From contig NZ_CP117522.1 of assembly GCF_031679605.1 (NCBI RefSeq), forward strand, positions 8,866,001 through 8,930,000: a stretch of DNA of 64,000 nt, given 5' to 3'. A program made the translations under genes and the position numbers. The first letter of the stretch is position 1, and the number at the start of each line of letters is the position of its first letter. The notes under the pieces are model-generated. The model saw nothing but the letters and a program-made list of their open reading frames with translations. It was not told where the DNA came from and ran no database searches. The DNA comes from Streptomyces luomodiensis. Its GTDB lineage: Bacteria; Actinomycetota; Actinomycetes; Streptomycetales; Streptomycetaceae. Positions 1 through 64,000 of the stretch are shown here, in pieces.

Positions 1-867
1 TGGCTCATCGACCGGTTCGGCTCCACGGTCACCTCCGTCTTCGGACACGCGCCCTGCATCACCCACTACGGGGGCAAGAAGGCGGCCATCCTGGTGGCCG
101 GTGTCACCTCGGGCGACCAGTCCTGCACCACCTCCGCGTGGCGCCCCTCCGGCCCGGTGCCCTCGGCCGCCGGTGACGACCACCCGTTCCCGTATCTGCT
201 GCACCGCACCATCCCCACCCTCTACATCGCGGTGCTGGGCGCGATCCTGCTGGTGACGCTGGTGTCGGTCCGGCTGACCGGGGTCCGGCTGCGGCGCACC
301 GCCGCCTATGCGGACATGTTCCTGCTCGGCGCGGCGTTCATGCTGCTGGAAACCAAGAACGTGATCGGGTTCGCCCTCTACTTCGGCACCACCTGGCTGG
401 TCAACGCCATGGTCTTCGCGGGGGTGCTGCTCGCCGTGCTGTGCGCGGTGGAGGTCCGGCGACGGATGCGCCGGGTCAACCAGCTCGTGCTGCAACTGAT
501 GCTGTTCGCCAGCCTCGCCATCGCCTGGCTGATCCCGTCCGACATGGTGCTGGGACTGCCCTTCGCCCCCCGGCTGGCCGCCGCGATCGGGCTGGCCTTC
601 GCCCCCATCTTCTGCGCCAACCTGATCTTCTCCGACCGGCTGGCGAAGGCCGCCGATCCCACGGCGGCCTTCGGGGCCAATCTGCTGGGGTCCCTGTTCG
701 GCGGCACCCTGGAGTATCTGGCCCTGCTCACCGGCTATCAGGCGCTGCTGCTGGTGGTGGCGGTGCTGTACGCGGGTGCCTGTGTCGCCATGCGCTTCAC
801 CCGGCGCGGCCCCGGCGACACCACCAGCCGGGAACCGCTCACCGTGCAGACGGCGCCACGCCCCTGA
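1..867 (+). CDS. Spermidine-synthase-like multi-TM protein, C-terminal part (5' end outside window)
   Basis: The reading frame is open from base 1, so the start lies upstream. The 288 visible residues begin in a soluble stretch, then carry about six hydrophobic segments from roughly residue 70 onward, including one with the motif LLETKNVIGFALYFGTTWLV. That motif is typical of actinobacterial proteins annotated as spermidine synthase or SAM-dependent methyltransferase with an integral membrane part. The tail is short, polar and cytoplasmic in character. The catalytic aminopropyltransferase-like domain cannot be judged because it is split around or lies before the window edge. The gene ends into a strong hairpin shared with the convergent lipoprotein gene. 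The family assignment rests on motif memory and is moderate. Confidence 0.6.
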   Translation, partial: WLIDRFGSTVTSVFGHAPCITHYGGKKAAILVAGVTSGDQSCTTSAWRPSGPVPSAAGDDHPFPYLLHRTIPTLYIAVLGAILLVTLVSVRLTGVRLRRTAAYADMFLLGAAFMLLETKNVIGFALYFGTTWLVNAMVFAGVLLAVLCAVEVRRRMRRVNQLVLQLMLFASLAIAWLIPSDMVLGLPFAPRLAAAIGLAFAPIFCANLIFSDRLAKAADPTAAFGANLLGSLFGGTLEYLALLTGYQALLLVVAVLYAGACVAMRFTRRGPGDTTSREPLTVQTAPRP

Positions 868-882
868 GCGCTCCCTCCCCAG

Positions 883-910
883 CCGCCCCCGGCCCTTGGG
901 CCGGGGGCGG
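883..910. terminator. Bidirectional hairpin terminator
   Basis: A perfect 12-bp inverted repeat (883-894 paired with 899-910) with a four-base CTTG loop lies between two convergent genes ending at 867 and 954. No T-run follows, which is usual for Streptomyces terminators. Confidence 0.75.
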
Positions 911-953
911 GCGCGTAGGTGGCGCCCGTCGGCGCGGTCACTCGAACACGCGG

Positions 954-2027
954 TCACTCGAACATGACGTAATCCGGCCGCGGGCGCAGGGCCAGCACCT
1001 CTTCCGGGGTCATCAGCCGGCTCCCCTCGGTGTCCTCCTCGTAGAAGAGCTTGAAGCCGGTGCGCACCTGCTCGGGCTGGTCCTTGACGAGCTGCCGCCA
1101 GGTGTCCCGCTTCATCCCGGGCGAGCCGATGCCGTCCGCGCTCTTGATGAGCACCACACCCGGCTGCGGGCGCAGCGCGGACTGGTCGCCGACGACGGAG
1201 ACGGCCACCTGGTGGAAGACGAGCGGTTTCTGCGGCAGATCGTGTTCGGCGACGATCCGGGAGAGATAGCGGGCCACATCGGTGATCTCCTGGCCGCTGG
1301 TGTGGCCGTAGGTGGCACCCGGCACCTCGCCCGGACCCATCTCCCACTCGGGGTCCAGGGCTATGCCCACATCCGGATGGACCAGCCATTCGCGCAGCGC
1401 CTTGACCTCGCCGAGGACCGATGCCCGGCCCGGCTGGATGTTCAGCAGCAGCAGGGCGCGATGGCGTTTGGCCGCGTCGTGGAAGCGGCGGATCGTATCG
1501 GGGGAGGTGCGCGAGCGGTAGGTGCCGTCGGGGCCCGCGGTGCCGTTGGCCACGGTCGCCAGCAGCTCCAGCACCGGCTGTGGTGCGCGGTCCGCGGCGT
1601 AGGCGCGGGCGGTCTTCTCGATCTGCCGCACCCGGTCGTCGAGGTCCCCCGTGCCGAGCCGGCCGAGCGCGGCGGCTCCGGGCAGTCCGCAGTAGCCCAC
1701 CAGACGGTAGCGGGACAGCTCCCGGCCACCCCGGGGCAGCTCCGGCCGCGGTTTCGGGGTGGGGGAGGGGGAGTGTGCGGACGGTTCGGCGGACGGGGAG
1801 CGCTCCGCCCCCGTCGAGTCGTGCGGGCCCGCTCCCGAGGCGGAGCGGGCGGTTTCCTCGCCGCAGCCGGCGAGCAGACCGACGCCTGCCGCCGCGGCCA
1901 CCGCGAGCATGCCACGCCGGGTCGGCGGCGGTGTGCCCGGTCCCGCGCCGCCGTCGCCGTGTGGTACGGCCTCCTGCCGTGCCGATGCCTCCTGAGGTGT
2001 CGACGTTCCGGATGTGCTGTGAGCCAC
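954..2027 (-). CDS. Tat-type lipoprotein of unknown function, possibly TIM-barrel-like
   Basis: A 357-residue product. I chose the GTG at 2027 because a GGAGGG Shine-Dalgarno lies just upstream; the open frame runs on to 2264 but that extension lacks a good RBS. The N-terminus is long and polar, then TRRGMLAV is followed by a hydrophobic run and the lipobox LLAGC, with the lipidated Cys near residue 55. This points to Tat export and lipid anchoring on the outer face of the membrane. A Ser/Pro-rich linker follows. The remaining roughly 280 residues alternate hydrophobic strands with acidic motifs such as GIALDPEWEMG, which looks like a glycoside-hydrolase-like barrel, but I do not recognise a named family. 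Monocistronic; substrate unknown. Confidence 0.7.
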   Translation of the reverse strand: MAHSTSGTSTPQEASARQEAVPHGDGGAGPGTPPPTRRGMLAVAAAAGVGLLAGCGEETARSASGAGPHDSTGAERSPSAEPSAHSPSPTPKPRPELPRGGRELSRYRLVGYCGLPGAAALGRLGTGDLDDRVRQIEKTARAYAADRAPQPVLELLATVANGTAGPDGTYRSRTSPDTIRRFHDAAKRHRALLLLNIQPGRASVLGEVKALREWLVHPDVGIALDPEWEMGPGEVPGATYGHTSGQEITDVARYLSRIVAEHDLPQKPLVFHQVAVSVVGDQSALRPQPGVVLIKSADGIGSPGMKRDTWRQLVKDQPEQVRTGFKLFYEEDTEGSRLMTPEEVLALRPRPDYVMFE

Positions 2028-2290
2028 GTTCCCTCCGTCCGCGGTGGCCGGCCCCGGCGGACCGGCCACCGGTCTGTGCTGCGGGCCGATGGGTTGTCCG
2101 TGCCAGGCAGCCTCTCCGGTCTGACGGAGGCGAAACGGAATAGTGTCCACCGGGTGCCGGGAAGGCGTCGCTTTCAGCCCCGGCGGACGACCGGTGGGCG
2201 CGGTGCGGCATCGTCGAACAGGGCCGTCGAAACCGGCGGCCTGTGCCAACCCGCCCTGTAACACACCGCGTTGAACGACGGCATGGCCGG

Positions 2291-3268
2291 TCAGCCGACC
2301 GGTTCGGGCGGGCTCAGCCGGCGGATCGGCTCCCCCTCCAGATAGCCGCGGATGTCCTCGACCACATCCCGGTAGAAGCGCTCGTAGTTGGCCCGGGTCA
2401 CATAGCCGAGATGCGGAGTGGCCAGCAGATTCGGCAGCGTGCGGAACGGGTCGTCCGACGGCAGCGGCTCCCGCTCGAACACATCGACCGCCGCGCCCGC
2501 GATCCAGCCCTCCCGCAGCGCCTGGGCGAGCGCCGCCTGGTCCACGATCGCGGCGCGGGAGGTGTTCACCAACAGCGCCGTGGGACGCATCCGCCTCAGC
2601 TCCCGCGCGCCCAGCAGCCCCCGGGTACGGTCGCCGAGCACCAGATGCACCGAGACGATGTCACTGGTCTCCAGCAACTCCTCCTTGGAGCCGGCCGGCC
2701 GCACCCCCTCCGCCTCGGCGCGCTCGGCCGTCAGGTTCTGGCTCCAGGCGGCCACCTCCATGCCGAAGGCCCGGCCGACCCGCGCCACCTGGGCGCCGAT
2801 CCGGCCCAGTCCCAGCAGCCCCAGCCGGCGGCCGTGCAGATCGGTGCCGACCGTGCTCTGCCACGGCCCGCCGTCGCGCAGCGCCGTGCTCTCCGGCACC
2901 ACATGGCGGGCGAGCCCCAGGATCAGCGCCCAGGTGAGCTCGGTGGTCGGCTCCGAACCACCGCTCGTGCCGCAGACGGTGACACCGTGGCGGGCGGCGG
3001 CCCGCAGATCGACCGACGCGTTGCGCATCCCCGTGGTGACCAGCAGCCTCAGCCGTGGCAACCGGTCGAACAGCGTTGCGGGGAAGGGGGTGCGCTCCCG
3101 CATGATGACCACGATCTCGCAGTCCCCGATGGCCTCGGCCACCGCGTCCTCACCGGTGATGTGGTCATGCACCGGCACCACGTCCACCGCGTCCAGCACA
3201 CTCGACCAGTCGGCGCTCGACAGCGCCACGTCCTGGTAGTCGTCGAGCACGGCGCAGCGCAACTTCAT
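2291..3268 (-). CDS. D-2-hydroxyacid dehydrogenase family protein
   Basis: A 325-residue NAD(P)-dependent oxidoreductase of the D-isomer-specific 2-hydroxyacid dehydrogenase family, which interconverts 2-oxoacids and D-2-hydroxyacids in the cytosol. The start is the ATG at 3268, preceded by GAGGTAGG. The nucleotide-binding motif GLLGLGRIGAQVA sits in the middle. The expected catalytic Arg (VNTSRAAIVDQ), Glu (VDVFEREPL) and His (ATPHLGYVT) are all present in order. An N-terminal segment with TTGMRNASVD matches the substrate-binding half. No neighbour suggests a substrate. Longer upstream frame to 3493 is rejected because it would enter the promoter region of the divergent gene. Confidence 0.85.
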   Translation of the reverse strand: MKLRCAVLDDYQDVALSSADWSSVLDAVDVVPVHDHITGEDAVAEAIGDCEIVVIMRERTPFPATLFDRLPRLRLLVTTGMRNASVDLRAAARHGVTVCGTSGGSEPTTELTWALILGLARHVVPESTALRDGGPWQSTVGTDLHGRRLGLLGLGRIGAQVARVGRAFGMEVAAWSQNLTAERAEAEGVRPAGSKEELLETSDIVSVHLVLGDRTRGLLGARELRRMRPTALLVNTSRAAIVDQAALAQALREGWIAGAAVDVFEREPLPSDDPFRTLPNLLATPHLGYVTRANYERFYRDVVEDIRGYLEGEPIRRLSPPEPVG

Positions 3269-3530
3269 CGTCCTACCTCTGTTTCCTCGGGCCGGTACGG
3301 TGTTTCTACCACCCGGGGTGGAGCCACCCCGAAACGGGGGCTGACGCGTCGCCACCGCGTTTGCGCCGCCACCCTTCCGGATGACATCGGCTGTGTGGGC
3401 GCGGTGTGACGGGCGTGTTTCTTCGCCGAAAGTTGGCCTCTCATGGGGTGCTCGGACACGTGTCGTTGTTTTGTGCAGTGACACACCGGGCACCGCACAC
3501 TTCTGACAGCAGGCATAATCGCTGTCGCGA

Positions 3531-3546
3531 TGGGCGCAGACGCCCA
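3531..3546 (+). other. 5'-leader hairpin ahead of the H1-like gene
   Basis: A perfect 6-bp stem (TGGGCG with CGCCCA) closed by a CAGA tetraloop ends a few bases before the AAAGGGG ribosome-binding site of the gene at 3565. A CATAAT -10-like hexamer sits at 3514-3519, so the hairpin would be near the transcript 5' end. A role in mRNA stability or translation is inference. Confidence 0.4.
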
Positions 3547-3564
3547 GAAAGGGGACGAACTGAA

Positions 3565-4353
3565 GTGAACGCGTTGAGCGCGGACAGCAGTGTGGGATCG
3601 ACCATCGAGGTGCTGGAGGCCGAACTCCCGCAGCTCCAGAAGCAACAGCAGTCGCTCAAGGGTGATTTGGAGGCCGTCACCAAGCGACTGGAGGCGGTCA
3701 GCACCGCCCTGAGCAGCCTTCAGGCGCTCGCCACCGCCACGGTGCCGGAGCAGGCCGCCGACGGCGCCCCGGTGGCGGTGGCGGAGCCGGTGGCCGAGGC
3801 CACCCCCGCTCCGGCCGAGCCGGCCGCGGAGCCGGCCACCGAGGCCACGGCCACGGAGCCGGAGTCCGCCGAGGACACGGAGTCCACCGGCGACGCCTCC
3901 GCCACCACGCGCAAGGCCGCCATCGGCCGCCAGCGCAGTAGGGGCAAGGCGGCCAAGGCACCGGCCACCGGGCGGGCCACCAAGGCGGCGGCCAAGAAGA
4001 CCGCAGCCAAGAAGACCGCCGCGAAGGCCGCCGCGAAGGCTCCCAAGTCCGCCAAGGCCACGGTGAAGGCCACCAAGGCCACGGCGAAGACCGCCAAGAG
4101 CGCCAAGGCGGCGGAGAAGCCGGCCGAGCCGGCCACCACCTCCGAGCGCTCCACGGGGCTCGCCGACAGCGTGCTCGCCGCGCTGCGCAAGGCCGGCCGT
4201 CCCATGCGGGCCTCCGAGGTCAACGAGGCCCTGGGGCGCGACGAGACCCGCACCAATGTGAACTCGGTGCGCAACACCCTGGAGCGGCTGCGCTCCTCGG
4301 ACCGGGCCCAGCGCTCCGGCCGTGGCCTGTACGAGGCCACGGCCACGAGCTGA
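3565..4353 (+). CDS. Histone-H1-like Lys/Ala-rich protein with C-terminal winged helix
   Basis: A 262-residue protein in three parts. Residues ~8-55 form a probable coiled coil rich in Leu, Gln and Glu (LEAELPQLQKQQQ). Residues ~60-195 are low complexity, first Ala/Glu/Pro-rich and then an AKKTAAK-type tract like that in histone H1 and the tail of mycobacterial/streptomycete HU, which suggests DNA binding or condensation. Residues ~200-262 look like a winged helix-turn-helix (LRKAGRPMRASEVNEALG, then a wing ending GRGLYEA). Start GTG 3565 follows AAAGGGGA. The next gene is convergent, so this is a single transcription unit. Function is inferred as nucleoid-associated or regulatory; no named orthologue is claimed. 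Confidence 0.7.
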   Translation: MNALSADSSVGSTIEVLEAELPQLQKQQQSLKGDLEAVTKRLEAVSTALSSLQALATATVPEQAADGAPVAVAEPVAEATPAPAEPAAEPATEATATEPESAEDTESTGDASATTRKAAIGRQRSRGKAAKAPATGRATKAAAKKTAAKKTAAKAAAKAPKSAKATVKATKATAKTAKSAKAAEKPAEPATTSERSTGLADSVLAALRKAGRPMRASEVNEALGRDETRTNVNSVRNTLERLRSSDRAQRSGRGLYEATATS

Positions 4354-4361
4354 GCGGACCG

Positions 4362-5054
4362 TCAGTTCACCGCCACCGATGTGTAGCGGTGTTCGGGACG
4401 GCCGGTGTCCCCGTACTTGAGGGTGAGGCTGATACGGCCCGCATGCTCGAGGTACTTCAGATAGCGCTGGGCCGTGGAGCGGCTGATACCGGTGCGCTCC
4501 GCCACCTCGTGGGCGGAGAGCGGCTGGTCGGCCTGGTCCAGGACCCGGCGTATGAGGTCGACGGTGGGCGCGGAGTGGCCTTTGGGCAGGGCGGGGCCGG
4601 ATGTGTCGGCGGCTGCGAAGGCGCCGAAGATCCGGTCCACCCGCTCCTGACCGGTCTCGCCACGCCCGCCGACGCCTTCGAGGGTGCGGCGCAGCCCCGC
4701 GTAGCCGTCGAGCTTGGCGCGCAGTCCGGCGAAGCTGAACGGCTTGACCAGGTACTGCAGTGCGCCATGGCGCATGGCGGCCTGGACGGTGGACACATCA
4801 CACGCCGCCGTCACCATGATGACGTCGGCGTGGTGGCCGAGCTGGCGCATCCGCCGCACCAGCGTCAGCCCGGTCTCGTCCGGCAGGTAGTGGTCGAGCA
4901 GGACCAGGTCGACCGGGGTGCGCTCCAGGGTCGCCAGGGCCTGGGCGGCGGTATGGGCACGGGCGGCGACCCGGTAGCCGGGCACCTGGGCCACATACGC
5001 AGCGTTGATCTCGGCGACATGGAAGTCGTCGTCCACGACAAGAACGTCGATCAT
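4362..5054 (-). CDS. CitB/DcuR-family response regulator
   Basis: A 230-residue response regulator. The receiver domain has the acidic pocket DDD at residues 8-10, the phospho-acceptor Asp54 in LLLDHYLP, the conserved Thr in VTAA and Lys in YLVKPF. The C-terminal part carries a helix-turn-helix (HEVAERTGISRSTAQRYLKYL), as in CitB/DpiA/DcuR proteins, not OmpR or NarL. Its ATG overlaps the stop of the upstream kinase gene by four bases, so the two are translationally coupled. The divergent ABC importer at 6979 is the likeliest target, through the paired motifs at 6908-6938. Confidence 0.88.
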   Translation of the reverse strand: MIDVLVVDDDFHVAEINAAYVAQVPGYRVAARAHTAAQALATLERTPVDLVLLDHYLPDETGLTLVRRMRQLGHHADVIMVTAACDVSTVQAAMRHGALQYLVKPFSFAGLRAKLDGYAGLRRTLEGVGGRGETGQERVDRIFGAFAAADTSGPALPKGHSAPTVDLIRRVLDQADQPLSAHEVAERTGISRSTAQRYLKYLEHAGRISLTLKYGDTGRPEHRYTSVAVN

Positions 5055-6739
5055 CGTGACTCTCCTGCTGCGGTGAACTCATGAGTGGGTGTGTCGTCCC
5101 CGGTGAGGGCCTCGGGCAGGACGACGGTGAACACCGCGCCGCCACCCGCCCGCGCGGTGACCCGGGCCATGCCTCCGTACCGCTCGGCCAGCCGCCGCAC
5201 CAGGGCGAGTCCGATCCCCCGGCCACGCGGCGACACCGCGGCGGACCCTTCCGTGGCCTCGGGGCCGGTGTCCGGGAAGCTGGGGAGGGCGGGCCGTTTG
5301 GTGGACCAGCCCTCGGTGAAGATCAGATCGCGCATCCCGGGCGGCACCCCCGGGCCGGTGTCGCTCACCCGCAGCACCGCGGTGGTGCCCTCGGCCCTCA
5401 GCTCGACCTCGATGAACGGGGTGGGGCAGGGGTGCCCGGCCACCGCCTCCAGCGCGTTGTCGATGAGGTTGCCGAGCACGGTCACCAGATCGCGCGGATC
5501 GACCACCCGCCCGGTCAGCCGGGTCGCGGGTGAGATGCGCAGGGCGACCCCGCGCTCGGCCACGATGGCCGACTTGCCGACCAGCAGCGCCGACAGCAGC
5601 GGATCGGGCACCCGTTCGGAGATCTGCTCGGCCGAGGCGCGGCGGGCGTTGGTGAGCTCGGCCACGAACTGCGCCGCCCGCTCGTGGAGTCCGAGCTCCA
5701 GCAGCCCGAGCAGGGTGTGCAGCCGGTTGGCGTGTTCGTGGTCCTGGGCGCGCAGCGCGTCCAGCAGCCCACGGGTGCTGTCCAGCTCCCGGCCCAGCAA
5801 CTCCAGCTCGGTGCGGTCGCGCAGCGTCGCCACCGCCCCGCCGTCCTTGGTCGGCATCCGGTTGGCCACCAGCACCCGGCCGCCGCTGACGGTCAGCAGA
5901 TCCCTCCCCGCGACCCGCCCCGCCAGCACCTCGGTGGTACGGCCGGGCGGCAGCGACTGCTCCAGGGTGCGCCCGGTGGCGTCCGGGCGGACCCCGAGCA
6001 GCCGTCCGGCCTCGTCGTTGATCAGGCGGATCCGGCCCTGCCGGTCCAGCGCCACGACGCCCTCGCGGATGCCGTGCAGCATCGCCTCCCGCTCGTCGAG
6101 CAGCGCCGAGATGTCGGCGAACGCGACACCGTGAGTACGGTGGCGCAGCCGGCGCGAGACCGCGAGCGCGGCCAGTACGCCCACCCCGAGCGCCACCCCC
6201 GCGTACAGCAGCAGCCGGGGCACCGCCGCCAGCAGCTGGTCGCGCACACTTCCGTAGCCGATGCCCACCGACACCGCGCCGACGATCCGCCCGCTGCCGG
6301 TCCGCAGCGGCACTTTGGCGCGGGCCGAACGGCCGAGTGTGCCCACGTCGATCTGGAGGACCTGGTGGCCCGCGAGCGCGGCGCCCGGATCGGTGGAGAC
6401 GTGTTCGCCGATCCGCGCGGTGGTGGTGTGCGACCAGCGCACCCCCCGGGAGTCCAGCACCACGATGTACAGCGCCCCGGTGGCCCGGCGGATCCGCTCC
6501 GCCGCCCGCTGTACCGGACCCGAGGGGGTGGGTTCGGTGGTGGTGAGGTCCCGCGCGATGTCCGGATCGGCCGCGGTGGTCTGGGCGATGGCCAGCGCCT
6601 GGTGCATCGCCTGGTTGTCGATCTCGGAGCTGAGCGGGGCCAGGAACAGCGCGGTGGCCAGCACCATCACCCCGGCGGTGATGGCCAGTTGTGCGGCGAG
6701 CACCTGGCCGGAGACGCGTCGGGGCCATCGGATGCGCAT
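5051..6739 (-). CDS. CitA/DcuS-family sensor histidine kinase
   Basis: A 562-residue membrane kinase. TM1 lies at about residues 9-37 and TM2 at about 174-194, enclosing an extracytoplasmic sensor domain of about 135 residues. A cytoplasmic PAS domain follows (about 210-310). The H-box has the CitA-type sequence DHEHANRLHTLLGLLEL with His334 as the likely phosphorylated residue. Then come an N-box (GNLIDNALEAV), G1 (VSDTGPGVP) and G2 (GRGIGLALVRRL). CitA-family sensors usually detect citrate, C4-dicarboxylates or similar small acids. The ATG at 6739 follows GGGAGCC and the frame to 6919 is not used. Coupled to the response regulator downstream. Confidence 0.88.
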   Translation of the reverse strand: MRIRWPRRVSGQVLAAQLAITAGVMVLATALFLAPLSSEIDNQAMHQALAIAQTTAADPDIARDLTTTEPTPSGPVQRAAERIRRATGALYIVVLDSRGVRWSHTTTARIGEHVSTDPGAALAGHQVLQIDVGTLGRSARAKVPLRTGSGRIVGAVSVGIGYGSVRDQLLAAVPRLLLYAGVALGVGVLAALAVSRRLRHRTHGVAFADISALLDEREAMLHGIREGVVALDRQGRIRLINDEAGRLLGVRPDATGRTLEQSLPPGRTTEVLAGRVAGRDLLTVSGGRVLVANRMPTKDGGAVATLRDRTELELLGRELDSTRGLLDALRAQDHEHANRLHTLLGLLELGLHERAAQFVAELTNARRASAEQISERVPDPLLSALLVGKSAIVAERGVALRISPATRLTGRVVDPRDLVTVLGNLIDNALEAVAGHPCPTPFIEVELRAEGTTAVLRVSDTGPGVPPGMRDLIFTEGWSTKRPALPSFPDTGPEATEGSAAVSPRGRGIGLALVRRLAERYGGMARVTARAGGGAVFTVVLPEALTGDDTPTHEFTAAGESR

Positions 6740-6907
6740 GCTGGGCTCCCTGTCTCCCGTCTGCCGGTCCCTGCCGTCCGGTGCGCGAGCGGTAGTAATT
6801 CCTCCGTTTATGCCGCTGTGAAGGCACCGTAAAGGCGCCGGGGGCGTATGCCCAGCCTCCGTGGCGTATTCGTTGCGCGGCCGCGAGCAAAACGAGCAGA
6901 ACGGGGT

Positions 6908-6938
6908 TTGTGAGCGCAACGGCGGGTTGTGCCCACAA
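6908..6938 (+). promoter_or_regulatory. Two 12-bp dyad motifs upstream of the ABC importer
   Basis: TTGTGAGCGCAA at 6908-6919 and TTGTGCCCACAA at 6927-6938 share the pattern TTGTGNNCRCAA and are 19 bp apart centre to centre. They lie upstream of the -10 box at 6966, where an activator would bind. The divergent response regulator is the natural candidate ligand; this is inference. Confidence 0.45.
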
Positions 6939-6965
6939 GACTGCCGCTGTGGCCCGGGTCACTCC

Positions 6966-6971
6966 TAGCCT
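6966..6971 (+). promoter_or_regulatory. -10 box (TAGCCT) of a probable leaderless transcript
   Basis: TAGCCT ends seven bases before the ATG at 6979, and no Shine-Dalgarno separates them. This spacing is what Streptomyces uses when transcription starts at the initiation codon. No good -35 is visible, which fits activator dependence. Confidence 0.5.
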
Positions 6972-6978
6972 CCCGGCC

Positions 6979-7791
6979 ATGAGCAGCCACCCCAGCCCCG
7001 CCATCGAGCTGCGGGGAACGAGCAAGGCGTTCCGGACTCCGTCCGGGGCCCTCCACACCGCGGTCAGGGATCTCGACCTGACCGTCGGGCACGGTGAGTT
7101 CGTCGCCGTCGTCGGGCCCACCGGTTGCGGAAAGTCCACGACACTGACGCTGGTCAGCGGGTTGGAGGAGCCCACCGAGGGCGAGGTGCTGGTGGCCGGG
7201 GAGCCGGTCCGGGGCATCGCCTCCAACGTCGGCTTCGTCTTCCAGCAGGACGCGGTGTTCCCCTGGCGCAGCGTGCTGTCGAATGTGATGGCCGGCCCCC
7301 GGTTCCGCGGCGTGCCCAAGGCCGAGGCGAAGGAGCGGGCCCGGGAGTGGCTTTCCCGGGTCGGCCTCTCCGCCTTCGCGGACCGCTATCCGCATCAGCT
7401 GTCGGGCGGTCAGCGCAAGCGCGTGGCGCTGGCGTCGACCTTCGTCAACGACCCCGAGATCCTGCTCATGGACGAGCCGTTCTCCGCGCTCGACGTCCAG
7501 ACCCGTGCGCTGATGTCGGACGAACTGCTGGAGCTGTGGGCGGGCACCGGCGCATGCGTCGTCTTCGTCACCCACGACCTGGAGGAGTCCATCGCGCTGG
7601 CCGACAAGGTCGTGGTGATGACGGCGGGACCGGCCACCGTCAAGGAGGTCTTCGAGATCGACCTGCCCCGGCCCCGCAAGGTCGAGTCGGTGCGGCTGGA
7701 GCCCCGGTTCGTGGAGATCTACCGGGAGATCTGGTCCTCGCTCGGCGAAGAGGTCCGCATCACCCGTGAGCGGGGTGCCGTCGATGCCTGA
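6979..7791 (+). CDS. ABC transporter ATP-binding protein (SsuB/TauB type)
   Basis: A 270-residue ATPase of the nitrate/sulfonate/taurine importer class. Walker A is GPTGCGKST, the Q-loop is in FVFQQDAVFPW, the signature is LSGGQRKR, Walker B is ILLMDEPFSALD and the H-loop is VTHD. The C-terminal region is short, as in SsuB/TauB. ATG 6979 is preferred over GTG 6910 because the upstream in-frame stretch contains the -10 box and operator-like motifs. It is the first gene of a three-gene importer operon and would energise the permease encoded next. Substrate unknown. Confidence 0.88.
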   Translation: MSSHPSPAIELRGTSKAFRTPSGALHTAVRDLDLTVGHGEFVAVVGPTGCGKSTTLTLVSGLEEPTEGEVLVAGEPVRGIASNVGFVFQQDAVFPWRSVLSNVMAGPRFRGVPKAEAKERAREWLSRVGLSAFADRYPHQLSGGQRKRVALASTFVNDPEILLMDEPFSALDVQTRALMSDELLELWAGTGACVVFVTHDLEESIALADKVVVMTAGPATVKEVFEIDLPRPRKVESVRLEPRFVEIYREIWSSLGEEVRITRERGAVDA

Positions 7792-8656
7792 GACCGCCGC
7801 CACGGCCGCCCCCGCCCTCGGCAAAATCCCCGGTACGGACCGCTCCAGGGCCCGCGCCCGCGCCGCCCGCAACCGCGCGATCCTCGTCCACAGCACCCGT
7901 GTGCTGGTGTTCCTCGCCGTCATCGGGCTGTGGGAATGGCTGGCCCGCGCCGCCGTGATCGACCCGTTCAACTTCTCGATGCCCTCCAAGATCTGGGCGC
8001 AGCTCAAGGAGTGGGCGCTGCACGGCACCGCACAGGGCTCGCTGTGGGAGCAGATCTGGTACACGCTCTACGAGGCGCTCCTGGGCTGGGGCATCGGTGT
8101 GGTGGCCGGGGTGGTCCTGGGGATCGCGTTCGGCCGGATCGCCTTCCTCGCCGATGTGCTCGGCCCGTACATCAAGGTGCTCAACGCGCTGCCGCGCATC
8201 GTCCTCGCACCCATCTTCCTCATCTGGTTCGGCCTCGGACCGGCCTCGAAGGTCGCCTCGGCCGTCGTCCTGGTGTTCTTCCCCGTCTTCTTCAACGCCT
8301 TCCAGGGCGCACGGGAAGTCGACCGCAACCTGGTGGCCAACTCCCGGATCCTCGGCGCGAGCAACCGCCAGGTGACCCTCCAGGTGGTGATCCCCTCCGC
8401 CACCTCATGGATCTTCACCAGCCTCCATGTCAGCTTCGGCTTCGCCCTGATCGGCGCCATCGTCGGCGAGTACATCGGCGCCACCAAGGGGCTCGGCCTG
8501 CTGGTCTCCTCCTCCCAGGGCACCTTCAACGCCGCCGGGGTCTACGCGGCCATGGTGATCCTCGCCGTGGTGGCCCTGCTCGCCGAGGGGCTGCTGACCT
8601 TCCTGGAGAAACGGCTCTTCCGCTGGAAGCCCGCCCAGCCCGGCTCCGAACGCTGA
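7784..8656 (+). CDS. ABC transporter permease (SsuC/TauC type)
   Basis: A 290-residue inner-membrane permease with about six TM helices and the BPD_transp_1 EAA-like loop (RILGASNRQVTLQVVIPSA). The ATG at 7784 overlaps the end of the ATPase gene (ATGCCTGA), so translation is coupled; GTG 7766 and 7775 are possible alternative starts. The N-terminal ~35 residues are basic and Ala/Arg-rich, probably cytoplasmic. It partners the ATPase before it and the binding protein after it. Confidence 0.87.
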   Translation: MPETAATAAPALGKIPGTDRSRARARAARNRAILVHSTRVLVFLAVIGLWEWLARAAVIDPFNFSMPSKIWAQLKEWALHGTAQGSLWEQIWYTLYEALLGWGIGVVAGVVLGIAFGRIAFLADVLGPYIKVLNALPRIVLAPIFLIWFGLGPASKVASAVVLVFFPVFFNAFQGAREVDRNLVANSRILGASNRQVTLQVVIPSATSWIFTSLHVSFGFALIGAIVGEYIGATKGLGLLVSSSQGTFNAAGVYAAMVILAVVALLAEGLLTFLEKRLFRWKPAQPGSER

Positions 8657-8716
8657 CCCGGCCGTCGGCTCCCCCCGCACCCCCTGCCCCACCCACCGCT
8701 CACAAGGACGTGACCC

Positions 8717-9745
8717 ATGCGCAGCTTCGCCAAGTTCTCCGCCGCCACGGTCGCCGCGGCGCTCGCTCTCACCACCCTCACCGCCTGCGGCGACTCCGGC
8801 GCCTCCGGCGGCGGGGACGGCAAGGTCAAGATCATGGTGGGTGGCCTGGACAAGGTCATCTACCTGCCCGCGATGCTCACCCAGCGGCTCGGCTACTTCA
8901 CAGCGGAGGGCCTGAAGGTCCAACTGCTCACCGAGCCCGCCGGGGTGCAGGCCACCACCTCGCTGGTCGCGGGGGACGTCCAGGGCGTCGTCGGCTTCTA
9001 CGACCACACCCTCGACCTCCAGGTCAAGGGCAAGCAGGTGGAGTCCGTCGTCCAGCTCGCCCAGGCACCCGGTGAGGTCGAGGTGGTCTCCAACAAGGCG
9101 GCGGACGAGGTCAAGTCCCCCAAGGACTTCAAGGGCAAGAAGCTCGGGGTCACCGGTCTGGGCTCGTCCACGGACTTCCTGACCAAGTACCTCGCGGTCG
9201 ACAGCGGAGTGAAGACCAGCGAATTCACCCCGGTGGCGGTCGGCGCGGGCCAGACCTTCATCTCCGCCCTCAAGCAGGGCTCCATCCACGGCGGTATGAC
9301 GACCGACCCGACCGTCGCCCAGATCGTGGACCAGAAGATCGGCAAGGTCCTGATCGACATGCGCACGCCCGAGGGGTCCAAGCAGGCGCTCGGCGGTCTG
9401 TACCCCTCCTCCTCCCTCTACATGAACACCGACTGGGTGAACGGCCACAAGGAGACCGTGCAGAAGCTGGCCAACGCCTTCGTGAAGACCCTCACCTGGA
9501 TGTCCACCCACTCGGCCGAGGACATCGCCGCCAAGATGCCCAGCGACTACGCGCAGGGCGGTGCGAAGCTCTACGCGGAGTCCATCAAGAGCACCCTGCC
9601 GATGTTCACCAAGGACGGTGTGATGCCGGCGGACGGCCCGGCCACCGTCGAGCGCGTCCTCAAGGCGTTCAACCCCAACCTGAAGAACGCCACGGTGGAC
9701 CTGGAGAAGACCTACACCACCGAGTTCGCCAAGAAGGCGGGCTAG
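8717..9745 (+). CDS. ABC transporter substrate-binding lipoprotein (NMT1/SsuA family)
   Basis: A 342-residue extracellular lipoprotein. The signal peptide ends in the lipobox LTAC with Cys24 as the lipid site, followed by a Gly/Ser-rich linker. The mature domain has the NMT1/SsuA layout: an initial strand with KVKIMVGGLDKVIYLPAML, then LGYFTAEGLKVQLL, and later a GVTGLGSSTDFLTKYL segment. Members bind sulfonates, nitrate, bicarbonate, pyrimidine thiamine precursors or aromatic acids, so the ligand cannot be named. Third gene of the importer operon; a 60-bp gap follows the permease gene. Convergent with the next gene, with only 33 bp between stops. Confidence 0.87.
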   Translation: MRSFAKFSAATVAAALALTTLTACGDSGASGGGDGKVKIMVGGLDKVIYLPAMLTQRLGYFTAEGLKVQLLTEPAGVQATTSLVAGDVQGVVGFYDHTLDLQVKGKQVESVVQLAQAPGEVEVVSNKAADEVKSPKDFKGKKLGVTGLGSSTDFLTKYLAVDSGVKTSEFTPVAVGAGQTFISALKQGSIHGGMTTDPTVAQIVDQKIGKVLIDMRTPEGSKQALGGLYPSSSLYMNTDWVNGHKETVQKLANAFVKTLTWMSTHSAEDIAAKMPSDYAQGGAKLYAESIKSTLPMFTKDGVMPADGPATVERVLKAFNPNLKNATVDLEKTYTTEFAKKAG

Positions 9746-9778
9746 GACCCGCCTGGCCGCGTCCGTCGAGGTGTCCGC

Positions 9779-10891
9779 TCACCGCGGCGCCGCCGGCCGG
9801 GTGACCGTCTCGGTCAGCCGGACGGCGGCGTCCTCGGCGAACAGCCGGCGGCCCGCGGCGATACGGCGCTCCCGCGGCGCGGAGGGCTCGGTGAGCACAT
9901 CGAGCAGCCGCAGCAGCTCCCAGGAGTCCCGTGCGTGGTCCGAGAGCCCCAGCGCGGCCATCCGCCGGACGCCCTCGCGGCCATGGCCCGGGATGGGGCG
10001 GTAGCCGACCACGGGCACCCCGGTGGCCAGCGCCTCCAGCGCGGTCTGGCCGGCCGCGTTGTCCACCACGGCCCGTACGGCGGCCAGCAGACCGGGCATG
10101 TCCCGCTCCCAGCCGAGGGCGGCCACCTCCGGCAGGCGCGACAGCTCCCCGCGCAGCCGCTCGTCCCGGCCGCACACCACCACCGGCAGATACCCCGCCC
10201 CGGACAGCAGCCGCGCGGTGTCCGCCACCCGCGTACCGGCGCCCCACGCCCCCACGGACAGCAGCACCGGCGGCCTCCCGGGCGCACGCGCCCGGAAGCG
10301 CCGCCGCCACCGCGCCGCCCCCGGCGCCGGGGCGAAGAAGCGCTCCGCCACCACCGGTCCGGTGGCGAGCGACGGACGGTCCAGCGCCCGGCGCACCGTG
10401 TCCGCGGCCTCCGGGGTGACACACAGATGCAGATCGTTGCCCGGGTGCAGCCACTGGCGGTGCACCGCGAAATCGGTCACCACGACCGCGCTGGGCACCG
10501 CCAGCGCACCGCGCGCCCGGAGCCTGCCCGTCAGCTGCGCGGCCAGGTGGAACACCGGCACCACGACATCCGGCCGCTCCCGCGCCACCAGGGCCAGCAG
10601 CCGGTCCTCGGCGAGCGCGGCCAGCGGGGCGCTGCCCGGCCGCAGGCCCCTGCCGGGGCGGAAGAACACCCGGTAGATGCCCTCGTACACCACCGGCGCA
10701 CGGCGGATCGCGGCCCGGTAGAACGCGCGCAGCCCCGCCCCCACCCCGTCCGGCAGCAGCTCCAGCACATCCACCCTTCCGGCCCCCTGGCCCCGCGCCT
10801 GAAGCCTGCGCACCAGCTCAGCGGCGACCGCGTCATGCCCGGCCCCCATCCCGGCGCTCACGATGAGAAAACGTGCCGACGACGGACGCAT
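9779..10891 (-). CDS. MGDG-synthase-like glycosyltransferase (GT28 type)
   Basis: A 370-residue cytosolic or membrane-associated glycosyltransferase. The N-terminus IVSAGMGAGHDAVAAELVRRL matches the GxGHxxAA signature of monogalactosyldiacylglycerol synthase and MurG-like enzymes. The C-terminal half has the nucleotide-sugar-binding region DNAAGQTALEALATGVPVVGYRPIPGHG-like motif (given here only in part: GQTALEALATGVPVVGY). The ATG at 10891 has GGAGG five bases ahead and is preferred to 10933. It is divergent from an SDR/transporter/deacetylase operon, so a role in glycolipid or envelope polysaccharide metabolism is plausible. Sugar donor and acceptor are unknown. Confidence 0.78.
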   Translation of the reverse strand: MRPSSARFLIVSAGMGAGHDAVAAELVRRLQARGQGAGRVDVLELLPDGVGAGLRAFYRAAIRRAPVVYEGIYRVFFRPGRGLRPGSAPLAALAEDRLLALVARERPDVVVPVFHLAAQLTGRLRARGALAVPSAVVVTDFAVHRQWLHPGNDLHLCVTPEAADTVRRALDRPSLATGPVVAERFFAPAPGAARWRRRFRARAPGRPPVLLSVGAWGAGTRVADTARLLSGAGYLPVVVCGRDERLRGELSRLPEVAALGWERDMPGLLAAVRAVVDNAAGQTALEALATGVPVVGYRPIPGHGREGVRRMAALGLSDHARDSWELLRLLDVLTEPSAPRERRIAAGRRLFAEDAAVRLTETVTRPAAPR

Positions 10892-11026
10892 GGCCACCTC
10901 CGGTGGTGCGAGGCGCGGCTCCTCATGGCTCACTGGAGGTATCCGCTCCGCGTGCCGTCAAACCGCGCGCTCGACGGCCGGTGACCCAGGAGAAGCAGCC
11001 GGCCGGCGGCGAGACAGGGAGATGCC

Positions 11027-11845
11027 ATGACCCGACCCCTCCCGGACGCACCCCTCAACCGCGGTCAGGCGCGGGACACCGGGAGTCCCGCCGCCACCGG
11101 GACCAGGGTCGCGCTGGTGACCGGTGCCTCCTCGGGCATCGGCGCCGCCATCGCCGACCGGATCGCGGCCGAGGAGGGCTGGCGGCTGCTGGTCAGCGGC
11201 CGCCACCGGGAACGGCTCGACCGCGTGGCCGCCCGGACATCGGCCCTCGCCCTGCCCGTCGACCTGGCCGCGCCGGAGGGCCCGGAGGCGCTGGTCCAGG
11301 ACGCCCTCCGGGCCGCCGGACGGGTGGATCTGCTGGTCGCGGGGGCGGGCGTGGGCTGGGCCGGACCCTTCGCCACGATGCCGCCCGCCGCCATCGAACA
11401 GGTGGTCCGGGTCGATCTGCTCGCCGCGATGCGGCTGGTCCGCACGGTCGTACCCCGGATGAGGGCCGAGCGGCGCGGACACATCGTGCTCATCGGATCG
11501 GTGGCCGGGACCGTCGGGGTGCGCGGCGAGGCGGTGTACTCCGCGGCCAAGGCGGCGCTCGGGGCCTTCGCCGACGCCCTGCGCCTCGAGCTGTGCCGGG
11601 CCGGGGTGCGCGTCACCCATGTGGTCCCCGGCGTGGTGGACACCCCGTTCTTCGCCCGGCGCGGCGCCCCGTACACCCGCCGGCTGCCGCGTCCGGTGCC
11701 GCCCGAGCGGATCGCCGACGCGGTCTGGGACGCCGTCGAACGCGGACGGGACGAGGTGTACGTACCGGCCTGGATGCGGCTGCCCGCGGTGGTCCGCGCC
11801 ATGACCCCCCGGCTGTACCACCGGTTGGCCGCACGCTTCGGGTGA
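11027..11845 (+). CDS. Short-chain dehydrogenase/reductase
   Basis: A 272-residue classical SDR. The cofactor motif [16 protein letters not shown] is at about residues 32-47, the NAG-like motif appears as [10 protein letters not shown], and the catalytic Ser plus YSAAK (Tyr-x-x-x-Lys) follow in [23 protein letters not shown] spacing. The C-terminal tail is basic and contains an MRLP segment like those of lipid-linked SDRs. A GGGAG site precedes ATG 11027. First gene of an operon with a DMT-type transporter and a polysaccharide deacetylase. Substrate unknown. Confidence 0.85.
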
Positions 11846-11851
11846 ACGCCG

Positions 11852-12826
11852 GTGAACGTCGCGGCCGTCGTCCTCGCCCTGCTGTCCGCACTGGGCAACG
11901 GCGCGGCGTCCGTACTCCAGCGGCGGGCCGCGATGGACCAGGTCCGGGAGGAGCGGGGCGCCCGGGGGCCGAAGCAGAACCTGCTACGGCTGACGCGTCT
12001 GCTGCGCCGCCCGTACTGGCTGGCCGGGCTGGCCGCGATGGTGGTGTCGGCGGTGGCGCAGGTGGGCGCGCTGGCCGTCGGACGGCTCTCCGTGGTCCAG
12101 CCGCTGCTGGTCAGCGAGCTGCTGTTCACCCTGGTGGTCGGCTCTCTGGTCTTCCGCCACCGCCCGGACGGCCGGACCTGGCTGTCGTTCGTGACGCTCG
12201 CCGCGGGGCTCGCGCTCTTCCTGGTGGCGGCCGATCCCTCGCACGGCCAGAACACGGCACAGAACGGCGAGTGGCTGCCCGTGGGCGTGGCGGTGGCCAT
12301 CGTCGTGGGCATCCTGATCGCGGTGGCCCGGATGCTGCGCGGGGCGGCGCGGGCCGCCACCCTCGGCTGCGCCACCGCCGCCTGTTTCGCCTGTACGGCC
12401 GCCCTGATCAAGGAGTTCACCGGGCGGTTCTCCGGCGGAGTGGCCGAGGTGTTCACCGACTGGCCGCTGTACGCGGTCTGCGCCGTGGGCCTGCTGAGCT
12501 TCCTGCTGCTGCAGAGCACCCTGCGCGCGGGGACCCTGGCCGCCTCCCAGCCCGCGCTCACCCTCGGCGACGCCCTGGTGAGCGTCACGCTGGGCTGGGT
12601 GCTGTTCGGTGAACGCGTCGAGCTGGGCCTGCGCGTCCTGCCCGAGGTGGCCGGCATCCTCCTGATGGCGGCCGGCATCGTCGGGCTGACCCGCTCGCCC
12701 GCCATGTGCGGCGGCTGGGACCAGGCCGTCCCCGGGCACCCGGACCTGGCGGCGCGGAACGCCGGAAAGCCACGGCCACCGCTCCCCGGACGGCGCGGGC
12801 ACCCGGGCGGCGGGGGGACGCCATGA
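11852..12826 (+). CDS. DMT-superfamily (EamA-like) membrane transporter
   Basis: A 324-residue integral membrane protein with about nine or ten hydrophobic segments and the repeated EamA-like pattern, for example LSVVQPLLVSELLFTLVVGS in the first half and ASQPALTLGDALVSVTLGW in the second. Such proteins move small metabolites or lipid-linked intermediates across the membrane. The GTG at 11852 is in a tandem GGTGAACG repeat that also contains the stop of the SDR gene, six bases away, so the two genes are tightly linked. The final 40 residues are polar and Pro/Gly-rich. Substrate unknown. Confidence 0.78.
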   Translation: MNVAAVVLALLSALGNGAASVLQRRAAMDQVREERGARGPKQNLLRLTRLLRRPYWLAGLAAMVVSAVAQVGALAVGRLSVVQPLLVSELLFTLVVGSLVFRHRPDGRTWLSFVTLAAGLALFLVAADPSHGQNTAQNGEWLPVGVAVAIVVGILIAVARMLRGAARAATLGCATAACFACTAALIKEFTGRFSGGVAEVFTDWPLYAVCAVGLLSFLLLQSTLRAGTLAASQPALTLGDALVSVTLGWVLFGERVELGLRVLPEVAGILLMAAGIVGLTRSPAMCGGWDQAVPGHPDLAARNAGKPRPPLPGRRGHPGGGGTP

Positions 12827-13581
12827 GCCTGCGCCACCACTGCGGTGTCCTGCTGCGCGACGCGGCGCTGCTGGCGGCGGCCGCCCACATCGCACCGGCC
12901 GGCACCTGGCTGCCCGGCCCCCGGCGCGCCCTCTTCCCCGCCCTGGCGGGCCACGGCCGGTCCGACCATGTGGCCCTCACCTTCGACGACGGACCCGATC
13001 CGCGCACCACACCGCGCTTCCTCCAGGTCCTGGACGAGCTGGAGGTGCGGGCCACCTTCTTCGTCCTGGGGGAGGGGATGACGCGCTTCCCGCGCACCAC
13101 GCTGGAGATCGTCCGCCGGGGCCATGAGCTGGCCGTCCACGGCTGGACCCACAGCCGCCCCTGGCTGCCCACACCGGCCAGGGACGCCCACGAGGTCGCC
13201 CGTACCGCCCGCGCCCTACGGCTGGCCACCGGCGCGGCACCGCGGTGGTACCGGCCGCCGTACGGCATCCTCACCGGCGGCCGCTGGCTCGCGGCGGCAC
13301 GGGCCGGACTCACCCCCGTCCTCTGGTCGGCCTGGGGACGCGACTGGTCCGCGGACGCCACCGCGCGGTCGGTGCTCGCCACCGTACGACGCGATCTGCG
13401 CGGTGGCGCCACCGTCCTGCTGCACGACACCGACCGCGCCGCGGCCCCCGGCTGCTGGCGCGCCACGCTGGCCGCGCTGCCCGCGGTGGTGGCGGAGTGC
13501 CGGGCCGCCGGCTGGGAGGTGGGACCGCTGGCCGAGCACGGGACGCGCCGATGGGCTCATGACCACCCGACACGCCGATGA
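12823..13581 (+). CDS. Polysaccharide deacetylase (NodB/CE4)
   Basis: A 252-residue carbohydrate esterase of family 4. The NodB motifs are in order: TFDDGPDPRTTPRF (catalytic Asp pair), HGWTHSRPWL (metal His), RPPYGILTGG and LLHDTD. These enzymes remove N- or O-acetyl groups from chitin-like or peptidoglycan sugars, usually outside the membrane. The N-terminal hydrophobic stretch (about residues 9-22) may be a signal anchor. ATG 12823 overlaps the transporter stop (ATGA) and follows a GGGGGGA site. Third gene of the operon, suggesting a shared role in envelope polymer modification. Confidence 0.85.
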   Translation: MSLRHHCGVLLRDAALLAAAAHIAPAGTWLPGPRRALFPALAGHGRSDHVALTFDDGPDPRTTPRFLQVLDELEVRATFFVLGEGMTRFPRTTLEIVRRGHELAVHGWTHSRPWLPTPARDAHEVARTARALRLATGAAPRWYRPPYGILTGGRWLAAARAGLTPVLWSAWGRDWSADATARSVLATVRRDLRGGATVLLHDTDRAAAPGCWRATLAALPAVVAECRAAGWEVGPLAEHGTRRWAHDHPTRR

Positions 13582-13638
13582 GCCGCCGAGCGCGGGACAC
13601 GCCGCCGAGCGCACCCGGAACACGCCGCCGGGACGGGC

Positions 13639-15108
<1,470 letters not shown>

Positions 15109-15270
15109 CGCGTGCTCTCCCAGACGGATGGCAGCCGATCCCTCACCACACACTCCGCTCACGGCCGATGCCCTCACCGCCAGTGTCGCCCCGCACCGCC
15201 CCGGCCGCATCCGGCGCCGGGGCCCCGGCCCGGAGCGGACCCGCCCCGCCGATCCGGCGCCGTCGCCAGT

Positions 15271-15301
15271 ACCCGACATGATCGGGCACAGGATGTCGGG
15301 T
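15271..15301 (+). promoter_or_regulatory. 9-bp inverted repeat operator and TAGCGT -10 upstream of AraC-GyrI gene
   Basis: ACCCGACAT (15271-15279) and ATGTCGGGT (15293-15301) are perfect inverted arms with a 13-bp spacer. They end about 20 bp before a TAGCGT -10 box at 15322-15327, so they overlap the expected -35 region of the regulator gene. They also lie in the divergent fumarase-like promoter region. Autoregulation by the AraC protein is the simplest reading. Confidence 0.5.
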
Positions 15302-15356
15302 CCGGCACCCCGTGCGCTGCCTAGCGTGGTGGTCGTCACGAGGAAGGAGACGGGGC

Positions 15357-16223
15357 GTGCTGAAGAGGCTCAACCAGGCGATGGAGCACATCGAGCGCCA
15401 CCTCGACCAGCCCATCGACGTGGCCGAACTGGCGCGCATCGCGGCCACGTCGGAGTACCACCTGCGCCGGATGTTCTCCGCGCTCGCGGGCATGCCGCTG
15501 TCGGAGTACATCCGGCGTCGGCGGCTCACCCTGGCGGGCGCGGAGGTGCTCGCGGCGCGGGAGACGCTGCTGGAGATCGCGGTGCGGTACGGCTACGGCT
15601 CGGGCGAGGCGTTCGCCAGGGCGTTCCGCGCCATGCACGGAGTCGGGCCGGGCGAGGCCCGGCGCACCGGCGCCACGCTCAGTTCGCAGCCCCGGATGGC
15701 CTTTCGTCTCATCGTCGAGGGGAGCAGCAGTATGCGTCATCGCATAGAGAACAAGCCGGACTTCGCCGTCGTCGGTCTCAAGGCCCGCGTCCCGCTGGTA
15801 CACGCGGGGCCGAACCAGGCCATCATGGACTTCGTCCGTGGTATCGGCCCGCGGACCCTGGAGCGGTTGGAGAAGCTGTCGGACCAGGAGCCGCACGGCA
15901 TCGTCGCGGTCTGTGACGACCTGGACCCCAGCCGTGCCGAGGGCACGGAACTCGACTACTACCACGGAGTGGTCACCTCCGCCGCCGCCCCCGAGGGCAC
16001 CACCGCCCTGGCCGTCCCGGCCGGCGCCTGGGCGGTCTTCACCACCTCCGGGCCGGCCCCGCAGGCCATCCAGAACCTGTGGCGGGATGTGTACACCCAG
16101 TGGTTCCCGTCGAACCCGTACCGCGGCCGCCCCGGTCCCGAGATCCTGCGCACCCGGCTGTCGCCGGACAGGACCGAGGCCGACGCCGAACTGTGGCTGC
16201 CGGTGGAGCAGGTATCCGGCTGA
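15357..16223 (+). CDS. AraC-family regulator with C-terminal GyrI-like effector domain
   Basis: A 288-residue protein. The N-terminal ~105 residues form the double helix-turn-helix of AraC/XylS proteins (IDVAELARIAATSEYHLRRMFSALAG and then YGYGSGEAFARAFRAMHG region). The C-terminal ~155 residues resemble the GyrI-like small-molecule-binding domain found in Rob and SbmC, ending LWLPVEQ. Such N-terminal-HTH/GyrI fusions usually sense hydrophobic compounds and activate detoxification genes. The GTG at 15357 follows AAGGAGA. It is divergent from the fumarase-like gene and ends into two strong hairpins. Confidence 0.85.
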   Translation: MLKRLNQAMEHIERHLDQPIDVAELARIAATSEYHLRRMFSALAGMPLSEYIRRRRLTLAGAEVLAARETLLEIAVRYGYGSGEAFARAFRAMHGVGPGEARRTGATLSSQPRMAFRLIVEGSSSMRHRIENKPDFAVVGLKARVPLVHAGPNQAIMDFVRGIGPRTLERLEKLSDQEPHGIVAVCDDLDPSRAEGTELDYYHGVVTSAAAPEGTTALAVPAGAWAVFTTSGPAPQAIQNLWRDVYTQWFPSNPYRGRPGPEILRTRLSPDRTEADAELWLPVEQVSG

Positions 16224-16261
16224 GCGGGACGGCAGGCTCCGGGAGGCGGCGCCGGCGCCTC

Positions 16262-16319
16262 GGCCGGCCCGCCGGGCCGGCCGGACCGCCGGCGCCGGCC
16301 CACGTCGGGCCGGCGCCGG
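16262..16319. terminator. Double hairpin terminator
   Basis: Two perfect inverted repeats lie in tandem between convergent genes: a 9-bp stem (16262-16270 with 16274-16282) and a 13-bp stem with a 5-base loop (16289-16301 with 16307-16319). The second ends one base before the stop codon of the minus-strand gene. Confidence 0.7.
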
Positions 16320-17270
16320 TCAGACGCGGGTGCGCAGCCGGATGAGGGTGCCGTCCGCGTCGGCCTGCATCTGCACCACGTCGCACAGCATGCGGACGCC
16401 CCACAGCCCGAAGCCGGGCTCCGCGTCGGCCGGCGGGGTGAAGCCCCACAGGGCGTCCGGGTACCAGTGGCCGGGGCCGGAGATCTCGCAGACCAGATCG
16501 CCGTCGTGGACCCAGGTGCTCAGCCGTGCCGGGGCCTCGCCGTGCCGGATCGCGGTGGCGGTCACCTCGCTCACCGCCGCGACCAGGTTGCGCAGCGCGT
16601 CATGGCCCATGCCGTGCCGGCTCGCCCGCTCGGCGACGAAGGCGCGCACCTCGTCCAGCCGGGTGGAGACGACCGGCACGGACTCGGCCGTGCGCGGGGC
16701 GGGCGGCAGGGGGCGCCGGTCGCAGGTGGCGCTGAACGGGCCGGGGTCGGTGTAGGCGTCGCTCCGCTCCGGCCCGTGGCCGTCGATGATCTCGGGGTGG
16801 GTCTGGCGCGCGTAGGCGAGGATCTCGGGGTGCAGCAGGCGGCGGTCGTAGCAGCAGATCGCGCGGGCACCGGAGTGGGCGAAGGCCGCGTTGACGATCG
16901 ACTCGTAGCGCGCCCACTCCACCACCTCGAGCGGGGTGCGGCCCTGCCACACCGGTTCGGCGATCACCCGGACCCGGCGCGGCTTCTCGGCCTTCACGAA
17001 GGAGTCGTAGGCGGCGATGGTCTTGACCGGGTGCTGGTACCAGCTGAGCGCCTCTTCGAACTGCACCGCCTTGGCGTCCTGCCCGAGCGCGTCCCGCAGC
17101 GCCGCGATGTTGGAGGTCGCGGCCACGACGGCCACCGCCTCGTCCGCCGCCAGCCCCTCCCGGAGGAAGGGGACGCAGATGTCGACCACTTCCTCCTCGT
17201 CGCGATAGAGGAATCCACGGTGCACCATCGCGTCGCGGTGGTCGGCGACGGGGCTGCTCGGGCTGGTCAT
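16320..17270 (-). CDS. MEDS-domain protein with anti-sigma-type HATPase domain
   Basis: A 316-residue protein. Residues ~15-170 match the MEDS sensory domain (HRGFLYRDEEEVVDICVPFL, then a Walker-like region and AICCYDRRLLHPEIL). Residues ~200-316 look like the RsbW/SpoIIAB-type HATPase_c fold (VAAVSEVTATAIRHGEAPARL, then GFGLWGVRMLCD). The combination is common in Streptomyces as a regulator of alternative sigma factors or a stand-alone kinase-like switch. ATG 17270 follows GGGAGGCC. No sigma or anti-sigma-antagonist gene is adjacent; the SigB/F-type factor in this window lies 26 kb away. Confidence 0.8.
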   Translation of the reverse strand: MTSPSSPVADHRDAMVHRGFLYRDEEEVVDICVPFLREGLAADEAVAVVAATSNIAALRDALGQDAKAVQFEEALSWYQHPVKTIAAYDSFVKAEKPRRVRVIAEPVWQGRTPLEVVEWARYESIVNAAFAHSGARAICCYDRRLLHPEILAYARQTHPEIIDGHGPERSDAYTDPGPFSATCDRRPLPPAPRTAESVPVVSTRLDEVRAFVAERASRHGMGHDALRNLVAAVSEVTATAIRHGEAPARLSTWVHDGDLVCEISGPGHWYPDALWGFTPPADAEPGFGLWGVRMLCDVVQMQADADGTLIRLRTRV

Positions 17271-17423
17271 CGGGCCTCCCTGGGGCTCGGCCGGCGAAAA
17301 CACGGATGTGCGTCATCGAATTACCGGACGGTATAGCGCAGTCTGCCACTTCCCGCGTCCGTCGCGCAGCCCCTTCCGGTGGTACATGGACGGCGAGTTG
17401 ATGCTGCATTAGCATCCTCGGAC

Positions 17424-18305
17424 GTGACAGAGCTGAAGTACATCAACGCAAATGGACTTGATTTCGGGTATTTCGAAGCGGGTCCGGCCGACGCCCCATT
17501 GGCGCTCTGCTTGCACGGCTTCCCGGACACCGCGCACTCCTGGCGCCATATGCTCCCCGCGCTCGCGGACGCGGGCTACCACGCCGTCGCGCCCTTCCTG
17601 CGGGGCTACGCCCCCACCGGCATTCCCGCCGACGGCGCCTACCAGGCGGGTGCGATCGCCGCGGACGCCAACGCGCTGCACGAGGCGCTCGGCGGCGACG
17701 GTGACGCCGTGCTCATCGGCCACGACTGGGGCGCCATCGCCGCCTACGGGGCCACCGCCAGCGCCCCCGAGCGCTGGCGGCGCGCCGTCACGATGTCGGT
17801 GCCTCCGCTGGGCGGTGTGCTGGCCGACTTCTTCAACTACGACTACGGCCAGTTCAAGCGCTCCTTCTACATCTTCCTGTTCCAGACGCCGCTGGCCGAG
17901 GCCGGGGCGGCGGCGCACGACATGGCCCTGATCGACGGCCTGTGGCGGGACTGGTCGCCCGGCTACCAGGACGCCGCCGAGGACATCGCGCACGTCAAGG
18001 AGAGCCTGCGGGACCCGGCCCATCTCGCCGCCGCGATCGCCTACTACCGGGCGCTGTTCGACCCGACCCGCCATGTGGCGGCGTACGCGGCCGAGCAGGA
18101 GGCCGTCACCCGGACCGGCGAGACCCCCATCCTCTACCTGCACGGCACCGACGACGGCTGCATCGGCGCCGATGTGTCCCAGCGGGCCGAGGACCACCTC
18201 CCGGCGGGCTCGCGGATGGAACTGATCGACGGCGCGGGGCACTTCCTCCACCTGGAGCGGCCCGAGCGGATCAACCGCGAGGTGCTGGCCTGGCTCGCCG
18301 AGTGA
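17424..18305 (+). CDS. Alpha/beta hydrolase (epoxide-hydrolase-like)
   Basis: A 293-residue alpha/beta hydrolase. The oxyanion motif is LHGFPDTAHSW near residue 30, the nucleophile elbow is GHDWGA (Asp nucleophile, as in epoxide hydrolases and haloalkane dehalogenases), and the late His is in GAGHFLHLE. A cap region rich in aromatic residues lies between. The GTG at 17424 has no Shine-Dalgarno; TAGCAT at 17410-17415 is placed for a leaderless transcript starting at this codon. Monocistronic, ending at the hairpin 18379-18429. Substrate unknown. Confidence 0.82.
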   Translation: MTELKYINANGLDFGYFEAGPADAPLALCLHGFPDTAHSWRHMLPALADAGYHAVAPFLRGYAPTGIPADGAYQAGAIAADANALHEALGGDGDAVLIGHDWGAIAAYGATASAPERWRRAVTMSVPPLGGVLADFFNYDYGQFKRSFYIFLFQTPLAEAGAAAHDMALIDGLWRDWSPGYQDAAEDIAHVKESLRDPAHLAAAIAYYRALFDPTRHVAAYAAEQEAVTRTGETPILYLHGTDDGCIGADVSQRAEDHLPAGSRMELIDGAGHFLHLERPERINREVLAWLAE

Positions 18306-18378
18306 CCAGGCGGCCCGGCGCGCGGACCTGACCGTCATAACGCGCCTGACCAGGGCCTTCTACTGCGGAACGCGGCAC

Positions 18379-18429
18379 GGCCGCGGCGGTGACCGGGACC
18401 GGGACGGACCCGGTGGAGCCGCCGCGGCC
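18379..18429 (+). terminator. Hairpin terminator downstream of the hydrolase gene
   Basis: A perfect 11-bp stem (18379-18389 with 18419-18429) encloses a 29-base loop that can form an inner ACCGGG/CCCGGT stem. Confidence 0.7.
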
Positions 18430-18526
18430 CGTCGCTTTACCGCCGATATACCGCCGCTGATCCGCCCTCTTCCATGCTGGACGCATCGCTACAGCCGCCC
18501 GGTCGGGACGCGTCTGGAGAGGGCCT

Positions 18527-18853
18527 GTGAACGTCGACCAGCAGCATCAGCCACATACCGGGGACGAACCCCTCTACGCCTGGCACACCTTCCAGCTCTG
18601 CGGCGGGGTGGAGGGGTCCGGTCCGAGCGGCACCTGCCGGGCCGAACACACCGCCCGCGCCTGCCTCGAAGCGGCACTCCAGGCCGCCGCGGCCCACTCC
18701 GGCGACGCGTACTCCTGGGGGCAGCTCAGCCGGGTGTCGGCGGATGTCGACCTGCCCTTCCACCTGTGGGTCCGGGACCCGGTCGCCTGGGCCGAACCGG
18801 GGCCCAGCGCCACGGTCACCTGGCGTCCGGGCGCGGCGCCGCGTCCACAGTGA
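18527..18853 (+). CDS. Small conserved-looking protein of unknown function
   Basis: A 108-residue soluble protein. The GTG at 18527 has GAGAGGG upstream. The sequence has two Cys (LCGGVEG and GTCRAEH), a helical stretch (ARACLEAALQAAAAHSG) and a C-terminal strand-rich part with FHLWVRDP. I do not recognise a family. It is followed 52 bp later by a DUF574-type methyltransferase gene on the same strand and may be cotranscribed with it. Codon usage is like its neighbours, so I consider it real. Confidence 0.6.
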   Translation: MNVDQQHQPHTGDEPLYAWHTFQLCGGVEGSGPSGTCRAEHTARACLEAALQAAAAHSGDAYSWGQLSRVSADVDLPFHLWVRDPVAWAEPGPSATVTWRPGAAPRPQ

Positions 18854-18905
18854 CCCGGGACCGTCCGCGGTGAGGCGAGGCAGTGCTATCGGTAGGGGAA
18901 TCACG

Positions 18906-19739
18906 ATGAAGAGCAGCGGGCCCGGCATAGGGCTCAGGACAAGGGAGTGGCGGCCGTCCGACCACGGCCGGCTCGCGGTCAGCAAGGCGAATCCGGCCCG
19001 GGTCTACAACTATCTGGTCGGTGGTAAGGACAATTACCTCGCCGATTACGAACAGGCCCAGCGTTTTCTCGGAGTCGCCCCGGAGATCCGCGACACCGCC
19101 CTCTCGAATCGGCGATTTCTGCACCGTGCCGTCCGTCATCTCGCCGCCAGTGGCATCAGCCAATTCCTGGATATCGGTGCGGGATTGCCGGCGAACCCGA
19201 ATGTGCATGAGATCGCCCAGGCCGTGAATCCCCGGGCCCGGGTGGTCTACGCCGACAACGACCCCATCGTCGCCAGCCACGGCCAGGCCCGTCTCTCCGT
19301 CTCCGGCACCACGATGGTCAGGGCCGATATCCGCTCGCCCGACGACCTCCTGGGCCATGAGGAGCTGCGCCGGCTGCTCGACCCCACGCAGCCGGTCGCG
19401 ATCCTGCTCACCCTCGTCCTCGAATACCTCGAGGACCTGGAGGACCCCGTCGGCATCGTCCGCCGGCTCATGGACTGGGCCGCACCGGGCAGCTGTCTGG
19501 TCCTGTCCCATTCCACCGGTGACTTCACCCTCGACCACGACCGGGAGTGGGAGGTCATCAGCTTCGAGGGACCGGTCTCCCTGGTCTCCCGCGACCGTGC
19601 CCAGATCATGGAGTTCTTCACCGGCCTCGAACCGCTCGCCCCGGGCCTGGTGCAACTGTCCTCCTGGCGTCCGGGCATCGGCGCCGCGCACGACCCCAGC
19701 CGGATCTGGGCCTACGGCGGGGTGGCCCGCAAGCCGTAA
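18906..19739 (+). CDS. SAM-dependent methyltransferase, DUF574 family
   Basis: A 277-residue putative methyltransferase. Hallmarks of the streptomycete DUF574 family are present: the N-terminal NPARVYNYLVGGKDNYLADY segment, the NRRFLHRAVRHLA segment and the SAM-binding FLDIGAGLP motif, followed by VVYADNDPIV. Members are abundant in Streptomyces but their substrates are mostly unknown. ATG 18906 follows GTAGGGGAAT. The region upstream contains no other good start. Convergent with the AfsR-like gene. Confidence 0.85.
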   Translation: MKSSGPGIGLRTREWRPSDHGRLAVSKANPARVYNYLVGGKDNYLADYEQAQRFLGVAPEIRDTALSNRRFLHRAVRHLAASGISQFLDIGAGLPANPNVHEIAQAVNPRARVVYADNDPIVASHGQARLSVSGTTMVRADIRSPDDLLGHEELRRLLDPTQPVAILLTLVLEYLEDLEDPVGIVRRLMDWAAPGSCLVLSHSTGDFTLDHDREWEVISFEGPVSLVSRDRAQIMEFFTGLEPLAPGLVQLSSWRPGIGAAHDPSRIWAYGGVARKP

Positions 19740-19826
19740 CCCCGCCTTGCGCGCGCAGGACGCCCGTGACCGGCCCCCACGGCCCACGACCGGCATCCGC
19801 CCCGGCCGCCCGGTGACCCCAGCAGG

Positions 19827-22613
19827 TCACTCGCGCGGACCGGGGCCGATCTGCAAGGTCATACAGGCGGGGAAGAGCCCGCTCCAGGTGTGCCCGCGCC
19901 AGCTCTCGTACGTGCCGCGGCGCTTCCACACGGGCAGGGCCTGGTCCATATGGGCCCGGCCCTCATCGAACCTGCCCTGTTCCATATAGGTGATCCCGAT
20001 CTCGTACAGGGCGAAGCCCTCGTGGTGGATGTTGCCCGTGCGGCGGGCGTACTCCAGGCTCTCCTTGAAACAGGTCAGGGCGTCCTCGGGGCGGCCCAGG
20101 CCCCGGTGGGCCCGGCCGAGGTTGCCCAGGCCGATCACCTCGGCCGGCAGGTCCCCGGCCGCGCGGGCGAGGGCCAGCTGCCGCTCCTGCACCGTGATGG
20201 CCTCCTCGAACAGGCTCAGCTCGCACAGCGCGTCCGCGAGATTGCACAGGGAGCGCAACTCGCCCGCCACGTGGCCCAGTGCGCGCCAGAGCTCCAGCGC
20301 CGACTCCAGGCAGACCCGTACCTCGTCATAGCTGTGCTGGAGCCAGTACGCGGCGGAGAGGCCGTCCAGCGCCCATGCCTCGCTCTCCAGGTCGTCCAGG
20401 CGGCGGGCGATCTCGATGGCCAGCTCGTTGACCGTCTGGAGATCCTGGGCGTGGGCCCGGGGGAAGAGGAACCACTGGAGCGCCCGCGCCAGCGCCAGCC
20501 CGAGGCGTGCGATCGCCTCGGGCTGGGCGGGCTCGGCCGCGTGGGCGACGGCGGCCAGCAGATTGGGGAGTTCGCTCCTCAGCCAGCCCTCGGCCTCGTC
20601 GTGGCCGGTCAGCGGGACCGCCGGGCCCGCGACGGGATGCCGGGGCCAGGGGCGGAGCGGATCGAGCAGGGTGACCGCCTGCTGGGCGGTGGCCGCATAG
20701 CAGGACAGCGCCCGCTCCAGCGCCGCCGTGCGCTCCGCCTCGGACTCCTCCTGCTCGGCCTGTTCCAGGGCGAACAGCCGCAGCAGGTCGTGCATGTGGT
20801 AGCGGACCGAGTCCCGGCTCTCCAGGAGCTGGGCGTCCACCAGCCGCTCCAGCGCGTTCTCGGTGCGGTCGGCGGGCAGGTCCAGCAGCGCGGCGGCCAC
20901 CGGCAGGCTCACATCATGGCCGTGCACCACGCTGAGCAGCCGGAAGGCGCGCACCGCGTCCGCGTCGTCGGAGCGCCGGCCGAGCCGGAATCCCTCGTAG
21001 CTGACCTGGAAGCTGATACGGACGGCGAGATCGCCGAAGCGCAGCTCGTCCAGCCGGCCGCGGGCGTCGGTCAGCTTCGTTACGAGGGTGCGCAGCGGCC
21101 ACGCGGGGCGGGCGGCCAGCCGGGCGCCGGCGATCCGCAGCGCCAGCGGCAGCCCGCCGCACAGCCGGGTGATCTGCTCCGCCTCGGCGGGCTCGGCCCG
21201 CACCCGCTCCGCGCCCACCACCCGCTCCAGCAGCGCCACCGCCTGGTCCTGGGGGAGTACGTCCAGGTGCAGATGGGTGGCGCCCTCCAGGGTGGTCAGC
21301 ATCTCGCGGCTGGTGACCAGCGCGGCACAGCCCGGCCCGGCGGGGATCAGCGGCCGCACCTGGTCCACGCTCTTGGCGTTGTCGAGGATCACCAGCAGTC
21401 TGCGGCCCGCCGCCAGCGAACGGAACTGCGCGGACGCCTCGTCGGGGTCGCTCGGCACGTTCGAGCCGTCCACGCCGAGGGCGCGCAGGAACCGGCCGAG
21501 CACCTCGCCGGGTTCCAGGGCCGACTGCCCGGCGGTGGCCCCGTACAGATCCACATAGAGCTGGCCGTCGGGGAAGCGGTCGGCCAGCTGGTGCCCGGCG
21601 TGGATGGCCAGGGCCGACTTGCCGACCCCGCCGGTGCCGTCGATGGCCGCGAGCATCACCGACCGTCCGCCCGCGCCCTCGTCCGCCTCCGGGTCCCCGC
21701 CGGCGTGCAGCAGCGCCTCGATCACCGCGACCTCGCCGTGCCGGCCGGTGAACGCGGGGCTGGCGGGCGGCAGTTGGCGCGGGCCCCGGGGGGCCTTGCG
21801 CGGGGGTGCGGCGGGAACGGGCCGGTCCTCCTGCGGGGCGGGCGCCGTCAGCAGCGAGGCGTCGGCGTTCAGGATCCGCTCGTGGAGCCGGCGCAGCGGC
21901 GGGGTCGGCTCGACCCCCAGCTCCTCGCTCAGCAGCCGGCGCAGATCGCGGTAGGCGGCCAGGGCGTCGGCCTGCCGGCCGGACCGGTACAGGGCCAGCA
22001 TCAGCCGTCCGCGCAGCTCCTCCCGGAACGGATGCTCGGCGGTCAGCGCCTCCAGCTCACCCAGGACGGCCGCATGCCGCCCGCAGCGCAGGTCCGCCTC
22101 GATCCGGGCGTCCACGGCCCGCACCCGGCACTCCTGGAGCCGGGTGGCCTCCGCCGCCACCGCCGGGGTCGGGGGCACATCGGCGAACGGGGCGCCGCGC
22201 CACATCGCCAGCGCCTCGCGCAGCCGCTCGGCGGCGGCCTCGGGCGCCTCCCGGTCCAGGCACCGCCGCCCCTCCTCGACCAGCTGCTCGAAGCGGTGGG
22301 CGTCGAACTCGGCGGCCTCCACGGACAGCCGGTAGCCGTGCGCCTTGTAGCCCTGCTTCTCGGTGACCAGGGTCCGCCCGGACTCGTCGGCCAGGGTCTG
22401 GCGGAGGCGGGAGACATAGGTCTGGAGCAGTTTGGTGGCGCTCTGGGGCGCCCGGCCCTCGCCCCAGAGTTCGTCCAGGAGCCGCTCGGTGGACACGGTC
22501 TGGTTGGCGTGGCACAGCAGCACCGCGAGCAGCATCCGCCACTTGGCCGGCCCCAGGGAGGCCCACTCCTCGCCCTTGCGCAGCTCCAGCGGCCCCAGGA
22601 CCCGGTATCGCAC
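19827..22613 (-). CDS. AfsR/SARP-family transcriptional regulator
   Basis: A 928-residue regulator. Residues ~1-95 form the OmpR-type winged helix of SARPs (LGPLELRKGEEW, AKWRMLLAVLL). Residues ~98-245 are the bacterial transcriptional activation domain (AAEFDAHRFEQLVEEG, LMLALYRSGRQADAL). Residues ~285-560 are an NB-ARC ATPase with Walker A GTGGVGKSALA. The C-terminal third carries tetratricopeptide repeats (GNLGRAHRGLGRPEDAL). This is the AfsR architecture, which integrates signals and activates secondary-metabolite genes. It is not in an obvious biosynthetic cluster; the nearest minus-strand gene upstream is a TauD-like dioxygenase. Start ATG 22613 follows GGAAGG. Confidence 0.9.
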   Translation of the reverse strand: MRYRVLGPLELRKGEEWASLGPAKWRMLLAVLLCHANQTVSTERLLDELWGEGRAPQSATKLLQTYVSRLRQTLADESGRTLVTEKQGYKAHGYRLSVEAAEFDAHRFEQLVEEGRRCLDREAPEAAAERLREALAMWRGAPFADVPPTPAVAAEATRLQECRVRAVDARIEADLRCGRHAAVLGELEALTAEHPFREELRGRLMLALYRSGRQADALAAYRDLRRLLSEELGVEPTPPLRRLHERILNADASLLTAPAPQEDRPVPAAPPRKAPRGPRQLPPASPAFTGRHGEVAVIEALLHAGGDPEADEGAGGRSVMLAAIDGTGGVGKSALAIHAGHQLADRFPDGQLYVDLYGATAGQSALEPGEVLGRFLRALGVDGSNVPSDPDEASAQFRSLAAGRRLLVILDNAKSVDQVRPLIPAGPGCAALVTSREMLTTLEGATHLHLDVLPQDQAVALLERVVGAERVRAEPAEAEQITRLCGGLPLALRIAGARLAARPAWPLRTLVTKLTDARGRLDELRFGDLAVRISFQVSYEGFRLGRRSDDADAVRAFRLLSVVHGHDVSLPVAAALLDLPADRTENALERLVDAQLLESRDSVRYHMHDLLRLFALEQAEQEESEAERTAALERALSCYAATAQQAVTLLDPLRPWPRHPVAGPAVPLTGHDEAEGWLRSELPNLLAAVAHAAEPAQPEAIARLGLALARALQWFLFPRAHAQDLQTVNELAIEIARRLDDLESEAWALDGLSAAYWLQHSYDEVRVCLESALELWRALGHVAGELRSLCNLADALCELSLFEEAITVQERQLALARAAGDLPAEVIGLGNLGRAHRGLGRPEDALTCFKESLEYARRTGNIHHEGFALYEIGITYMEQGRFDEGRAHMDQALPVWKRRGTYESWRGHTWSGLFPACMTLQIGPGPRE

Positions 22614-22776
22614 CCGTCGCCTTCCGTCGGCTCGTCAACTGACCACTCCGCAACGGTTATACCTCCGGTGTGGCCCTGACGCGTATCGTTTCATCCGCGC
22701 CGGAGGTGTCCTCGCCGGGTACGGGCGTGCGGATGACCGGAAAACGTCGCGCCGGGGCCCCGGCGGACAGCGGAGG

Positions 22777-23712
22777 TCAGAACGGCTGGTCGCCCTCGAT
22801 GGCCACGCGTTCGGCGACCCTGCGGTGCGGGGCGTAGTCATTGGCCGCGTAGTGCTGGGTGGCGCGGTTGTCCCAGAACGCCACATCGCCCGGCTGCCAG
22901 TGGAAACGCACCTGGTACTCCGGGACGTGCGCCTGCCGGCACAGGAAGCTCAGCAGCCGGTCGCTCTCCGCCCGCTCCATCCCGGTGATCCGGGTGGTGA
23001 AGGAGGTGTTGACGAACAGCATCCGGCGGCCCGTCTCCGGATGGGTGCGCACGACCGGGTGCTCCACCGGCGGGAACATCTCCTGGAACGGGGCGAGCCG
23101 CTCGGGTCCGTAGAAGCGGGCGAAACCGGGGATGAAGTCGTGGACGGCGGTGGCACCGTCGATACGGTCCTTCACCTCCGCCGGAAGGTTGTCGTACGCC
23201 GCGGCCATGTCCGCCCACAGGGTGTCCCCGCCCACCGGCGGCACCTCGCGCAGTTGCAGTACGGCGCCGAGCGCGGGCCGGGTCCGGAAGGTGACGTCGG
23301 TGTGCCAGACGTTCTCGAAGGTCGGGGTGGCGCCGGACCCCTTGTCGAAGCGGACGACATCCGCGCTGGAACCGGCGGCGAGCAGCGGGTTGGTCTCCAA
23401 CTCGCCCCAGTGGCGGGCGAATCCGCGCTGCTGCTCCGAAGTGAGGTGCTGGCCGCGGAAGAAGAGCACCTTCCACTCCAGCAGGGCGCGGTTGACCTCC
23501 TCGCGCAGCGCGGGCTCCAGCGGCCGGGAGAGGTCCAGGCCGCGGATCTCGGCGCCGATGACGCGTCCGAGCGGCACCACCTCGAACCTCTCGTACGGCC
23601 GCTCCTCCCACCCTTCGGGCAGCCGGCGCAGAATGCGCGGGCCCTCGTACATCCCGCCCGGCGGGATGTGGGCCTCGCGCAGCGTCGCTGGGGCGGTGTC
23701 GACGACGGTCAT
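22777..23712 (-). CDS. TauD/TfdA-family Fe(II)/2-oxoglutarate dioxygenase
   Basis: A 311-residue dioxygenase that would couple 2-oxoglutarate decarboxylation to oxidation of an organic substrate. The iron ligands are His137 and Asp139 (WHTDVTF) and His287 (ATQHYA). Arg298 and Arg302 lie 11 and 15 residues after His287, the same spacing as the 2-oxoglutarate-binding arginines in E. coli TauD as I recall. All catalytic residues are therefore present. Family members act on taurine, alkylsulfonates, 2,4-D or secondary metabolites; no sulfonate importer adjoins, so the substrate is open. A recognisable promoter lies about 260 bp upstream at 23975-24004. Confidence 0.87.
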   Translation of the reverse strand: MTVVDTAPATLREAHIPPGGMYEGPRILRRLPEGWEERPYERFEVVPLGRVIGAEIRGLDLSRPLEPALREEVNRALLEWKVLFFRGQHLTSEQQRGFARHWGELETNPLLAAGSSADVVRFDKGSGATPTFENVWHTDVTFRTRPALGAVLQLREVPPVGGDTLWADMAAAYDNLPAEVKDRIDGATAVHDFIPGFARFYGPERLAPFQEMFPPVEHPVVRTHPETGRRMLFVNTSFTTRITGMERAESDRLLSFLCRQAHVPEYQVRFHWQPGDVAFWDNRATQHYAANDYAPHRRVAERVAIEGDQPF

Positions 23713-23974
23713 GGCGTCTCCTCATGCGTGACACGGAAGGGGCGGGCGGGAAAAGAGAGGGGTGCCCTCGTGCCGCGGGGAACCACGGGAATGTCGTCCG
23801 GATCGTCGGATGCCCGGATCGTCAGGGGAATGACCGGCGTGGTCTCGGGGGCGCGGGGGCGGTTGGCCGCGGGATGTGGGAAATCCCGGTCAGTGGCCCG
23901 AGCGCGTACACCCGGTCCGGTCCGGAACGCGAAGATGTCCCGTCGAGTCGAACCGGTGCCTGATCATGAGGGCA

Positions 23975-24004
23975 ATTCTGGGATCTGTCCCGGTGAGCTG
24001 TCAA
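23975..24004 (-). promoter_or_regulatory. Candidate vegetative promoter reading toward the TauD-like gene
   Basis: On the minus strand TTGACA (24004-23999) is followed after 18 bp by CAGAAT (23980-23975). It lies in the 351-bp gap between the LysR and TauD-like genes, leaving a leader of about 260 bases. I saw no riboswitch or leader peptide that I could support in that leader. Confidence 0.5.
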
Positions 24005-24042
24005 CGGTGCGTGTCACCTACGTCCACGGGGTGACTCCTTAC

Positions 24043-24088
24043 CCGGTGGCGGAGCCGGACGCCTCATCCGGTGGCGGAGCCGGACGCC
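24043..24088. repeat. 21-bp direct repeat spanning the LysR stop codon
   Basis: The 21-bp sequence at 24068-24088, which encodes the last codons of the LysR protein, recurs at 24043-24063 just beyond the stop, a period of 25 bp. The copy contains a TAA in another reading frame. Confidence 0.7.
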
Positions 24089-24978
24089 GGGCGGGACGGA
24101 CCGCCCAGGGCGGTGCGGGCGCGCTCGACCAGGGCCCGGCCGGCCGGGCCGCTCGGGCCGTCCGCCCGCCAGGCGAACACCAGCCGCCCCCGCAGGGCCG
24201 GCCGGTCGATGAGGACCGGCCGCAGCCGGTCCGCGCGCGCCTCGGCGAACGCGCCGGGCAGGATCGCCGCGCCCAGCCCCCGCTCGGCGAGCTGTGCCAG
24301 CACCTCCGGATCGCTGGCCTCGAACGCGATGTGCGGGGTGAAACCGGCGGCCGCGCACGCCTCGTCGATCCGGGTGCGCAGCCCCGTGCCGCGCGGCAGG
24401 CTGATCAGCGCACGGCCCCGCAGAGTGTCCAGCGAGATGGCGGAGTGCACGGCGAGCTCGTGGTCCGGGCTGACCGCGGCCACGATCGGCTGATCCGTGA
24501 TCACCTCCAGCGCGACGCCGGCCGGGGTGCTTTCGCCCACGCTGACGATGGCCGCGTCGAGCCGTCCCGTGCGCAGACCCTCCAGCAGCTCGTCCGACCT
24601 GGCCTCGGTGAGGGTGATCTCCACCGCCGGATGGGCGTCGTGGAACTCCGCCAGCAGCCCCGGCAGATCCACGTTGTGCGACGTCACCGTGCCGACCGCG
24701 ACATGCCCGCGCAGCAGCCCGGTCAGCTCGTCGACCGCGAGCCGGGCGCCCTCCACCGCCGCGAGCGCCGCCCGTGCGTAGGGCAGCACCGCCGCGCCCG
24801 CCTCGGTCAGCCGCACCGAGCGGCCCGAACGGTCCAGCAGCTCCTGGCCCAGCTCGCGCTCCAGCCGGCGGATCTGCGCGCTGACACCCGGCTGGGCCAC
24901 ATGCACCCGCTCCGCGGCCCGGGTGAAGTTCCGCTCCTCGGCCACCGCCACGAAGTACACGAGCTGCCGCAGTTCCAT
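24064..24978 (-). CDS. LysR-family transcriptional regulator
   Basis: A 304-residue LysR regulator. The N-terminal helix-turn-helix is MELRQLVYFVAVAEERNFTR with AQPGVSAQIRRLERELG as recognition region. The rest is the periplasmic-binding-like effector domain (HVAVGTVTSHNVDLPGLL). It is divergent from a small SnoaL-like gene 88 bp away, the classical LysR arrangement, so that gene is the likely target. The last codons are duplicated after the stop. Effector unknown. Confidence 0.88.
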   Translation of the reverse strand: MELRQLVYFVAVAEERNFTRAAERVHVAQPGVSAQIRRLERELGQELLDRSGRSVRLTEAGAAVLPYARAALAAVEGARLAVDELTGLLRGHVAVGTVTSHNVDLPGLLAEFHDAHPAVEITLTEARSDELLEGLRTGRLDAAIVSVGESTPAGVALEVITDQPIVAAVSPDHELAVHSAISLDTLRGRALISLPRGTGLRTRIDEACAAAGFTPHIAFEASDPEVLAQLAERGLGAAILPGAFAEARADRLRPVLIDRPALRGRLVFAWRADGPSGPAGRALVERARTALGGPSRPASGSATG

Positions 24979-25066
24979 AACCGATGATTCTAGCTCCCAG
25001 ACCTGCCATCTCTTGGACTTCTGGTTCGGGCCGCCGGAGAGTGGAGGCAGACGAGAGGAGTCGACG

Positions 25067-25456
25067 ATGACCGAGACCCGTGACCGCGCCACCACCCCCG
25101 AGGACCTGGCCCGGCTGTTCGTGGAGCGCGCCAACGCCGGTGACGCCGAGGGACTGGCCGAGCTCTACGAGCCGGACGCGGTGCTCGCCTATCCGCCGGG
25201 CGCCACGACCGTCGGCCGGGAGGCGATCCGCGCCGTCTGCGAGCGGATGCTGGCACACGCCCCGGGCCCGTTCCGGACCGAGGAGGCGCTGCCGACCGTC
25301 CGCTACGGCGATCTGGCCCTCACCTCGACCCGCCCCGCCGACCACACCGGCGGCCGGGTCCAGGTGGCCCGCCGGCAGCCGGACGGCACCTGGCTGCGCA
25401 TCATGGACCGCCCCGAGATCCGTCCCGAGAACCGCCCCGAGCCCGGGGCCGAGTGA
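25067..25456 (+). CDS. SnoaL-like / NTF2-fold small protein
   Basis: A 129-residue NTF2-fold protein (TPEDLARLFVERANAGDAEG, LAELYEPDAVLAYPPG). Such proteins are ketosteroid-isomerase-like enzymes or ligand-binding proteins that protect against or transform small molecules. ATG 25067 follows GAGAGGAG at a good distance. It is divergent from the LysR gene and probably under its control. The C-terminus repeats Arg-Pro-Glu units (PEIRPENRPEP) that look unstructured. Confidence 0.8.
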   Translation: MTETRDRATTPEDLARLFVERANAGDAEGLAELYEPDAVLAYPPGATTVGREAIRAVCERMLAHAPGPFRTEEALPTVRYGDLALTSTRPADHTGGRVQVARRQPDGTWLRIMDRPEIRPENRPEPGAE

Positions 25457-25653
25457 GGACCGTGCCCATCGGGGCCGGGACCGGCGGGCCGGACCAGGAC
25501 GGTGCGGTCCGTCCGGTGGGCCCGGTGCCGACGGGCCGGGCGCCAGCGCTGGCGGCCGCCTGACACCGCGCCTAGCGTGGACAGCAGGCAGCGGTCTCGC
25601 GAGACGGTCCGACGCGACGAGTGCCGGACCGTTCCTGGCGCGGGAGGTCGGGA

Positions 25654-26796
25654 ATGGACTCCGTCTCCTTCCTTCTGGTCGCCGTCATCCTCACGGCACT
25701 GGCCTTCGACTTCACCAACGGATTCCACGACACGGCCAACTCGATGGCCACGTCCATCGCCACGGGGGCGCTGTCGCCCCGGATCGCGGTCGCCGTCGCC
25801 GCGGTGCTCAATCTGGCGGGGGCCTTCCTCTCCACGGAAGTGGCCGAGACGATCTCCAACGGCATCGTCGACGACGTCCGGGTCTCCCCGGTCATGATCT
25901 TCGCGGGCCTGGTCGGGGCGATTCTGTGGAATCTGGCCACCTGGTTCGCCGGGCTGCCGTCGAGTTCCTCACACGCCCTGTTCGGCGGGCTGATCGGCGC
26001 GGTGTGGGTGGGTGCGGGGGGCTCCGCGGTGCGCTTCCCCGCGATCGTCGAGAAGATCGTGGTGCCGGGGCTCGCCTCGCCGGTGGTGGCCTGTGTGGTG
26101 GCCGTGGCGGCGACCTATCTCGCCTATGTGATCACCCGCCGGGCGGCCGCCCATGCGGCGCGGAAGGGCTTCCGCGCCGGCCAGGTGGGATCCGCCTCCC
26201 TGGTGGCCCTCGCCCACGGCACCAACGACGCGCAGAAGACGATGGGCGTCATCACCCTCACCCTCATCTCCGGCGGTGTGCTCGGCCACGGCGCGGGGCC
26301 GCCGTGGTGGGTGGTGCTCAGCGCGGGCCTGGCGATCTCACTCGGCACCTATGCCGGAGGGTGGCGGATCATCCGGACCATGGGGAGGGGGCTGACCGAC
26401 ATCCAGCCCCCGCAGGGCTTCGCCGCCGAGACCAGCGCGACCGCGGTGATCCTGGCCTCGTCGCATCTGGGCTTCGCGCTGTCCACCACCCAGGTGTGCA
26501 CCGGCAGCATCCTGGGGGCGGGGCTCGGCCGGAGGCTGGCCCAGGTGCGCTGGGGGATCGCCGGGCGGATCGCCGTGTCCTGGCTGCTGACCCTGCCCGC
26601 GGCGGCGGCCGTGGGCGGGGTCGCGGCCTGGGTGGCGGGCCGGGGCAACGCCGGGGTGGCCCTGGTGGCGGGCGTAGCCGTGGCGGCGGCGGTGGGCTTC
26701 TTCGTCCTCGCCCGCCGCCGCCCGGTGAACCCGGACAACGTCAACGCGCCGCGACTTCCCGAGCGGGCCGAGCGCTCCCTGGGCACGACCGCCTGA
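25654..26796 (+). CDS. Inorganic phosphate transporter, PiT family
   Basis: A 380-residue membrane protein with about ten TM helices. It has both copies of the PiT signature: GFHDTANSMATSIATGALSP near the N-terminus and ALAHGTNDAQKTMGV in the second half. PiT proteins carry metal-phosphate with protons. ATG 25654 follows GGGAGGTCGG. The final ~40 residues are soluble. A small two-TM protein gene follows 65 bp later, an association often seen in Streptomyces. The stop region is repeated three times (26785-26832). I found no clear PHO box upstream. Confidence 0.9.
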   Translation: MDSVSFLLVAVILTALAFDFTNGFHDTANSMATSIATGALSPRIAVAVAAVLNLAGAFLSTEVAETISNGIVDDVRVSPVMIFAGLVGAILWNLATWFAGLPSSSSHALFGGLIGAVWVGAGGSAVRFPAIVEKIVVPGLASPVVACVVAVAATYLAYVITRRAAAHAARKGFRAGQVGSASLVALAHGTNDAQKTMGVITLTLISGGVLGHGAGPPWWVVLSAGLAISLGTYAGGWRIIRTMGRGLTDIQPPQGFAAETSATAVILASSHLGFALSTTQVCTGSILGAGLGRRLAQVRWGIAGRIAVSWLLTLPAAAAVGGVAAWVAGRGNAGVALVAGVAVAAAVGFFVLARRRPVNPDNVNAPRLPERAERSLGTTA

Positions 26797-26832
26797 GCGC
26801 ACGACCGGCTGAGCGTACGACCGCTTGAACCC
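26785..26832. repeat. Three tandem 16-bp copies carrying TGA in all three frames
   Basis: ACGACCGCCTGAGCGC, ACGACCGGCTGAGCGT and ACGACCGCTTGAACCC follow one another without gaps. The first contains the phosphate transporter stop (26794-26796). Because the period is 16 bp, the other two TGA triplets fall in the other two forward frames. Confidence 0.8.
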
Positions 26833-26861
26833 GGACCGACCGCCGTGAGGAGCTGAACCGC

Positions 26862-27116
26862 ATGGGCACCACGTGGGGCACGATCGGCGGGGTCTTCGGG
26901 GTCAGCCTCGGGGTCACCGTCCTGGTGGTCGTGATGTTCTCCCTCGGCGTCGCCGCCTGGGCCCGCGCCGGCGGCGGCGCACCGCGCCACGGCGCACACC
27001 GCGACCGTTCGCACCGCGACCGTTCGGAGCGGGTGGCGGCGGCCGCGGCGGTGGCGTGTTTCGCCGCGTGTCTGGCGACCGCCGCCTATGGCATCGACCT
27101 GATCGTTCCGGGCTGA
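26862..27116 (+). CDS. Small two-TM membrane protein downstream of the phosphate transporter
   Basis: An 84-residue protein with hydrophobic segments at about residues 6-33 and 58-82, separated by a basic His/Arg/Asp-rich loop that repeats DRSHRDRS. ATG 26862 follows GAGGAGCTGAAC. It lies 65 bp after the PiT gene on the same strand and is probably cotranscribed. The function is unknown; a modulatory or stabilising role for the transporter is inference from position. Confidence 0.65.
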   Translation: MGTTWGTIGGVFGVSLGVTVLVVVMFSLGVAAWARAGGGAPRHGAHRDRSHRDRSERVAAAAAVACFAACLATAAYGIDLIVPG

Positions 27117-27194
27117 GCGCGCTTGCGACAATGGATTCCTGCCGAGCACCGCCGCGGACCGCGGTGCTCTTGTCCTCCCGGGAGAGCGCGCACG

Positions 27195-28037
27195 GTGTCA
27201 CCCACGACCGAACCCCCCTCCGCCGGCCCGGCCGGCGCGGACCGCCCCGCCCTGCGGGCCGACTGCGGCAGCTGCTTCGGACTGTGCTGTGTCGCCCTGC
27301 CCTTCGCGGCCTCGGCCGACTTCGCGATCGGCAAGGACGCGGGAGAGCCCTGCCGCCACCTCCGGTCCGACTTCCGCTGCGGCATCCACGCCCGGCTGCG
27401 GGAGCGGGGCTTCTCCGGCTGTACGGTCTACGACTGCTTCGGCGCCGGGCAGAAGGTCTCCCAGCTCACCTTCGAGGGCCGCGACTGGCGGCGGCACCCC
27501 GAAACGGCCGCCGAGATGTTCGCCGTCTTCCCCGTCGTGCGCCACCTCCATGAGCTGCTCTGGTACCTCACCGAGGCCCTGACCCTGCCCGCCGCCCGGC
27601 CCGTCCACGGCGCGCTGCGCCAGGCGCTGCACGAGACGGAGCGCCTCACCCTCGGGAGCGCCGCCGAGCTGAGGGAGCTGGATCTGGCGGCCCACCGCGA
27701 CCAGGTCAATCAGCTGCTGCTGCGGACGAGCGACCTGGTGCGGGCCCGGATACCGGGCAGGAAGAAGAACCGCAGGGGAGCCGATCTGATCGGCGCCGAC
27801 CTCCGCGGAGCCGATCTGCGGGGTGCCAACCTCCGCGGGGCCCGTCTCATCGCGGCCGGCCTCGAACGGGCCGATCTGACCTCGGCCGATCTGATCGGGG
27901 CCGACCTCCGCGACGCCGATCTGAGCGGGGCCGACCTCCGGGGAGCCGTCTTCCTCACCCAGGCCCAGCTGAACGCGGCCCGGGGCGACGCCGCCACCCG
28001 GCTGCCACCGGCCCTCACCCGCCCCGTCCACTGGTGA
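27195..28037 (+). CDS. Cys-cluster protein fused to a pentapeptide-repeat domain
   Basis: A 280-residue protein. The N-terminal ~85 residues contain eight Cys (24, 27, 31, 32, 53, 62, 76, 81) in a CxxCxxxCC...C...C...C...C pattern that resembles the metal-binding YkgJ-type cluster. A helical middle follows. Residues ~190-262 are about eleven pentapeptide repeats of the A(D/N)LxG type (GADLRGADLRGANLRGARL), which form a right-handed quadrilateral helix. Known pentapeptide proteins can mimic DNA or act as scaffolds. The GTG at 27195 follows a GGGAGAG site. The role is unknown. The two-domain layout is the notable point. Confidence 0.75.
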   Translation: MSPTTEPPSAGPAGADRPALRADCGSCFGLCCVALPFAASADFAIGKDAGEPCRHLRSDFRCGIHARLRERGFSGCTVYDCFGAGQKVSQLTFEGRDWRRHPETAAEMFAVFPVVRHLHELLWYLTEALTLPAARPVHGALRQALHETERLTLGSAAELRELDLAAHRDQVNQLLLRTSDLVRARIPGRKKNRRGADLIGADLRGADLRGANLRGARLIAAGLERADLTSADLIGADLRDADLSGADLRGAVFLTQAQLNAARGDAATRLPPALTRPVHW

Positions 28038-28071
28038 CCGCCCGCTGCCCGGGTGTGCGACCCTGACTGCC

Positions 28072-29247
28072 ATGTCCGACACCGTCGACGCGCCCGTGAT
28101 CCGTGCCGATGAGCCCGGGTCGTTCGCCCGGAGTGTGCTGGCCGAGCGCCATCCGGCGCTGATCGAGAAGGTGCGCGACGCCTTCCCGTACGGCCCCGAA
28201 CAGCACCGCGCCCTCGACGCGCTGCGCGACAACAGCGCCGAGGGCACCATCCCCCCGCTCGCCCCCACCGCCTACGACCACGACCGGTGGGAGGTGTGGG
28301 GCCGGGAGCACTTCGGCCGGTCCTGGTTCGACGTCCCGTTCCTGTGGGCGGAGAGCTACTTCTACCGCCGGCTCCTGGAGGCCGTGGGCTACTTCGCCGA
28401 CGGCCCCTGGCGGGGCATCGATCCGTTCCGTCCCTTCAAACAGGCCGAGCTGCACACCCCTCAGGCCGAGGCCGAGCTGGCCGCGCTCGATGACGTCCTG
28501 CGCCGGCCCGCCGGCGAACAGGCCCAGGTGCTGGTGCACGGCTCGTTGTGGGGCAACCGCGCGGACCTGGGCTTCCGCCTCTCCGCCACGGGCGCGGAGG
28601 CGACCGGCGCCGCCACCCCGCCCCTGGTCGCGGACGACGCGGAGGCGCTGTGGTCGCTGCTGCCGGTCGGCTCCCCGGCCACGCTGTGCGTGGTGGCGGA
28701 CAACGCCGGACGGGAGCTGCTCCCCGACCTCGTCCTCATCGACCATGTGCTCCACCACGGGCGTGCCGAGCGGGTGGTGCTCCAGGTGAAGCCGTATCCG
28801 TACTACGTCTCCGACGCCACCACGGAGGACGTGGTCGACTGTCTGCGCCGGCTGGCCGGGGCGAAGGGCGCCGCGGCCGGGGTCGGCGGACGGCTGTGGG
28901 CGGCCCTCGGCGACGGGCGGCTCACGGTGCGGGCGCACGACTTCTTCCGCGCACCGCTGCCGTACCAGGAGATGCCGGGCGATCTGCGGCGTGAGTTCGC
29001 CGGGGCCACGCTCACCGTGATGAAGGGCGATCTGAACTACCGCCGCCTCGTCGGCGACCGGATGTGGCCCCCGACCACCTCCTTCGCCGACCGCACCGGG
29101 TACTTCCCCGGCCCGGTGGCCGCACTGCGCACCCTGAAGTCGGATGTGATCGTCGGACTCGACGAGCCGACCGTGGCCACGCTGGACGCGCGGGAGGACC
29201 GGTGGCGCACCAGTGGCGCCCATGCGCTGATCCAGGTACGGGGGTGA
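28072..29247 (+). CDS. ARMT1-like damage-control phosphatase (DUF89)
   Basis: A 391-residue protein of the DUF89/ARMT1 family, metal-dependent phosphatases that remove damaged or surplus sugar and cofactor phosphates. Recognisable blocks are SLWGNRADLGF, VADNAGRELLPDLVLIDH (the Asp-Asn metal site), MKGDLNYRRLVGD and LRTLKSDVIVGL. Length and motif order match the family. ATG 28072 lies 34 bp after the pentapeptide gene, so the two may be cotranscribed. The natural substrate in actinobacteria is not established. Confidence 0.85.
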   Translation: MSDTVDAPVIRADEPGSFARSVLAERHPALIEKVRDAFPYGPEQHRALDALRDNSAEGTIPPLAPTAYDHDRWEVWGREHFGRSWFDVPFLWAESYFYRRLLEAVGYFADGPWRGIDPFRPFKQAELHTPQAEAELAALDDVLRRPAGEQAQVLVHGSLWGNRADLGFRLSATGAEATGAATPPLVADDAEALWSLLPVGSPATLCVVADNAGRELLPDLVLIDHVLHHGRAERVVLQVKPYPYYVSDATTEDVVDCLRRLAGAKGAAAGVGGRLWAALGDGRLTVRAHDFFRAPLPYQEMPGDLRREFAGATLTVMKGDLNYRRLVGDRMWPPTTSFADRTGYFPGPVAALRTLKSDVIVGLDEPTVATLDAREDRWRTSGAHALIQVRG

Positions 29248-29251
29248 GCCG

Positions 29252-29285
29252 CGCGCCCCTCACCGCTGAAGGGTGAGGGACGCGC
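29252..29285. terminator. Hairpin terminator between convergent genes
   Basis: CCCTCACC (29257-29264) pairs with GGTGAGGG (29272-29279), extended by a GC-rich outer stem with one bulged A. It lies between the ARMT1-like gene and the first small secreted-protein gene. Confidence 0.7.
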
Positions 29286-29323
29286 TGGTTCAGCGGTGGC
29301 GACCGCCGCCGGTTCCGCGGAGG

Positions 29324-29569
29324 TTACCCGCCGATGTTGTTGACGCAGGTGGCGCCGATGTTGATGTCACCGCTCGGGGCTCCCCAGCCACCGGACATGG
29401 CCCACCCGTTGCTGGTGTCGCACTTGTTGCTCTGGAAGATGAAGGTGGAGACGTCGAAGCTGGTGGGGGCTGTCCCGCTGGTGCCGTTGGCGACCGCGGT
29501 GCCGGTGCCGAGGAGTACCAGAGTGCCTGCGGCCGCGGTCAGCAGGGCGGCCTTCTTCCTGATCTGCAT
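29324..29569 (-). CDS. Small secreted protein, paralogue 1
   Basis: An 81-residue preprotein. A Sec signal peptide covers residues 1 to about 28 (MQIRKKAALL, then Ala/Leu-rich, ending TAVANG). The mature peptide of about 53 residues has the conserved blocks FDVSTFIFQSNKCDT and SGDINIGATC, with two Cys that could form one disulfide. It ends NNIGG. A perfect GGAGGAATCC site precedes ATG 29569. It is a close paralogue of the gene at 29793-30089, 469 bp away. I do not recognise it as a chaplin or rodlin by sequence. A surface or extracellular structural role is a guess based on size and export. Confidence 0.8.
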   Translation of the reverse strand: MQIRKKAALLTAAAGTLVLLGTGTAVANGTSGTAPTSFDVSTFIFQSNKCDTSNGWAMSGGWGAPSGDINIGATCVNNIGG

Positions 29570-29610
29570 GGATTCCTCCGTCAATGAGGCGCAGTATGAA
29601 CTGACATCAT

Positions 29611-29656
29611 GATTTAACGGAAGAAAGACCATTGAAGTCTGGTAAGCACACCGGAG
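29611..29656 (-). promoter_or_regulatory. Conserved upstream block of secreted paralogue 1
   Basis: Reading on the minus strand, CTCCGGTGTGCTTACC is followed by 21 bases and then CGTTAAATC. The same two blocks with the same spacing precede the second paralogue. They lie about 42 bp before the ATG and do not resemble the usual TTGACA/TAnnnT pattern, so an alternative sigma factor is possible. Confidence 0.5.
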
Positions 29657-29792
29657 AGTGACCCGTCCAGCGCATGATTCCCCCTCGGTCACCCCGAATG
29701 GTGGCATCGGAAACGACATGCTCCCCCCACCGCTGCGAGGTGGGGGGAGCGCGTCGAGTCGGCGACCTCGGTCGCCGCCGGTTCCGCGGAGG

Positions 29793-30089
29793 TCAGCCGC
29801 CGATGTGGTTGAGGCAGGTGGCGCCGATGTTGATGTCACCGCTCGGGCCGAGCCCGCCCACGGACCAGGCGCTCCCGTTGTTGGTGTCGCACTTGTTGCT
29901 CTGGAAGATGAAGGTGGAGACGTCGAGGTTGGTGGGGCCTGTGGGGGCTCCGCTGGTTCGGTCGGAGCCGCCGCCGTAACCGCCGCCGTAACCGCTGCCT
30001 CCGCCGTTGGCAGCCGCGGTGCCGGTGCCGAGGAGCGCCAGGGCGCCGGCGGTCGCGGCCAGCAGGGCGGCCTTCTTCGCGATCTGCAT
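29793..30089 (-). CDS. Small secreted protein, paralogue 2
   Basis: A 98-residue preprotein with the same plan as its neighbour: signal peptide MQIAKKAALL to about residue 28, then a Gly/Tyr-rich insert (GSGYGGGYGGGSD) absent from paralogue 1, then LDVSTFIFQSNKCDT and SGDINIGATC, ending NHIGG. The two Cys are conserved. The GGAGGAATCC site and upstream block are also duplicated. The duplication is therefore of a whole transcription unit. The Gly/Tyr insert resembles low-complexity segments of adhesive or structural proteins, but function is unknown. Confidence 0.8.
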   Translation of the reverse strand: MQIAKKAALLAATAGALALLGTGTAAANGGGSGYGGGYGGGSDRTSGAPTGPTNLDVSTFIFQSNKCDTNNGSAWSVGGLGPSGDINIGATCLNHIGG

Positions 30090-30133
30090 GGATTCCTCCG
30101 AGTCGAGTCGCAGTGCGAGATGTGTCTGACGAT

Positions 30134-30179
30134 CCGATTTAACGAAGGAGAACAGGCGAAAACCGGGTAAGCGCACCGG
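30134..30179 (-). promoter_or_regulatory. Conserved upstream block of secreted paralogue 2
   Basis: CTCCGGTGCGCTTACC, 21 bases, then CGTTAAATC on the minus strand, matching the block at 29611-29656 in both elements and spacing while the spacer itself has diverged. Confidence 0.5.
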
Positions 30180-30196
30180 AGGGTGGTCCGTCCGGC

Positions 30197-31123
30197 CTAC
30201 GACATCTTCTGGCCGGAGCGGAGGCCGGCCGCCCGCGCGAGGGCGTCCCGGCACGCCAGGATCGCGGGGTGCCGGTTGCTCCCGCGGCGTACGACGGTGA
30301 AGATGCGGCGGGTGCGCCGGCCGCGCGGAAGCCGCCGCAGCGGGACCGACGGGCGCTGTCCGCTCCAGACGAGGTCGGGAAGGAAGGCGGCGGCGTGTTT
30401 CTGCTCGACGAGGCGGAGGTGGAGCAGGAGGTCGGCGGTCTCGAACCGTACGTCGGGTTCGAAACCGGCGTCGCGGCACAGCGTCACCGCCCAGTGCCGC
30501 GCGGCCGTGCCTTCGGGCTCCATCACCCAGGGGTGGTGGGCGAGTGAACGCAGCGCCGCCGTCGGGCCATCGGCGTCCGGGCGGCCGGCCCCGTGGGGCA
30601 GCGCGAGGTGCAGGGGGTCGTCGAGCAGGTCCTCCTGTTCGAGTTCGGCGGGCCGCGCATTGGGATTGCCGGGATATTCCTCGGCGAGGACCAGGTCGAA
30701 GTCGCGGGCTTGCAGGGCGGGCAGGGACTTTTCCGGTTCCATGTGCGTGACGTGGACGCGCAGCCGCGGATGGCGGGCGCGCAGCAGATCGAGGGTGGCC
30801 GGGACCAGGGTCAGCGCGGCCGTCTGGAACGAGGCGATGCGCAGGGTGCCGGTCAGGTCGGTCAGGGACGCGGCGATGTCCGCCTCCGCGCGCTCCAGGC
30901 GTTCGAGGATCACCTCGGTGTGGGCCACGAGGATCTCCGCCTGCTCGGTCAGCCGTACCCGCCGCCCGACCGGCTCCAGCAGGCGGACGCCGACCTCCGA
31001 TTCCAGCTGCGAGAGCTGCTGGGAGACGGAGGAGGGGGCGTAGGACAGGGCCGCGGCGACGGCCGCGAGGGTGCCGCGGCGCTTGAGCTCACGCAGCAGG
31101 CGCAGCCGGTGCAGGTCGAACAT
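30197..31123 (-). CDS. LysR-family regulator next to the diaminopropionate lyase gene
   Basis: A 308-residue LysR regulator. The N-terminal helix-turn-helix is LHRLRLLRELKRRGTLAAVA with SSVSQQLSQLESEVG, followed by an effector-binding domain. The ATG at 31123 is preferred; an in-frame ATG at 31141 is possible but would place the operator dyad inside the gene. Divergent from the gene at 31199, whose promoter region contains the dyad CATCGG-N5-CCGATG. It probably controls the lyase and LysE-type exporter. Confidence 0.87.
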   Translation of the reverse strand: MFDLHRLRLLRELKRRGTLAAVAAALSYAPSSVSQQLSQLESEVGVRLLEPVGRRVRLTEQAEILVAHTEVILERLERAEADIAASLTDLTGTLRIASFQTAALTLVPATLDLLRARHPRLRVHVTHMEPEKSLPALQARDFDLVLAEEYPGNPNARPAELEQEDLLDDPLHLALPHGAGRPDADGPTAALRSLAHHPWVMEPEGTAARHWAVTLCRDAGFEPDVRFETADLLLHLRLVEQKHAAAFLPDLVWSGQRPSVPLRRLPRGRRTRRIFTVVRRGSNRHPAILACRDALARAAGLRSGQKMS

Positions 31124-31138
31124 CGGTACTCCGCGAAT

Positions 31139-31155
31139 CATCGGAATGGCCGATG
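31139..31155. promoter_or_regulatory. 17-bp palindromic LysR-type operator
   Basis: CATCGG (31139-31144), five bases, CCGATG (31150-31155): a perfect dyad between the divergent LysR and lyase genes. Its size and position match a LysR recognition site. Confidence 0.55.
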
Positions 31156-31198
31156 AGTATAGGTCGAGAACATTCGCTGGACCCGATCGTAGGAGGCA

Positions 31199-32335
31199 GT
31201 GGACCCTGGACGGGTGTCCGAAAACGCTTCCTCCCTCTGTGCGCTGCCGTGGTCCGTACGGCCCGGCGCCCGCACCTGGCGGTGTGCGCCCGCCCCCGCC
31301 GAGGTGCGCGACTTCCATACCGCGCTGCCCGGCTACACGCCCACCCCGCTGACCGAACTCCCGCCGCTGGCGGCGGAGTTGCGGGTCGGCCGGGTCTTCG
31401 TCAAGGACGAGTCATGCCGTCTGGGGCTGCCCGCGTTCAAGGCGCTGGGCGCGTCCTGGGCGGTCCACCGCGCCCTCGCCGAACGGGCCACGAGCGGCGA
31501 ACCGGGCCCGGTCACCCTGGTGACCGCCACCGACGGCAACCACGGCCGCGCGGTGGCGCGGATGGCGCGCCTGTTCGGGCAGCGCGCCCACGTCTTCGTG
31601 CCCCGGGGGGTGCACCGGCGGGCCGTGGCGGCCATCGCCGCCGAGGGGGCGCGGGTCACCGAGGTCCCGGGGCCGTACGACGAGGCGGTGCGCCTGGCGG
31701 CCGAGGCGGCTGCCGGACCGGCGGCGGTCCTGGTCCAGGACACGGCCTGGCCGGGCTATGAGCGGATCCCGGGGTGGATCGTCGAGGGCTACTCCACCCT
31801 CTGTGCCGAGATCGACGAGCAGCTGGCGGCCGAAGGGGCCGCCCGGGGCCCCGACCTCGTCTCCGTACCGGTGGGTGTGGGGTCCCTGGCCCAAGCCGTG
31901 GTCACCCACTACCGCAGCCGCCCGTCCGGGCGGACTCCGGCGCTGCTGTCGGTGGAGCCGCGGGCCGCGGCCTGCGTCCTGGAAAGCCTCACCCTCGGCA
32001 CACCCGTCAGCGTCACCACCGGTGACACCGCGATGGCCGGGCTGAACTGCGGCACCCCGTCCAGTATCGCCTGGCCCTGTCTCCGGGGCGGGCTGGACGC
32101 CGCCGTCGCCGTCTCCGATCCCGACAGCGCCCGCGCGGTCGCCCGCCTCGCCGCGCTCGGCGTCGCCTCGGGCCCCTGCGGGGCCGCGGCGCTCGCCGGT
32201 GTGCGCGCGGCGCTCACCGGCGAGGGCGCGGAGGAGCGCCGTGCGGCGCTGGGGCTCGGCCCGTCCTCGGTGGTCGTGCTGCTGAGCACCGAAGGCCCGG
32301 CCGCCAACCCGCACTCCGCCACCACCGACCGCTGA
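31199..32335 (+). CDS. dpaL: PLP-dependent diaminopropionate ammonia-lyase-like enzyme
   Basis: A 378-residue fold-type II PLP enzyme. The Schiff-base Lys is in GLPAFKALGASW (about residue 81), the Asn-rich cofactor loop is TDGNHGRAVARMA, and the Gly-rich phosphate loop is VPVGVGSLAQAV. The pattern GLNCGTPSSIAWP is typical of YgeX/DpaL, which converts 2,3-diaminopropionate to pyruvate and ammonia. The start is uncertain: GTG 31199 has AGGAGG only two bases away, GTG 31214 has it rather far. The divergent LysR and the following LysE-type exporter suggest detoxification or catabolism of a diamino acid. Confidence 0.8.
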   Translation: MDPGRVSENASSLCALPWSVRPGARTWRCAPAPAEVRDFHTALPGYTPTPLTELPPLAAELRVGRVFVKDESCRLGLPAFKALGASWAVHRALAERATSGEPGPVTLVTATDGNHGRAVARMARLFGQRAHVFVPRGVHRRAVAAIAAEGARVTEVPGPYDEAVRLAAEAAAGPAAVLVQDTAWPGYERIPGWIVEGYSTLCAEIDEQLAAEGAARGPDLVSVPVGVGSLAQAVVTHYRSRPSGRTPALLSVEPRAAACVLESLTLGTPVSVTTGDTAMAGLNCGTPSSIAWPCLRGGLDAAVAVSDPDSARAVARLAALGVASGPCGAAALAGVRAALTGEGAEERRAALGLGPSSVVVLLSTEGPAANPHSATTDR

Positions 32336-32422
32336 CATCCCGACCCCCGAAAGACCCACCGCGTTGAACGACCGCACCCCCACCCCGCCGCCGACCGGTC
32401 CGACCCGGAGGAGGGCGGCGGC

Positions 32423-33103
32423 ATGCTGACCCATTTCGCGGCCGCCATCGGTGTCCTGGGTCTGCTGACCGTCGTGCCCGGCCCGGACATGGCGGTGGTG
32501 ACCCGGCGTGCCATCGAGGCCGGCCGCGCGGACGCGTTGCGGACCGTGGGCGGGATCGCGACCGGGCTGCTGGTCTGGGGCGCGCTCACCGTGGCCGGTC
32601 TCGCGGCCGTGCTGGCCGCCTCACCCGCGGCCTACCTGGCCGTCAAGCTGCTGGGCGCCGGCTATCTGGTGTTCCTGGGCGTACGGGCGCTGTGGCACAA
32701 CCGCCGGGCCGCCACCGCCCCGGCCGAAACCGGCACCGGCACCGGCACCGAAACCGGCGCCGAAACCGGCACCGGCACCGGCACCGAAACCGGCACCCGC
32801 GCCACCGCCGGGAGCCCGTGGCGTACCGGCCTGATCAGCAATGTCCTCAACCCGAAGATCGCCGTCAGCTACACCGGCCTGCTCCCCACACTGGCCCCGC
32901 CCCGGCTGCCGGCCGCCTGGGCCATGACGCTGCTCGTCCTGCTCCACGCCGGCCTCACCCTCGCCTGGCTGAGCGGCTATGTGCTCCTGCTGTCCAAGGC
33001 CGGGCCAGTCCTCCGCACGCCGCGGGTCCACCGCGCGCTCGGGTGGACCACGGGCGTGGTGCTGATCGGCTTCGGCCTCGCGGTCGCGACCACCTCCGCT
33101 TGA
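32423..33103 (+). CDS. LysE-family amino-acid exporter
   Basis: A 226-residue membrane protein of the LysE/RhtB family: the N-terminal VVPGPDMAVVTRRAIEAG motif, about six TM helices and the NPKIAVSYTGLLP motif. The loop between the third and fourth helices is expanded by an imperfect 12-residue duplication of Glu-Thr-Gly units encoded by a 36-bp tandem repeat. ATG 32423 follows GGAGGAGGGCGG. It lies 87 bp after dpaL and could export surplus amino acids such as lysine, homoserine or diaminopropionate; the substrate is inferred from context only. Confidence 0.85.
   Translation: MLTHFAAAIGVLGLLTVVPGPDMAVVTRRAIEAGRADALRTVGGIATGLLVWGALTVAGLAAVLAASPAAYLAVKLLGAGYLVFLGVRALWHNRRAATAPAETGTGTGTETGAETGTGTGTETGTRATAGSPWRTGLISNVLNPKIAVSYTGLLPTLAPPRLPAAWAMTLLVLLHAGLTLAWLSGYVLLLSKAGPVLRTPRVHRALGWTTGVVLIGFGLAVATTSA
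32726..32797 (+). repeat. In-frame 36-bp tandem duplication built of GGCACC units
   Basis: The 36-bp block at 32726-32761 repeats at 32762-32797 with one difference near the unit end (GGCGCC versus GGCACC). Each block is itself made of GAAACC followed by GGCACC repeats and encodes ETGTGTGTETG-type sequence in a cytoplasmic loop of the LysE exporter. Confidence 0.85.
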
Positions 33104-33151
33104 TCGGCCCGGGTCTCACGGCCCCACGGCCGGCGGTGGCCGGGGCGGCCG

Positions 33152-33607
33152 TCAGCGGGGGACCAGCCAGGGCCACTGCGGCAGCGGGCTGCCCGTCTCG
33201 ATCAGCGACTTCAGATTGGACAGCACCGCGGCCCAGCCGTGGGCCGCGATGGCCCGCTCGGTCTCGTCCGGCAGGTTCTCATGGGTCACGGTCAGCCGGA
33301 CGATGTCGCCGTGCGGCTCGATGTCGAAGGTGACCCGGGAAGGCTCGGCGGCGGCGGCCGCGTCGGGCAGGGCCCAGGTGGTCACCAGCCGGGTGGGCGG
33401 TGAGCTCGCCACGACCGTGCCGACGACGTCGGCGATACCGGAGCCGTCCGTCCGCCGGTGTTCCCACGCGGAGCCGGCCTGCCAGTCCGACACGTTGTGG
33501 TGGTCCCAGTACTCGGCCGTGAGGTCGGCGTCGGTCAGCGTGTGCCAGACCTTCTCCGCCGTGCCCTCGATATAGATGACGTACCTGAACGCCGGTCTGT
33601 CGGCCAT
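33152..33607 (-). CDS. SRPBCC/AHSA1-family protein
   Basis: A 151-residue START/Bet v1-like protein (FRYVIYIEGTAEKVWHTLTDADLTAEYW, shown in part: AEKVWHTLTDADLTAEYW; later VRLTVTHENLPDETERAI). This AHSA1-like family has a hydrophobic pocket and often sits with ArsR or DinB-type genes. ATG 33607. It is the last of three minus-strand genes with a DinB-fold and a maleylpyruvate-isomerase-like protein, and the short gaps suggest an operon. Ligand unknown. Confidence 0.85.
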   Translation of the reverse strand: MADRPAFRYVIYIEGTAEKVWHTLTDADLTAEYWDHHNVSDWQAGSAWEHRRTDGSGIADVVGTVVASSPPTRLVTTWALPDAAAAAEPSRVTFDIEPHGDIVRLTVTHENLPDETERAIAAHGWAAVLSNLKSLIETGSPLPQWPWLVPR

Positions 33608-33653
33608 CGCTTCCTCCGCTCGTCGTGCCGGGTGATGGTGTCGCGATTCCGCC

Positions 33654-34160
33654 CTACCGCCTGCGGATCGTGCCGCGGATGAACGCCGCCTGCCCCGCGT
33701 GTTGCAGATCGTCGGCGATCACGCTGATCAGCCGGACGCCGAGGCTCACCGGCGGTGTCCACCGCTCGTCCACGATCCGGTCCAGATCGTGGTCCCGCAG
33801 CCCGCGCACGAAGGCGAGTGTGTTCTCGTGCACCGCGTCGTAGTACCCGGTGAGCAGCTCGGCGTCCGCCCGCACCGCCGCCACGTCCTTGCTCCGGTGG
33901 CCGTAGCCGGTGGCCTCCGGCGGGAACGGCAGGCCGAACCGCTCGGCCCAGCCCTCGGACGTCCACAGCTGCTCGGTGCCGGCCGCGTCGGCGATGTGGT
34001 CGTCCTGGACCCGGGTCAGATGCCACACCAGCCAGGCGATCGAATTGGCCCCGCTGTCCAGCCGCACGGCCAGCTCGTCCGCCGAGAGCCCGGCCACGGC
34101 CGCGTGCACCTCCTCACCCACCCGCTCGAAGGCGTCGGCCAGCAGATCGGCGCTGTTCAT
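33654..34160 (-). CDS. DinB-like / DUF664 protein, probably thiol-dependent
   Basis: A 168-residue four-helix-bundle protein of the DinB superfamily. Metal-site His residues appear in WLVWHLTRVQDDH and DDLQHAGQA, the usual DinB/DUF664 positions. In actinobacteria many such proteins are mycothiol- or bacillithiol-dependent S-transferases. ATG 34160 is preceded by GAGGGAGCC. It sits between the SRPBCC and maleylpyruvate-isomerase-like genes. Confidence 0.82.
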   Translation of the reverse strand: MNSADLLADAFERVGEEVHAAVAGLSADELAVRLDSGANSIAWLVWHLTRVQDDHIADAAGTEQLWTSEGWAERFGLPFPPEATGYGHRSKDVAAVRADAELLTGYYDAVHENTLAFVRGLRDHDLDRIVDERWTPPVSLGVRLISVIADDLQHAGQAAFIRGTIRRR

Positions 34161-34247
34161 TCGCGGCTCCCTCGCTCGTGGTTACCTCCCGGCCATGGTT
34201 TCACCCCGCGGCGCGGGCCGCGGGGTGCCGACTCGCCGGGAGGCGAT

Positions 34248-35084
34248 TCACACGGGCGGGACGAGGGTGAAGTAGCGGTCGAGCACCGCATGGTCGCCCG
34301 TCACCTTCTCGAGCCGGTCCGCTGGGAGCCGCCGCCACAGGAACAGCGCCAGATCGGAGGCGGTCCCGGCCAGTTCGACAGCGCGGGACGCGTCGTCGGC
34401 GCCCTCGTCCGCCGCGCCCTCGTCCGCGGCGCCCGTGGTGAGCCGGACATCATCGCCGTCGAACCGGACCGTCCACAGCCCCGGACCGTCGGTCCGGCGG
34501 AACCGGAACCGCTCACCCGCGCCGGGAGGGGCCTCCCGCCACGCCCGCCGGGCCGGTGCCATCACCTCGAACGTCTGGGCCACGGCGTCCGCCGCGAGGT
34601 CGGGCTCGATCGGCCGGGCCGGTCCGCCGGCCGCCTGCTCGGCGTCCCAGCGGTGCAGGGCCGCCTCGATGGTCTGCATCCGCAGCCAGAATCCCGCCGT
34701 CCGCTCCGCCGACCAGGTCCACACCGCCGCGTCCGGGTCACCGCTCCTGAACAGCGCCTCGAGCCGGGCGGCCCCCTCGGCGAACCAGTCGACGAGGCCC
34801 ACCGGCACCGGGCCGTGATGCGGTGCGCCGGTGAGCCCCGGCCAGCCCGTGCGGTCCTCGGGAAGGTCGAAGAGGGTGACGTCGGTGAGGTCCGGCTGCT
34901 GGGTGAGCCGCTCCCGGATCACACGGGCGATCAGCCGGTGCACCCCGCCCAGGTGCAGTACCAGATCCGACATCGTCCAGCCGGGGCAGGAGGGAATCAG
35001 TGGCGCGTCCGCCCCGTCGGCGGCGCCACGGGCCACCTGCTCGAACGCCACGATCTCACGATGGAAATGGGCTGAATAGTCCAT
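34248..35084 (-). CDS. Maleylpyruvate isomerase-family, mycothiol-dependent-type protein
   Basis: A 278-residue protein. The N-terminal DinB-like domain contains PSCPGWTMSDLVLHLGGVHR and the later METAL-type region TIEAALHRWDAEQA, both typical of the mycothiol-dependent maleylpyruvate isomerase family. The C-terminal domain is the MDMPI C-terminal fold. A short acidic repeat (ADEGAADEGADD) lies in a loop. First gene of the three-gene unit; ATG 35084. The real reaction is unknown, since most family members are not maleylpyruvate isomerases. Confidence 0.82.
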   Translation of the reverse strand: MDYSAHFHREIVAFEQVARGAADGADAPLIPSCPGWTMSDLVLHLGGVHRLIARVIRERLTQQPDLTDVTLFDLPEDRTGWPGLTGAPHHGPVPVGLVDWFAEGAARLEALFRSGDPDAAVWTWSAERTAGFWLRMQTIEAALHRWDAEQAAGGPARPIEPDLAADAVAQTFEVMAPARRAWREAPPGAGERFRFRRTDGPGLWTVRFDGDDVRLTTGAADEGAADEGADDASRAVELAGTASDLALFLWRRLPADRLEKVTGDHAVLDRYFTLVPPV

Positions 35085-35136
35085 GGCAGCACTCTGTCAG
35101 GTGGCTTCCGCGCTCGGCCAGTTGCTTTGTTTAATT

Positions 35137-35152
35137 CACCTGTTTTAAGGTG
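35137..35152. promoter_or_regulatory. Short dyad upstream of the TetR-ferredoxin-P450 operon
   Basis: CACCT (35137-35141), six AT-rich bases, AGGTG (35148-35152), in an unusually AT-rich patch just before the TetR gene. It could be an autoregulatory operator. Confidence 0.35.
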
Positions 35153-35193
35153 GCGTCGACAGCTCACGCGAACGATCCAGACCGGAGGCCACG

Positions 35194-35859
35194 GTGGCCG
35201 GCGCCCGCACTGTCCGCTCCGTCGAGACCCGCGAAGCCATCATGGCCGCGGCGGAACGGCTCTACGCCGAACACGGACTGGTCGCGGTGTCCAACCGGCA
35301 GATCAGCGAGGCGGCCGGGCAGGGCAATGTCGCCGCGGTCGGCTACCACTTCGGCACCAGGGCGGATCTGGTGCGCGCCATCATGCGCAAGCACTCCGAT
35401 GCGATCGAGCGGATCCGGCAGCGGATGCTGGACGAGACCCGCGGCAGCCGGGAGGTCCGGGACTGGGTGGCCTGCCTGGTGCGGCCCGCCCCCGAGCACC
35501 TGGCCACCCTGGGCGTCCCCTCCTGGCACGCCCGGTTCGCCGTGCAGGTGCTGACCGACCCGGTACTGCGGGCGATCGTCACCGACGAGGCCCTCACCCG
35601 GGAGCCGCTGCGGGAAACCCTCCACGGCCTGGGCCGCTGCCTGGACGCCCTGCCCGCCGAGGTACGGGCCGAACGCGGCGACATGGCCCGCCAGTTGATC
35701 ACGCACACCTGTGCCGAACGGGAGCGCGCCCTGGCCGAGGGGATCAGCACGCGCCAGCCGTCCTGGGACGACACGGCCGGTGCGCTGACCGACGCCATCA
35801 CCGGTCTGCTCCTCGCCCCGGTCACCCCCCGTTCCCCAGCCAAGGAGACCCGGACATGA
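35194..35859 (+). CDS. TetR-family regulator of the ferredoxin-P450 operon
   Basis: A 221-residue TetR protein. The helix-turn-helix region reads REAIMAAAERLYAEHGLVAV and then QISEAAGQGNVAAVGYHFGT. The C-terminal domain is variable. The GTG at 35194 follows GGAGGCC. Its stop overlaps the ferredoxin ATG (ATGA), so regulator, ferredoxin and P450 form one transcription unit, likely with autoregulation. Confidence 0.87.
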   Translation: MAGARTVRSVETREAIMAAAERLYAEHGLVAVSNRQISEAAGQGNVAAVGYHFGTRADLVRAIMRKHSDAIERIRQRMLDETRGSREVRDWVACLVRPAPEHLATLGVPSWHARFAVQVLTDPVLRAIVTDEALTREPLRETLHGLGRCLDALPAEVRAERGDMARQLITHTCAERERALAEGISTRQPSWDDTAGALTDAITGLLLAPVTPRSPAKETRT

Positions 35860-36056
35860 AGATCACCGTCGATGAGGCGAAGTGCTGCGGCGCGGGCCAG
35901 TGCGTGCTCCTCGCGCCCGAGGTGTTCGACCAGCGCGAGGAGGACGGCATCGTCGTCCTCCTCGACGCCGAGCCCGTCGAAGAGCGGCACGCCGCCGTCC
36001 GGGAGGCCGCGAGCATGTGCCCGGCCGCCGCGATCCGGCTGGGCGACACCGCGTGA
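35856..36056 (+). CDS. [3Fe-4S]-type ferredoxin, P450 redox partner
   Basis: A 66-residue ferredoxin. The cluster ligands are Cys10 (or Cys11), Cys16 and Cys55 in CCGAGQC and MCPAAAI, the single-cluster pattern of Streptomyces P450-associated ferredoxins. It begins MKITVDEAKC and ends within 11 residues of the last Cys. It lies between the TetR gene (overlap) and the CYP105-like gene (90 bp gap) and would deliver electrons from a ferredoxin reductase to that P450. No reductase gene adjoins; one is present at 49070-50311. Confidence 0.9.
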   Translation: MKITVDEAKCCGAGQCVLLAPEVFDQREEDGIVVLLDAEPVEERHAAVREAASMCPAAAIRLGDTA

Positions 36057-36146
36057 CCGCGCCGTCGGCCCGGCCGCCCCTGCCCGCGCGGGCGCTCGCC
36101 GCCCCCGCGTGACCGGCCCACGCCGACCGACCACCGGAGGAAGACC

Positions 36147-37382
36147 ATGACCACCTCGCCCGTGGCCGACGACACGTCGGCCGAGATCCCCGACTTCCCC
36201 CAGCCGCGGGCCGCGGCCTGCCCCTTCGACCCGTCCCCGGAGCTGCGCGGGCTGGCGCGGCGGGGCCCGCTGACCCGGGTCCGGTCCTGGAACGACAGCA
36301 CCCCCTGGGTGGTGACCGGCCACGCCGAGCAGAAGACGCTGCTCTCCGACCCCCGGCTGAGCGCCGACTTCTCCCACCCCGGCTTCCCGAGCCCCGTGCC
36401 CCACACGGGCGGCGAGCGGCAGGCCACCGACCTGAGCTTCGTCGGGATGGACGATCCGGAGCACGCCCGGCTGCGCCGCATGGTCAGCGGCGCCTTCACC
36501 ATCAAGCGGGTGGAGGCGATGCGCCCCGTGGTGCGGGAGATGGTGGACGACTTCATCACCCGCATGCTGGCCGGGCCGAAACCGGCCGACCTGGTCCAGG
36601 CGCTCGCGCTGCCGCTGCCCTCGCTGGTGATCTCCGAGCTGCTCGGCGTCCCGTACGAGGACCACGAGTTCTTCCAGACCAACAGCAGGGTCCTGGTCTC
36701 CGCCGTGGCCACGCCCGAGGAGCGGCAGGCCGCGCACACCCTGCTGGGCGAGTACCTGGACCAGCTGGTGGGCGAGAAGCTCGGCAAGCCCGGCGAGGAC
36801 CTGCTCTCCGGTCTCGGTGAGCGGATCAAGGCCGGAGAGCTCACCCGCCGTGAGGCGGTCGCGATGGGCGTGCTGCTGCTCCTCGGCGGACACGAGACCA
36901 CCGCCAACATGATCACGATGGGCACGCTGCTACTGCTCCAGCACCCCGAACAGCTCGCCCGGGTCCGGGCGGCCGACGACCCCAAGGTGATCGCCTCCGC
37001 GGTGGAGGAACTCCTGCGTTACCTCAGCGTCGTCCACCTCGGACGCCGCCGCACGGCACTGGAGGACATCGAGATCGCCGGCCGGACCATCCGGGCCGGT
37101 GAGGGGGTGATCCTGCTGGGCGAGCTGGCCAACCGGGACCCGGCGGTCTTCCCCGACCCGGACCGGCTGGACATCGGCCGCGACGCCCGTCACCACCAGG
37201 CGTTCGGCGTGGGCACCCACCACTGTCTGGGCCAGCCGCTGGCCCGGATGGAGCTCCAGGTGGTCTACCCCACCCTCTTCCGGCGTGTCCCCACGCTGCG
37301 GATGGCGACGGATCTGTCGGACATCCCGTTCAAGTACGACGCGGTGATCTACGGGGTCTATGAACTCCCCGTCACCTGGTAG
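36147..37382 (+). CDS. Cytochrome P450, CYP105-like
   Basis: A 411-residue class I P450. The I-helix is LLLGGHETTANMI (oxygen-activating Thr), the K-helix ExxR is EELLR, and the heme loop is FGVGTHHCLGQPLAR with Cys360 as the thiolate ligand. The N-terminus (ACPFDPSPELR) and FVGMDDPEHARLRRMV block match the CYP105 family, which hydroxylates or dealkylates many xenobiotics and natural products. It follows a ferredoxin gene. The stop lies five bases from that of vdcD on the other strand, so the two operons are tail to tail without space for a separate terminator. Confidence 0.9.
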   Translation: MTTSPVADDTSAEIPDFPQPRAAACPFDPSPELRGLARRGPLTRVRSWNDSTPWVVTGHAEQKTLLSDPRLSADFSHPGFPSPVPHTGGERQATDLSFVGMDDPEHARLRRMVSGAFTIKRVEAMRPVVREMVDDFITRMLAGPKPADLVQALALPLPSLVISELLGVPYEDHEFFQTNSRVLVSAVATPEERQAAHTLLGEYLDQLVGEKLGKPGEDLLSGLGERIKAGELTRREAVAMGVLLLLGGHETTANMITMGTLLLLQHPEQLARVRAADDPKVIASAVEELLRYLSVVHLGRRRTALEDIEIAGRTIRAGEGVILLGELANRDPAVFPDPDRLDIGRDARHHQAFGVGTHHCLGQPLARMELQVVYPTLFRRVPTLRMATDLSDIPFKYDAVIYGVYELPVTW

Positions 37383-37386
37383 CGGT

Positions 37387-37638
37387 TCAGGCCGCGGGCG
37401 TCCGCAGCGGCGGAACGGCCGGGACCTGCGGCGCGGCGCCGATCTGCTCGGGCGTCATCATGAACTCCTCGGGATAGGCGTCGCGCCGGGTGCGCCGTGC
37501 GGGCTCGCTGGTGCGCCACATGTACAGGCAGCGCCCGCACTGGAGCACCTCCCAGACGCCGGGGACGGGGGAGGCGAAGATGTGCTCGATCGTCCGGTGG
37601 GCACAGCGCGGGCACAGGGTGGTGGTGTCGGACATCAT
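37387..37638 (-). CDS. vdcD: VdcD-like small subunit of non-oxidative hydroxyarylic acid decarboxylase
   Basis: An 83-residue protein with a four-Cys zinc ribbon (Cys9, Cys12, Cys34, Cys37: LCPRC and QCGRC). It is the third gene of a vdcB-vdcC-vdcD set, as described for vanillate decarboxylation in Streptomyces and related 4-hydroxybenzoate decarboxylases. Two adjacent ATG codons (37638, 37635) follow AAGGA. The exact biochemical role of VdcD is not settled; it is needed for activity in some systems. Confidence 0.85.
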   Translation of the reverse strand: MMSDTTTLCPRCAHRTIEHIFASPVPGVWEVLQCGRCLYMWRTSEPARRTRRDAYPEEFMMTPEQIGAAPQVPAVPPLRTPAA

Positions 37639-37670
37639 GGTCCTTCCATGGAGTGGGGGAGCGGAGGCGG

Positions 37671-39095
37671 TCAGCGGGCGCCGGCGAGCTTCTGCAGCCG
37701 GGCCAGCCACTCGCCCGTCTCGGGCAGATCGCGCACCTGGGTGCCGTAGTTGCCGCGGTTGTCGGGGGCGACCGGGGTGGTGGCGTCGATGACGAGCTTG
37801 TCGGTGATACCGGGCGTGATGGCCTGCGGGGCCAGCTCCAGCACCGGCAGATTGGGGATCTGGACCAGATCGCCGGCCGGGTTCATCTTCGTGGACAGCG
37901 CCCACATCACCTGGGGCAGGTTGAACGGGTCCACGTCCTCGTCCACCACGATCACGGTGGTGGCGTAGCCGAGGCCGTGCGGGGTGGTCAGCACCCGCAT
38001 GCCCACGGCCTTGGCGAAACCGCCGTAGCGCTTCTTGGTGGACACGATGACGACCAGGCCGTGGGTGTACATCGCGTTGACCGCCTGGACCTCGGGGAAG
38101 TCGCGGCGCAGCTGCTTGTACATCGGCACACAGGTGCTGGCGGCGATCAGGTAGTCCACCTCGGTCCACGGCATGCCGAGGTAGAGGTGCTCGAAGACCG
38201 GGTTGGTGCGGTACGAGATCCGGTCGATGCGGATGACGGGCATGTTGCGGCCGCCGGAGTAGTGGCCGGTGAACTCGCCGAACGGGCCCTCGATCTCCCG
38301 CTTGCGGCCCTCGATCACGCCCTCGATGACCACCTCCGAGCCCCACGGCACGGGCAGCCCGGTCAGCGGGGCCTTGGCGAGCGGCGTGGGCGCGCCGCGC
38401 AGGGCACCGGCCAGCTCGTACTCGTTCTGCTCGTACTCCATCGGGGTGGAGGCCACGATGGAGATCATCGGCTCGTTGCCGAGCGTGATGGCCACCGGCA
38501 GGTCCTCGCCCCGCTCCTCGGCGGTGTGCAGATGCTGGGCGATGTCGTGCACCGGCACCGGCTGGATGGCCAGTGTGCGCCGGCCCTTGACCTCGATGCG
38601 GTAGATGCCGACGTTCTGCTTGCCGCTGTGCTCGGGGTCGTCGGGGTCCTTGGAGACCACGGCCGCCTTGTCGATGTAGAAGCCGCCGTCGCCGTCGTTG
38701 AGCCGGATCAGCGGGAGCACCCGGAAGATGTCGGCGTCCTCGCCCTCCAGGGTGTTCTCGGCCCACAGCGGGTTCTCCCGCCACTCGGGGGCGACCGGGA
38801 AGGTGTCCCAGCGGCGGATGAACTCCTCGACCTGCTCCTTGGTGCCGGTCTCCTTGGGCAGGCCGAGCGCGAGCGCGTGATTGGCCCAGGAGCCGTGCAC
38901 ATTGAGCGCGATCCGCGCGTCGGTGAAGCCCTTGACGTTGTCGAAGTACAGGGCGGGGGCCTGGTCGCCCAGGCGCGGGGCGGCGTTCGCGGCGGCGGCG
39001 ATGTCCGGCTCCGGCAGCACCTCGTCGGTGATGTGCAGCAGCTGACCCTCCTTCCGGAGGGCTTCGAGAAAGCCGCGGAAGTCGTCGTAGGCCAT
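37671..39095 (-). CDS. vdcC: UbiD-family decarboxylase, VdcC-like
   Basis: A 474-residue UbiD-family enzyme that would use prenylated FMN to decarboxylate a hydroxyarylic acid such as vanillate or 4-hydroxybenzoate. Typical segments are the N-terminal DFRGFLEALRKEGQLLHI, HGSWANHALALGLP, and EGPFGEFTGHYSGGRN with the active-site Glu. Length matches VdcC. ATG 39095. It is followed by vdcD (32 bp) and preceded by vdcB (29 bp), so one operon. An AraC-type activator is divergent from vdcB. Confidence 0.9.
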   Translation of the reverse strand: MAYDDFRGFLEALRKEGQLLHITDEVLPEPDIAAAANAAPRLGDQAPALYFDNVKGFTDARIALNVHGSWANHALALGLPKETGTKEQVEEFIRRWDTFPVAPEWRENPLWAENTLEGEDADIFRVLPLIRLNDGDGGFYIDKAAVVSKDPDDPEHSGKQNVGIYRIEVKGRRTLAIQPVPVHDIAQHLHTAEERGEDLPVAITLGNEPMISIVASTPMEYEQNEYELAGALRGAPTPLAKAPLTGLPVPWGSEVVIEGVIEGRKREIEGPFGEFTGHYSGGRNMPVIRIDRISYRTNPVFEHLYLGMPWTEVDYLIAASTCVPMYKQLRRDFPEVQAVNAMYTHGLVVIVSTKKRYGGFAKAVGMRVLTTPHGLGYATTVIVVDEDVDPFNLPQVMWALSTKMNPAGDLVQIPNLPVLELAPQAITPGITDKLVIDATTPVAPDNRGNYGTQVRDLPETGEWLARLQKLAGAR

Positions 39096-39124
39096 GGGGA
39101 ACTCCAAATGCGGGGGTGCGGGAA

Positions 39125-39763
39125 TCAGGCGGTGGTGGGCTTCGGGCCGCGGGCGGCACGCATGCCCTCCCACCGCTTGGCGGCGGGCGCGGGCAGGTCG
39201 AACTGGTCGAGCAGGCGTGCCGTGATGTGGTCGACGATGTCGTCCACCGACCGGGGGTGGTTGTAGAACGCGGGCATGGGCGGAACCATCCGCACGCCCA
39301 TCCGGGAGAGCGCCAGCATGTTCTCCAGGTGGATTTCGCTGAGCGGGGTCTCCCTCGGTACGAGAACGAGCCTACGCCGCTCCTTGAGGACCACGTCCGC
39401 GGCGCGTCCCACCAGGCCGTCGGCGTATCCGGCGCGGATCCCGGCGAGCGTCTTCATCGAGCACGGCGCGATGATCATGCCGTCGGTGCGGAAGGAGCCG
39501 GAGGAGATGGTGGCGCCCTGGTCCTCGGGGGAGTGGGCCACATCGGCGAGCGCGGCCACCTCACGGGCGGACCGGCCGGTCTCCAGCTCGATCGTGGTGC
39601 GCGCCCAGCGGCTGAGCACCAGATGGGTCTCCACCTCGGGCAGTTCGGCCAGCCGCTCCAGCAGCCGGACGCCGAACACGGCACCCGTGGCTCCCGTCAT
39701 GCCCACGATCAATCGCACACGCTCTCCCTTGGCTGCTGTCGGTGGCGGGGACGCGATGGACAT
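39125..39763 (-). CDS. vdcB: UbiX-like prenyl-FMN synthase, VdcB-like
   Basis: A 212-residue flavin prenyltransferase-like protein. It has the UbiX/Pad1 N-terminal signature GMTGATGAVFGVRLLERL, the flavin-binding IIAPCSMKTLAGI and the LVLVPRETPLSEIHLENM block. It would make the prenylated FMN cofactor for VdcC from FMN and dimethylallyl phosphate. ATG 39763 chosen; GTG 39781 is an in-frame alternative. First gene of the vdcBCD operon. Confidence 0.88.
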   Translation of the reverse strand: MSIASPPPTAAKGERVRLIVGMTGATGAVFGVRLLERLAELPEVETHLVLSRWARTTIELETGRSAREVAALADVAHSPEDQGATISSGSFRTDGMIIAPCSMKTLAGIRAGYADGLVGRAADVVLKERRRLVLVPRETPLSEIHLENMLALSRMGVRMVPPMPAFYNHPRSVDDIVDHITARLLDQFDLPAPAAKRWEGMRAARGPKPTTA

Positions 39764-39850
39764 GGGGACTCTTTCGGTCACCCGTTCATCGCAACGCACT
39801 CCACGCTAGATGCGGACCAGGCCACACCAGCCGTACACTGAGGACGCGCT

Positions 39851-40741
39851 ATGGACAGAAACGGACACCGTGATGTCACCGAGGTTCCGTTCCGGCCCTC
39901 CGTGGGAGCCCCGCCGGGAGCGGTGGTCCTGGATTTCCCCGGGCTGGCCGCCCGCGCACACAGCCATGGCCTCGACGTCCGCGCCCCGATGCGGCTCGCC
40001 TTCCACCAGCTGATCACCGTGCGCTCCGGTGCGCTGCGCTGCTCGGTGGACTTCACCGAGCACGAGCTGACCGAGGGCGGCTGGATGTGGGTGCGCCCCG
40101 GGCAGATCCACCAGTTCCGCTCCGACCTCGACGCCGCAGAGGGCGCCGCCGTGCTCTTCCCGCCCGGCTATCTCGGCGCCGCCAGCGCGGTGGCCGCCCG
40201 GCTGGACCGGCCCGCGCCGCAGCACCCGCTGGTGGTCCCCGAGGGCGCCGCCGCGAGCGCCGTCCGCGGCGTCCTGGACCTGCTGGAGAACGAGTACCGG
40301 ACGACGTCCGGGCCGCTGGAGGCGCATATCGAGGTGGTGCGCCACCTCGTCGCCGTCCTCGTGCTGCGGCTGGCCCATCTGCCCGGCGCCCCGAGCGGGG
40401 ACACCACGGGCAGCGAGGCGTTCCGCCGCTTCCAGCAGGCCGTGGAGCGCGACTACACCCGCACCCACCGGGTCGAGGACTACGCGGCCCGGCTGGGCTA
40501 CAGCGTCCGCACCCTCACCCGTGCCACCCGCGCCACCGCCGGATGCGGCGCCAAGCGGTTCATCGACGACCGGGTGCTGCTGGAGGCCAAGCGGCTGCTG
40601 GTGCACACCGATCTGTCCGCCACGGCCATCGGCGAGCGGCTCGGCTTCCCGGACGCCACCGTCTTCACCAAGTTCTTCCGGCGGCGCTCCGGCGAGACCC
40701 CGGCCGGTTTCCGCGCCCGCGCCTCGGGCGGCCGTCACTGA
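39851..40741 (+). CDS. AraC-family regulator divergent from vdcBCD
   Basis: A 296-residue AraC-type protein. The N-terminal part is a cupin-like effector domain (LITVRSGALRCSVDF, GGWMWVRPGQIHQF). The C-terminal ~100 residues are the DNA-binding domain (RVEDYAARLGYSVRTLTRAT and LSATAIGERLGFPDATVFTKFFRR). It is divergent from vdcB across 87 bp and is the obvious candidate regulator of the decarboxylase operon. It ends into a very strong terminator. Effector presumably a hydroxyarylic acid; inference. Confidence 0.87.
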   Translation: MDRNGHRDVTEVPFRPSVGAPPGAVVLDFPGLAARAHSHGLDVRAPMRLAFHQLITVRSGALRCSVDFTEHELTEGGWMWVRPGQIHQFRSDLDAAEGAAVLFPPGYLGAASAVAARLDRPAPQHPLVVPEGAAASAVRGVLDLLENEYRTTSGPLEAHIEVVRHLVAVLVLRLAHLPGAPSGDTTGSEAFRRFQQAVERDYTRTHRVEDYAARLGYSVRTLTRATRATAGCGAKRFIDDRVLLEAKRLLVHTDLSATAIGERLGFPDATVFTKFFRRRSGETPAGFRARASGGRH

Positions 40742-40763
40742 CGGTCCGTACCGGCCGGGGAAC

Positions 40764-40811
40764 GCCTCGCGCGTCCGCCCGGCGGGCAACCGCCGGACGG
40801 ACGCGCGAGGC
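40764..40811. terminator. 14-bp perfect stem terminator between convergent genes
   Basis: GCCTCGCGCGTCCG (40764-40777) pairs perfectly with 40798-40811; the 20-base interior can form a further GGCGG/CCGCC stem. Confidence 0.8.
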
Positions 40812-40830
40812 GGGGCCGGTGGCGGTGGGA

Positions 40831-42891
40831 TCAGTCCGCCGAGAGCGCGGGGTCGCTCTTCCCCGCACGGCCGGTCTCCACATGTCCGGCCAGCCGGCGC
40901 AGATAGCCGCTGTCGTGGTCGGAGACCACCGACAGGTCGTACCACTGGTGGCTGTGCCCGGTGCGCGCGGTGTGCACCACCCGCGCGCCCGGCCGGAGCC
41001 GGTACTCCACCGGCTTCTCCCCGTGGTAGCCGTCCGTCACGGTGAGCCGCACCGTCGTGTCGCCGTCATGGGTGAGGGTCAGCCGGACCTGGCCGGTCGC
41101 GCGGTCGTGGCGGGCGCTCACCTCCGGGCCCTTGCCGGTGGCGTGGCCGGTGAAGTGGCGCAGGAAACCGGCCGGGCCGTGCACCTGGAGGTCATAGCCG
41201 CCCCGGTCGTCCGAGGAGCGCCGCCAGCTGCCGGACAGCCGCTTGCCGGCTTCGACGGTGTAGCCCCACGGGCCGCCCGCATGGCTCGCGGAGGTCACAT
41301 GGAAGTGCGCCCCGGTCCCCTGTCCGTGGTTGCCGAAGTCGATCCGCACAGTGCCGTCGGCGGCGGTCACGGCATCGGCCGACAGGTCGTACGGCAGCGG
41401 CCTGGCCGGGCGCAGTCCGGACTCCTGCCGGGGCAGCGAGGGGTGTGCCGGGACCGCCGGCACGTAGTCGGGGTGCCGGTCGTTGTCCTTGGGGCGGTAG
41501 CCGCTGGTGTCCGGCAGGGCCGGGACCTTCACATCGGTCCGGGAGAAGTCGAAGGCCGCGGTCAGATCGCCGCACACCGCCCGCCGCCACGGCGAGATGT
41601 TCGGCTCCTGGACGCCGAAGCGCCGCTCGATGAGCCGGATGACCGAGGTGTGGTCCAGGGTCTGCGAGCACACCCAGCCGCCCTTGCTCCACGGCGAGAC
41701 CACCAGCATCGGCACCCGCTGCCCCAGCCCGTACGGGCCCGCGGGCTGTGTGGCGGAGCCGGCGAACAGCTCCCCGGTGGTGTCCACGGTCGAACCGCCC
41801 CGCCCCGCGGCCGGCGCGTACGGCGGCACCACGTGGTCGAAGAAGCCGTCGTTCTCGTCGTAGGTGATCAGCAGTGCGGTCCTGCTCCACACCTCGGGGT
41901 CGGCGGTGAGCGCGTCCAGCACCTGCGCGATGTACCAGGCGCCGTAGTTGGCGGGCCAGTTGGGGTGCTCGGTGAAGGCTTCGGGCGCCGCGATCCAGGA
42001 GACCTGCGGCAGCTTTCCGGCCCGCACATCGGCCCGCAGGATGTCGAAGAGGCCGTCGCCGTTCTTGGCGTCGGTGCCGGTGCGGGCCTTGTCGTACAGC
42101 GGGTCGCCGGGCTTGGCGTCGCGGTACTGGTTGAAGTACAGCAGCGAGTTGTCGCCGTAGTTGCCGCGGTAGGCGTCCTCGATCCAGCCCCAGCCGCCGT
42201 CCGCGTCGAGGCCGTCGCCGATGTCCTGGTAGATCTTCCAGGAGACCCCGGCCCGCTCCAGGCGCTCGGGGTAGGTGGTCCACCCGTAGCCGGCCTCCGC
42301 GTTGTCCAGGACCGGGCCGCCGCCCTTGCCGTCGTTGCCGGTGTAACCGGACCACAGGTAGTAGCGGTTGGGGTCGGTGGAGCCGATGAACGAGCAGTGG
42401 TAGGCGTCGCAGATGGTGAAGGCATCGGCCAGCGCGTAGTGGAACGGGATGTCCTCACGGGTCAGATACGCCATGGTGGTGGCCGACTTCGCGGGCACCC
42501 ACTTGTCGTAGGCGCCGTCGTTGAACGCGGCGTGGCCGTCGCCCCAGCCGTGCGGCAGGTCCTGGAGGAACTGGAGCCCGAGGTCGTTCACCTCGGGCCG
42601 GAACGGCAGGACGTCCTTGGTGCCGTCGGACTGGTGCCACACCGGTTTCCCGCCGGGCAGCCGCACCGGCCGCGGATCGCCGAATCCCCGGACCCCGCGC
42701 AGGGTGCCGAAGTAGTGGTCGAAGGAGCGGTTCTCCTGCATCAGCACCACGATGTGCTCGATGTCCCGCAGACTGCCGGTCCGGCGGTTGGCCGGAATCT
42801 CCGCGGCGCGCGCGATGCTGGCGGAGAGCAGGGACATCGCCGTGCCGGTGCCGGCCAGTTGCATGAATCTTCTGCGGTCTATGGAGGTCAT
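40831..42891 (-). CDS. Tat-exported phosphocholine-specific-type phospholipase C
   Basis: A 686-residue secreted enzyme of the phosphoesterase (PLC/AcpA) family. The Tat signal is DRRRFMQLAGTGTAMS. The catalytic domain begins with the typical ENRSFDHYFGTLRGVRGF block and later has ITYDENDGFFDHVVPP and a GQRVPMLVVSPWSKGG segment. Two C-terminal domains of about 90 residues each follow, as in phosphocholine-specific bacterial PLCs. It would cleave phosphatidylcholine-like lipids outside the cell. ATG 42891 has AGGAG 11 bases ahead. A 393-bp gap separates it from the divergent sigma-factor gene. Phosphate regulation is common for this family but I found no convincing PHO box. Confidence 0.88.
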   Translation of the reverse strand: MTSIDRRRFMQLAGTGTAMSLLSASIARAAEIPANRRTGSLRDIEHIVVLMQENRSFDHYFGTLRGVRGFGDPRPVRLPGGKPVWHQSDGTKDVLPFRPEVNDLGLQFLQDLPHGWGDGHAAFNDGAYDKWVPAKSATTMAYLTREDIPFHYALADAFTICDAYHCSFIGSTDPNRYYLWSGYTGNDGKGGGPVLDNAEAGYGWTTYPERLERAGVSWKIYQDIGDGLDADGGWGWIEDAYRGNYGDNSLLYFNQYRDAKPGDPLYDKARTGTDAKNGDGLFDILRADVRAGKLPQVSWIAAPEAFTEHPNWPANYGAWYIAQVLDALTADPEVWSRTALLITYDENDGFFDHVVPPYAPAAGRGGSTVDTTGELFAGSATQPAGPYGLGQRVPMLVVSPWSKGGWVCSQTLDHTSVIRLIERRFGVQEPNISPWRRAVCGDLTAAFDFSRTDVKVPALPDTSGYRPKDNDRHPDYVPAVPAHPSLPRQESGLRPARPLPYDLSADAVTAADGTVRIDFGNHGQGTGAHFHVTSASHAGGPWGYTVEAGKRLSGSWRRSSDDRGGYDLQVHGPAGFLRHFTGHATGKGPEVSARHDRATGQVRLTLTHDGDTTVRLTVTDGYHGEKPVEYRLRPGARVVHTARTGHSHQWYDLSVVSDHDSGYLRRLAGHVETGRAGKSDPALSAD

Positions 42892-43284
42892 GAAGGTCCG
42901 GTCTCCTGGGACGTTTCGATAAGGGAGCGAGGGGACCGGTGCAGTCTCTTGTGCCGGACCGGTACGGACAACGGCCCACGGGCGAAACGGCGGGAAAGCC
43001 TCCGTAAATTGTGGACGCGGGCGCTCGGACCCCGGCCGCGGGCGCTTCCGCGGGCCCGAACGGGCACGTCTGGAGCCGGAGCGCACAACGCCGCACCGGG
43101 GCACCCGCATTCACCGAGGGGAATTTCGTTTCAGGGTGCCGAGGGCGGGCACGCGACCTGTGTGCTTCGGACCGGAGGCACGCCACGGGAGCAGCCCGGC
43201 TGCGGAAGGCGTGTGACACGGTCGCCCGAGTTGTCCGTATCGCCGCCCTGTGGTGACACTGACGACAGCTCAAGGGAGACACCC
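42892..43284. other. 393-bp divergent intergenic region, phospholipase C / sigma factor
   Basis: No gene is supported here. The only repeats I see are two copies of GGACCGGT (42933-42940 and 42956-42963), 23 bp apart, each containing the palindrome ACCGGT, on the phospholipase side. No clear PHO box, -10/-35 pair or hairpin was recognised. Confidence 0.4.
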
Positions 43285-44091
43285 ATGACGCCCGTACGAG
43301 CACACCCCCGAGCACACTCCAAGCATGCGCACGACGACGCCCCCGACACCTCCGGGGAGTTCCGCCGGATCGCCGCCCTGCCGGACGGCTCGGAGAAGGA
43401 GGCCCTGCGGCAGGACGTCGTCCGGGCCTGGATGCCGATGGCCGAACGGATCGCCGCGCAGTTCCGCAACCGCGGTGAAACGCCCGAGGATCTGCGGCAG
43501 GTGGCCATGGTCGGCCTGGTCAAGGCGGTCAAGCGCTATGAGCCGGGCCGGGGCACGGCCTTCGAGAGCTACGCGGTGCCGACCGTGACCGGTGAGGTCA
43601 AGCGGCACTTCCGCGACCATATGTGGGGCCTGCACGTCCCGCGCCGCATCCAGGAGCTGCGCAACCGGGTCCGCACCGCCGTCCAGGAGCTGACCCGCTC
43701 CCCGGACGACCGCTCGCCCAGCGTGAGGGACGTCGCGCTGCACACCGGCCTGAGCGAGGAGGACGTCCTGCTGGGCATGGAGGCGCTCGAGAGCTTCCGG
43801 ACGCTGTCGCTGGACGCGGAACTGCGCGGCGCGGACGACGGCTACACGCTGGTGGACACCCTCGGCTCCACCGAGCCCTCCTATGAGCGGGTGGTGCAGC
43901 GCGAAGCCCTCAAGCCGTGTCTGCGCAGGCTCCCCGACCGCGAGCGGGAGATCCTCTACCTGCGCTTCTTCTGCGACGAGACCCAGAGCCGGATCGCCGA
44001 CCGGCTCGGCATCTCCCAGATGCACGTCTCCCGTCTGATCAGCCGCACCTGCGCCCGCCTGGGCGAGGAGGTCGGCGCGCGGGCCGCGTAA
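43285..44091 (+). CDS. RNA polymerase sigma factor, SigB/SigF/SigG type
   Basis: A 268-residue group 3 sigma factor. Region 2 is seen in DLRQVAMVGLVKAVKRYEPG and GTAFESYAVPTVTGEVKRHFRD; region 3 in RRIQELRNRVRTAVQEL; region 4 ends in ILYLRFFCDETQSRIADRLGISQMHVSRLI, given here in part. This is the class used in Streptomyces for stress response and sporulation. ATG 43285 follows AAGGGAGA. No anti-sigma factor or antagonist adjoins, so its control must come from elsewhere. Confidence 0.9.
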   Translation: MTPVRAHPRAHSKHAHDDAPDTSGEFRRIAALPDGSEKEALRQDVVRAWMPMAERIAAQFRNRGETPEDLRQVAMVGLVKAVKRYEPGRGTAFESYAVPTVTGEVKRHFRDHMWGLHVPRRIQELRNRVRTAVQELTRSPDDRSPSVRDVALHTGLSEEDVLLGMEALESFRTLSLDAELRGADDGYTLVDTLGSTEPSYERVVQREALKPCLRRLPDREREILYLRFFCDETQSRIADRLGISQMHVSRLISRTCARLGEEVGARAA

Positions 44092-44141
44092 CGCCCACTG
44101 CCCCGTGGGGCGGCCATGGAGCGGTGTGCGATCGTTGAGAT

Positions 44142-45254
44142 ATGCCCGGCACGGCGGTGACGCTGTTCCTCTGCGGCGATGTGATGCTCGCCCGTGGAGT
44201 CGACCAGATCCTGCCGCACCCCGGCGACCCGGAGCTCCACGAGCCCTACATCCGCGACTCCCGCGCCTATGTCGAGCTGGCCGAGGAGGCGAACGGCCCG
44301 ATCCCGCGCCCGGTCGACTTCGCCTGGCCCTGGGGGGACGCCCTGGCGGTACTGGACGAGGAGGCACCCGATGTGCGGGTGCTCAACCTGGAGACGAGCA
44401 TCACCCGCGGAGGTGAGTTCGCCCCGGGGAAGGACGTCCACTACCGGATGAGCCCGGACAACATCCCCTGTCTGACCGCGGTCCGGCCCGATGTCTGCGT
44501 CCTGGCCAACAACCATGTGCTCGACGGCGGCCGGCCCGGCCTCGACGAGACGCTCGACACGCTGGCCGCGGCCGGACTCACGGTGGCCGGAGCGGGCCGT
44601 GACGCGACCGCCGCGCGGCGCCCCGCCGCCGTCCCCGCCGGTGACCGGCACCGCGTCCTGGTGTTCGCGTTCGGCGCGGCCTCCAGCGGCATTCCGCGTG
44701 GCTGGGCCGCGACGGACAACCGGCCCGGAGTGGACTTCCTGCCCGATCTGTCGGACGCCCGCGCGGCCGCCATCACCGACCGGGTACGGCAGCTGAGCCG
44801 GCCCGGCGACATCGCCGTCGCCTCGGTCCACTGGGGCGGCAACTGGGGGTACGGCGTCCCACCGGACCAGATCCGCTTCGCCCACGCCCTGATCGACGGC
44901 GGGGTCGACCTCGTCCACGGCCACTCCTCCCACCACCCCCGCCCGCTCGAGGTGTACCGCGGCAAGCTCGTCCTCTACGGCTGCGGCGACGTGGTCGACG
45001 ACTACGAGGGCATCGGCGGATACGAGCGGTACCGCGACGATCTGCGGCTGCTCTACTTCGCCGAGGTGGACCCGGACACCGGCCGCCTGGTGAACCTGCG
45101 CATGGTGCCCCTGCGGGCACGGCGGATGCGGCTGGAGCACCCCGGCCACGCGGACGCCGCATGGCTGGGCGACACCCTCGACCGGGTCGGGGCCGGCCTC
45201 GGCTCGCGTATCGACGTCCGGGACGACGACGTCCTCACCCTGCGCCGCCGCTGA
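44142..45254 (+). CDS. CapA-family protein (PGA_cap metallophosphatase fold)
   Basis: A 370-residue protein of the CapA/PgsA poly-gamma-glutamate family. The metallophosphatase-like motifs are FLCGDVMLARGVD, VLNLETSIT, LANNHVLDGG and SVHWGGNWGY followed by HGHSSHHPRPLEVY. Only one gene of a capsule system is here, and there is no N-terminal membrane anchor, so a housekeeping phosphatase-like or polymer-release role is as likely as capsule synthesis. ATG 44142; 50 bp after the sigma factor gene. Confidence 0.83.
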   Translation: MPGTAVTLFLCGDVMLARGVDQILPHPGDPELHEPYIRDSRAYVELAEEANGPIPRPVDFAWPWGDALAVLDEEAPDVRVLNLETSITRGGEFAPGKDVHYRMSPDNIPCLTAVRPDVCVLANNHVLDGGRPGLDETLDTLAAAGLTVAGAGRDATAARRPAAVPAGDRHRVLVFAFGAASSGIPRGWAATDNRPGVDFLPDLSDARAAAITDRVRQLSRPGDIAVASVHWGGNWGYGVPPDQIRFAHALIDGGVDLVHGHSSHHPRPLEVYRGKLVLYGCGDVVDDYEGIGGYERYRDDLRLLYFAEVDPDTGRLVNLRMVPLRARRMRLEHPGHADAAWLGDTLDRVGAGLGSRIDVRDDDVLTLRRR

Positions 45255-45262
45255 CCCCGCCG

Positions 45263-45300
45263 GGCCGGACCGTCCACGCCCGGCCGCACGGTGTCCGGCC
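45263..45300. terminator. Hairpin between convergent CapA and flippase-like genes
   Basis: GGCCGGAC (45263-45270) pairs with GTCCGGCC (45293-45300), with a possible CGT/ACG extension inside. Confidence 0.55.
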
Positions 45301-45307
45301 ACCCCGT

Positions 45308-46315
45308 TCAGATGATCTTCGAGCGCACCAGGCCACCCAGCACCAGCGCCCCGGGGATCAGCGGCAGCCACACCGTGATGAAGCGGTACGCCAGCACCGC
45401 CGACGTGGCCGAGTCGACCGCCGCCCCCGCCGCGACCAGCGCGATGACCAGCGCCGCGTCGACCGAGCCGATACCGCCGGGGGAGGGGACGACGGCGGCC
45501 ACCGCCGTGGCGGCCAGATACGCGAGCATCACATGCGCCGGCCGCACCTGGAGCTCCAGCGCCAGACCGACCGCCACCAGCCCCGCCGCCTGGAGCAGGG
45601 GAAACGCCAGCGAACCACCCCACAGCGCCAGCGCCCTGGACGGCCGGGTGTGCAGCGAACGGGCGTCGGCCAGCGCGGTGCGCACGAACGTCGCCACCAG
45701 CCGCCGCACCGGACGGACCAGCGCCACCCCGGCCACCAGCGCCCCGGCCGCCGCCACCGCGCCGGCCACCACCCATCCGCTCACCGACGCCGGGAGCACC
45801 GGGCCCAGCCGCAGCGCCTGGGGAAACGCCATCAGCAGCACCAGCAGCAGCCCCACCCGGGTGGTGGCCTCCGCCAGGACGTACAGGGCGAGCGCGGCCG
45901 AGGAGCGGGCGGGCGGCAGCCCGCAGCCCGTCATGAACCGGATGTTGACCGCGCTCGCACCGATCCCCGACGGCAGCAGATGGTTGGCCGCCCCCGCGGC
46001 GAACTGGGCGGCGAACAGCCGCCTCGCCGGAAGCCGTTCCAGCACCGTGCCCTGCCGGGCGAAGGCCACCGCGACCCAGCCGAGCCCGGTCGTCGCCACC
46101 GCCGTCAGCAGCCAGTACGGATCGGCCGTGAGCGTCTGACGGGCGCCGGAGCCGATCAGCGACCGGTGCTGGACCACCCAGACACCCACGACGAGCAGCG
46201 GCAGCAGACACAGGATCCGGCGCAGCGGCAGCCGCCGGTGCCAGGGCCGGTGCCCGGCCCGCTCCGCGGACCGCTCCAGGGGCCGCCCCGTGGGGCGCGG
46301 CATCGTGTGTCGCAT
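45308..46315 (-). CDS. Lysylphosphatidylglycerol-synthase TM-domain (YbhN/UPF0104) protein
   Basis: A 335-residue polytopic membrane protein with about seven or eight hydrophobic segments. Blocks such as RLFAAQFAAGAANHLLPSGIG and VPSPGGIGSVDAALVIALVA match the YbhN/UPF0104 flippase-like domain that is the membrane half of MprF. No soluble transferase domain is attached. It lies 20 bp after the GT87 gene and probably belongs to a three-gene membrane glycosylation unit. ATG 46315 chosen; GTG 46327 is possible. Confidence 0.8.
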   Translation of the reverse strand: MRHTMPRPTGRPLERSAERAGHRPWHRRLPLRRILCLLPLLVVGVWVVQHRSLIGSGARQTLTADPYWLLTAVATTGLGWVAVAFARQGTVLERLPARRLFAAQFAAGAANHLLPSGIGASAVNIRFMTGCGLPPARSSAALALYVLAEATTRVGLLLVLLMAFPQALRLGPVLPASVSGWVVAGAVAAAGALVAGVALVRPVRRLVATFVRTALADARSLHTRPSRALALWGGSLAFPLLQAAGLVAVGLALELQVRPAHVMLAYLAATAVAAVVPSPGGIGSVDAALVIALVAAGAAVDSATSAVLAYRFITVWLPLIPGALVLGGLVRSKII

Positions 46316-46334
46316 CGGTCCAGGCACTCCTTGT

Positions 46335-47552
46335 TCATGGGATACGCGCCGGATACGGCTCGTGGCTCGGCAGCCGCGCGGAATCCGCACCGCGCAGCGG
46401 GAGCGCGATCAGCAACCCGAGGCAGATCCACACATAGGCGTTGCTGCCGAGGAAGCCGTCCACCCCGGTGAAGTCGAACCGCCACAGCCACACCACACTG
46501 CTGCACAGGATGACGTACACCACCGCGCACACCGGCAGCAGCAGCCTGCGCCGGGCGGGTGGCGCGTCCGGCCGCAGCCCGCTGTCGACGAGCACCGCCA
46601 GGGCCGGGATCAGCCACACCAGATGGTGCACCCAGGTGATCGGGCTGATCAGACAGGCGGCGACGCCGGTCAGCGCGAAACCGGCCGGCTCGTCCCCGGC
46701 GGCCGCCGCGCGGCGCACCCGGTACGCCCAGACGGCCAGTACCACCAGCGCCCCGAGCCCCCACACGGCGCCGCTCGGCGGTACCGGATCGACCAGCCGG
46801 GCCAGCAGCCCTTCCCACGACTGGTTGGAGACGTAGCTGAGCACCCCGATCCGGTCGGTGTCCCACAGCGCCTCGGTCCAGTAGGTCCGGGAGGCCCCCG
46901 GCGCCACCGCCAGCGCGAGCAGGGTGGCGGCCGCGGCGGTGCCGGTGGCCGTCGCGGCGGCGCGCCGGCGCCCGGTGATCAGCAGATAGCCGATGAAGAT
47001 CGCCGGGGTGAGCTTGACGGCGGCGGCCAGCCCGATGCCGCAGCCGGCGAACCGGCCGCGCCCGGTGGCCAGCAGCCGGGCGTCGAAGCACACCAGCACC
47101 AGCAGCAGCAGATTGACCTGCCCGAAGCTGAAGGTGTCCCGCACCGGCTCCAGCAGGACGAACAGACAGGCCGCCACCACGAAGGCGAACCACCTGGGCC
47201 AGCCGTGCCGGCCCACCATCGGGCCGATCAGCCAGGTCAGCAGGGTGGCCGAGGCGGCCACGTTGAGCACCATGCTGAGGGTGATCGCGGCCGGCCAGTC
47301 GAACAGGGCCATCGGCAGCATGCACAGCGCGGCGAAGGGCGGGTAGGTGAAGCCGTAGTCCGCCCCGTCCGCGCCGGGGATGGTGAAGTCGTAGATCCGG
47401 CCGTCCCGCAGCCAGTGCTCCACGGCCCCGTAGTAGACGTTCAGGTCGAACCAGTGCCGGTGCAGCGGTACGAAGGCCAGGAAGAGCGCCACCGCCCCGG
47501 TGAGGGTGAGCGCGAGCACCAGCCGTCCGCGTGGTGTGGTGGGCCCCGTCAT
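46335..47552 (-). CDS. GT87-family membrane mannosyltransferase-like protein
   Basis: A 405-residue integral membrane glycosyltransferase of the GT87 (DUF2029) family, with about ten TM helices. The loop after the first helix, HRHWFDLNVYYGAVEHWL, carries the conserved acidic residue, and YGFTYPPFAALCMLPMAL is the typical GT87 motif. These enzymes use polyprenol-phosphate-mannose outside the membrane. Its ATG overlaps the stop of the MptB-like gene by four bases, so the two are translationally coupled. Confidence 0.83.
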   Translation of the reverse strand: MTGPTTPRGRLVLALTLTGAVALFLAFVPLHRHWFDLNVYYGAVEHWLRDGRIYDFTIPGADGADYGFTYPPFAALCMLPMALFDWPAAITLSMVLNVAASATLLTWLIGPMVGRHGWPRWFAFVVAACLFVLLEPVRDTFSFGQVNLLLLVLVCFDARLLATGRGRFAGCGIGLAAAVKLTPAIFIGYLLITGRRRAAATATGTAAAATLLALAVAPGASRTYWTEALWDTDRIGVLSYVSNQSWEGLLARLVDPVPPSGAVWGLGALVVLAVWAYRVRRAAAAGDEPAGFALTGVAACLISPITWVHHLVWLIPALAVLVDSGLRPDAPPARRRLLLPVCAVVYVILCSSVVWLWRFDFTGVDGFLGSNAYVWICLGLLIALPLRGADSARLPSHEPYPARIP

Positions 47553-49048
47553 GCCGAACGCCCCGATCGGGGGCCGCCGTGGACGGCGGAGAGCGCGGCG
47601 CCGGTGGCGAGTCCCGGTGCGTGCCGGGCGCACCACAGCGCGCACACCGCCAGCGCGCCCCCGCACACGGCGAACGTCAGCTGCCGTGGGTCCGGGGCGA
47701 ACCCGCTGGGCAGCACGGCCAGCGCCAGCACCCCGCTGCCCGCCACCACCGCCTTGCGCACCGCTCCGCCCGGCCCGGCCGCCGCGATCACGAACAGTCC
47801 CCACAGGACGTACCAGGGCCGGATCGCCGGGCCCAGCACGGCCACCGCGATCAGGCTGAGCCCCAGTGCGTACACGGGCCGGGGGCGGGGCGGGCGCAGC
47901 CAGGCGGCCCCGATGGCCGCGGCGGTGGCCAGCAGCCCCAGTGCCTGCCAGGCGGGCCCGGCCAGCGGGGCCAGCCCGCTGCCGACGGCGTCCAGCAGGG
48001 CGCCGGTGGCGCGGCCGAGGGTGCTGGTCAGCGCCCAGTTGTCGGGTGTGGCCGGGGTGGTGAGCGCGGTGATCCAGCCGTAGCCGGTGCCGGTGACGGC
48101 CGTGGCCACCCCGGTGGTGGCCAGGGCCAGCGCGCCGGTGGCCGCCACGGCGCCGGCCCGGCGCCCGCGGCCCTCCACCCGGCGCGCCCACAGCGTGGCG
48201 ACCGCCAGCAGCCCCAGCGCGGCCGGGGCCTTGACCAGGGCGGCGAGCGTGACCAGCACCGTGCCGCAGGCCGGCCACCGGCCCGTCGCGGCCACCAGTC
48301 CGGCACCGAGGAGCCCGAGCATCACGGCATCATTGTGCGCCCCGCCCACCAGATGCAGCAGCAGGAGCGGGTTGAGCGCGCCCAGCCACAGGGCGGCGCT
48401 CGGATCGGTGCCGCAGCGGCGGGCCAGCACGGGCAGCGCGAGAACCATCAGCGCCACCCCGAGCAGCGCGATCAGCCGCAGCCCGATCACCCCGAGGGAG
48501 GGCTGGGCGCTGGCGGCGTGGGCGACGGCGGATTCGAAGGCCAGCGAGACGGGGCCGTACGGCGCCGGGGTGTGCTGCCACACCGGTGCCACCTCGGCCG
48601 CCAGCGGCCCGCCGAGACGTACCGGGCCGTGGGTGTAGACGTCGATACGGGCGTGCACCATGGCGCCCTGGGCGAGATAGCTGTAGACGTCCCGGCTGAA
48701 CAGCGGCGGTCCGGGCAGCAGGGGAGCCGCCCAGGTGACGAGCGTCAGCAGCAGGGAGCGGGGGCCGGGCGGCCGGGGTCCGCGCACCTCACGTCCCAGC
48801 AGCCACCACGCCGCGACCAGCAGCACCAGTCCGAAATACGTGCTGACCAGCCCGAGCGCGGCCCTGCCGGAGTCAGGGGTGAGGGCGTTCCCCACGGGCA
48901 GCGCTCCGGCGGTCGCCCCGCCCGCCGCCAGGGCCACCGACCCGGCGAGCCCGAGGAGCCGGCAGTGACGCGGGGCGAGGGCCACGCTGTGGGCGAGAGC
49001 GGTGGGAACACGACGGACCAGCACCCCGCCAGGGTGATCGGCGCGCAT
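47549..49048 (-). CDS. MptB-like polyprenol-phosphate-mannose alpha-mannosyltransferase
   Basis: A 499-residue polytopic GT-C-type protein with 12 or so TM helices. The first large loop has LFSRDVYSYLAQGAMVHARI, the conserved acidic motif of MptA/MptB enzymes, followed by YGPVSLAFESAV and a GGAHNDAVMLGLL motif. In mycobacteria MptB begins the lipomannan alpha-1,6 core; in Streptomyces related enzymes act on glycolipids or secreted glycoproteins. ATG 49048. First gene of a three-gene unit with the GT87 and YbhN-like proteins. Confidence 0.83.
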   Translation of the reverse strand: MRADHPGGVLVRRVPTALAHSVALAPRHCRLLGLAGSVALAAGGATAGALPVGNALTPDSGRAALGLVSTYFGLVLLVAAWWLLGREVRGPRPPGPRSLLLTLVTWAAPLLPGPPLFSRDVYSYLAQGAMVHARIDVYTHGPVRLGGPLAAEVAPVWQHTPAPYGPVSLAFESAVAHAASAQPSLGVIGLRLIALLGVALMVLALPVLARRCGTDPSAALWLGALNPLLLLHLVGGAHNDAVMLGLLGAGLVAATGRWPACGTVLVTLAALVKAPAALGLLAVATLWARRVEGRGRRAGAVAATGALALATTGVATAVTGTGYGWITALTTPATPDNWALTSTLGRATGALLDAVGSGLAPLAGPAWQALGLLATAAAIGAAWLRPPRPRPVYALGLSLIAVAVLGPAIRPWYVLWGLFVIAAAGPGGAVRKAVVAGSGVLALAVLPSGFAPDPRQLTFAVCGGALAVCALWCARHAPGLATGAALSAVHGGPRSGRSA

Positions 49049-49069
49049 GGCCGGGAATTGGCCTCGCGG

Positions 49070-50311
49070 TCACCGGATACTGGCCGAGAGGTGTCGGTCG
49101 GCCAACACCGCGGGCGAGGGTGGTGCCACCGCCTTCCAGGGCACCCGGTCGACCACGAGTTGACGCAGTTCGCGCAGTTCGCGCGGGCTGTTCCAGCCGA
49201 GCACCCCGACCACCCGCCCCTGGTGGCCGTAGGCGACGACGAAGTGGCCGCCGTCGAGCTCGCCGTGGAGCACGGTGAGCTCGGCGTCGGCGGGGAAGAT
49301 GCCGTACGCCTGGATATGGGCGTCGTACTGGTCGGTCCAGAAGTACGGCACGGGCGCGAACGGCCGGTTCTCGCCGAGGACGTTGCGGGCGACGGCCTGG
49401 GCCTGTTCGGTCGCGTTCAGCCGGTGTTCCAGCCGCATCCGGCAGCCGAAGTGGTTGTTGTGCCAGGAGGCGACGTCCCCGGCCGCGTAGACCCCGGGCG
49501 CGGCACAGCAGGTGGGATCGCATTCGACGCCGTTGCCCAGCCCCAGGCCGGAGCCGGCCAGCCAGCCGATCGCCGGGACGGAGCCGATCGCGACCACCAC
49601 CACATCGGCGTCGAGCCGGGTGCCGTCGGTCAGCTCCAGACCGGTCACCCGGCCGCCGGACTCGAAGAACCGCCGCACCCCGGTGCCACAGCGCATGGAC
49701 ACGCCGTTCTCCGTGTGCAGCCGCCCGACCAGGGCGGCTATCCGGTCGCCGAACTGCCGCCGCATCGGCACCGGACGGGGGTCGATCATGGTGACGTCCA
49801 GCCGCATCCTGCGGGCCGCCGCCGCGGCCTCCGAGCCGAGGAAACCCGCCCCGACCACCGCCACCTTCACATCCGGCGCGCGGCGCAGATCGGCGCGCAG
49901 GGCCAGGGCGTCGTCGAGCGTGCGCAGCAGATGCACCCCGGCCAGATGGTGGGCGCCGGGCAGGCTGTTGGGGGTGACGCCGGTGGCGATGACCAGGGCG
50001 TCGTAGGAGACGCTGTCGCCGCCGTCCAGCATCACCCGGCGGGCGGTGGTGTCCAGGCCGGTGGCGGACCTGCCGAACAGCAGCCGCGCGTCGAGGTCGG
50101 ACAGCTCCTCGTCGGTGCGCAGCTTGATCCGGTCCGGCTCCCAGGTGCCGGCCAGGATCTGCTTGGACAGCGGCGGCCGGTTGTAGGGGGTGTGCGGCTC
50201 GTCGCCGATCAGGGTGAGCCTTCCGCCGTACCCTTGGGCCCGCAGCGTGACGGCCGTGGTGAGCCCGGCGACCGAGGCGCCCACGACCACGACGTTCCGT
50301 GGTGTGCTCAC
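49070..50311 (-). CDS. NAD(P)H-dependent ferredoxin reductase (FAD oxidoreductase)
   Basis: A 413-residue flavoprotein of the P450-system ferredoxin/rubredoxin reductase family. The FAD motif VVVVGASVAGLTTAV is at the N-terminus, the NAD motif VAVVGAGFLGSEAAA in the middle, and the second FAD motif GVYAAGDVASWHN near residue 270. Electrons would pass to a ferredoxin and then to a P450 or dioxygenase. The start is GTG 50311, which overlaps the stop of the 19-codon ORF just upstream (GTGA). No complete ferredoxin gene adjoins; the one at 35856 is the nearest in the window. Confidence 0.87.
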   Translation of the reverse strand: MSTPRNVVVVGASVAGLTTAVTLRAQGYGGRLTLIGDEPHTPYNRPPLSKQILAGTWEPDRIKLRTDEELSDLDARLLFGRSATGLDTTARRVMLDGGDSVSYDALVIATGVTPNSLPGAHHLAGVHLLRTLDDALALRADLRRAPDVKVAVVGAGFLGSEAAAAARRMRLDVTMIDPRPVPMRRQFGDRIAALVGRLHTENGVSMRCGTGVRRFFESGGRVTGLELTDGTRLDADVVVVAIGSVPAIGWLAGSGLGLGNGVECDPTCCAAPGVYAAGDVASWHNNHFGCRMRLEHRLNATEQAQAVARNVLGENRPFAPVPYFWTDQYDAHIQAYGIFPADAELTVLHGELDGGHFVVAYGHQGRVVGVLGWNSPRELRELRQLVVDRVPWKAVAPPSPAVLADRHLSASIR

Positions 50312-50367
50312 GAGCCGGCCAGGGCCATGGCCAGGGCGCAGTTGTCCTGATGCAAGGTCAGCCGCAT
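50308..50367 (-). CDS. 19-codon ORF coupled to the ferredoxin reductase; ferredoxin-like stub or leader peptide
   Basis: ATG 50367 has GGAG seven bases upstream, a near-ideal site. The peptide is MRLTLHQDNCALAMALAGS, ending in a TGA that overlaps the reductase GTG. The first ten residues have the look of the beginning of a [3Fe-4S] ferredoxin (compare MKITVDEAKC at 35856), but the rest of that fold is missing. Either it is the remnant of a deleted ferredoxin gene, kept because it drives reductase translation, or it is a true leader peptide. The reductase appears to have no independent Shine-Dalgarno. Confidence 0.5.
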   Translation of the reverse strand: MRLTLHQDNCALAMALAGS

Positions 50368-50406
50368 GAGCGTTCTCCGACAATGGGGGATCAACGGAAG
50401 GCAGTT

Positions 50407-50424
50407 ACCAGACGAATGTTCGGT
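50407..50424. promoter_or_regulatory. TetR-type box upstream of the reductase unit
   Basis: ACCAGACGAATGTTCGGT differs at three positions from the box upstream of paaA (63428-63445), and its reverse complement shares the 12-mer ACCGAACATTCG with the paaN/paaI box (58704-58721). It lies 40 bp upstream of the short ORF. Confidence 0.5.
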
Positions 50425-50717
50425 AACGGGCGGAACGGAGGCTAGTTCTCCTGCGTATCCAGCACAACACGCTCCGCACGAAGCTGGCCACGCCGTGAGA
50501 CATATGAGTCTGGCAAGTGCGCCCCGCCAAGACCGGCCGGCCGGTCCGCCCGAACCGGCCGAACCACCAGGTCACACCCGGGTTCCCGGTCCGCGGGCCG
50601 GCTGGGTACGAGGCGGGGCATCAGCCCCTCACATGGCGGAAATACGCAGGTTACGAAAGTTCCCCCTTGCTCACGTACGGTCGAAGAGGCCCATGATTTC
50701 CACCTCACGGAGGATCC

Positions 50718-52646
50718 TTGCGCACGCTCACCGCACCGCCCGACTGGCTGACGCACCCCCTGCGCGGGATGCGGGCCCTGCGGGGCCCGGTGCCCTGGGC
50801 GGCGGTGGTCCGCGGGGCGCTCGGCGTGGGGCCGGTGGTGGCCGTCGGCGTCGCGTCGGGACACACCCCGTTCGGGGTGGTCGCCGGGCTGGGCGCGATG
50901 TTCGCCCACATCAACGACCGTCCCGCCACCCGCGCCACCCGCCCCGTGCGCATCGGCCTGCCCGCCCTCGCCGGCGCCGCCGGCCTGCTGACCGGGGCCT
51001 GGCTGGGCACCCTGGGCCTCGGGGCGTGGATCGCGCTCGCCCTCGCCGCCGTCGGACTGGTCTCCGGCGCGATCAGCGCCATCGGCCCGGTCAGCTCCTC
51101 CGCCGGGGTGCAGCTGATGGTGGCCGCCGTGGTCGGCGCGGGCATGCCCCTGCCGGTGCCGCCGCCGGTCCGGGCGGGCCTGCTGCTGCTCGGCGCCGCC
51201 TGGGTGCTCGCGATGGCCGCGCTGCTGCCCCGCGTCGTCCCGGCACGCCAGACCGCGCCCTCCGGGCAACGGGAGGCGGTGGCCGCCGTGTACGACGCCC
51301 TGGCCGACCTGATGACGGCGGTCGGCACCGACGGCGGCCAGGCCGCCCGGCGCCGGCTGACCGCCGCCTACGACGCCGCGTACGAGGCCCTCTACGCCCA
51401 CCGGCTGCCACTGCACCGCCTCGACGCGGAGGAGCGGCGGCTGCGCGACCGGCTCGCGGTGGCCGGAGCGCTCAGCGAGGCCGTCCTGACCCTGCTGTGG
51501 GAGCACGCACCGGTGCCCGGCCGGATCGCGCGCACCCCCGCCCAACTGGCCCGCTCGGTACGGACCGGACTGCCACCGGGCCGGCTCCCCGCCCCCGTAC
51601 CCGACACCGCGGGCAATGTGGCCATGCACCGGGCCGTGCTGCTCGCCGCCCGGGTCTTCGACGGCGAACCGGCGCCCGCCGTCGGCCCCGTGGTCCCCGG
51701 CCACCGGCAGCGGCTGCGCCGCGCGCTCGGCCCCGCGGGCCGGGAGTACGCCGCCCGGGTGGCCCTGTGCGTGGGCGTCAGCACCGCGCTGGCACAGGCA
51801 CTGCCGGGCGCGCACTGGTACTGGCTCCCCGCCACCGCCGCCTTCCTGGTCAAGCCCGACATGGGCCCGCTGGTCTCCCGGGCCCTCTCCCGCGCGCTGG
51901 GCACCGCCGTGGGCGTGGCCGTCTTCGGCGGGCTCGCCACCCTGCTCGGCCCCGGCCAGGGCGTCGCCGGCAGCTGGCCGGTCGCCGTCGCCGCCGTCTG
52001 CTCCGCGCTGATCCCCGTCTCGGTACGCCACTTCGCCCTCCAGACCGCCGTGCTCACACCGCTGCTGCTCTCCCTCGTCTACCTCGGCGGCGACACCGAC
52101 CCCGGGTTCGCCCGGCTCACCGACACGCTGCTGGCCTGCGCCGTGGTGCTGGCCGCCGGGGCGCTGCCCGGACTCGGCGGCCCGCGCGCCCAGGTGTCGG
52201 TGCGGCTGTCGCTCGCCGTCCGCGCCACCCGCGACCACCTCGACCGGGTGCTGACCGCCGAAGCGCCCTACGCCACCCGGCTGCGGCTGCGCCGCGAGGC
52301 GTACCGCGCACTGGCCGACGCCCGCCGCGCGGTGGAGGTGGCGAGCGCCGAACACCCGCCGTTCGGCCGGGACCTGGCGGCCTGGGCGCCGGTGGTCTTC
52401 GCCCTGGAGGAGATCGTGGACGCGGCCACGGCCTGCGGCGTACGGCTCGACCAGGGCGCCCCACAGCCCGAGCCCGCCCTCGCGGCCCGGCTGCGGGCCG
52501 CGCTGTCCGACCTGGCCGACGCCGTCGCCACCCGCCGCCCCCCGACGGACCTCGTGCTGCCCGTGGGGGCGGCGGTGGGGGACTGCGCGACCCTCGCGGA
52601 TGTCACCGCCGGGCTGCGCAGGGCCCGCGAACTGGCGCCGAGCTGA
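50718..52646 (+). CDS. FUSC-family multi-TM protein
   Basis: A 642-residue membrane protein with two blocks of about six hydrophobic segments separated by a helical cytoplasmic region, and a soluble helical C-terminus, the layout of FUSC/YccS/aromatic-acid-efflux-like proteins. The second block contains WYWLPATAAFLVKPDMGPLV, typical of FUSC. The apparent start is TTG 50718 with GGAGGA five bases ahead; no ATG or GTG is better placed. The 124-bp tandem array starts within 55 bp of the stop. Substrate unknown. Confidence 0.78.
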   Translation: MRTLTAPPDWLTHPLRGMRALRGPVPWAAVVRGALGVGPVVAVGVASGHTPFGVVAGLGAMFAHINDRPATRATRPVRIGLPALAGAAGLLTGAWLGTLGLGAWIALALAAVGLVSGAISAIGPVSSSAGVQLMVAAVVGAGMPLPVPPPVRAGLLLLGAAWVLAMAALLPRVVPARQTAPSGQREAVAAVYDALADLMTAVGTDGGQAARRRLTAAYDAAYEALYAHRLPLHRLDAEERRLRDRLAVAGALSEAVLTLLWEHAPVPGRIARTPAQLARSVRTGLPPGRLPAPVPDTAGNVAMHRAVLLAARVFDGEPAPAVGPVVPGHRQRLRRALGPAGREYAARVALCVGVSTALAQALPGAHWYWLPATAAFLVKPDMGPLVSRALSRALGTAVGVAVFGGLATLLGPGQGVAGSWPVAVAAVCSALIPVSVRHFALQTAVLTPLLLSLVYLGGDTDPGFARLTDTLLACAVVLAAGALPGLGGPRAQVSVRLSLAVRATRDHLDRVLTAEAPYATRLRLRREAYRALADARRAVEVASAEHPPFGRDLAAWAPVVFALEEIVDAATACGVRLDQGAPQPEPALAARLRAALSDLADAVATRRPPTDLVLPVGAAVGDCATLADVTAGLRRARELAPS

Positions 52647-52683
52647 GCCCGCGCACTGGCGGCCCGGCGGCGGATGGCACCGG
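52647..52683. other. Short spacer between FUSC gene and tandem array
   Basis: Thirty-seven bases between the FUSC stop and the first recognisable repeat sequence; no feature seen. Confidence 0.4.
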
Positions 52684-53177
52684 TGCGCAGGGGGCACCCC
52701 GTCCTGCCGCGCACCGCACCCCGTCGGCGGTCGATGCGGGTCTCACCGGGGAGGCCGGGGAGGTCCGGGAAACGGGAGTGTGCCGTCGAGCCGGTGGACG
52801 GCTCGGTGTGCAGGGGGGCACCCTGTCCTGCCGCGCACCGCACCCCGTCGGCGGTCGATGCGGGTCTCACCGGGGAGGCCGGGGAGGTCCGGGAAACGGG
52901 AGTGTGCCGTCGAGCCGGTGGACGGCTCGGTGTGCAGGGGGGCACCCTGTCCTGCCGCGCACCGCACCCCGTCGGCGGTCGATGCGGGTCCCACCGGGGG
53001 GACCGGGGAGGTCCGGGAAACGGGAGTGTGCCGTCGAGCCGGTGGACGGCTCGGTGTGCAGGGGGGCACCCTGTCCTGCCGCGCACCGCACCCCGTCGGC
53101 GGTCGATGCGGGTCTCACCGGGGAGGCCCGGGAATCCGGAGTGTGCCGTCGAGCCGGTGGACGGTTCGGTGCGGGTG
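52684..53177. repeat. 124-bp tandem repeat array, four units
   Basis: Units start at 52701, 52825, 52949 and 53073 (GTCCTGCCGCGC...), exactly 124 bp apart; a partial unit end precedes the first from 52684. Units 1 and 2 look identical, unit 3 has a few substitutions near 52991-53003, and unit 4 lacks 9 bp and is truncated after its hairpin. Each unit contains the perfect stem CGAGCCG-GTGGA-CGGCTCG (first at 52787-52805; last at 53150-53168 with one G-T pair) and a GTGC/GCAC stem. Because 124 is not a multiple of three, no single frame repeats, so the long overlapping ORFs here are not credible proteins. Confidence 0.9.
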
Positions 53178-53280
53178 GGTGCGCGTAGGACCGCGCGACG
53201 GCGGAACGGGCGGTCGTCCCGCCCGCCGGAGTCACCTTCGGTATCGCCCCGTGCGTACCGTGCGCGCCGATGGGCCGGCG

Positions 53281-53328
53281 GGCGCCGTGCTCACCCGGTC
53301 CGCGGCGCCGTGCTCACTCGGTCCGCGG
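53281..53328. repeat. 23-bp tandem repeat spanning the AlkA stop codon
   Basis: GGCGCCGTGCTCACCCGG at 53281 and GGCGCCGTGCTCACTCGG at 53304 begin near-identical copies of about 24 bp, period 23. The second includes the stop of the minus-strand Ada-AlkA gene (53314-53316); the first carries the same TGA triplet in a different frame. Confidence 0.7.
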
Positions 53329-54822
53329 GGACCGGGCGGCGTGCCACAGGTGGTGCATGGCGTACGAGCGCCAGGGGCGCCAGCTCTCGGAGTCCTCCAG
53401 CCGCGCCCCGGCGCCGCGGGCCCCGGCCCGTACGGCGACATCCGACTCCAGCAGCACATCGGGGTCGCTCAGCGCCCGCATCCGGATGTAACCGGCCGTC
53501 CAGGGGCCGATGCCGGGCAGCTCCAGCAGCTCCTTCTCGGTCCGGTTGCGCTCGGCGCCGGCGTCCAGCCGGACCGTGCCGTCCGCGAGCGCGGTGGCGA
53601 GCGCGCGCAGCGTGCCGCGTCGGCTCTCGGGCATGCCGAGTTCGGTGAGCGGCGCCTGGGCCAGGTCCTCGGCGCGGGGGAAGAGATGGGTGAGCCCGCC
53701 GTCGGGCCGCGCCAGGGGCTTCCCGTACGCGGCGACCAGCGCGTCCCCCAGCACGCGCCCCGCCGCCACCGAGACCTGCTGGCCGAGCACGGCGCGGACG
53801 GCGAGTTCGCCGGGGTCGGCGGCGCCCGGGGCGCGCAGCCCCGGCCGCGCGGCCACCAGGGGCGCGAGCGCGGCATCGGCGCCGAGCCGCTCGGCGACCG
53901 CGTAGGGATCGGCGTCCAGGTCGAACAGGCGCCGGATCCGCTGAATGGCGGTGGTCAGATCACGCAGCTCGGTCAGGCGCAGCCGGCACTCCAGCCAGCC
54001 GTCCCCGGGCCGTTCGTCGATCTCGGCGACCGCGCAGGCGTGCGGCAGCCGCAGGGTGCGGCGGTAGGTCCGGGCGCCGGGGGCGCCCACCATCTCCTCC
54101 ACACCGGTGAGGGTGCGCCGGGCGAGGTGGTCGAAGACCCCCGTGGTGTCGTACGGACCGCGGTAGGCGAGCCGCAGCGGTACCCCGGCCGTGCCGCCGA
54201 CCGCCCCACCGCCGGCCCCCAGCACCCCGCCGGCCGTCGCCGCGGGCCCGGACCTGACGGACTTCTCCGGCCGGGCGGCGCGCAGTTCGGTGGGGGTGGC
54301 GGCGTAGATCTCGCGCAGGGTGTCGTTGAACTGCCGGACGCTGGAGAACCCGGCCGCGAACGCGATCTCCGAGGCCCGCAGGGCGGTGGTCTGCAACAGG
54401 ATGCGCGCGGTGTGGGCGCGCTGGGCGCGGGCGAGCGCGACCGGTCCGGCGCCGAGCTCGGCCGTCAGCTGCCGCTGCACCTGCCGGGCGCTGTAGCCGA
54501 GCCGCGCCGCGAGCCCGGACACGCCCTCCCGGTCCACCACCCCGTCCCCGATCATCCGCATCGCGCGGCCGACGGCGTCCGCCCGCGCGTTCCACTCGGC
54601 GGAGCCGGGCACGGCGTCCGGGCGGCAGCGGCGGCAGGCCCGGAACCCCGCGCCCTGCGCGGCGGCCGAGGTCGGGAAGAACCGGACGTTCTTGCGCCGG
54701 GGCGTGGTCGCGGGGCAACTCGGCCGACAGTAGATCCCGGTCGTGGCGACACCGAAGAAGAACTCGCCGTCGAACCGCGCGTCACGGCTGCACACCGCCT
54801 GGTACCTGCTGTCCTCGCTCAT
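53314..54822 (-). CDS. Ada-AraC-AlkA fusion: DNA-3-methyladenine glycosylase with methyl-sensing domain
   Basis: A 502-residue DNA repair protein in three parts. Residues ~1-75 are the Ada zinc domain with Cys32, Cys36, Cys63 and Cys66 (YCRPSC, ACRRC), the same spacing as E. coli Ada. Residues ~80-180 are an AraC-type helix-turn-helix (GLAARLGYSARQVQRQLTAE). Residues ~210-502 are AlkA N-terminal and HhH-GPD domains, with AVLGQQVSVAAGR, LPGIGPWTAGYIRMRAL and the catalytic Asp in LLESDVAVR. It would sense alkyl damage and excise alkylated bases. ATG 54822. Confidence 0.9.
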   Translation of the reverse strand: MSEDSRYQAVCSRDARFDGEFFFGVATTGIYCRPSCPATTPRRKNVRFFPTSAAAQGAGFRACRRCRPDAVPGSAEWNARADAVGRAMRMIGDGVVDREGVSGLAARLGYSARQVQRQLTAELGAGPVALARAQRAHTARILLQTTALRASEIAFAAGFSSVRQFNDTLREIYAATPTELRAARPEKSVRSGPAATAGGVLGAGGGAVGGTAGVPLRLAYRGPYDTTGVFDHLARRTLTGVEEMVGAPGARTYRRTLRLPHACAVAEIDERPGDGWLECRLRLTELRDLTTAIQRIRRLFDLDADPYAVAERLGADAALAPLVAARPGLRAPGAADPGELAVRAVLGQQVSVAAGRVLGDALVAAYGKPLARPDGGLTHLFPRAEDLAQAPLTELGMPESRRGTLRALATALADGTVRLDAGAERNRTEKELLELPGIGPWTAGYIRMRALSDPDVLLESDVAVRAGARGAGARLEDSESWRPWRSYAMHHLWHAARSPRTE

Positions 54823-55025
54823 CACACCCTCCACTGTGCGCCACCGCGGGGGAGTGTGCTGGCGGATATCGGACATGGCGTTCCCGACCTCGCTCTACGC
54901 GTCAGCAAAGGAACGGCCGCCAGCTGAGCGCCACGCTTCCGGCGGTAGGATGCGGACCATGAGGCACCGTGCAGACAGCGCTCGACCAGCACGTTCGCTC
55001 CGCTCCCGCGGGCAGGTGGGCTGAG

Positions 55026-55649
55026 ATGGCGGGCCTGCGCGCGGCCCAGAAGGAGATGACCCGCAAGCTCCTGCTGTCGACGGCGCTGGAGCTGTTCAAG
55101 ACCAAGGGCTACGCCGCGACGACCGTGGACGACATCGCGTCCGCGGCGGGCACCACCCGGGTCACCTTCTACGCGTACTTCCCGTCCCGCAGCGATCTGA
55201 TGAAGGCGCTGATCGGCGAGTTGAACGAGGCGCTGGAGCGCATCGACTCCCCGGCGCACGGCTCCACCGCGCGGGACCTGGTCTCGGTGGTCGACGACGG
55301 CAGCCGTGAGGCGATCGCCGGGTGGCTGACGACCATCGCCGGCCGCTGGGACACCGTACGGCCCTACCTCAACGCCGCCTTCGAGGCGGCGGCGGTCGAC
55401 CCCGAGCTGCGCGGGCTGGTGGACGCCTGGTTCGAGGAGACCATCAGCGACATCGAGGACGGCCTCGACCGGGCGGGACGCTTCGACCCGGCGAGCCGGC
55501 ACCTGCGCGGCGTGCTGGCGATGGCGCAACTCGACTACGTGGCGCGCAACTGGACACCGGGACGCTGGGACAACGACCGGGAGCAGCTGGTGAACACCCT
55601 GGCCGAGAGCTGGGCGGGACTGCTCGGCAAGAACCCGCCCGGCGCCTGA
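55026..55649 (+). CDS. TetR-family transcriptional regulator
   Basis: A 207-residue TetR protein starting MAGLRAAQKEMTRKLLLSTA, with helix-turn-helix TTVDDIASAAGTTRVTFYAYF and an all-helical ligand domain. ATG 55026 with CAGGTGGG upstream is preferred to GTG 54969, which would add 19 residues across the likely promoter. Divergent from the Ada-AlkA gene. The target is unknown; TetR-type boxes are found in the window at 50407, 58704 and 63428, but the link is speculative. Confidence 0.82.
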   Translation: MAGLRAAQKEMTRKLLLSTALELFKTKGYAATTVDDIASAAGTTRVTFYAYFPSRSDLMKALIGELNEALERIDSPAHGSTARDLVSVVDDGSREAIAGWLTTIAGRWDTVRPYLNAAFEAAAVDPELRGLVDAWFEETISDIEDGLDRAGRFDPASRHLRGVLAMAQLDYVARNWTPGRWDNDREQLVNTLAESWAGLLGKNPPGA

Positions 55650-55853
55650 CGCCGCACACCGGCCACCCCTCCCGGCCACCCCTCCGGCCGCCCCAGCGTG
55701 ATGGTGACGTGAGAGATCACGTGTGGCTCCGTTGGGTCGTTCCTCGTGCGGGGGTGGTGGGGCCCGGCCGTCTGCCACGGGGGAGACACGGCGACCGGGG
55801 CCCAGGGACCGTCCGCCCGGCCCTACGGGGTGGGCACGGAACGGACGGCCGTC
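55650..55853. other. Gene-poor spacer with one dyad
   Basis: No gene supported. A dyad ACGTGA-GAGA-TCACGT (55707-55722) lies downstream of the TetR gene; its role is unknown. Confidence 0.4.
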
Positions 55854-56063
55854 TCAGGGGCGCCAGAAGCGGTGGGTGGCGTTCTCCTCACGGTGGCGGG
55901 GGCACTGACACGGCGGCCACGCCTGCCCCAACGCGTACGGGTTGACGTCCTCCCCGACGACAACGCCCACCAACGCTCGCCGCGCGATCACGATGCCGTC
56001 GCGCGCCATGGTGTAGACGCGCATCGTCATACGGGGCCGCTCCGGCTCGGCGTCGGCGATCAC
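55854..56063 (-). CDS. Tiny ORF 4 of a coupled set, unknown function
   Basis: A 69-residue product with a CQCPRH motif near the C-terminus and the block YTMARDGIVIARRALVGVVV. Its GTG at 56063 overlaps the stop of the preceding tiny ORF (GTGA). I see it as the last of four coupled minus-strand ORFs. Similar small Cys-containing proteins are common next to integrative-element genes in Streptomyces, but I cannot name a family. Confidence 0.55.
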   Translation of the reverse strand: MIADAEPERPRMTMRVYTMARDGIVIARRALVGVVVGEDVNPYALGQAWPPCQCPRHREENATHRFWRP

Positions 56064-56173
56064 CGGCCCGCCCCCTCAACCGGCGCGAGGAGTTGGAGCA
56101 CGGCGCGCAGACTGCGCTTCACCGCGCCGAGGTGATAGGCCAGTTCCTCCGGCGTGGCGGTGGTCAGGCTCAG
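56060..56173 (-). CDS. Tiny ORF 3, apparently starting at CTG
   Basis: A 37-residue product reading (M)SLTTATPEELAYHLGAVKR and ending VEGAGR. The protein-like sequence begins exactly where a start would be expected after the preceding stop, but the codon is CTG and no ATG, GTG or TTG is available in frame. Its TGA overlaps the GTG of the next ORF. Either a rare CTG start is used, or the start has mutated and the ORF is decaying. Confidence 0.4.
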   Translation of the reverse strand: MSLTTATPEELAYHLGAVKRSLRAVLQLLAPVEGAGR

Positions 56174-56177
56174 GGCC

Positions 56178-56375
56178 TCAGCGGCGGCAAGGCTGCCCGG
56201 CGACGATCACAACGGCCCGCTCCAAGCCGTCGCGGGTGGGCTTGCCCGCCGCGATACACGCCGGGCACAGACCCGAACGCGGCTCGGCGGGATCACGGGG
56301 CCCGAAGTCACCGGGGGTGGCGCACAGGGCCCACCCAGGGGCTGAGACGGGCACGGTGCGGCCGTGGGCGGTCAC
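56178..56375 (-). CDS. Tiny ORF 2 with Cys pairs
   Basis: A 65-residue product with GWALCATPGDFGPRDPAEP and LCPACIAAGKP, a possible small zinc-binding protein. GTG 56375 overlaps the stop of ORF 1 (GTGA). Its codon use and motif content look real despite its size. No family named. Confidence 0.5.
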   Translation of the reverse strand: MTAHGRTVPVSAPGWALCATPGDFGPRDPAEPRSGLCPACIAAGKPTRDGLERAVVIVAGQPCRR

Positions 56376-56503
56376 CGGATCACCACCGTCCCGTGCGGCG
56401 CGCAGATCAACTCCACCCGGGGGACGCTCTTCGGGCGCTGTTGCTGCCGTGGCTCGTGTGCCACCACGTAGGGCCGCACCAACGCGGGCAGTTCACTGTC
56501 CAC
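56372..56503 (-). CDS. Tiny ORF 1 of the coupled set
   Basis: A 43-residue product, MDSELPALVRPYVVAHEPRQ at the start, from GTG 56503. The LPALVRPYVVAHE block resembles small proteins often found beside replication and excision genes of Streptomyces integrative elements; this is from memory, not a search. Its stop is coupled to ORF 2. Upstream lie a TAGAC/GTCTA dyad and a hairpin in a stretch of lower G+C. Confidence 0.5.
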   Translation of the reverse strand: MDSELPALVRPYVVAHEPRQQQRPKSVPRVELICAPHGTVVIR

Positions 56504-56558
56504 TTGCGCACCACACTTCCGTCTTTGGCGGTGCGTTCCTACTGCGTACGGTGACCGT

Positions 56559-56577
56559 TAGACACGGAGTGCGTCTA
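56559..56577. promoter_or_regulatory. Dyad upstream of the tiny ORF set
   Basis: TAGAC (56559-56563) and GTCTA (56573-56577) are inverted with a 9-bp spacer in a locally less GC-rich segment; overlapping ACACGG/CCGTGT arms strengthen the symmetry. Possible operator. Confidence 0.35.
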
Positions 56578-56627
56578 CCGTGTGAAGCGTGCCTAACGTA
56601 GCCCGAGGACCGCCCGCCCATTCCGTC

Positions 56628-56652
56628 GGCCCCTGACTACTCGGCAGGGGCC
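56628..56652. terminator. GGCCCCTG/CAGGGGCC hairpin
   Basis: A perfect 8-bp stem with a 9-base loop. It stands in a 405-bp gap (56504-56908) with no gene, between the tiny ORF set and paaK, and could end transcription from paaK before it reaches the tiny ORFs. No other feature is supported in this gap. Confidence 0.6.
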
Positions 56653-56908
56653 GTTGCGCTGCCCGGTACGGCTCCGTGCCGCATGGGCCTACCCGGGTTC
56701 GTGGCCCGCTGTAGGGCGTTGACCTGTACAGATATGCCTCGTGGCGGCCTTGCGCCGATGGGGGTGTCTCAGTGCGGCGGGGCGACTTCCTGCCGAGACG
56801 GGGCGCAGATCGGGGTGGCCCGCCGCTCGGCGCGCGACCGGTCGGGGGTGACGCGCCCGGCGTCGCCGATCTCCTCGCGGCCGAACTCGAAGAACTGCGC
56901 CTCGCGGG

Positions 56909-58255
56909 TCACGCCTCGCGCAGGTCCTTGACCCTGCGGAGCTTGCCGAGGGAGCGCTCCAGGGTCTCCGGGTCCACGATGGTCACGTCCACGCTCACGC
57001 CGACGCCGTCCTTCACGCCCTTGGCGATGGCCCGCGCCGCGCTCTCGCGCCGCTCCGGCCCGGCGTCGGGCCGCGCCTCCACGCGGACGGTCATGTGGTC
57101 CATCCGCCCCTTCCTGCTGAGCTGGATCTGGAAGTGCGGGGTGACATCGGGGGTGCGCAGCACGATCTCCTCGATCTGGGTGGGGAACACATTCACCCCG
57201 CGCACGATGATCATGTCGTCGCAGCGGCCGGTGATCTTCTCGATGCGGCGGAACCCGGTCCGGGCCGTTCCGGGCAGCAGCCGGGTCAGGTCCCGGGTGC
57301 GGTAGCGGATGATGGGCAGCGCTTCCTTGGTGAGCGAGGTGAAGACGAGTTCCCCGCACTCGCCGTCGGCCAGGGTGTCGTCCGTGATCGGGTCGACGAT
57401 CTCGGGCAGGAAGTGGTCCTCCCACACATGCAGACCGTCCTTGGTCTCCACGCACTCCTGCGCGACGCCCGGCCCCATCACCTCGGAGAGCCCGTAGATG
57501 TCGACCGCGTGGATGTCCATGCGCTCCTCGATCTCGCGGCGCATCTCCTCGGTCCACGGTTCGGCGCCGAAGATGCCGATCTTCAGTGAGGTGGAGCGGG
57601 GGTCGACGCCCTGCCGTTCGAACTCGTCGAGCAGGGTGAGCAGATAGGACGGGGTGACCATGATGATGTCGGGCTCGAAGTCCTGGATGATCTGCACCTG
57701 ACGCGCCGTCATCCCGCCCGAGGCGGGAATCACCGTGCAGCCGGCCCGCTCGGCGCCGTAGTGGGCCCCGAGCCCGCCGGTGAACAGGCCGTAGCCATAG
57801 CTGATGTGGACCTTGTGTCCCGGGCGGCCGCCGGCGGCGCGGATCGAGCGGGCGATGAGGTCCGCCCAGGTCGACAGGTCGTTCTCGGTGTAGCCGACCA
57901 CCGTCGGGCGTCCGGTCGTACCGCTGGAGGCGTGCAGGCGCCGGACCTCGGACATGGGGACGGCGAACATGCCGAAGGGGTAGGTCTCGCGCAGATCGGC
58001 CTTGGTGGTGAAGGGGAACCGGGCCAGGTCCCGAAGCGACCGGCAGTCATCGGGCGCCACTCCGGCCTGGTCGAACTTCTTGCGGTACAGCTCGACGTTG
58101 TCGTAGGCGTGCCGCAGCGTCTGCCGGAGGCGGCGCAGCTGGAGGTCCCGCACCTCCTCGGGGGACAGCCGCTCGGCATCGTCCAGCAGGTCCGCCGGAA
58201 GGGGCTCCCCCCGGCGTGCCGGGGCGTCGGCCGGTGTGTTCGGTTCGCTGGTCAT
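56909..58255 (-). CDS. paaK: Phenylacetate-CoA ligase
   Basis: A 448-residue adenylate-forming enzyme that makes phenylacetyl-CoA from phenylacetate, ATP and CoA. The ATP motif is SSGTTGRPTVVGY, the second core is IFGAEPWTEEM with DIYGLSEVMGPG, and RYRTRDLTRLLPG plus GRCDDMIIVRGVNVFP are the hinge region of PaaK-type ligases. The final Lys is in LGKLRRVKDL. ATG 58255 overlaps the stop of paaI (ATGA). It is transcribed away from paaN, from the promoter region holding the 58704-58721 box. Confidence 0.92.
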   Translation of the reverse strand: MTSEPNTPADAPARRGEPLPADLLDDAERLSPEEVRDLQLRRLRQTLRHAYDNVELYRKKFDQAGVAPDDCRSLRDLARFPFTTKADLRETYPFGMFAVPMSEVRRLHASSGTTGRPTVVGYTENDLSTWADLIARSIRAAGGRPGHKVHISYGYGLFTGGLGAHYGAERAGCTVIPASGGMTARQVQIIQDFEPDIIMVTPSYLLTLLDEFERQGVDPRSTSLKIGIFGAEPWTEEMRREIEERMDIHAVDIYGLSEVMGPGVAQECVETKDGLHVWEDHFLPEIVDPITDDTLADGECGELVFTSLTKEALPIIRYRTRDLTRLLPGTARTGFRRIEKITGRCDDMIIVRGVNVFPTQIEEIVLRTPDVTPHFQIQLSRKGRMDHMTVRVEARPDAGPERRESAARAIAKGVKDGVGVSVDVTIVDPETLERSLGKLRRVKDLREA

Positions 58256-58683
58256 CGCGGCTCCTCGGGTTCCGTGCCCCGGACGCTGCGGCTGCGGCCT
58301 CGGAACTCCGCGATCACCGCGTCGCCGCGGGCAACGCTCACGTCATAGATACCGCTGCGACCGAAGCGGGTGACCTCCCGGGCGGTGGCCACCAGCACGT
58401 CCCCTTCCCTCGCGGGTGCCACGAAGGTGATCTCCGCCCCGGACGCGACGGTCACGGGGCCATGGCTGTTGCAGGCGCAGGCGAAGGCGGTGTCGGCGAA
58501 CAGGAAGAGGTATCCGCCGTGCGCGATCCCATGGCCGTTGACCATGGACGCGGTCACGGTCATGCGCAGCACGGCGGTCCCCTCGCCCTGCTCCAGCACC
58601 TCGATGCCGAGGAGCCGCGAGGCCTTGTCCGCGGCGAACATACGGGCCGCGGGCCCCTTGGCCGACTGCATGGCTTCCGTCAC
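58252..58683 (-). CDS. paaI: Phenylacetyl-CoA-pathway thioesterase
   Basis: A 143-residue hotdog-fold thioesterase. The catalytic block is NGHGIAHGGYLFLFADTAFA, close to E. coli PaaI, followed by CNSHGPVTVASGAEI. PaaI hydrolyses stalled CoA esters of the pathway and frees CoA. Start chosen as GTG 58683, since frame further upstream would run into the regulatory box; ATG 58671 is an alternative. Coupled to paaK downstream. Confidence 0.88.
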   Translation of the reverse strand: MTEAMQSAKGPAARMFAADKASRLLGIEVLEQGEGTAVLRMTVTASMVNGHGIAHGGYLFLFADTAFACACNSHGPVTVASGAEITFVAPAREGDVLVATAREVTRFGRSGIYDVSVARGDAVIAEFRGRSRSVRGTEPEEPR

Positions 58684-58697
58684 GTCGTCCCACCACC

Positions 58698-58727
58698 TTG
58701 TGTACCGACCGAACATTCGGTTAGCGT
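58698..58727 (+). promoter_or_regulatory. paaN promoter with TetR-type operator in the spacer
   Basis: TTGTGT (58698-58703) and TAGCGT (58722-58727) are separated by exactly 18 bp, which are the box ACCGACCGAACATTCGGT. Its inner 14 bp form ACCGAA-CA-TTCGGT, a perfect dyad. A PaaR-like repressor bound here would block polymerase. The box also lies upstream of paaI on the other strand, so it may control both directions. An 8-bp hairpin (58730-58737 with 58749-58756) follows in the paaN leader. Confidence 0.65.
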
Positions 58728-58780
58728 GCGGCACGGCCAAATAATCAAGCCGTGCCATGGCCTGTCAAGAGGTGAGCCAC

Positions 58781-60493
58781 ATGCCGTACGCAGCCCCCGA
58801 GGTGCCCGACTTCTTCGCCCGCCACCGCAGACTGCTGGAGCGGGCGGTGGCCGCGACCGAGAGCCGGGAGCACTGGACGCCGTATCCGGAGTCGCCCAGC
58901 AAGACGGTGTACGGCGAGGACGCCCCGGTCCTCGGTGAGGCAGCCTTCCGGGAGCAGATCGGCAGGCCGTTCGACCTGCCCGGCCATCCGGAGGAGGGGC
59001 GGGTGGCGCCCGAGGAGCGCTCTCCGTACGGCTTCCCGCTGGGCATCGACTACCCCCGGCTGGCGCCGGAAGCGGCCGTGGCCGCCGCCGAGGCCGCCAC
59101 CGGCCCCTGGCGCGCGGCGGGCCCGGACACCCGCGCCGGGGTCGTGGCGGAGATCCTCGCCCGGCTCAACGCGGCGAGCTTCGAGATCGCCCACGCCGTA
59201 CAGCACACCACCGGCCAGGCGTTCGTCATGGCCTTCCAGGCCGGCGGCCCGCACGCGCAGGACCGCGGACTGGAGGCCGTCGCCTACGCGTGGGCGGCGC
59301 AGAAGAAGCATCCGGCGGCCGCCCGCTGGAGCAAGCCGCAGCGCAAGGGCGACGCCCTGGTCATGGACAAGACCTTCACCCCCGTCGGACGCGGTGTGTC
59401 GCTGCTCATCGCCTGCAACACCTTCCCCACCTGGAACGTCTATCCCGGGCTGTTCGCCTCGCTCGCCACCGGCAACCCCGTCGTGGTCAAGCCGCACCCG
59501 GGCGCCGTACTGCCCCTGGCCGTCACCGTCCGCATCGCCCGGGAGACGCTGGCCGAGGCGGGCTTCGACCCCGACCTCGTGCTCCTGGTGGCCGAGCCCC
59601 CCGGGGGCCGGGCCGCCGCCACGCTCGCCCTGGACCCTCGGGTGCGGATCGTCGACTTCACCGGCTCCACCGCGTTCGGCGACTGGCTGGAGACCAACGC
59701 CCGGCAGGCCGTCGTGTACACGGAGAAGGCGGGTCTGAACACCGTCGTCCTGGACTCGACCGACGACTACCGCGGTCTGCTGGGCAACCTCGCCTTCTCG
59801 CTGTCCCTGTACAGCGGGCAGATGTGCACCACCCCGCAGAACCTGCTGATCCCGCGCGAGGGCATGGCCACCGACCAGGGACACAAGACGGCCGACGCGT
59901 TCGCCGCCGACCTCGCCGCCGCCCTGGACCGGCTGCTCGGCGATCCCGCCCGCGCCGCGGGCACGCTCGGCGCCCTGGTCAACGACGGGGTGCGGGAGCG
60001 GCTGGAGAAGGCGGCCGCGCTGGGCCGGACGGTGCGCGCCTCGGCGCCCGTCGAGCACCCCCAGTACCCGGCGGCGGACGTGCGGACACCGCTGGTGGCC
60101 CGGCTCGACGCGGAGGCCGACCGCGACGTCTTCACCCAGGAGTGGTTCGGACCAGTGTCCTTCGTGATCGGCACCGACTCCACCCGGCACGGTCTGGACC
60201 TGTTCCGTGAGACGGTGCGCGAGCACGGGGCGCTGACCGCCGCCGTCCACTCCACCGACGAGCGGGTGCTGACCGCCGCCGAGGAGGCGGCCCTGGACGC
60301 GGGCGTGCACCTGTCCGAGAACCTCACCGGCCAGGTCTTCGTCAACCAGTCCGCCGCCTTCAGCGACTTCCACGGCAGCGCGGCCAACCCCGCGGCGTGC
60401 GCCACCCTCTCCGATACCGCCTTCGTCGCCGGCCGCTTCACGGTCCTCCAGTCCCGCCGCCCCGTCGCCGCCACCACCGAGGAGCCCGCCTGA
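58781..60493 (+). CDS. paaN: PaaN-type oxepin-CoA pathway aldehyde dehydrogenase
   Basis: A 570-residue protein of the phenylacetate pathway PaaN family, an aldehyde dehydrogenase without the MaoC-like hydratase domain found in the E. coli PaaZ. It would oxidise the ring-cleaved semialdehyde-CoA. Blocks include ACNTFPTWNVYPGLFASLATG, the cofactor-site region VDFTGSTAFGDWLE and the nucleophile SGQMCTTPQN. ATG 58781 follows GAGGTG and is preferred to 58757. The stop overlaps the thiolase start by one base (TGATG). Confidence 0.9.
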   Translation: MPYAAPEVPDFFARHRRLLERAVAATESREHWTPYPESPSKTVYGEDAPVLGEAAFREQIGRPFDLPGHPEEGRVAPEERSPYGFPLGIDYPRLAPEAAVAAAEAATGPWRAAGPDTRAGVVAEILARLNAASFEIAHAVQHTTGQAFVMAFQAGGPHAQDRGLEAVAYAWAAQKKHPAAARWSKPQRKGDALVMDKTFTPVGRGVSLLIACNTFPTWNVYPGLFASLATGNPVVVKPHPGAVLPLAVTVRIARETLAEAGFDPDLVLLVAEPPGGRAAATLALDPRVRIVDFTGSTAFGDWLETNARQAVVYTEKAGLNTVVLDSTDDYRGLLGNLAFSLSLYSGQMCTTPQNLLIPREGMATDQGHKTADAFAADLAAALDRLLGDPARAAGTLGALVNDGVRERLEKAAALGRTVRASAPVEHPQYPAADVRTPLVARLDAEADRDVFTQEWFGPVSFVIGTDSTRHGLDLFRETVREHGALTAAVHSTDERVLTAAEEAALDAGVHLSENLTGQVFVNQSAAFSDFHGSAANPAACATLSDTAFVAGRFTVLQSRRPVAATTEEPA

Positions 60494-61725
60494 TGCCCGA
60501 AGACGTCTATCTGATCGACGGAGCCCGCACGCCGCAGGGCCGCTACGGCGGCGCCCTGGCCTCCGTACGGCCCGACGACCTGGCGGCGCTCGTGGTCGGC
60601 GAGGCCGTGCGCCGCGCGGCGGTCCCGGCCGAGGCCGTGGACGAGGTGGTCCTCGGGGCGGCCAACCAGGCGGGCGAGGACAACCGGGACGTGGCGCGCA
60701 TGGCCGTCCTGCTGGCCGGGCTGCCGCACACCGTGCCCGGCTACACCGTGAACCGGCTCTGTGCCTCCGGCCTGACCGCCGTCGCCTCGGCCGCCCAGGC
60801 CATCCGGGCCGGGGAGGCCGACCTCGTCGTGGCCGGCGGCGTGGAGTCCATGACCCGGGCCCCGTGGGTGATGCAGAAGCCCGGCACCCCGTGGGCCAAG
60901 CCGGGCCAGGTGCACGACACCGCGCTGGGCTGGCGCTTCACCAACCCCCGCTTCACGGCCGCCGACCGTGCCGTGCCGGCCGGCGCCGGGCCCGATGCGG
61001 TGAAGGTCACCCTGTCGATGGGGGAGACCGCCGAGGAGGTCGCGGCCCTGGACGGCATCACCCGCGCCGAGTCCGACGCCTTCGCCCTGCGCAGCCACCA
61101 GCGGGCCGTCGCCGCCCAGGAGGCGGGCCGCTTCGACCGCGAAATCGTGCCCGTCCCAGTGCAGGACGGCCAGGTCACGCGGGACGAGGGGCCGCGCCCC
61201 AGCACCTCGCTGGAGAAGCTCGGCACGCTGCGGACGATCTTCCGTGAGGACGGCATCGTCACCGCCGGTTCCTCCTCGCCGCTCTCCGACGGGGCCGCCG
61301 CCCTGGTCGTGGCGAGCGCGGCGGCCGTGGACCGGTACGGGCTCACCCCACGGGCCCGGATCGTCACCTCCGCCTCGGCCGGTGTCCAGCCCCATGTGAT
61401 GGGCCTGGGCCCGGTGCCGGCCACCGAGAAGGCCCTCGCCCGGTCCGGGTGGCGGATCGGGGACCTGGACGCCGTCGAGCTGAACGAGGCGTTCGCCGCG
61501 CAGGCGCTGGCCGTGATCCGCCGGCTGAAGCTGGACGAGGACGGCGGGGACAAGGTCAACGCCGACGGCGGCGCCATCGCACTCGGCCACCCGCTGGGCT
61601 GCTCCGGCGCCCGCATCCTGCTCACCCTGCTCGGGCGCCTGGAGCGAGAGGACGCCGCACGCGGACTGGCCACCCTGTGCGTCGGGGTGGGACAGGGCGT
61701 GGCGATGCTGGTGGAGCGGGTATGA
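60493..61725 (+). CDS. paaJ: Acetyl-CoA acyltransferase / 3-oxoadipyl-CoA thiolase type
   Basis: A 410-residue thiolase. The acyl-accepting Cys90 is in NRLCASGLTAV; GGVESMTRAPWV, NEAFAAQALAV, GGAIALGHPLGCSGAR and CVGVGQG complete the family motifs. In this context it would do the final cleavage to acetyl-CoA and succinyl-CoA. ATG 60493 overlaps the paaN stop. The gene name reflects context; other thiolases have the same motifs. Confidence 0.87.
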   Translation: MPEDVYLIDGARTPQGRYGGALASVRPDDLAALVVGEAVRRAAVPAEAVDEVVLGAANQAGEDNRDVARMAVLLAGLPHTVPGYTVNRLCASGLTAVASAAQAIRAGEADLVVAGGVESMTRAPWVMQKPGTPWAKPGQVHDTALGWRFTNPRFTAADRAVPAGAGPDAVKVTLSMGETAEEVAALDGITRAESDAFALRSHQRAVAAQEAGRFDREIVPVPVQDGQVTRDEGPRPSTSLEKLGTLRTIFREDGIVTAGSSSPLSDGAAALVVASAAAVDRYGLTPRARIVTSASAGVQPHVMGLGPVPATEKALARSGWRIGDLDAVELNEAFAAQALAVIRRLKLDEDGGDKVNADGGAIALGHPLGCSGARILLTLLGRLEREDAARGLATLCVGVGQGVAMLVERV

Positions 61726-62471
61726 GCGCGACCGCCTACGAGACGCTCCTGGTCGAGGAGCGCGACGACCGGGTGATCGTCACCCTCCACCGCCCCGAGG
61801 CCCGCAACGCCATCAGCGGCCGCATGATCGCCGAACTGCACGAGGTGTGCGCCCTGCTGGAGAGGGACCCGAAACTGCTGCTGCTCACCGGCCACGGCCG
61901 GGTGTTCGCCGGTGGCGCCGACATCGCCGAGCTGCTGCGACGCGGCCGGGACGAGGCCCTCCAGGGCATCAACAGCCGCCTGTTCGAGCGGGTGCGGCGC
62001 TTGCCCATGCCCACCCTCGCCGCCGTCGACGGCTGGGCCCTCGGTGGTGGCGCGGAGCTGAGTTACGCCTGCGACCTGCGCATCGCCGGGCCCGACGCGG
62101 TTTTCGGCAACCCGGAGCCGGGTCTGGGCATCCTCGCCGCGGCCGGCGCCTGCTGGCGGCTGCCCGAGCTGGTCGGCGAGTCCGTCGCCAAGCAGGTGCT
62201 GCTCGCGGGGCGCACCCTCGACGCGCCGGCGGCCCTGGCGGCGGGCCTGGTCATCGAGGTCGTACCGGCCGACGAGCTGCTGGACGCCGCGCATGCGCTG
62301 CTCGACCGCATGGCCCGTTCCTCGGCCACGGCGCTGCGCCTGACCAAGCTCGTCGTCGACTCGCCCGGCGCCCATCCGGTCGCCGACGACCTGGCCCAGG
62401 CCGTGCTGTTCGAGGGCCAGGACAAGAAGGACCGCATGACCCGCTTCCTGGAGAAGAGGAGCCGAGCATGA
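61722..62471 (+). CDS. Enoyl-CoA hydratase/isomerase of the phenylacetate cluster
   Basis: A 249-residue crotonase-fold enzyme. Oxyanion-hole blocks are HRPEARNAISGRM, GRVFAGGADIAEL and DGWALGGGAELSYACDLRIA with a Glu in GNPEPGLGIL. It would hydrate or isomerise the unsaturated CoA esters after ring cleavage (PaaF or PaaG role; I cannot separate them). ATG 61722 overlaps the thiolase stop (ATGA), and its own stop overlaps paaH. Confidence 0.87.
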   Translation: MSATAYETLLVEERDDRVIVTLHRPEARNAISGRMIAELHEVCALLERDPKLLLLTGHGRVFAGGADIAELLRRGRDEALQGINSRLFERVRRLPMPTLAAVDGWALGGGAELSYACDLRIAGPDAVFGNPEPGLGILAAAGACWRLPELVGESVAKQVLLAGRTLDAPAALAAGLVIEVVPADELLDAAHALLDRMARSSATALRLTKLVVDSPGAHPVADDLAQAVLFEGQDKKDRMTRFLEKRSRA

Positions 62472-63349
62472 CCGCCGCACCCGCACCCGCACCCGCACCC
62501 GTCCCCGCACCCGCGGTCGTCGGAGTCATCGGCGGTGGCCGCATGGGCGCCGGGATCGCCCAGTCCTACGCGGCCGCCGGGTCGGCGGTGACCGTGGTCG
62601 AGAGCGGCGCCGCGGCCGCCGCTGCCGCGCTGGAGCGCGTGTCCACGGGTCTGGAGCGGGCCGCCGAGCGCGGCCGGCTGGCCGAACCGGCCGACCGGAT
62701 CCTCGCCCGGGTGAGCACCGCGGAATCGGTCGCCGCACTGCCCCGCGAGGCCGACCTGGTGGTGGAGGCCGTCCCGGAGGACGCCGCGCTCAAAGCGCGG
62801 GTCCTCGCCGCCGCCGAGGCGGCCGTGACCGCGTCGACGGTGCTGGCCAGCAACACCAGCTCGCTGTCGGTCACCGAACTGGCCGCCGCGCTCACCCGCC
62901 CCGGCCGGTTCCTCGGCATGCACTTCTTCAACCCGGTGCCCGCCTCGGAGCTGGTCGAGATCGTGGTGGCGCCCGGCACCGACCCCGCCACCGTGGATGC
63001 CGCCCTGGCCTGGACGCACTGCCTCGGCAAGAAGGACGTCGTGGTCAAGGACTCGCCCGGCTTCGCCAGCAGCCGTCTCGGCGTCGCCCTGGGGCTGGAG
63101 GCCATCCGCATGGTCGAGGAGGGCGTGGCGGAGCCCGAGGCCATCGACGACGCGATGCGGCTCGGCTACAAGCACCCCATGGGACCCCTGCGCCTGACCG
63201 ACCTGGTGGGTCTGGACGTGCGGCTGGCCATCGCGGAGCATCTGCACGCCACGCTCGGCGAGCGGTTCGCCCCGCCCCGGCTGCTGCGCGAGAAGGTCGC
63301 CCGTGGCGAACTCGGCCGCAAGACCGGACAGGGGTTCTACCCCTGGTGA
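62468..63349 (+). CDS. paaH: 3-Hydroxyacyl-CoA dehydrogenase
   Basis: A 293-residue NAD-dependent dehydrogenase. The Rossmann motif is VGVIGGGRMGAGIAQSYAAAG, then ASNTSSLSVTEL, the catalytic His in GMHFFNPVP and the C-terminal GYKHPMGPLRLTDLVGLD. It would oxidise 3-hydroxyadipyl-CoA. The N-terminal tail is an Ala-Pro repeat encoded by a short CGCACC-type microsatellite. ATG 62468 overlaps the hydratase stop. Last gene of the paaN operon; a 113-bp gap with an operator separates it from paaA. Confidence 0.9.
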   Translation: MTAAPAPAPAPVPAPAVVGVIGGGRMGAGIAQSYAAAGSAVTVVESGAAAAAAALERVSTGLERAAERGRLAEPADRILARVSTAESVAALPREADLVVEAVPEDAALKARVLAAAEAAVTASTVLASNTSSLSVTELAAALTRPGRFLGMHFFNPVPASELVEIVVAPGTDPATVDAALAWTHCLGKKDVVVKDSPGFASSRLGVALGLEAIRMVEEGVAEPEAIDDAMRLGYKHPMGPLRLTDLVGLDVRLAIAEHLHATLGERFAPPRLLREKVARGELGRKTGQGFYPW

Positions 63350-63427
63350 CCGGCACGCCGCGGTCCCGCACCCGGAATTGACCCGCTCCGGCGGTTGCCG
63401 GAACCAAGGAGGCTCGGCATATCATGT

Positions 63428-63445
63428 ACCGAACGAATGGTCGGT
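63428..63445 (+). promoter_or_regulatory. TetR-type operator in the paaA promoter
   Basis: ACCGAACGAATGGTCGGT, flanked by TCATGT (63422-63427) and TGGGAT (63446-63451). The same 18-bp spacer layout as at 58704-58721, and the reverse complement shares ACCGACC-N5-TTCGGT with that box. It ends 17 bases before the paaA ATG. Confidence 0.65.
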
Positions 63446-63462
63446 TGGGATAGGTGGTAGGG

Positions 63463-64000
63463 ATGACAGCACGGCAGACCGGCTCGTCGGCGGTGGACGG
63501 CGCGCCGCCCGGACTCCAGGAGCGCTTCGACGAGACGATCGCCCGCGACCAGCGGATCGAGCCGCGCGACTGGATGCCCGACGGCTACCGCAAGACCCTG
63601 ATCCGGCAGGTGGCCCAGCACGCCCACTCCGAGATCATCGGCATGCAGCCGGAGGGCGAGTGGATCACCCGCGCCCCGTCGCTGCGCCGCAAGGCGATCC
63701 TGTTCGCCAAGGTCCAGGACGAGGCCGGCCACGGGCTCTATCTGTACTCGGCGGCCGAGACGCTGGGCGCCGACCGCGCGGACCTCACCCAGCGGCTGAT
63801 CGAGGGGCGCCAGAAGTACTCATCGATCTTCAACTACCCCACCCCGACCTTCGCCGACGTCGGCGTCATCGGCTGGTTCGTGGACGGCGCCGCCATCTGC
63901 AACCAGGTGCCCCTGTGCCGCAGCTCCTACGGCCCCTACGCACGCGCCATGGTGCGCATCTGCAAGGAGGAGTCCTTCCACCAGCGGCAGGGCTATGAGC
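63463..64000 (+). CDS. paaA: 1,2-Phenylacetyl-CoA epoxidase subunit A (3' end outside window)
   Basis: The first 179 codons of the catalytic diiron subunit of the phenylacetyl-CoA epoxidase. Visible metal-ligand regions include [15 protein letters not shown] and [14 protein letters not shown], with [15 protein letters not shown] ahead of them, all matching PaaA. With PaaB, C, D and E, expected downstream, it epoxidises the aromatic ring. ATG 63463 follows GGTGGTAGG. It begins a new transcription unit with its own operator box. Confidence 0.92.

Follow-up and report, generated by a model that had tools for sequence, protein, structure and literature searches.

Tandem units made from two pieces of a lost gene between a FUSC_2 gene and an Ada/AlkA gene of Streptomyces luomodiensis

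A tandem array of four units in the chromosome of Streptomyces luomodiensis originates from scraps of a gene that two relatives still carry intact at the same place, and its copy number differs between two strains of the species. We hold it very probable that the array is a young, pseudogene-derived minisatellite (VNTR), in which the hairpin carried by each unit is accidental and needs no selected function. What had appeared to be an unknown RNA element is thus better described as a traceable minisatellite birth, for which the intact gene, a truncated gene, scattered fragments, a fused scrap and a tandem array are all found at one place in one clade.

The array and the lost gene

The array comprises four tandem units of about 124 bp (52681-53168) in a 10.04-Mb chromosome that is assembled as one contig. 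It sits in the interval between two convergent genes, and all positions refer to the window, i.e. the whole stretch of 64,000 nucleotides that was analysed.

50718 to 52646, plus strand: left neighbour, FUSC_2-type membrane-protein gene, 642 aa (ORF list; Pfam PF13515, E 1.5e-16)
52681 to 52805: unit 1
52806 to 52929: unit 2
52930 to 53053: unit 3
53054 to 53168: unit 4, 115 bp, 9 bp less than unit 3; a 9-bp stretch occurs once here, against twice in each of units 1-3
53314 to 54876, minus strand: right neighbour, Ada/AlkA-type gene, 520 aa (ORF list; Pfam AlkA_N and Ada_Zn_binding)

The four tandem units that the original prediction had described are borne out by Tandem Repeats Finder, which reports 52681-53133 with a period of 124, 3.7 copies, 96% matches and a score of 857, the highest among its 31 rows for the window; the predicted unit starts (52701, 52825, 52949 and 53073) are correct, and the repeat is far beyond chance. 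The 124 bp starting at 52701 are identical to the 124 bp starting at 52825. A query search of the chromosome, with 40 of 114 first-look candidates scored, found the array in a single place at E ≤ 1e-3, and on the same evidence an interspersed repeat of the MIRU or REP type, with copies scattered through the genome, is not supported.

We compared 18 named loci with the FUSC gene, in 15 of which the interval up to Ada/AlkA is readable wholly or partly (the sequences of L033, L038 and L048 stop short of it). This interval is 2.6-2.7 kb long in S. rugosispiralis (L039) and S. violaceusniger (L034), where an open gene of 791 codons occupies the minus strand; its protein is 94.6% identical between the two species. 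Pfam assigns NLPC_P60 and Cutinase to the product, with SH3_3 below the curated cut-off, and three similar SH3-like stretches can be made out by eye in the translation of the C-terminal part. A protein search gave a match at E ≤ 1e-10 in 8 of 22 genomes: two intact genes, one truncated gene, one remnant and four partial matches with 37-44% identity over part of the product. No intact copy was found elsewhere in the S. luomodiensis genome, where the protein query gives no match at E ≤ 1e-10 and four partial-length matches at E ≤ 1e-3 with 34-37% identity (the best 37% at 1.2e-10).

Two pieces of this gene are recognizable at the array.

52663 to 52717, minus strand: left piece of the unit, from the lost cutinase/NlpC-P60 gene, comprising its final codons and stop (68 bits, 89% to S. 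rugosispiralis, L039 7943-7997)
52762 to 52810, minus strand: right piece of unit 1, with the hairpin, derived from the lost gene's first SH3-like stretch (47.3 bits, 82% to L039 8684-8733)

The match of the right piece in the intact gene lies about 0.69 kb beyond that of the left piece, on the same strand and in the same order. Together the two collinear matches sum to 115.3 bits, a value that neither 2000 dinucleotide shuffles (best 56.6) nor 2000 natural pieces of the window (best 55.7) attained. In the alignment the fusion point falls near 52717-52721, and the deletion amounts to about 0.66 kb. When the units are translated and compared with the gene product, residues 491-556 are matched in all four, and residues 773-791 are also matched in all four, weakly (E 0.13-0.25). 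Read from these alignments, the unit consists of two pieces from the 3' half of the 791-codon gene, which this deletion joined and which were subsequently duplicated in tandem. The earlier argument that the period could not encode one repeated protein holds for the present array, but the unit itself goes back to a minus-strand coding sequence.

The two edges of the scrap are alike over about 20 bp (left CGGCGGATGGC-CCGGTGCG, as in strain S465, against right CGGTGGACGGCTCGGTGTG), and a duplication between such edges would give the 124-bp period. Only the last unit continues rightward into gene-like sequence, as expected from the duplication of one scrap. We infer the breakpoint mechanism from our reading of the edges, not from intermediates.

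Remains of the gene are spread over the clade. Gene DNA was compared with 22 intergenic pieces, the window included, and at E ≤ 0.01 matches were obtained in 11, among them the window, S465 and the S. violaceusniger gene. G096 retains a truncated gene (residues 430-791), S. iranensis three fragments (90-95%), S. antioxidans one fragment of 74 bp (81%), and G243, G462, L036 and L045 short pieces; the matches in L037 (71-73%) are doubtful. Because the retained pieces differ, they suggest several separate losses, and the differing endpoints of the remnants likewise suggest that the gene was lost rather than gained.

Other features were noted in this interval. In S. iranensis a MITE-like element of 116 bp with long inverted ends (GAGCCTGTGTCATATCCCCGG...CCGGGGATATGACACAGGCTC) lies just past the FUSC stop (L043:7930-8045), and in Streptomyces sp. 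NBRC 110028 a 6-O-methylguanine DNA methyltransferase gene (L040:7950-8645; Pfam PF01035, E 3.6e-34) adjoins Ada/AlkA. Further tandem arrays occur in relatives, with units of 32 bp (2.8 copies) and 14 bp (3.4 copies) in L036, 14 bp in L034 (5.5 copies) and L041 (3.3 copies), and 19/38 bp in L037; tandem duplication seems to arise readily in the interval that follows FUSC.

Change between two strains

Strain S465 of the same species has an array of two units where the luomodiensis window has four, so that a variable-number repeat, one of the options originally listed together with a check of copy number between strains, is upheld in this one strain comparison. S465 is also the only one of the 15 named relatives with a readable interval to carry the array, which is absent from the other 14. 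Assembly can collapse or expand tandem arrays, and the copy number might on that account be an artefact, but the S. luomodiensis genome is one contig, its units have distinct substitutions, and S465 carries the array with a last-unit variant in common; we consider such an artefact extremely improbable.

Comparison of units from the two strains gives 8-11 mismatches (about 7-10%) and 8-17 gap columns, whereas the FUSC gene has changed at 19 of its 1926 bases and at 9 of its 509 fourfold sites (1.8%). The flanks of the array differ at 5 of 105 aligned columns on the right (4.8%, with 27 gap columns) and at 0 of 29 columns on the left (with 8 gap columns). The array changes faster than the FUSC fourfold sites, as does the right flank to a lesser degree, and the contrast between units and fourfold sites is therefore partly a property of the interval. 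Variants common to the units within a strain separate them from the units of the other strain, and the last unit of each strain carries the same G.U stem variant. It therefore seems that the array predates the divergence of the strains and that its units have since been partly homogenised.

The 9-bp doublet (GGGGAGGCC/GGGGAGGTC, at window positions 52744-52769 with copies in units 2 and 3, of variant form in unit 3, and single in unit 4) is absent from the intact gene and present in the last S465 unit; unit 4 may have lost one copy, or the other units may have gained one. Elsewhere in the same interval, a stretch of 23 bp is doubled at window positions 53281-53328 and occurs once in the S465 sequence.

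These observations can be assembled into a course of events. A minus-strand cutinase/NlpC-P60 gene with SH3-like repeats would once have lain between the FUSC and Ada/AlkA genes, and deletions would have taken nearly the whole of it, leaving the end of the coding region fused to part of the first SH3-like stretch in the way seen in the alignment. The fortuitous likeness of the edges over about 20 bp could then have allowed slippage or unequal recombination to produce the 124-bp duplication. Copy number and unit sequence would have changed thereafter, with partial homogenisation within strains, as the two strains compared here display. The hairpin would have arisen from GC-rich codons and been multiplied along with the unit, with no selected function needed. 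The origin from gene scrap and the difference in copy number are shown by the sequences compared; the mode of duplication and the lack of function are what we take these results to imply. The array may be of use as a strain-typing marker.

The hairpin

Each unit contains one copy of the hairpin.

52787 to 52805: hairpin 1, CGAGCCG-GTGGA-CGGCTCG, exact
52911 to 52929: hairpin 2, CGAGCCG-GTGGA-CGGCTCG, exact
53035 to 53053: hairpin 3, CGAGCCG-GTGGA-CGGCTCG, exact
53150 to 53168: hairpin 4, CGAGCCG-GTGGA-CGGTTCG, one G.U pair in plus-strand RNA and a mismatch in minus-strand RNA

The stem had been described as kept in every unit, including the shortened last one; this is exact for units 1-3, but unit 4 retains it only with the G.U wobble. 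Unlike the repeat itself, the hairpin as a structure is not beyond chance: perfect stems of 7 bp or longer around loops of 3-8 occur 129 times in the window, or about 2 per kb. The folding of a single unit, in a rotation that cuts the hairpin, is no better than that of shuffles (z of -0.03 on the plus and 0.50 on the minus strand), and in the folded interval other pairings compete with the stems, whose pairing probabilities are 0.39, 0.13, 0.01 and 0.78-0.86. In a GC-rich tandem repeat, moreover, a hairpin in every unit counts as one observation.

The minus-strand sequence of unit 1 is ..HTEPSTGSTAHSRFPDLPG.. at the place where the intact gene has ..HTEPSAGSAVHSTFPGPTG.., and these are the codons over which the hairpin lies. 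Six of the seven stem pairs are already formed in each of the S. violaceusniger, S. rugosispiralis and G096 genes. The hairpin is therefore most likely a coding relic extended by one pair, that is, a chance feature of the old coding sequence.

A serial terminator, taken over from the gene scrap and possibly acting for both convergent genes, would suit the setting and the hairpin itself, which has a GC-rich stem, a loop of 5 nt and an energy of -12.8 kcal/mol on the plus strand. There is also a possible precedent in S. clavuligerus, for which a passage of PMC8269248 describes some highly structured 3' ends that have no U-rich tract and may be I-shaped terminators. Against this, no U-tract follows the stem on either strand (2 and 0 T in 8), as a U-rich intrinsic terminator would have, and a terminator scan that requires T returned no site, as did a promoter scan. 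With the competing pairings and the absence of the array from 14 of the 15 readable relatives, we judge the terminator, which the original prediction had offered as an option, to be unlikely and so far without support. Very unlikely, in our estimate, is a related possibility, that the array of hairpins from the dying gene has been co-opted as a buffer, variable between strains, whose copy number tunes transcript overrun between FUSC and Ada/AlkA.

The stem is present in all six units of the two strains, with one G.U in three of them, which could be read as selection for a structured RNA or a protein-binding array. Changes at both partners, however, are seen in none of the seven stem pairs (in an alignment of 9 rows, 7 of them distinct, whose small size gives weak power), and variable columns are about as frequent in the hairpin (2 of 19) as outside it in the unit (13 of 91). 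Both stem positions that have changed within the arrays are C to T, with G.U pairing kept in plus-strand RNA; such changes would also be expected under weak selection for the stem and carry little weight either way. Rfam has no match within the array, the sole one in 52000-54000 lying outside it at 18.4 bits against a gathering score of 40, and the units diverge faster than the neighbouring FUSC fourfold sites. The structured-RNA option thus finds no support, and we regard a selected RNA or protein-binding array as highly improbable.

The proposed search of other genomes with the unit failed to reveal a spread beyond the species, there being no array copy outside it in 199 relatives or 392 genus genomes. 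Short matches to the array at E ≤ 1e-3, several of them over the hairpin, occur in 25 of the 199 genomes (the own genome included), clearly above the 4 of 199 given by a reversed-sequence control, which has the base composition of the query without reproducing the word usage found in Streptomyces coding DNA; the excess speaks against pure chance. All 29 match sites outside the own genome fall in frames of at least 293 codons with a GC3 of 0.78-0.98, which are stop-to-stop frames rather than confirmed genes. When the core stem (GAGCC, 7 bases, GGCTC) was sought in 29 + 23 loci, it was found within the match or gene solely in G096, the other occurrence being about 1 kb from the match in L014. 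A spread hairpin element was accordingly rejected, and the short matches other than that of G096 are taken as coding words without the hairpin. The 29-base stretch that includes the hairpin has no exact match in viral contigs.

Comparison with known systems

None of the literature titles listed concerned the array or a Streptomyces minisatellite derived from gene scrap. I-shaped terminators of GC-rich bacteria, to the extent that the passage of PMC8269248 describes them, resemble the array hairpin in their GC-rich stem, short loop, lack of a U-tract and position downstream of a gene, whereas the array hairpin is not conserved in place, is of coding origin and is known here from sequence alone.

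The likeness to pseudogene remnants is closer. Such remnants are fragments, in syntenic position, of a gene that relatives carry intact, and the array likewise is homologous to a gene that relatives retain whole in this interval, with no intact copy in its own genome; here, in contrast, the fragments have been fused and then amplified in tandem. Bacterial VNTRs consist of head-to-tail units of about 10-150 bp with strain-variable copy number, which the array matches in its period of 124 at 96% and, in the one comparison, in its copy number. One such VNTR of the M. tuberculosis complex lies between rnc and fpg1 (ETR-F, VNTR3239) according to an excerpt of PMC2734929. As far as that excerpt goes, the two systems are alike as intergenic direct repeats of tens to about 100 bp, variable in copy number among isolates and absent from more distant relatives, and differ in that the Streptomyces unit can be followed back to a lost gene, two pieces of which were fused. 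The array is a minisatellite from pseudogene scrap and, as such, a further instance of a kind already known.
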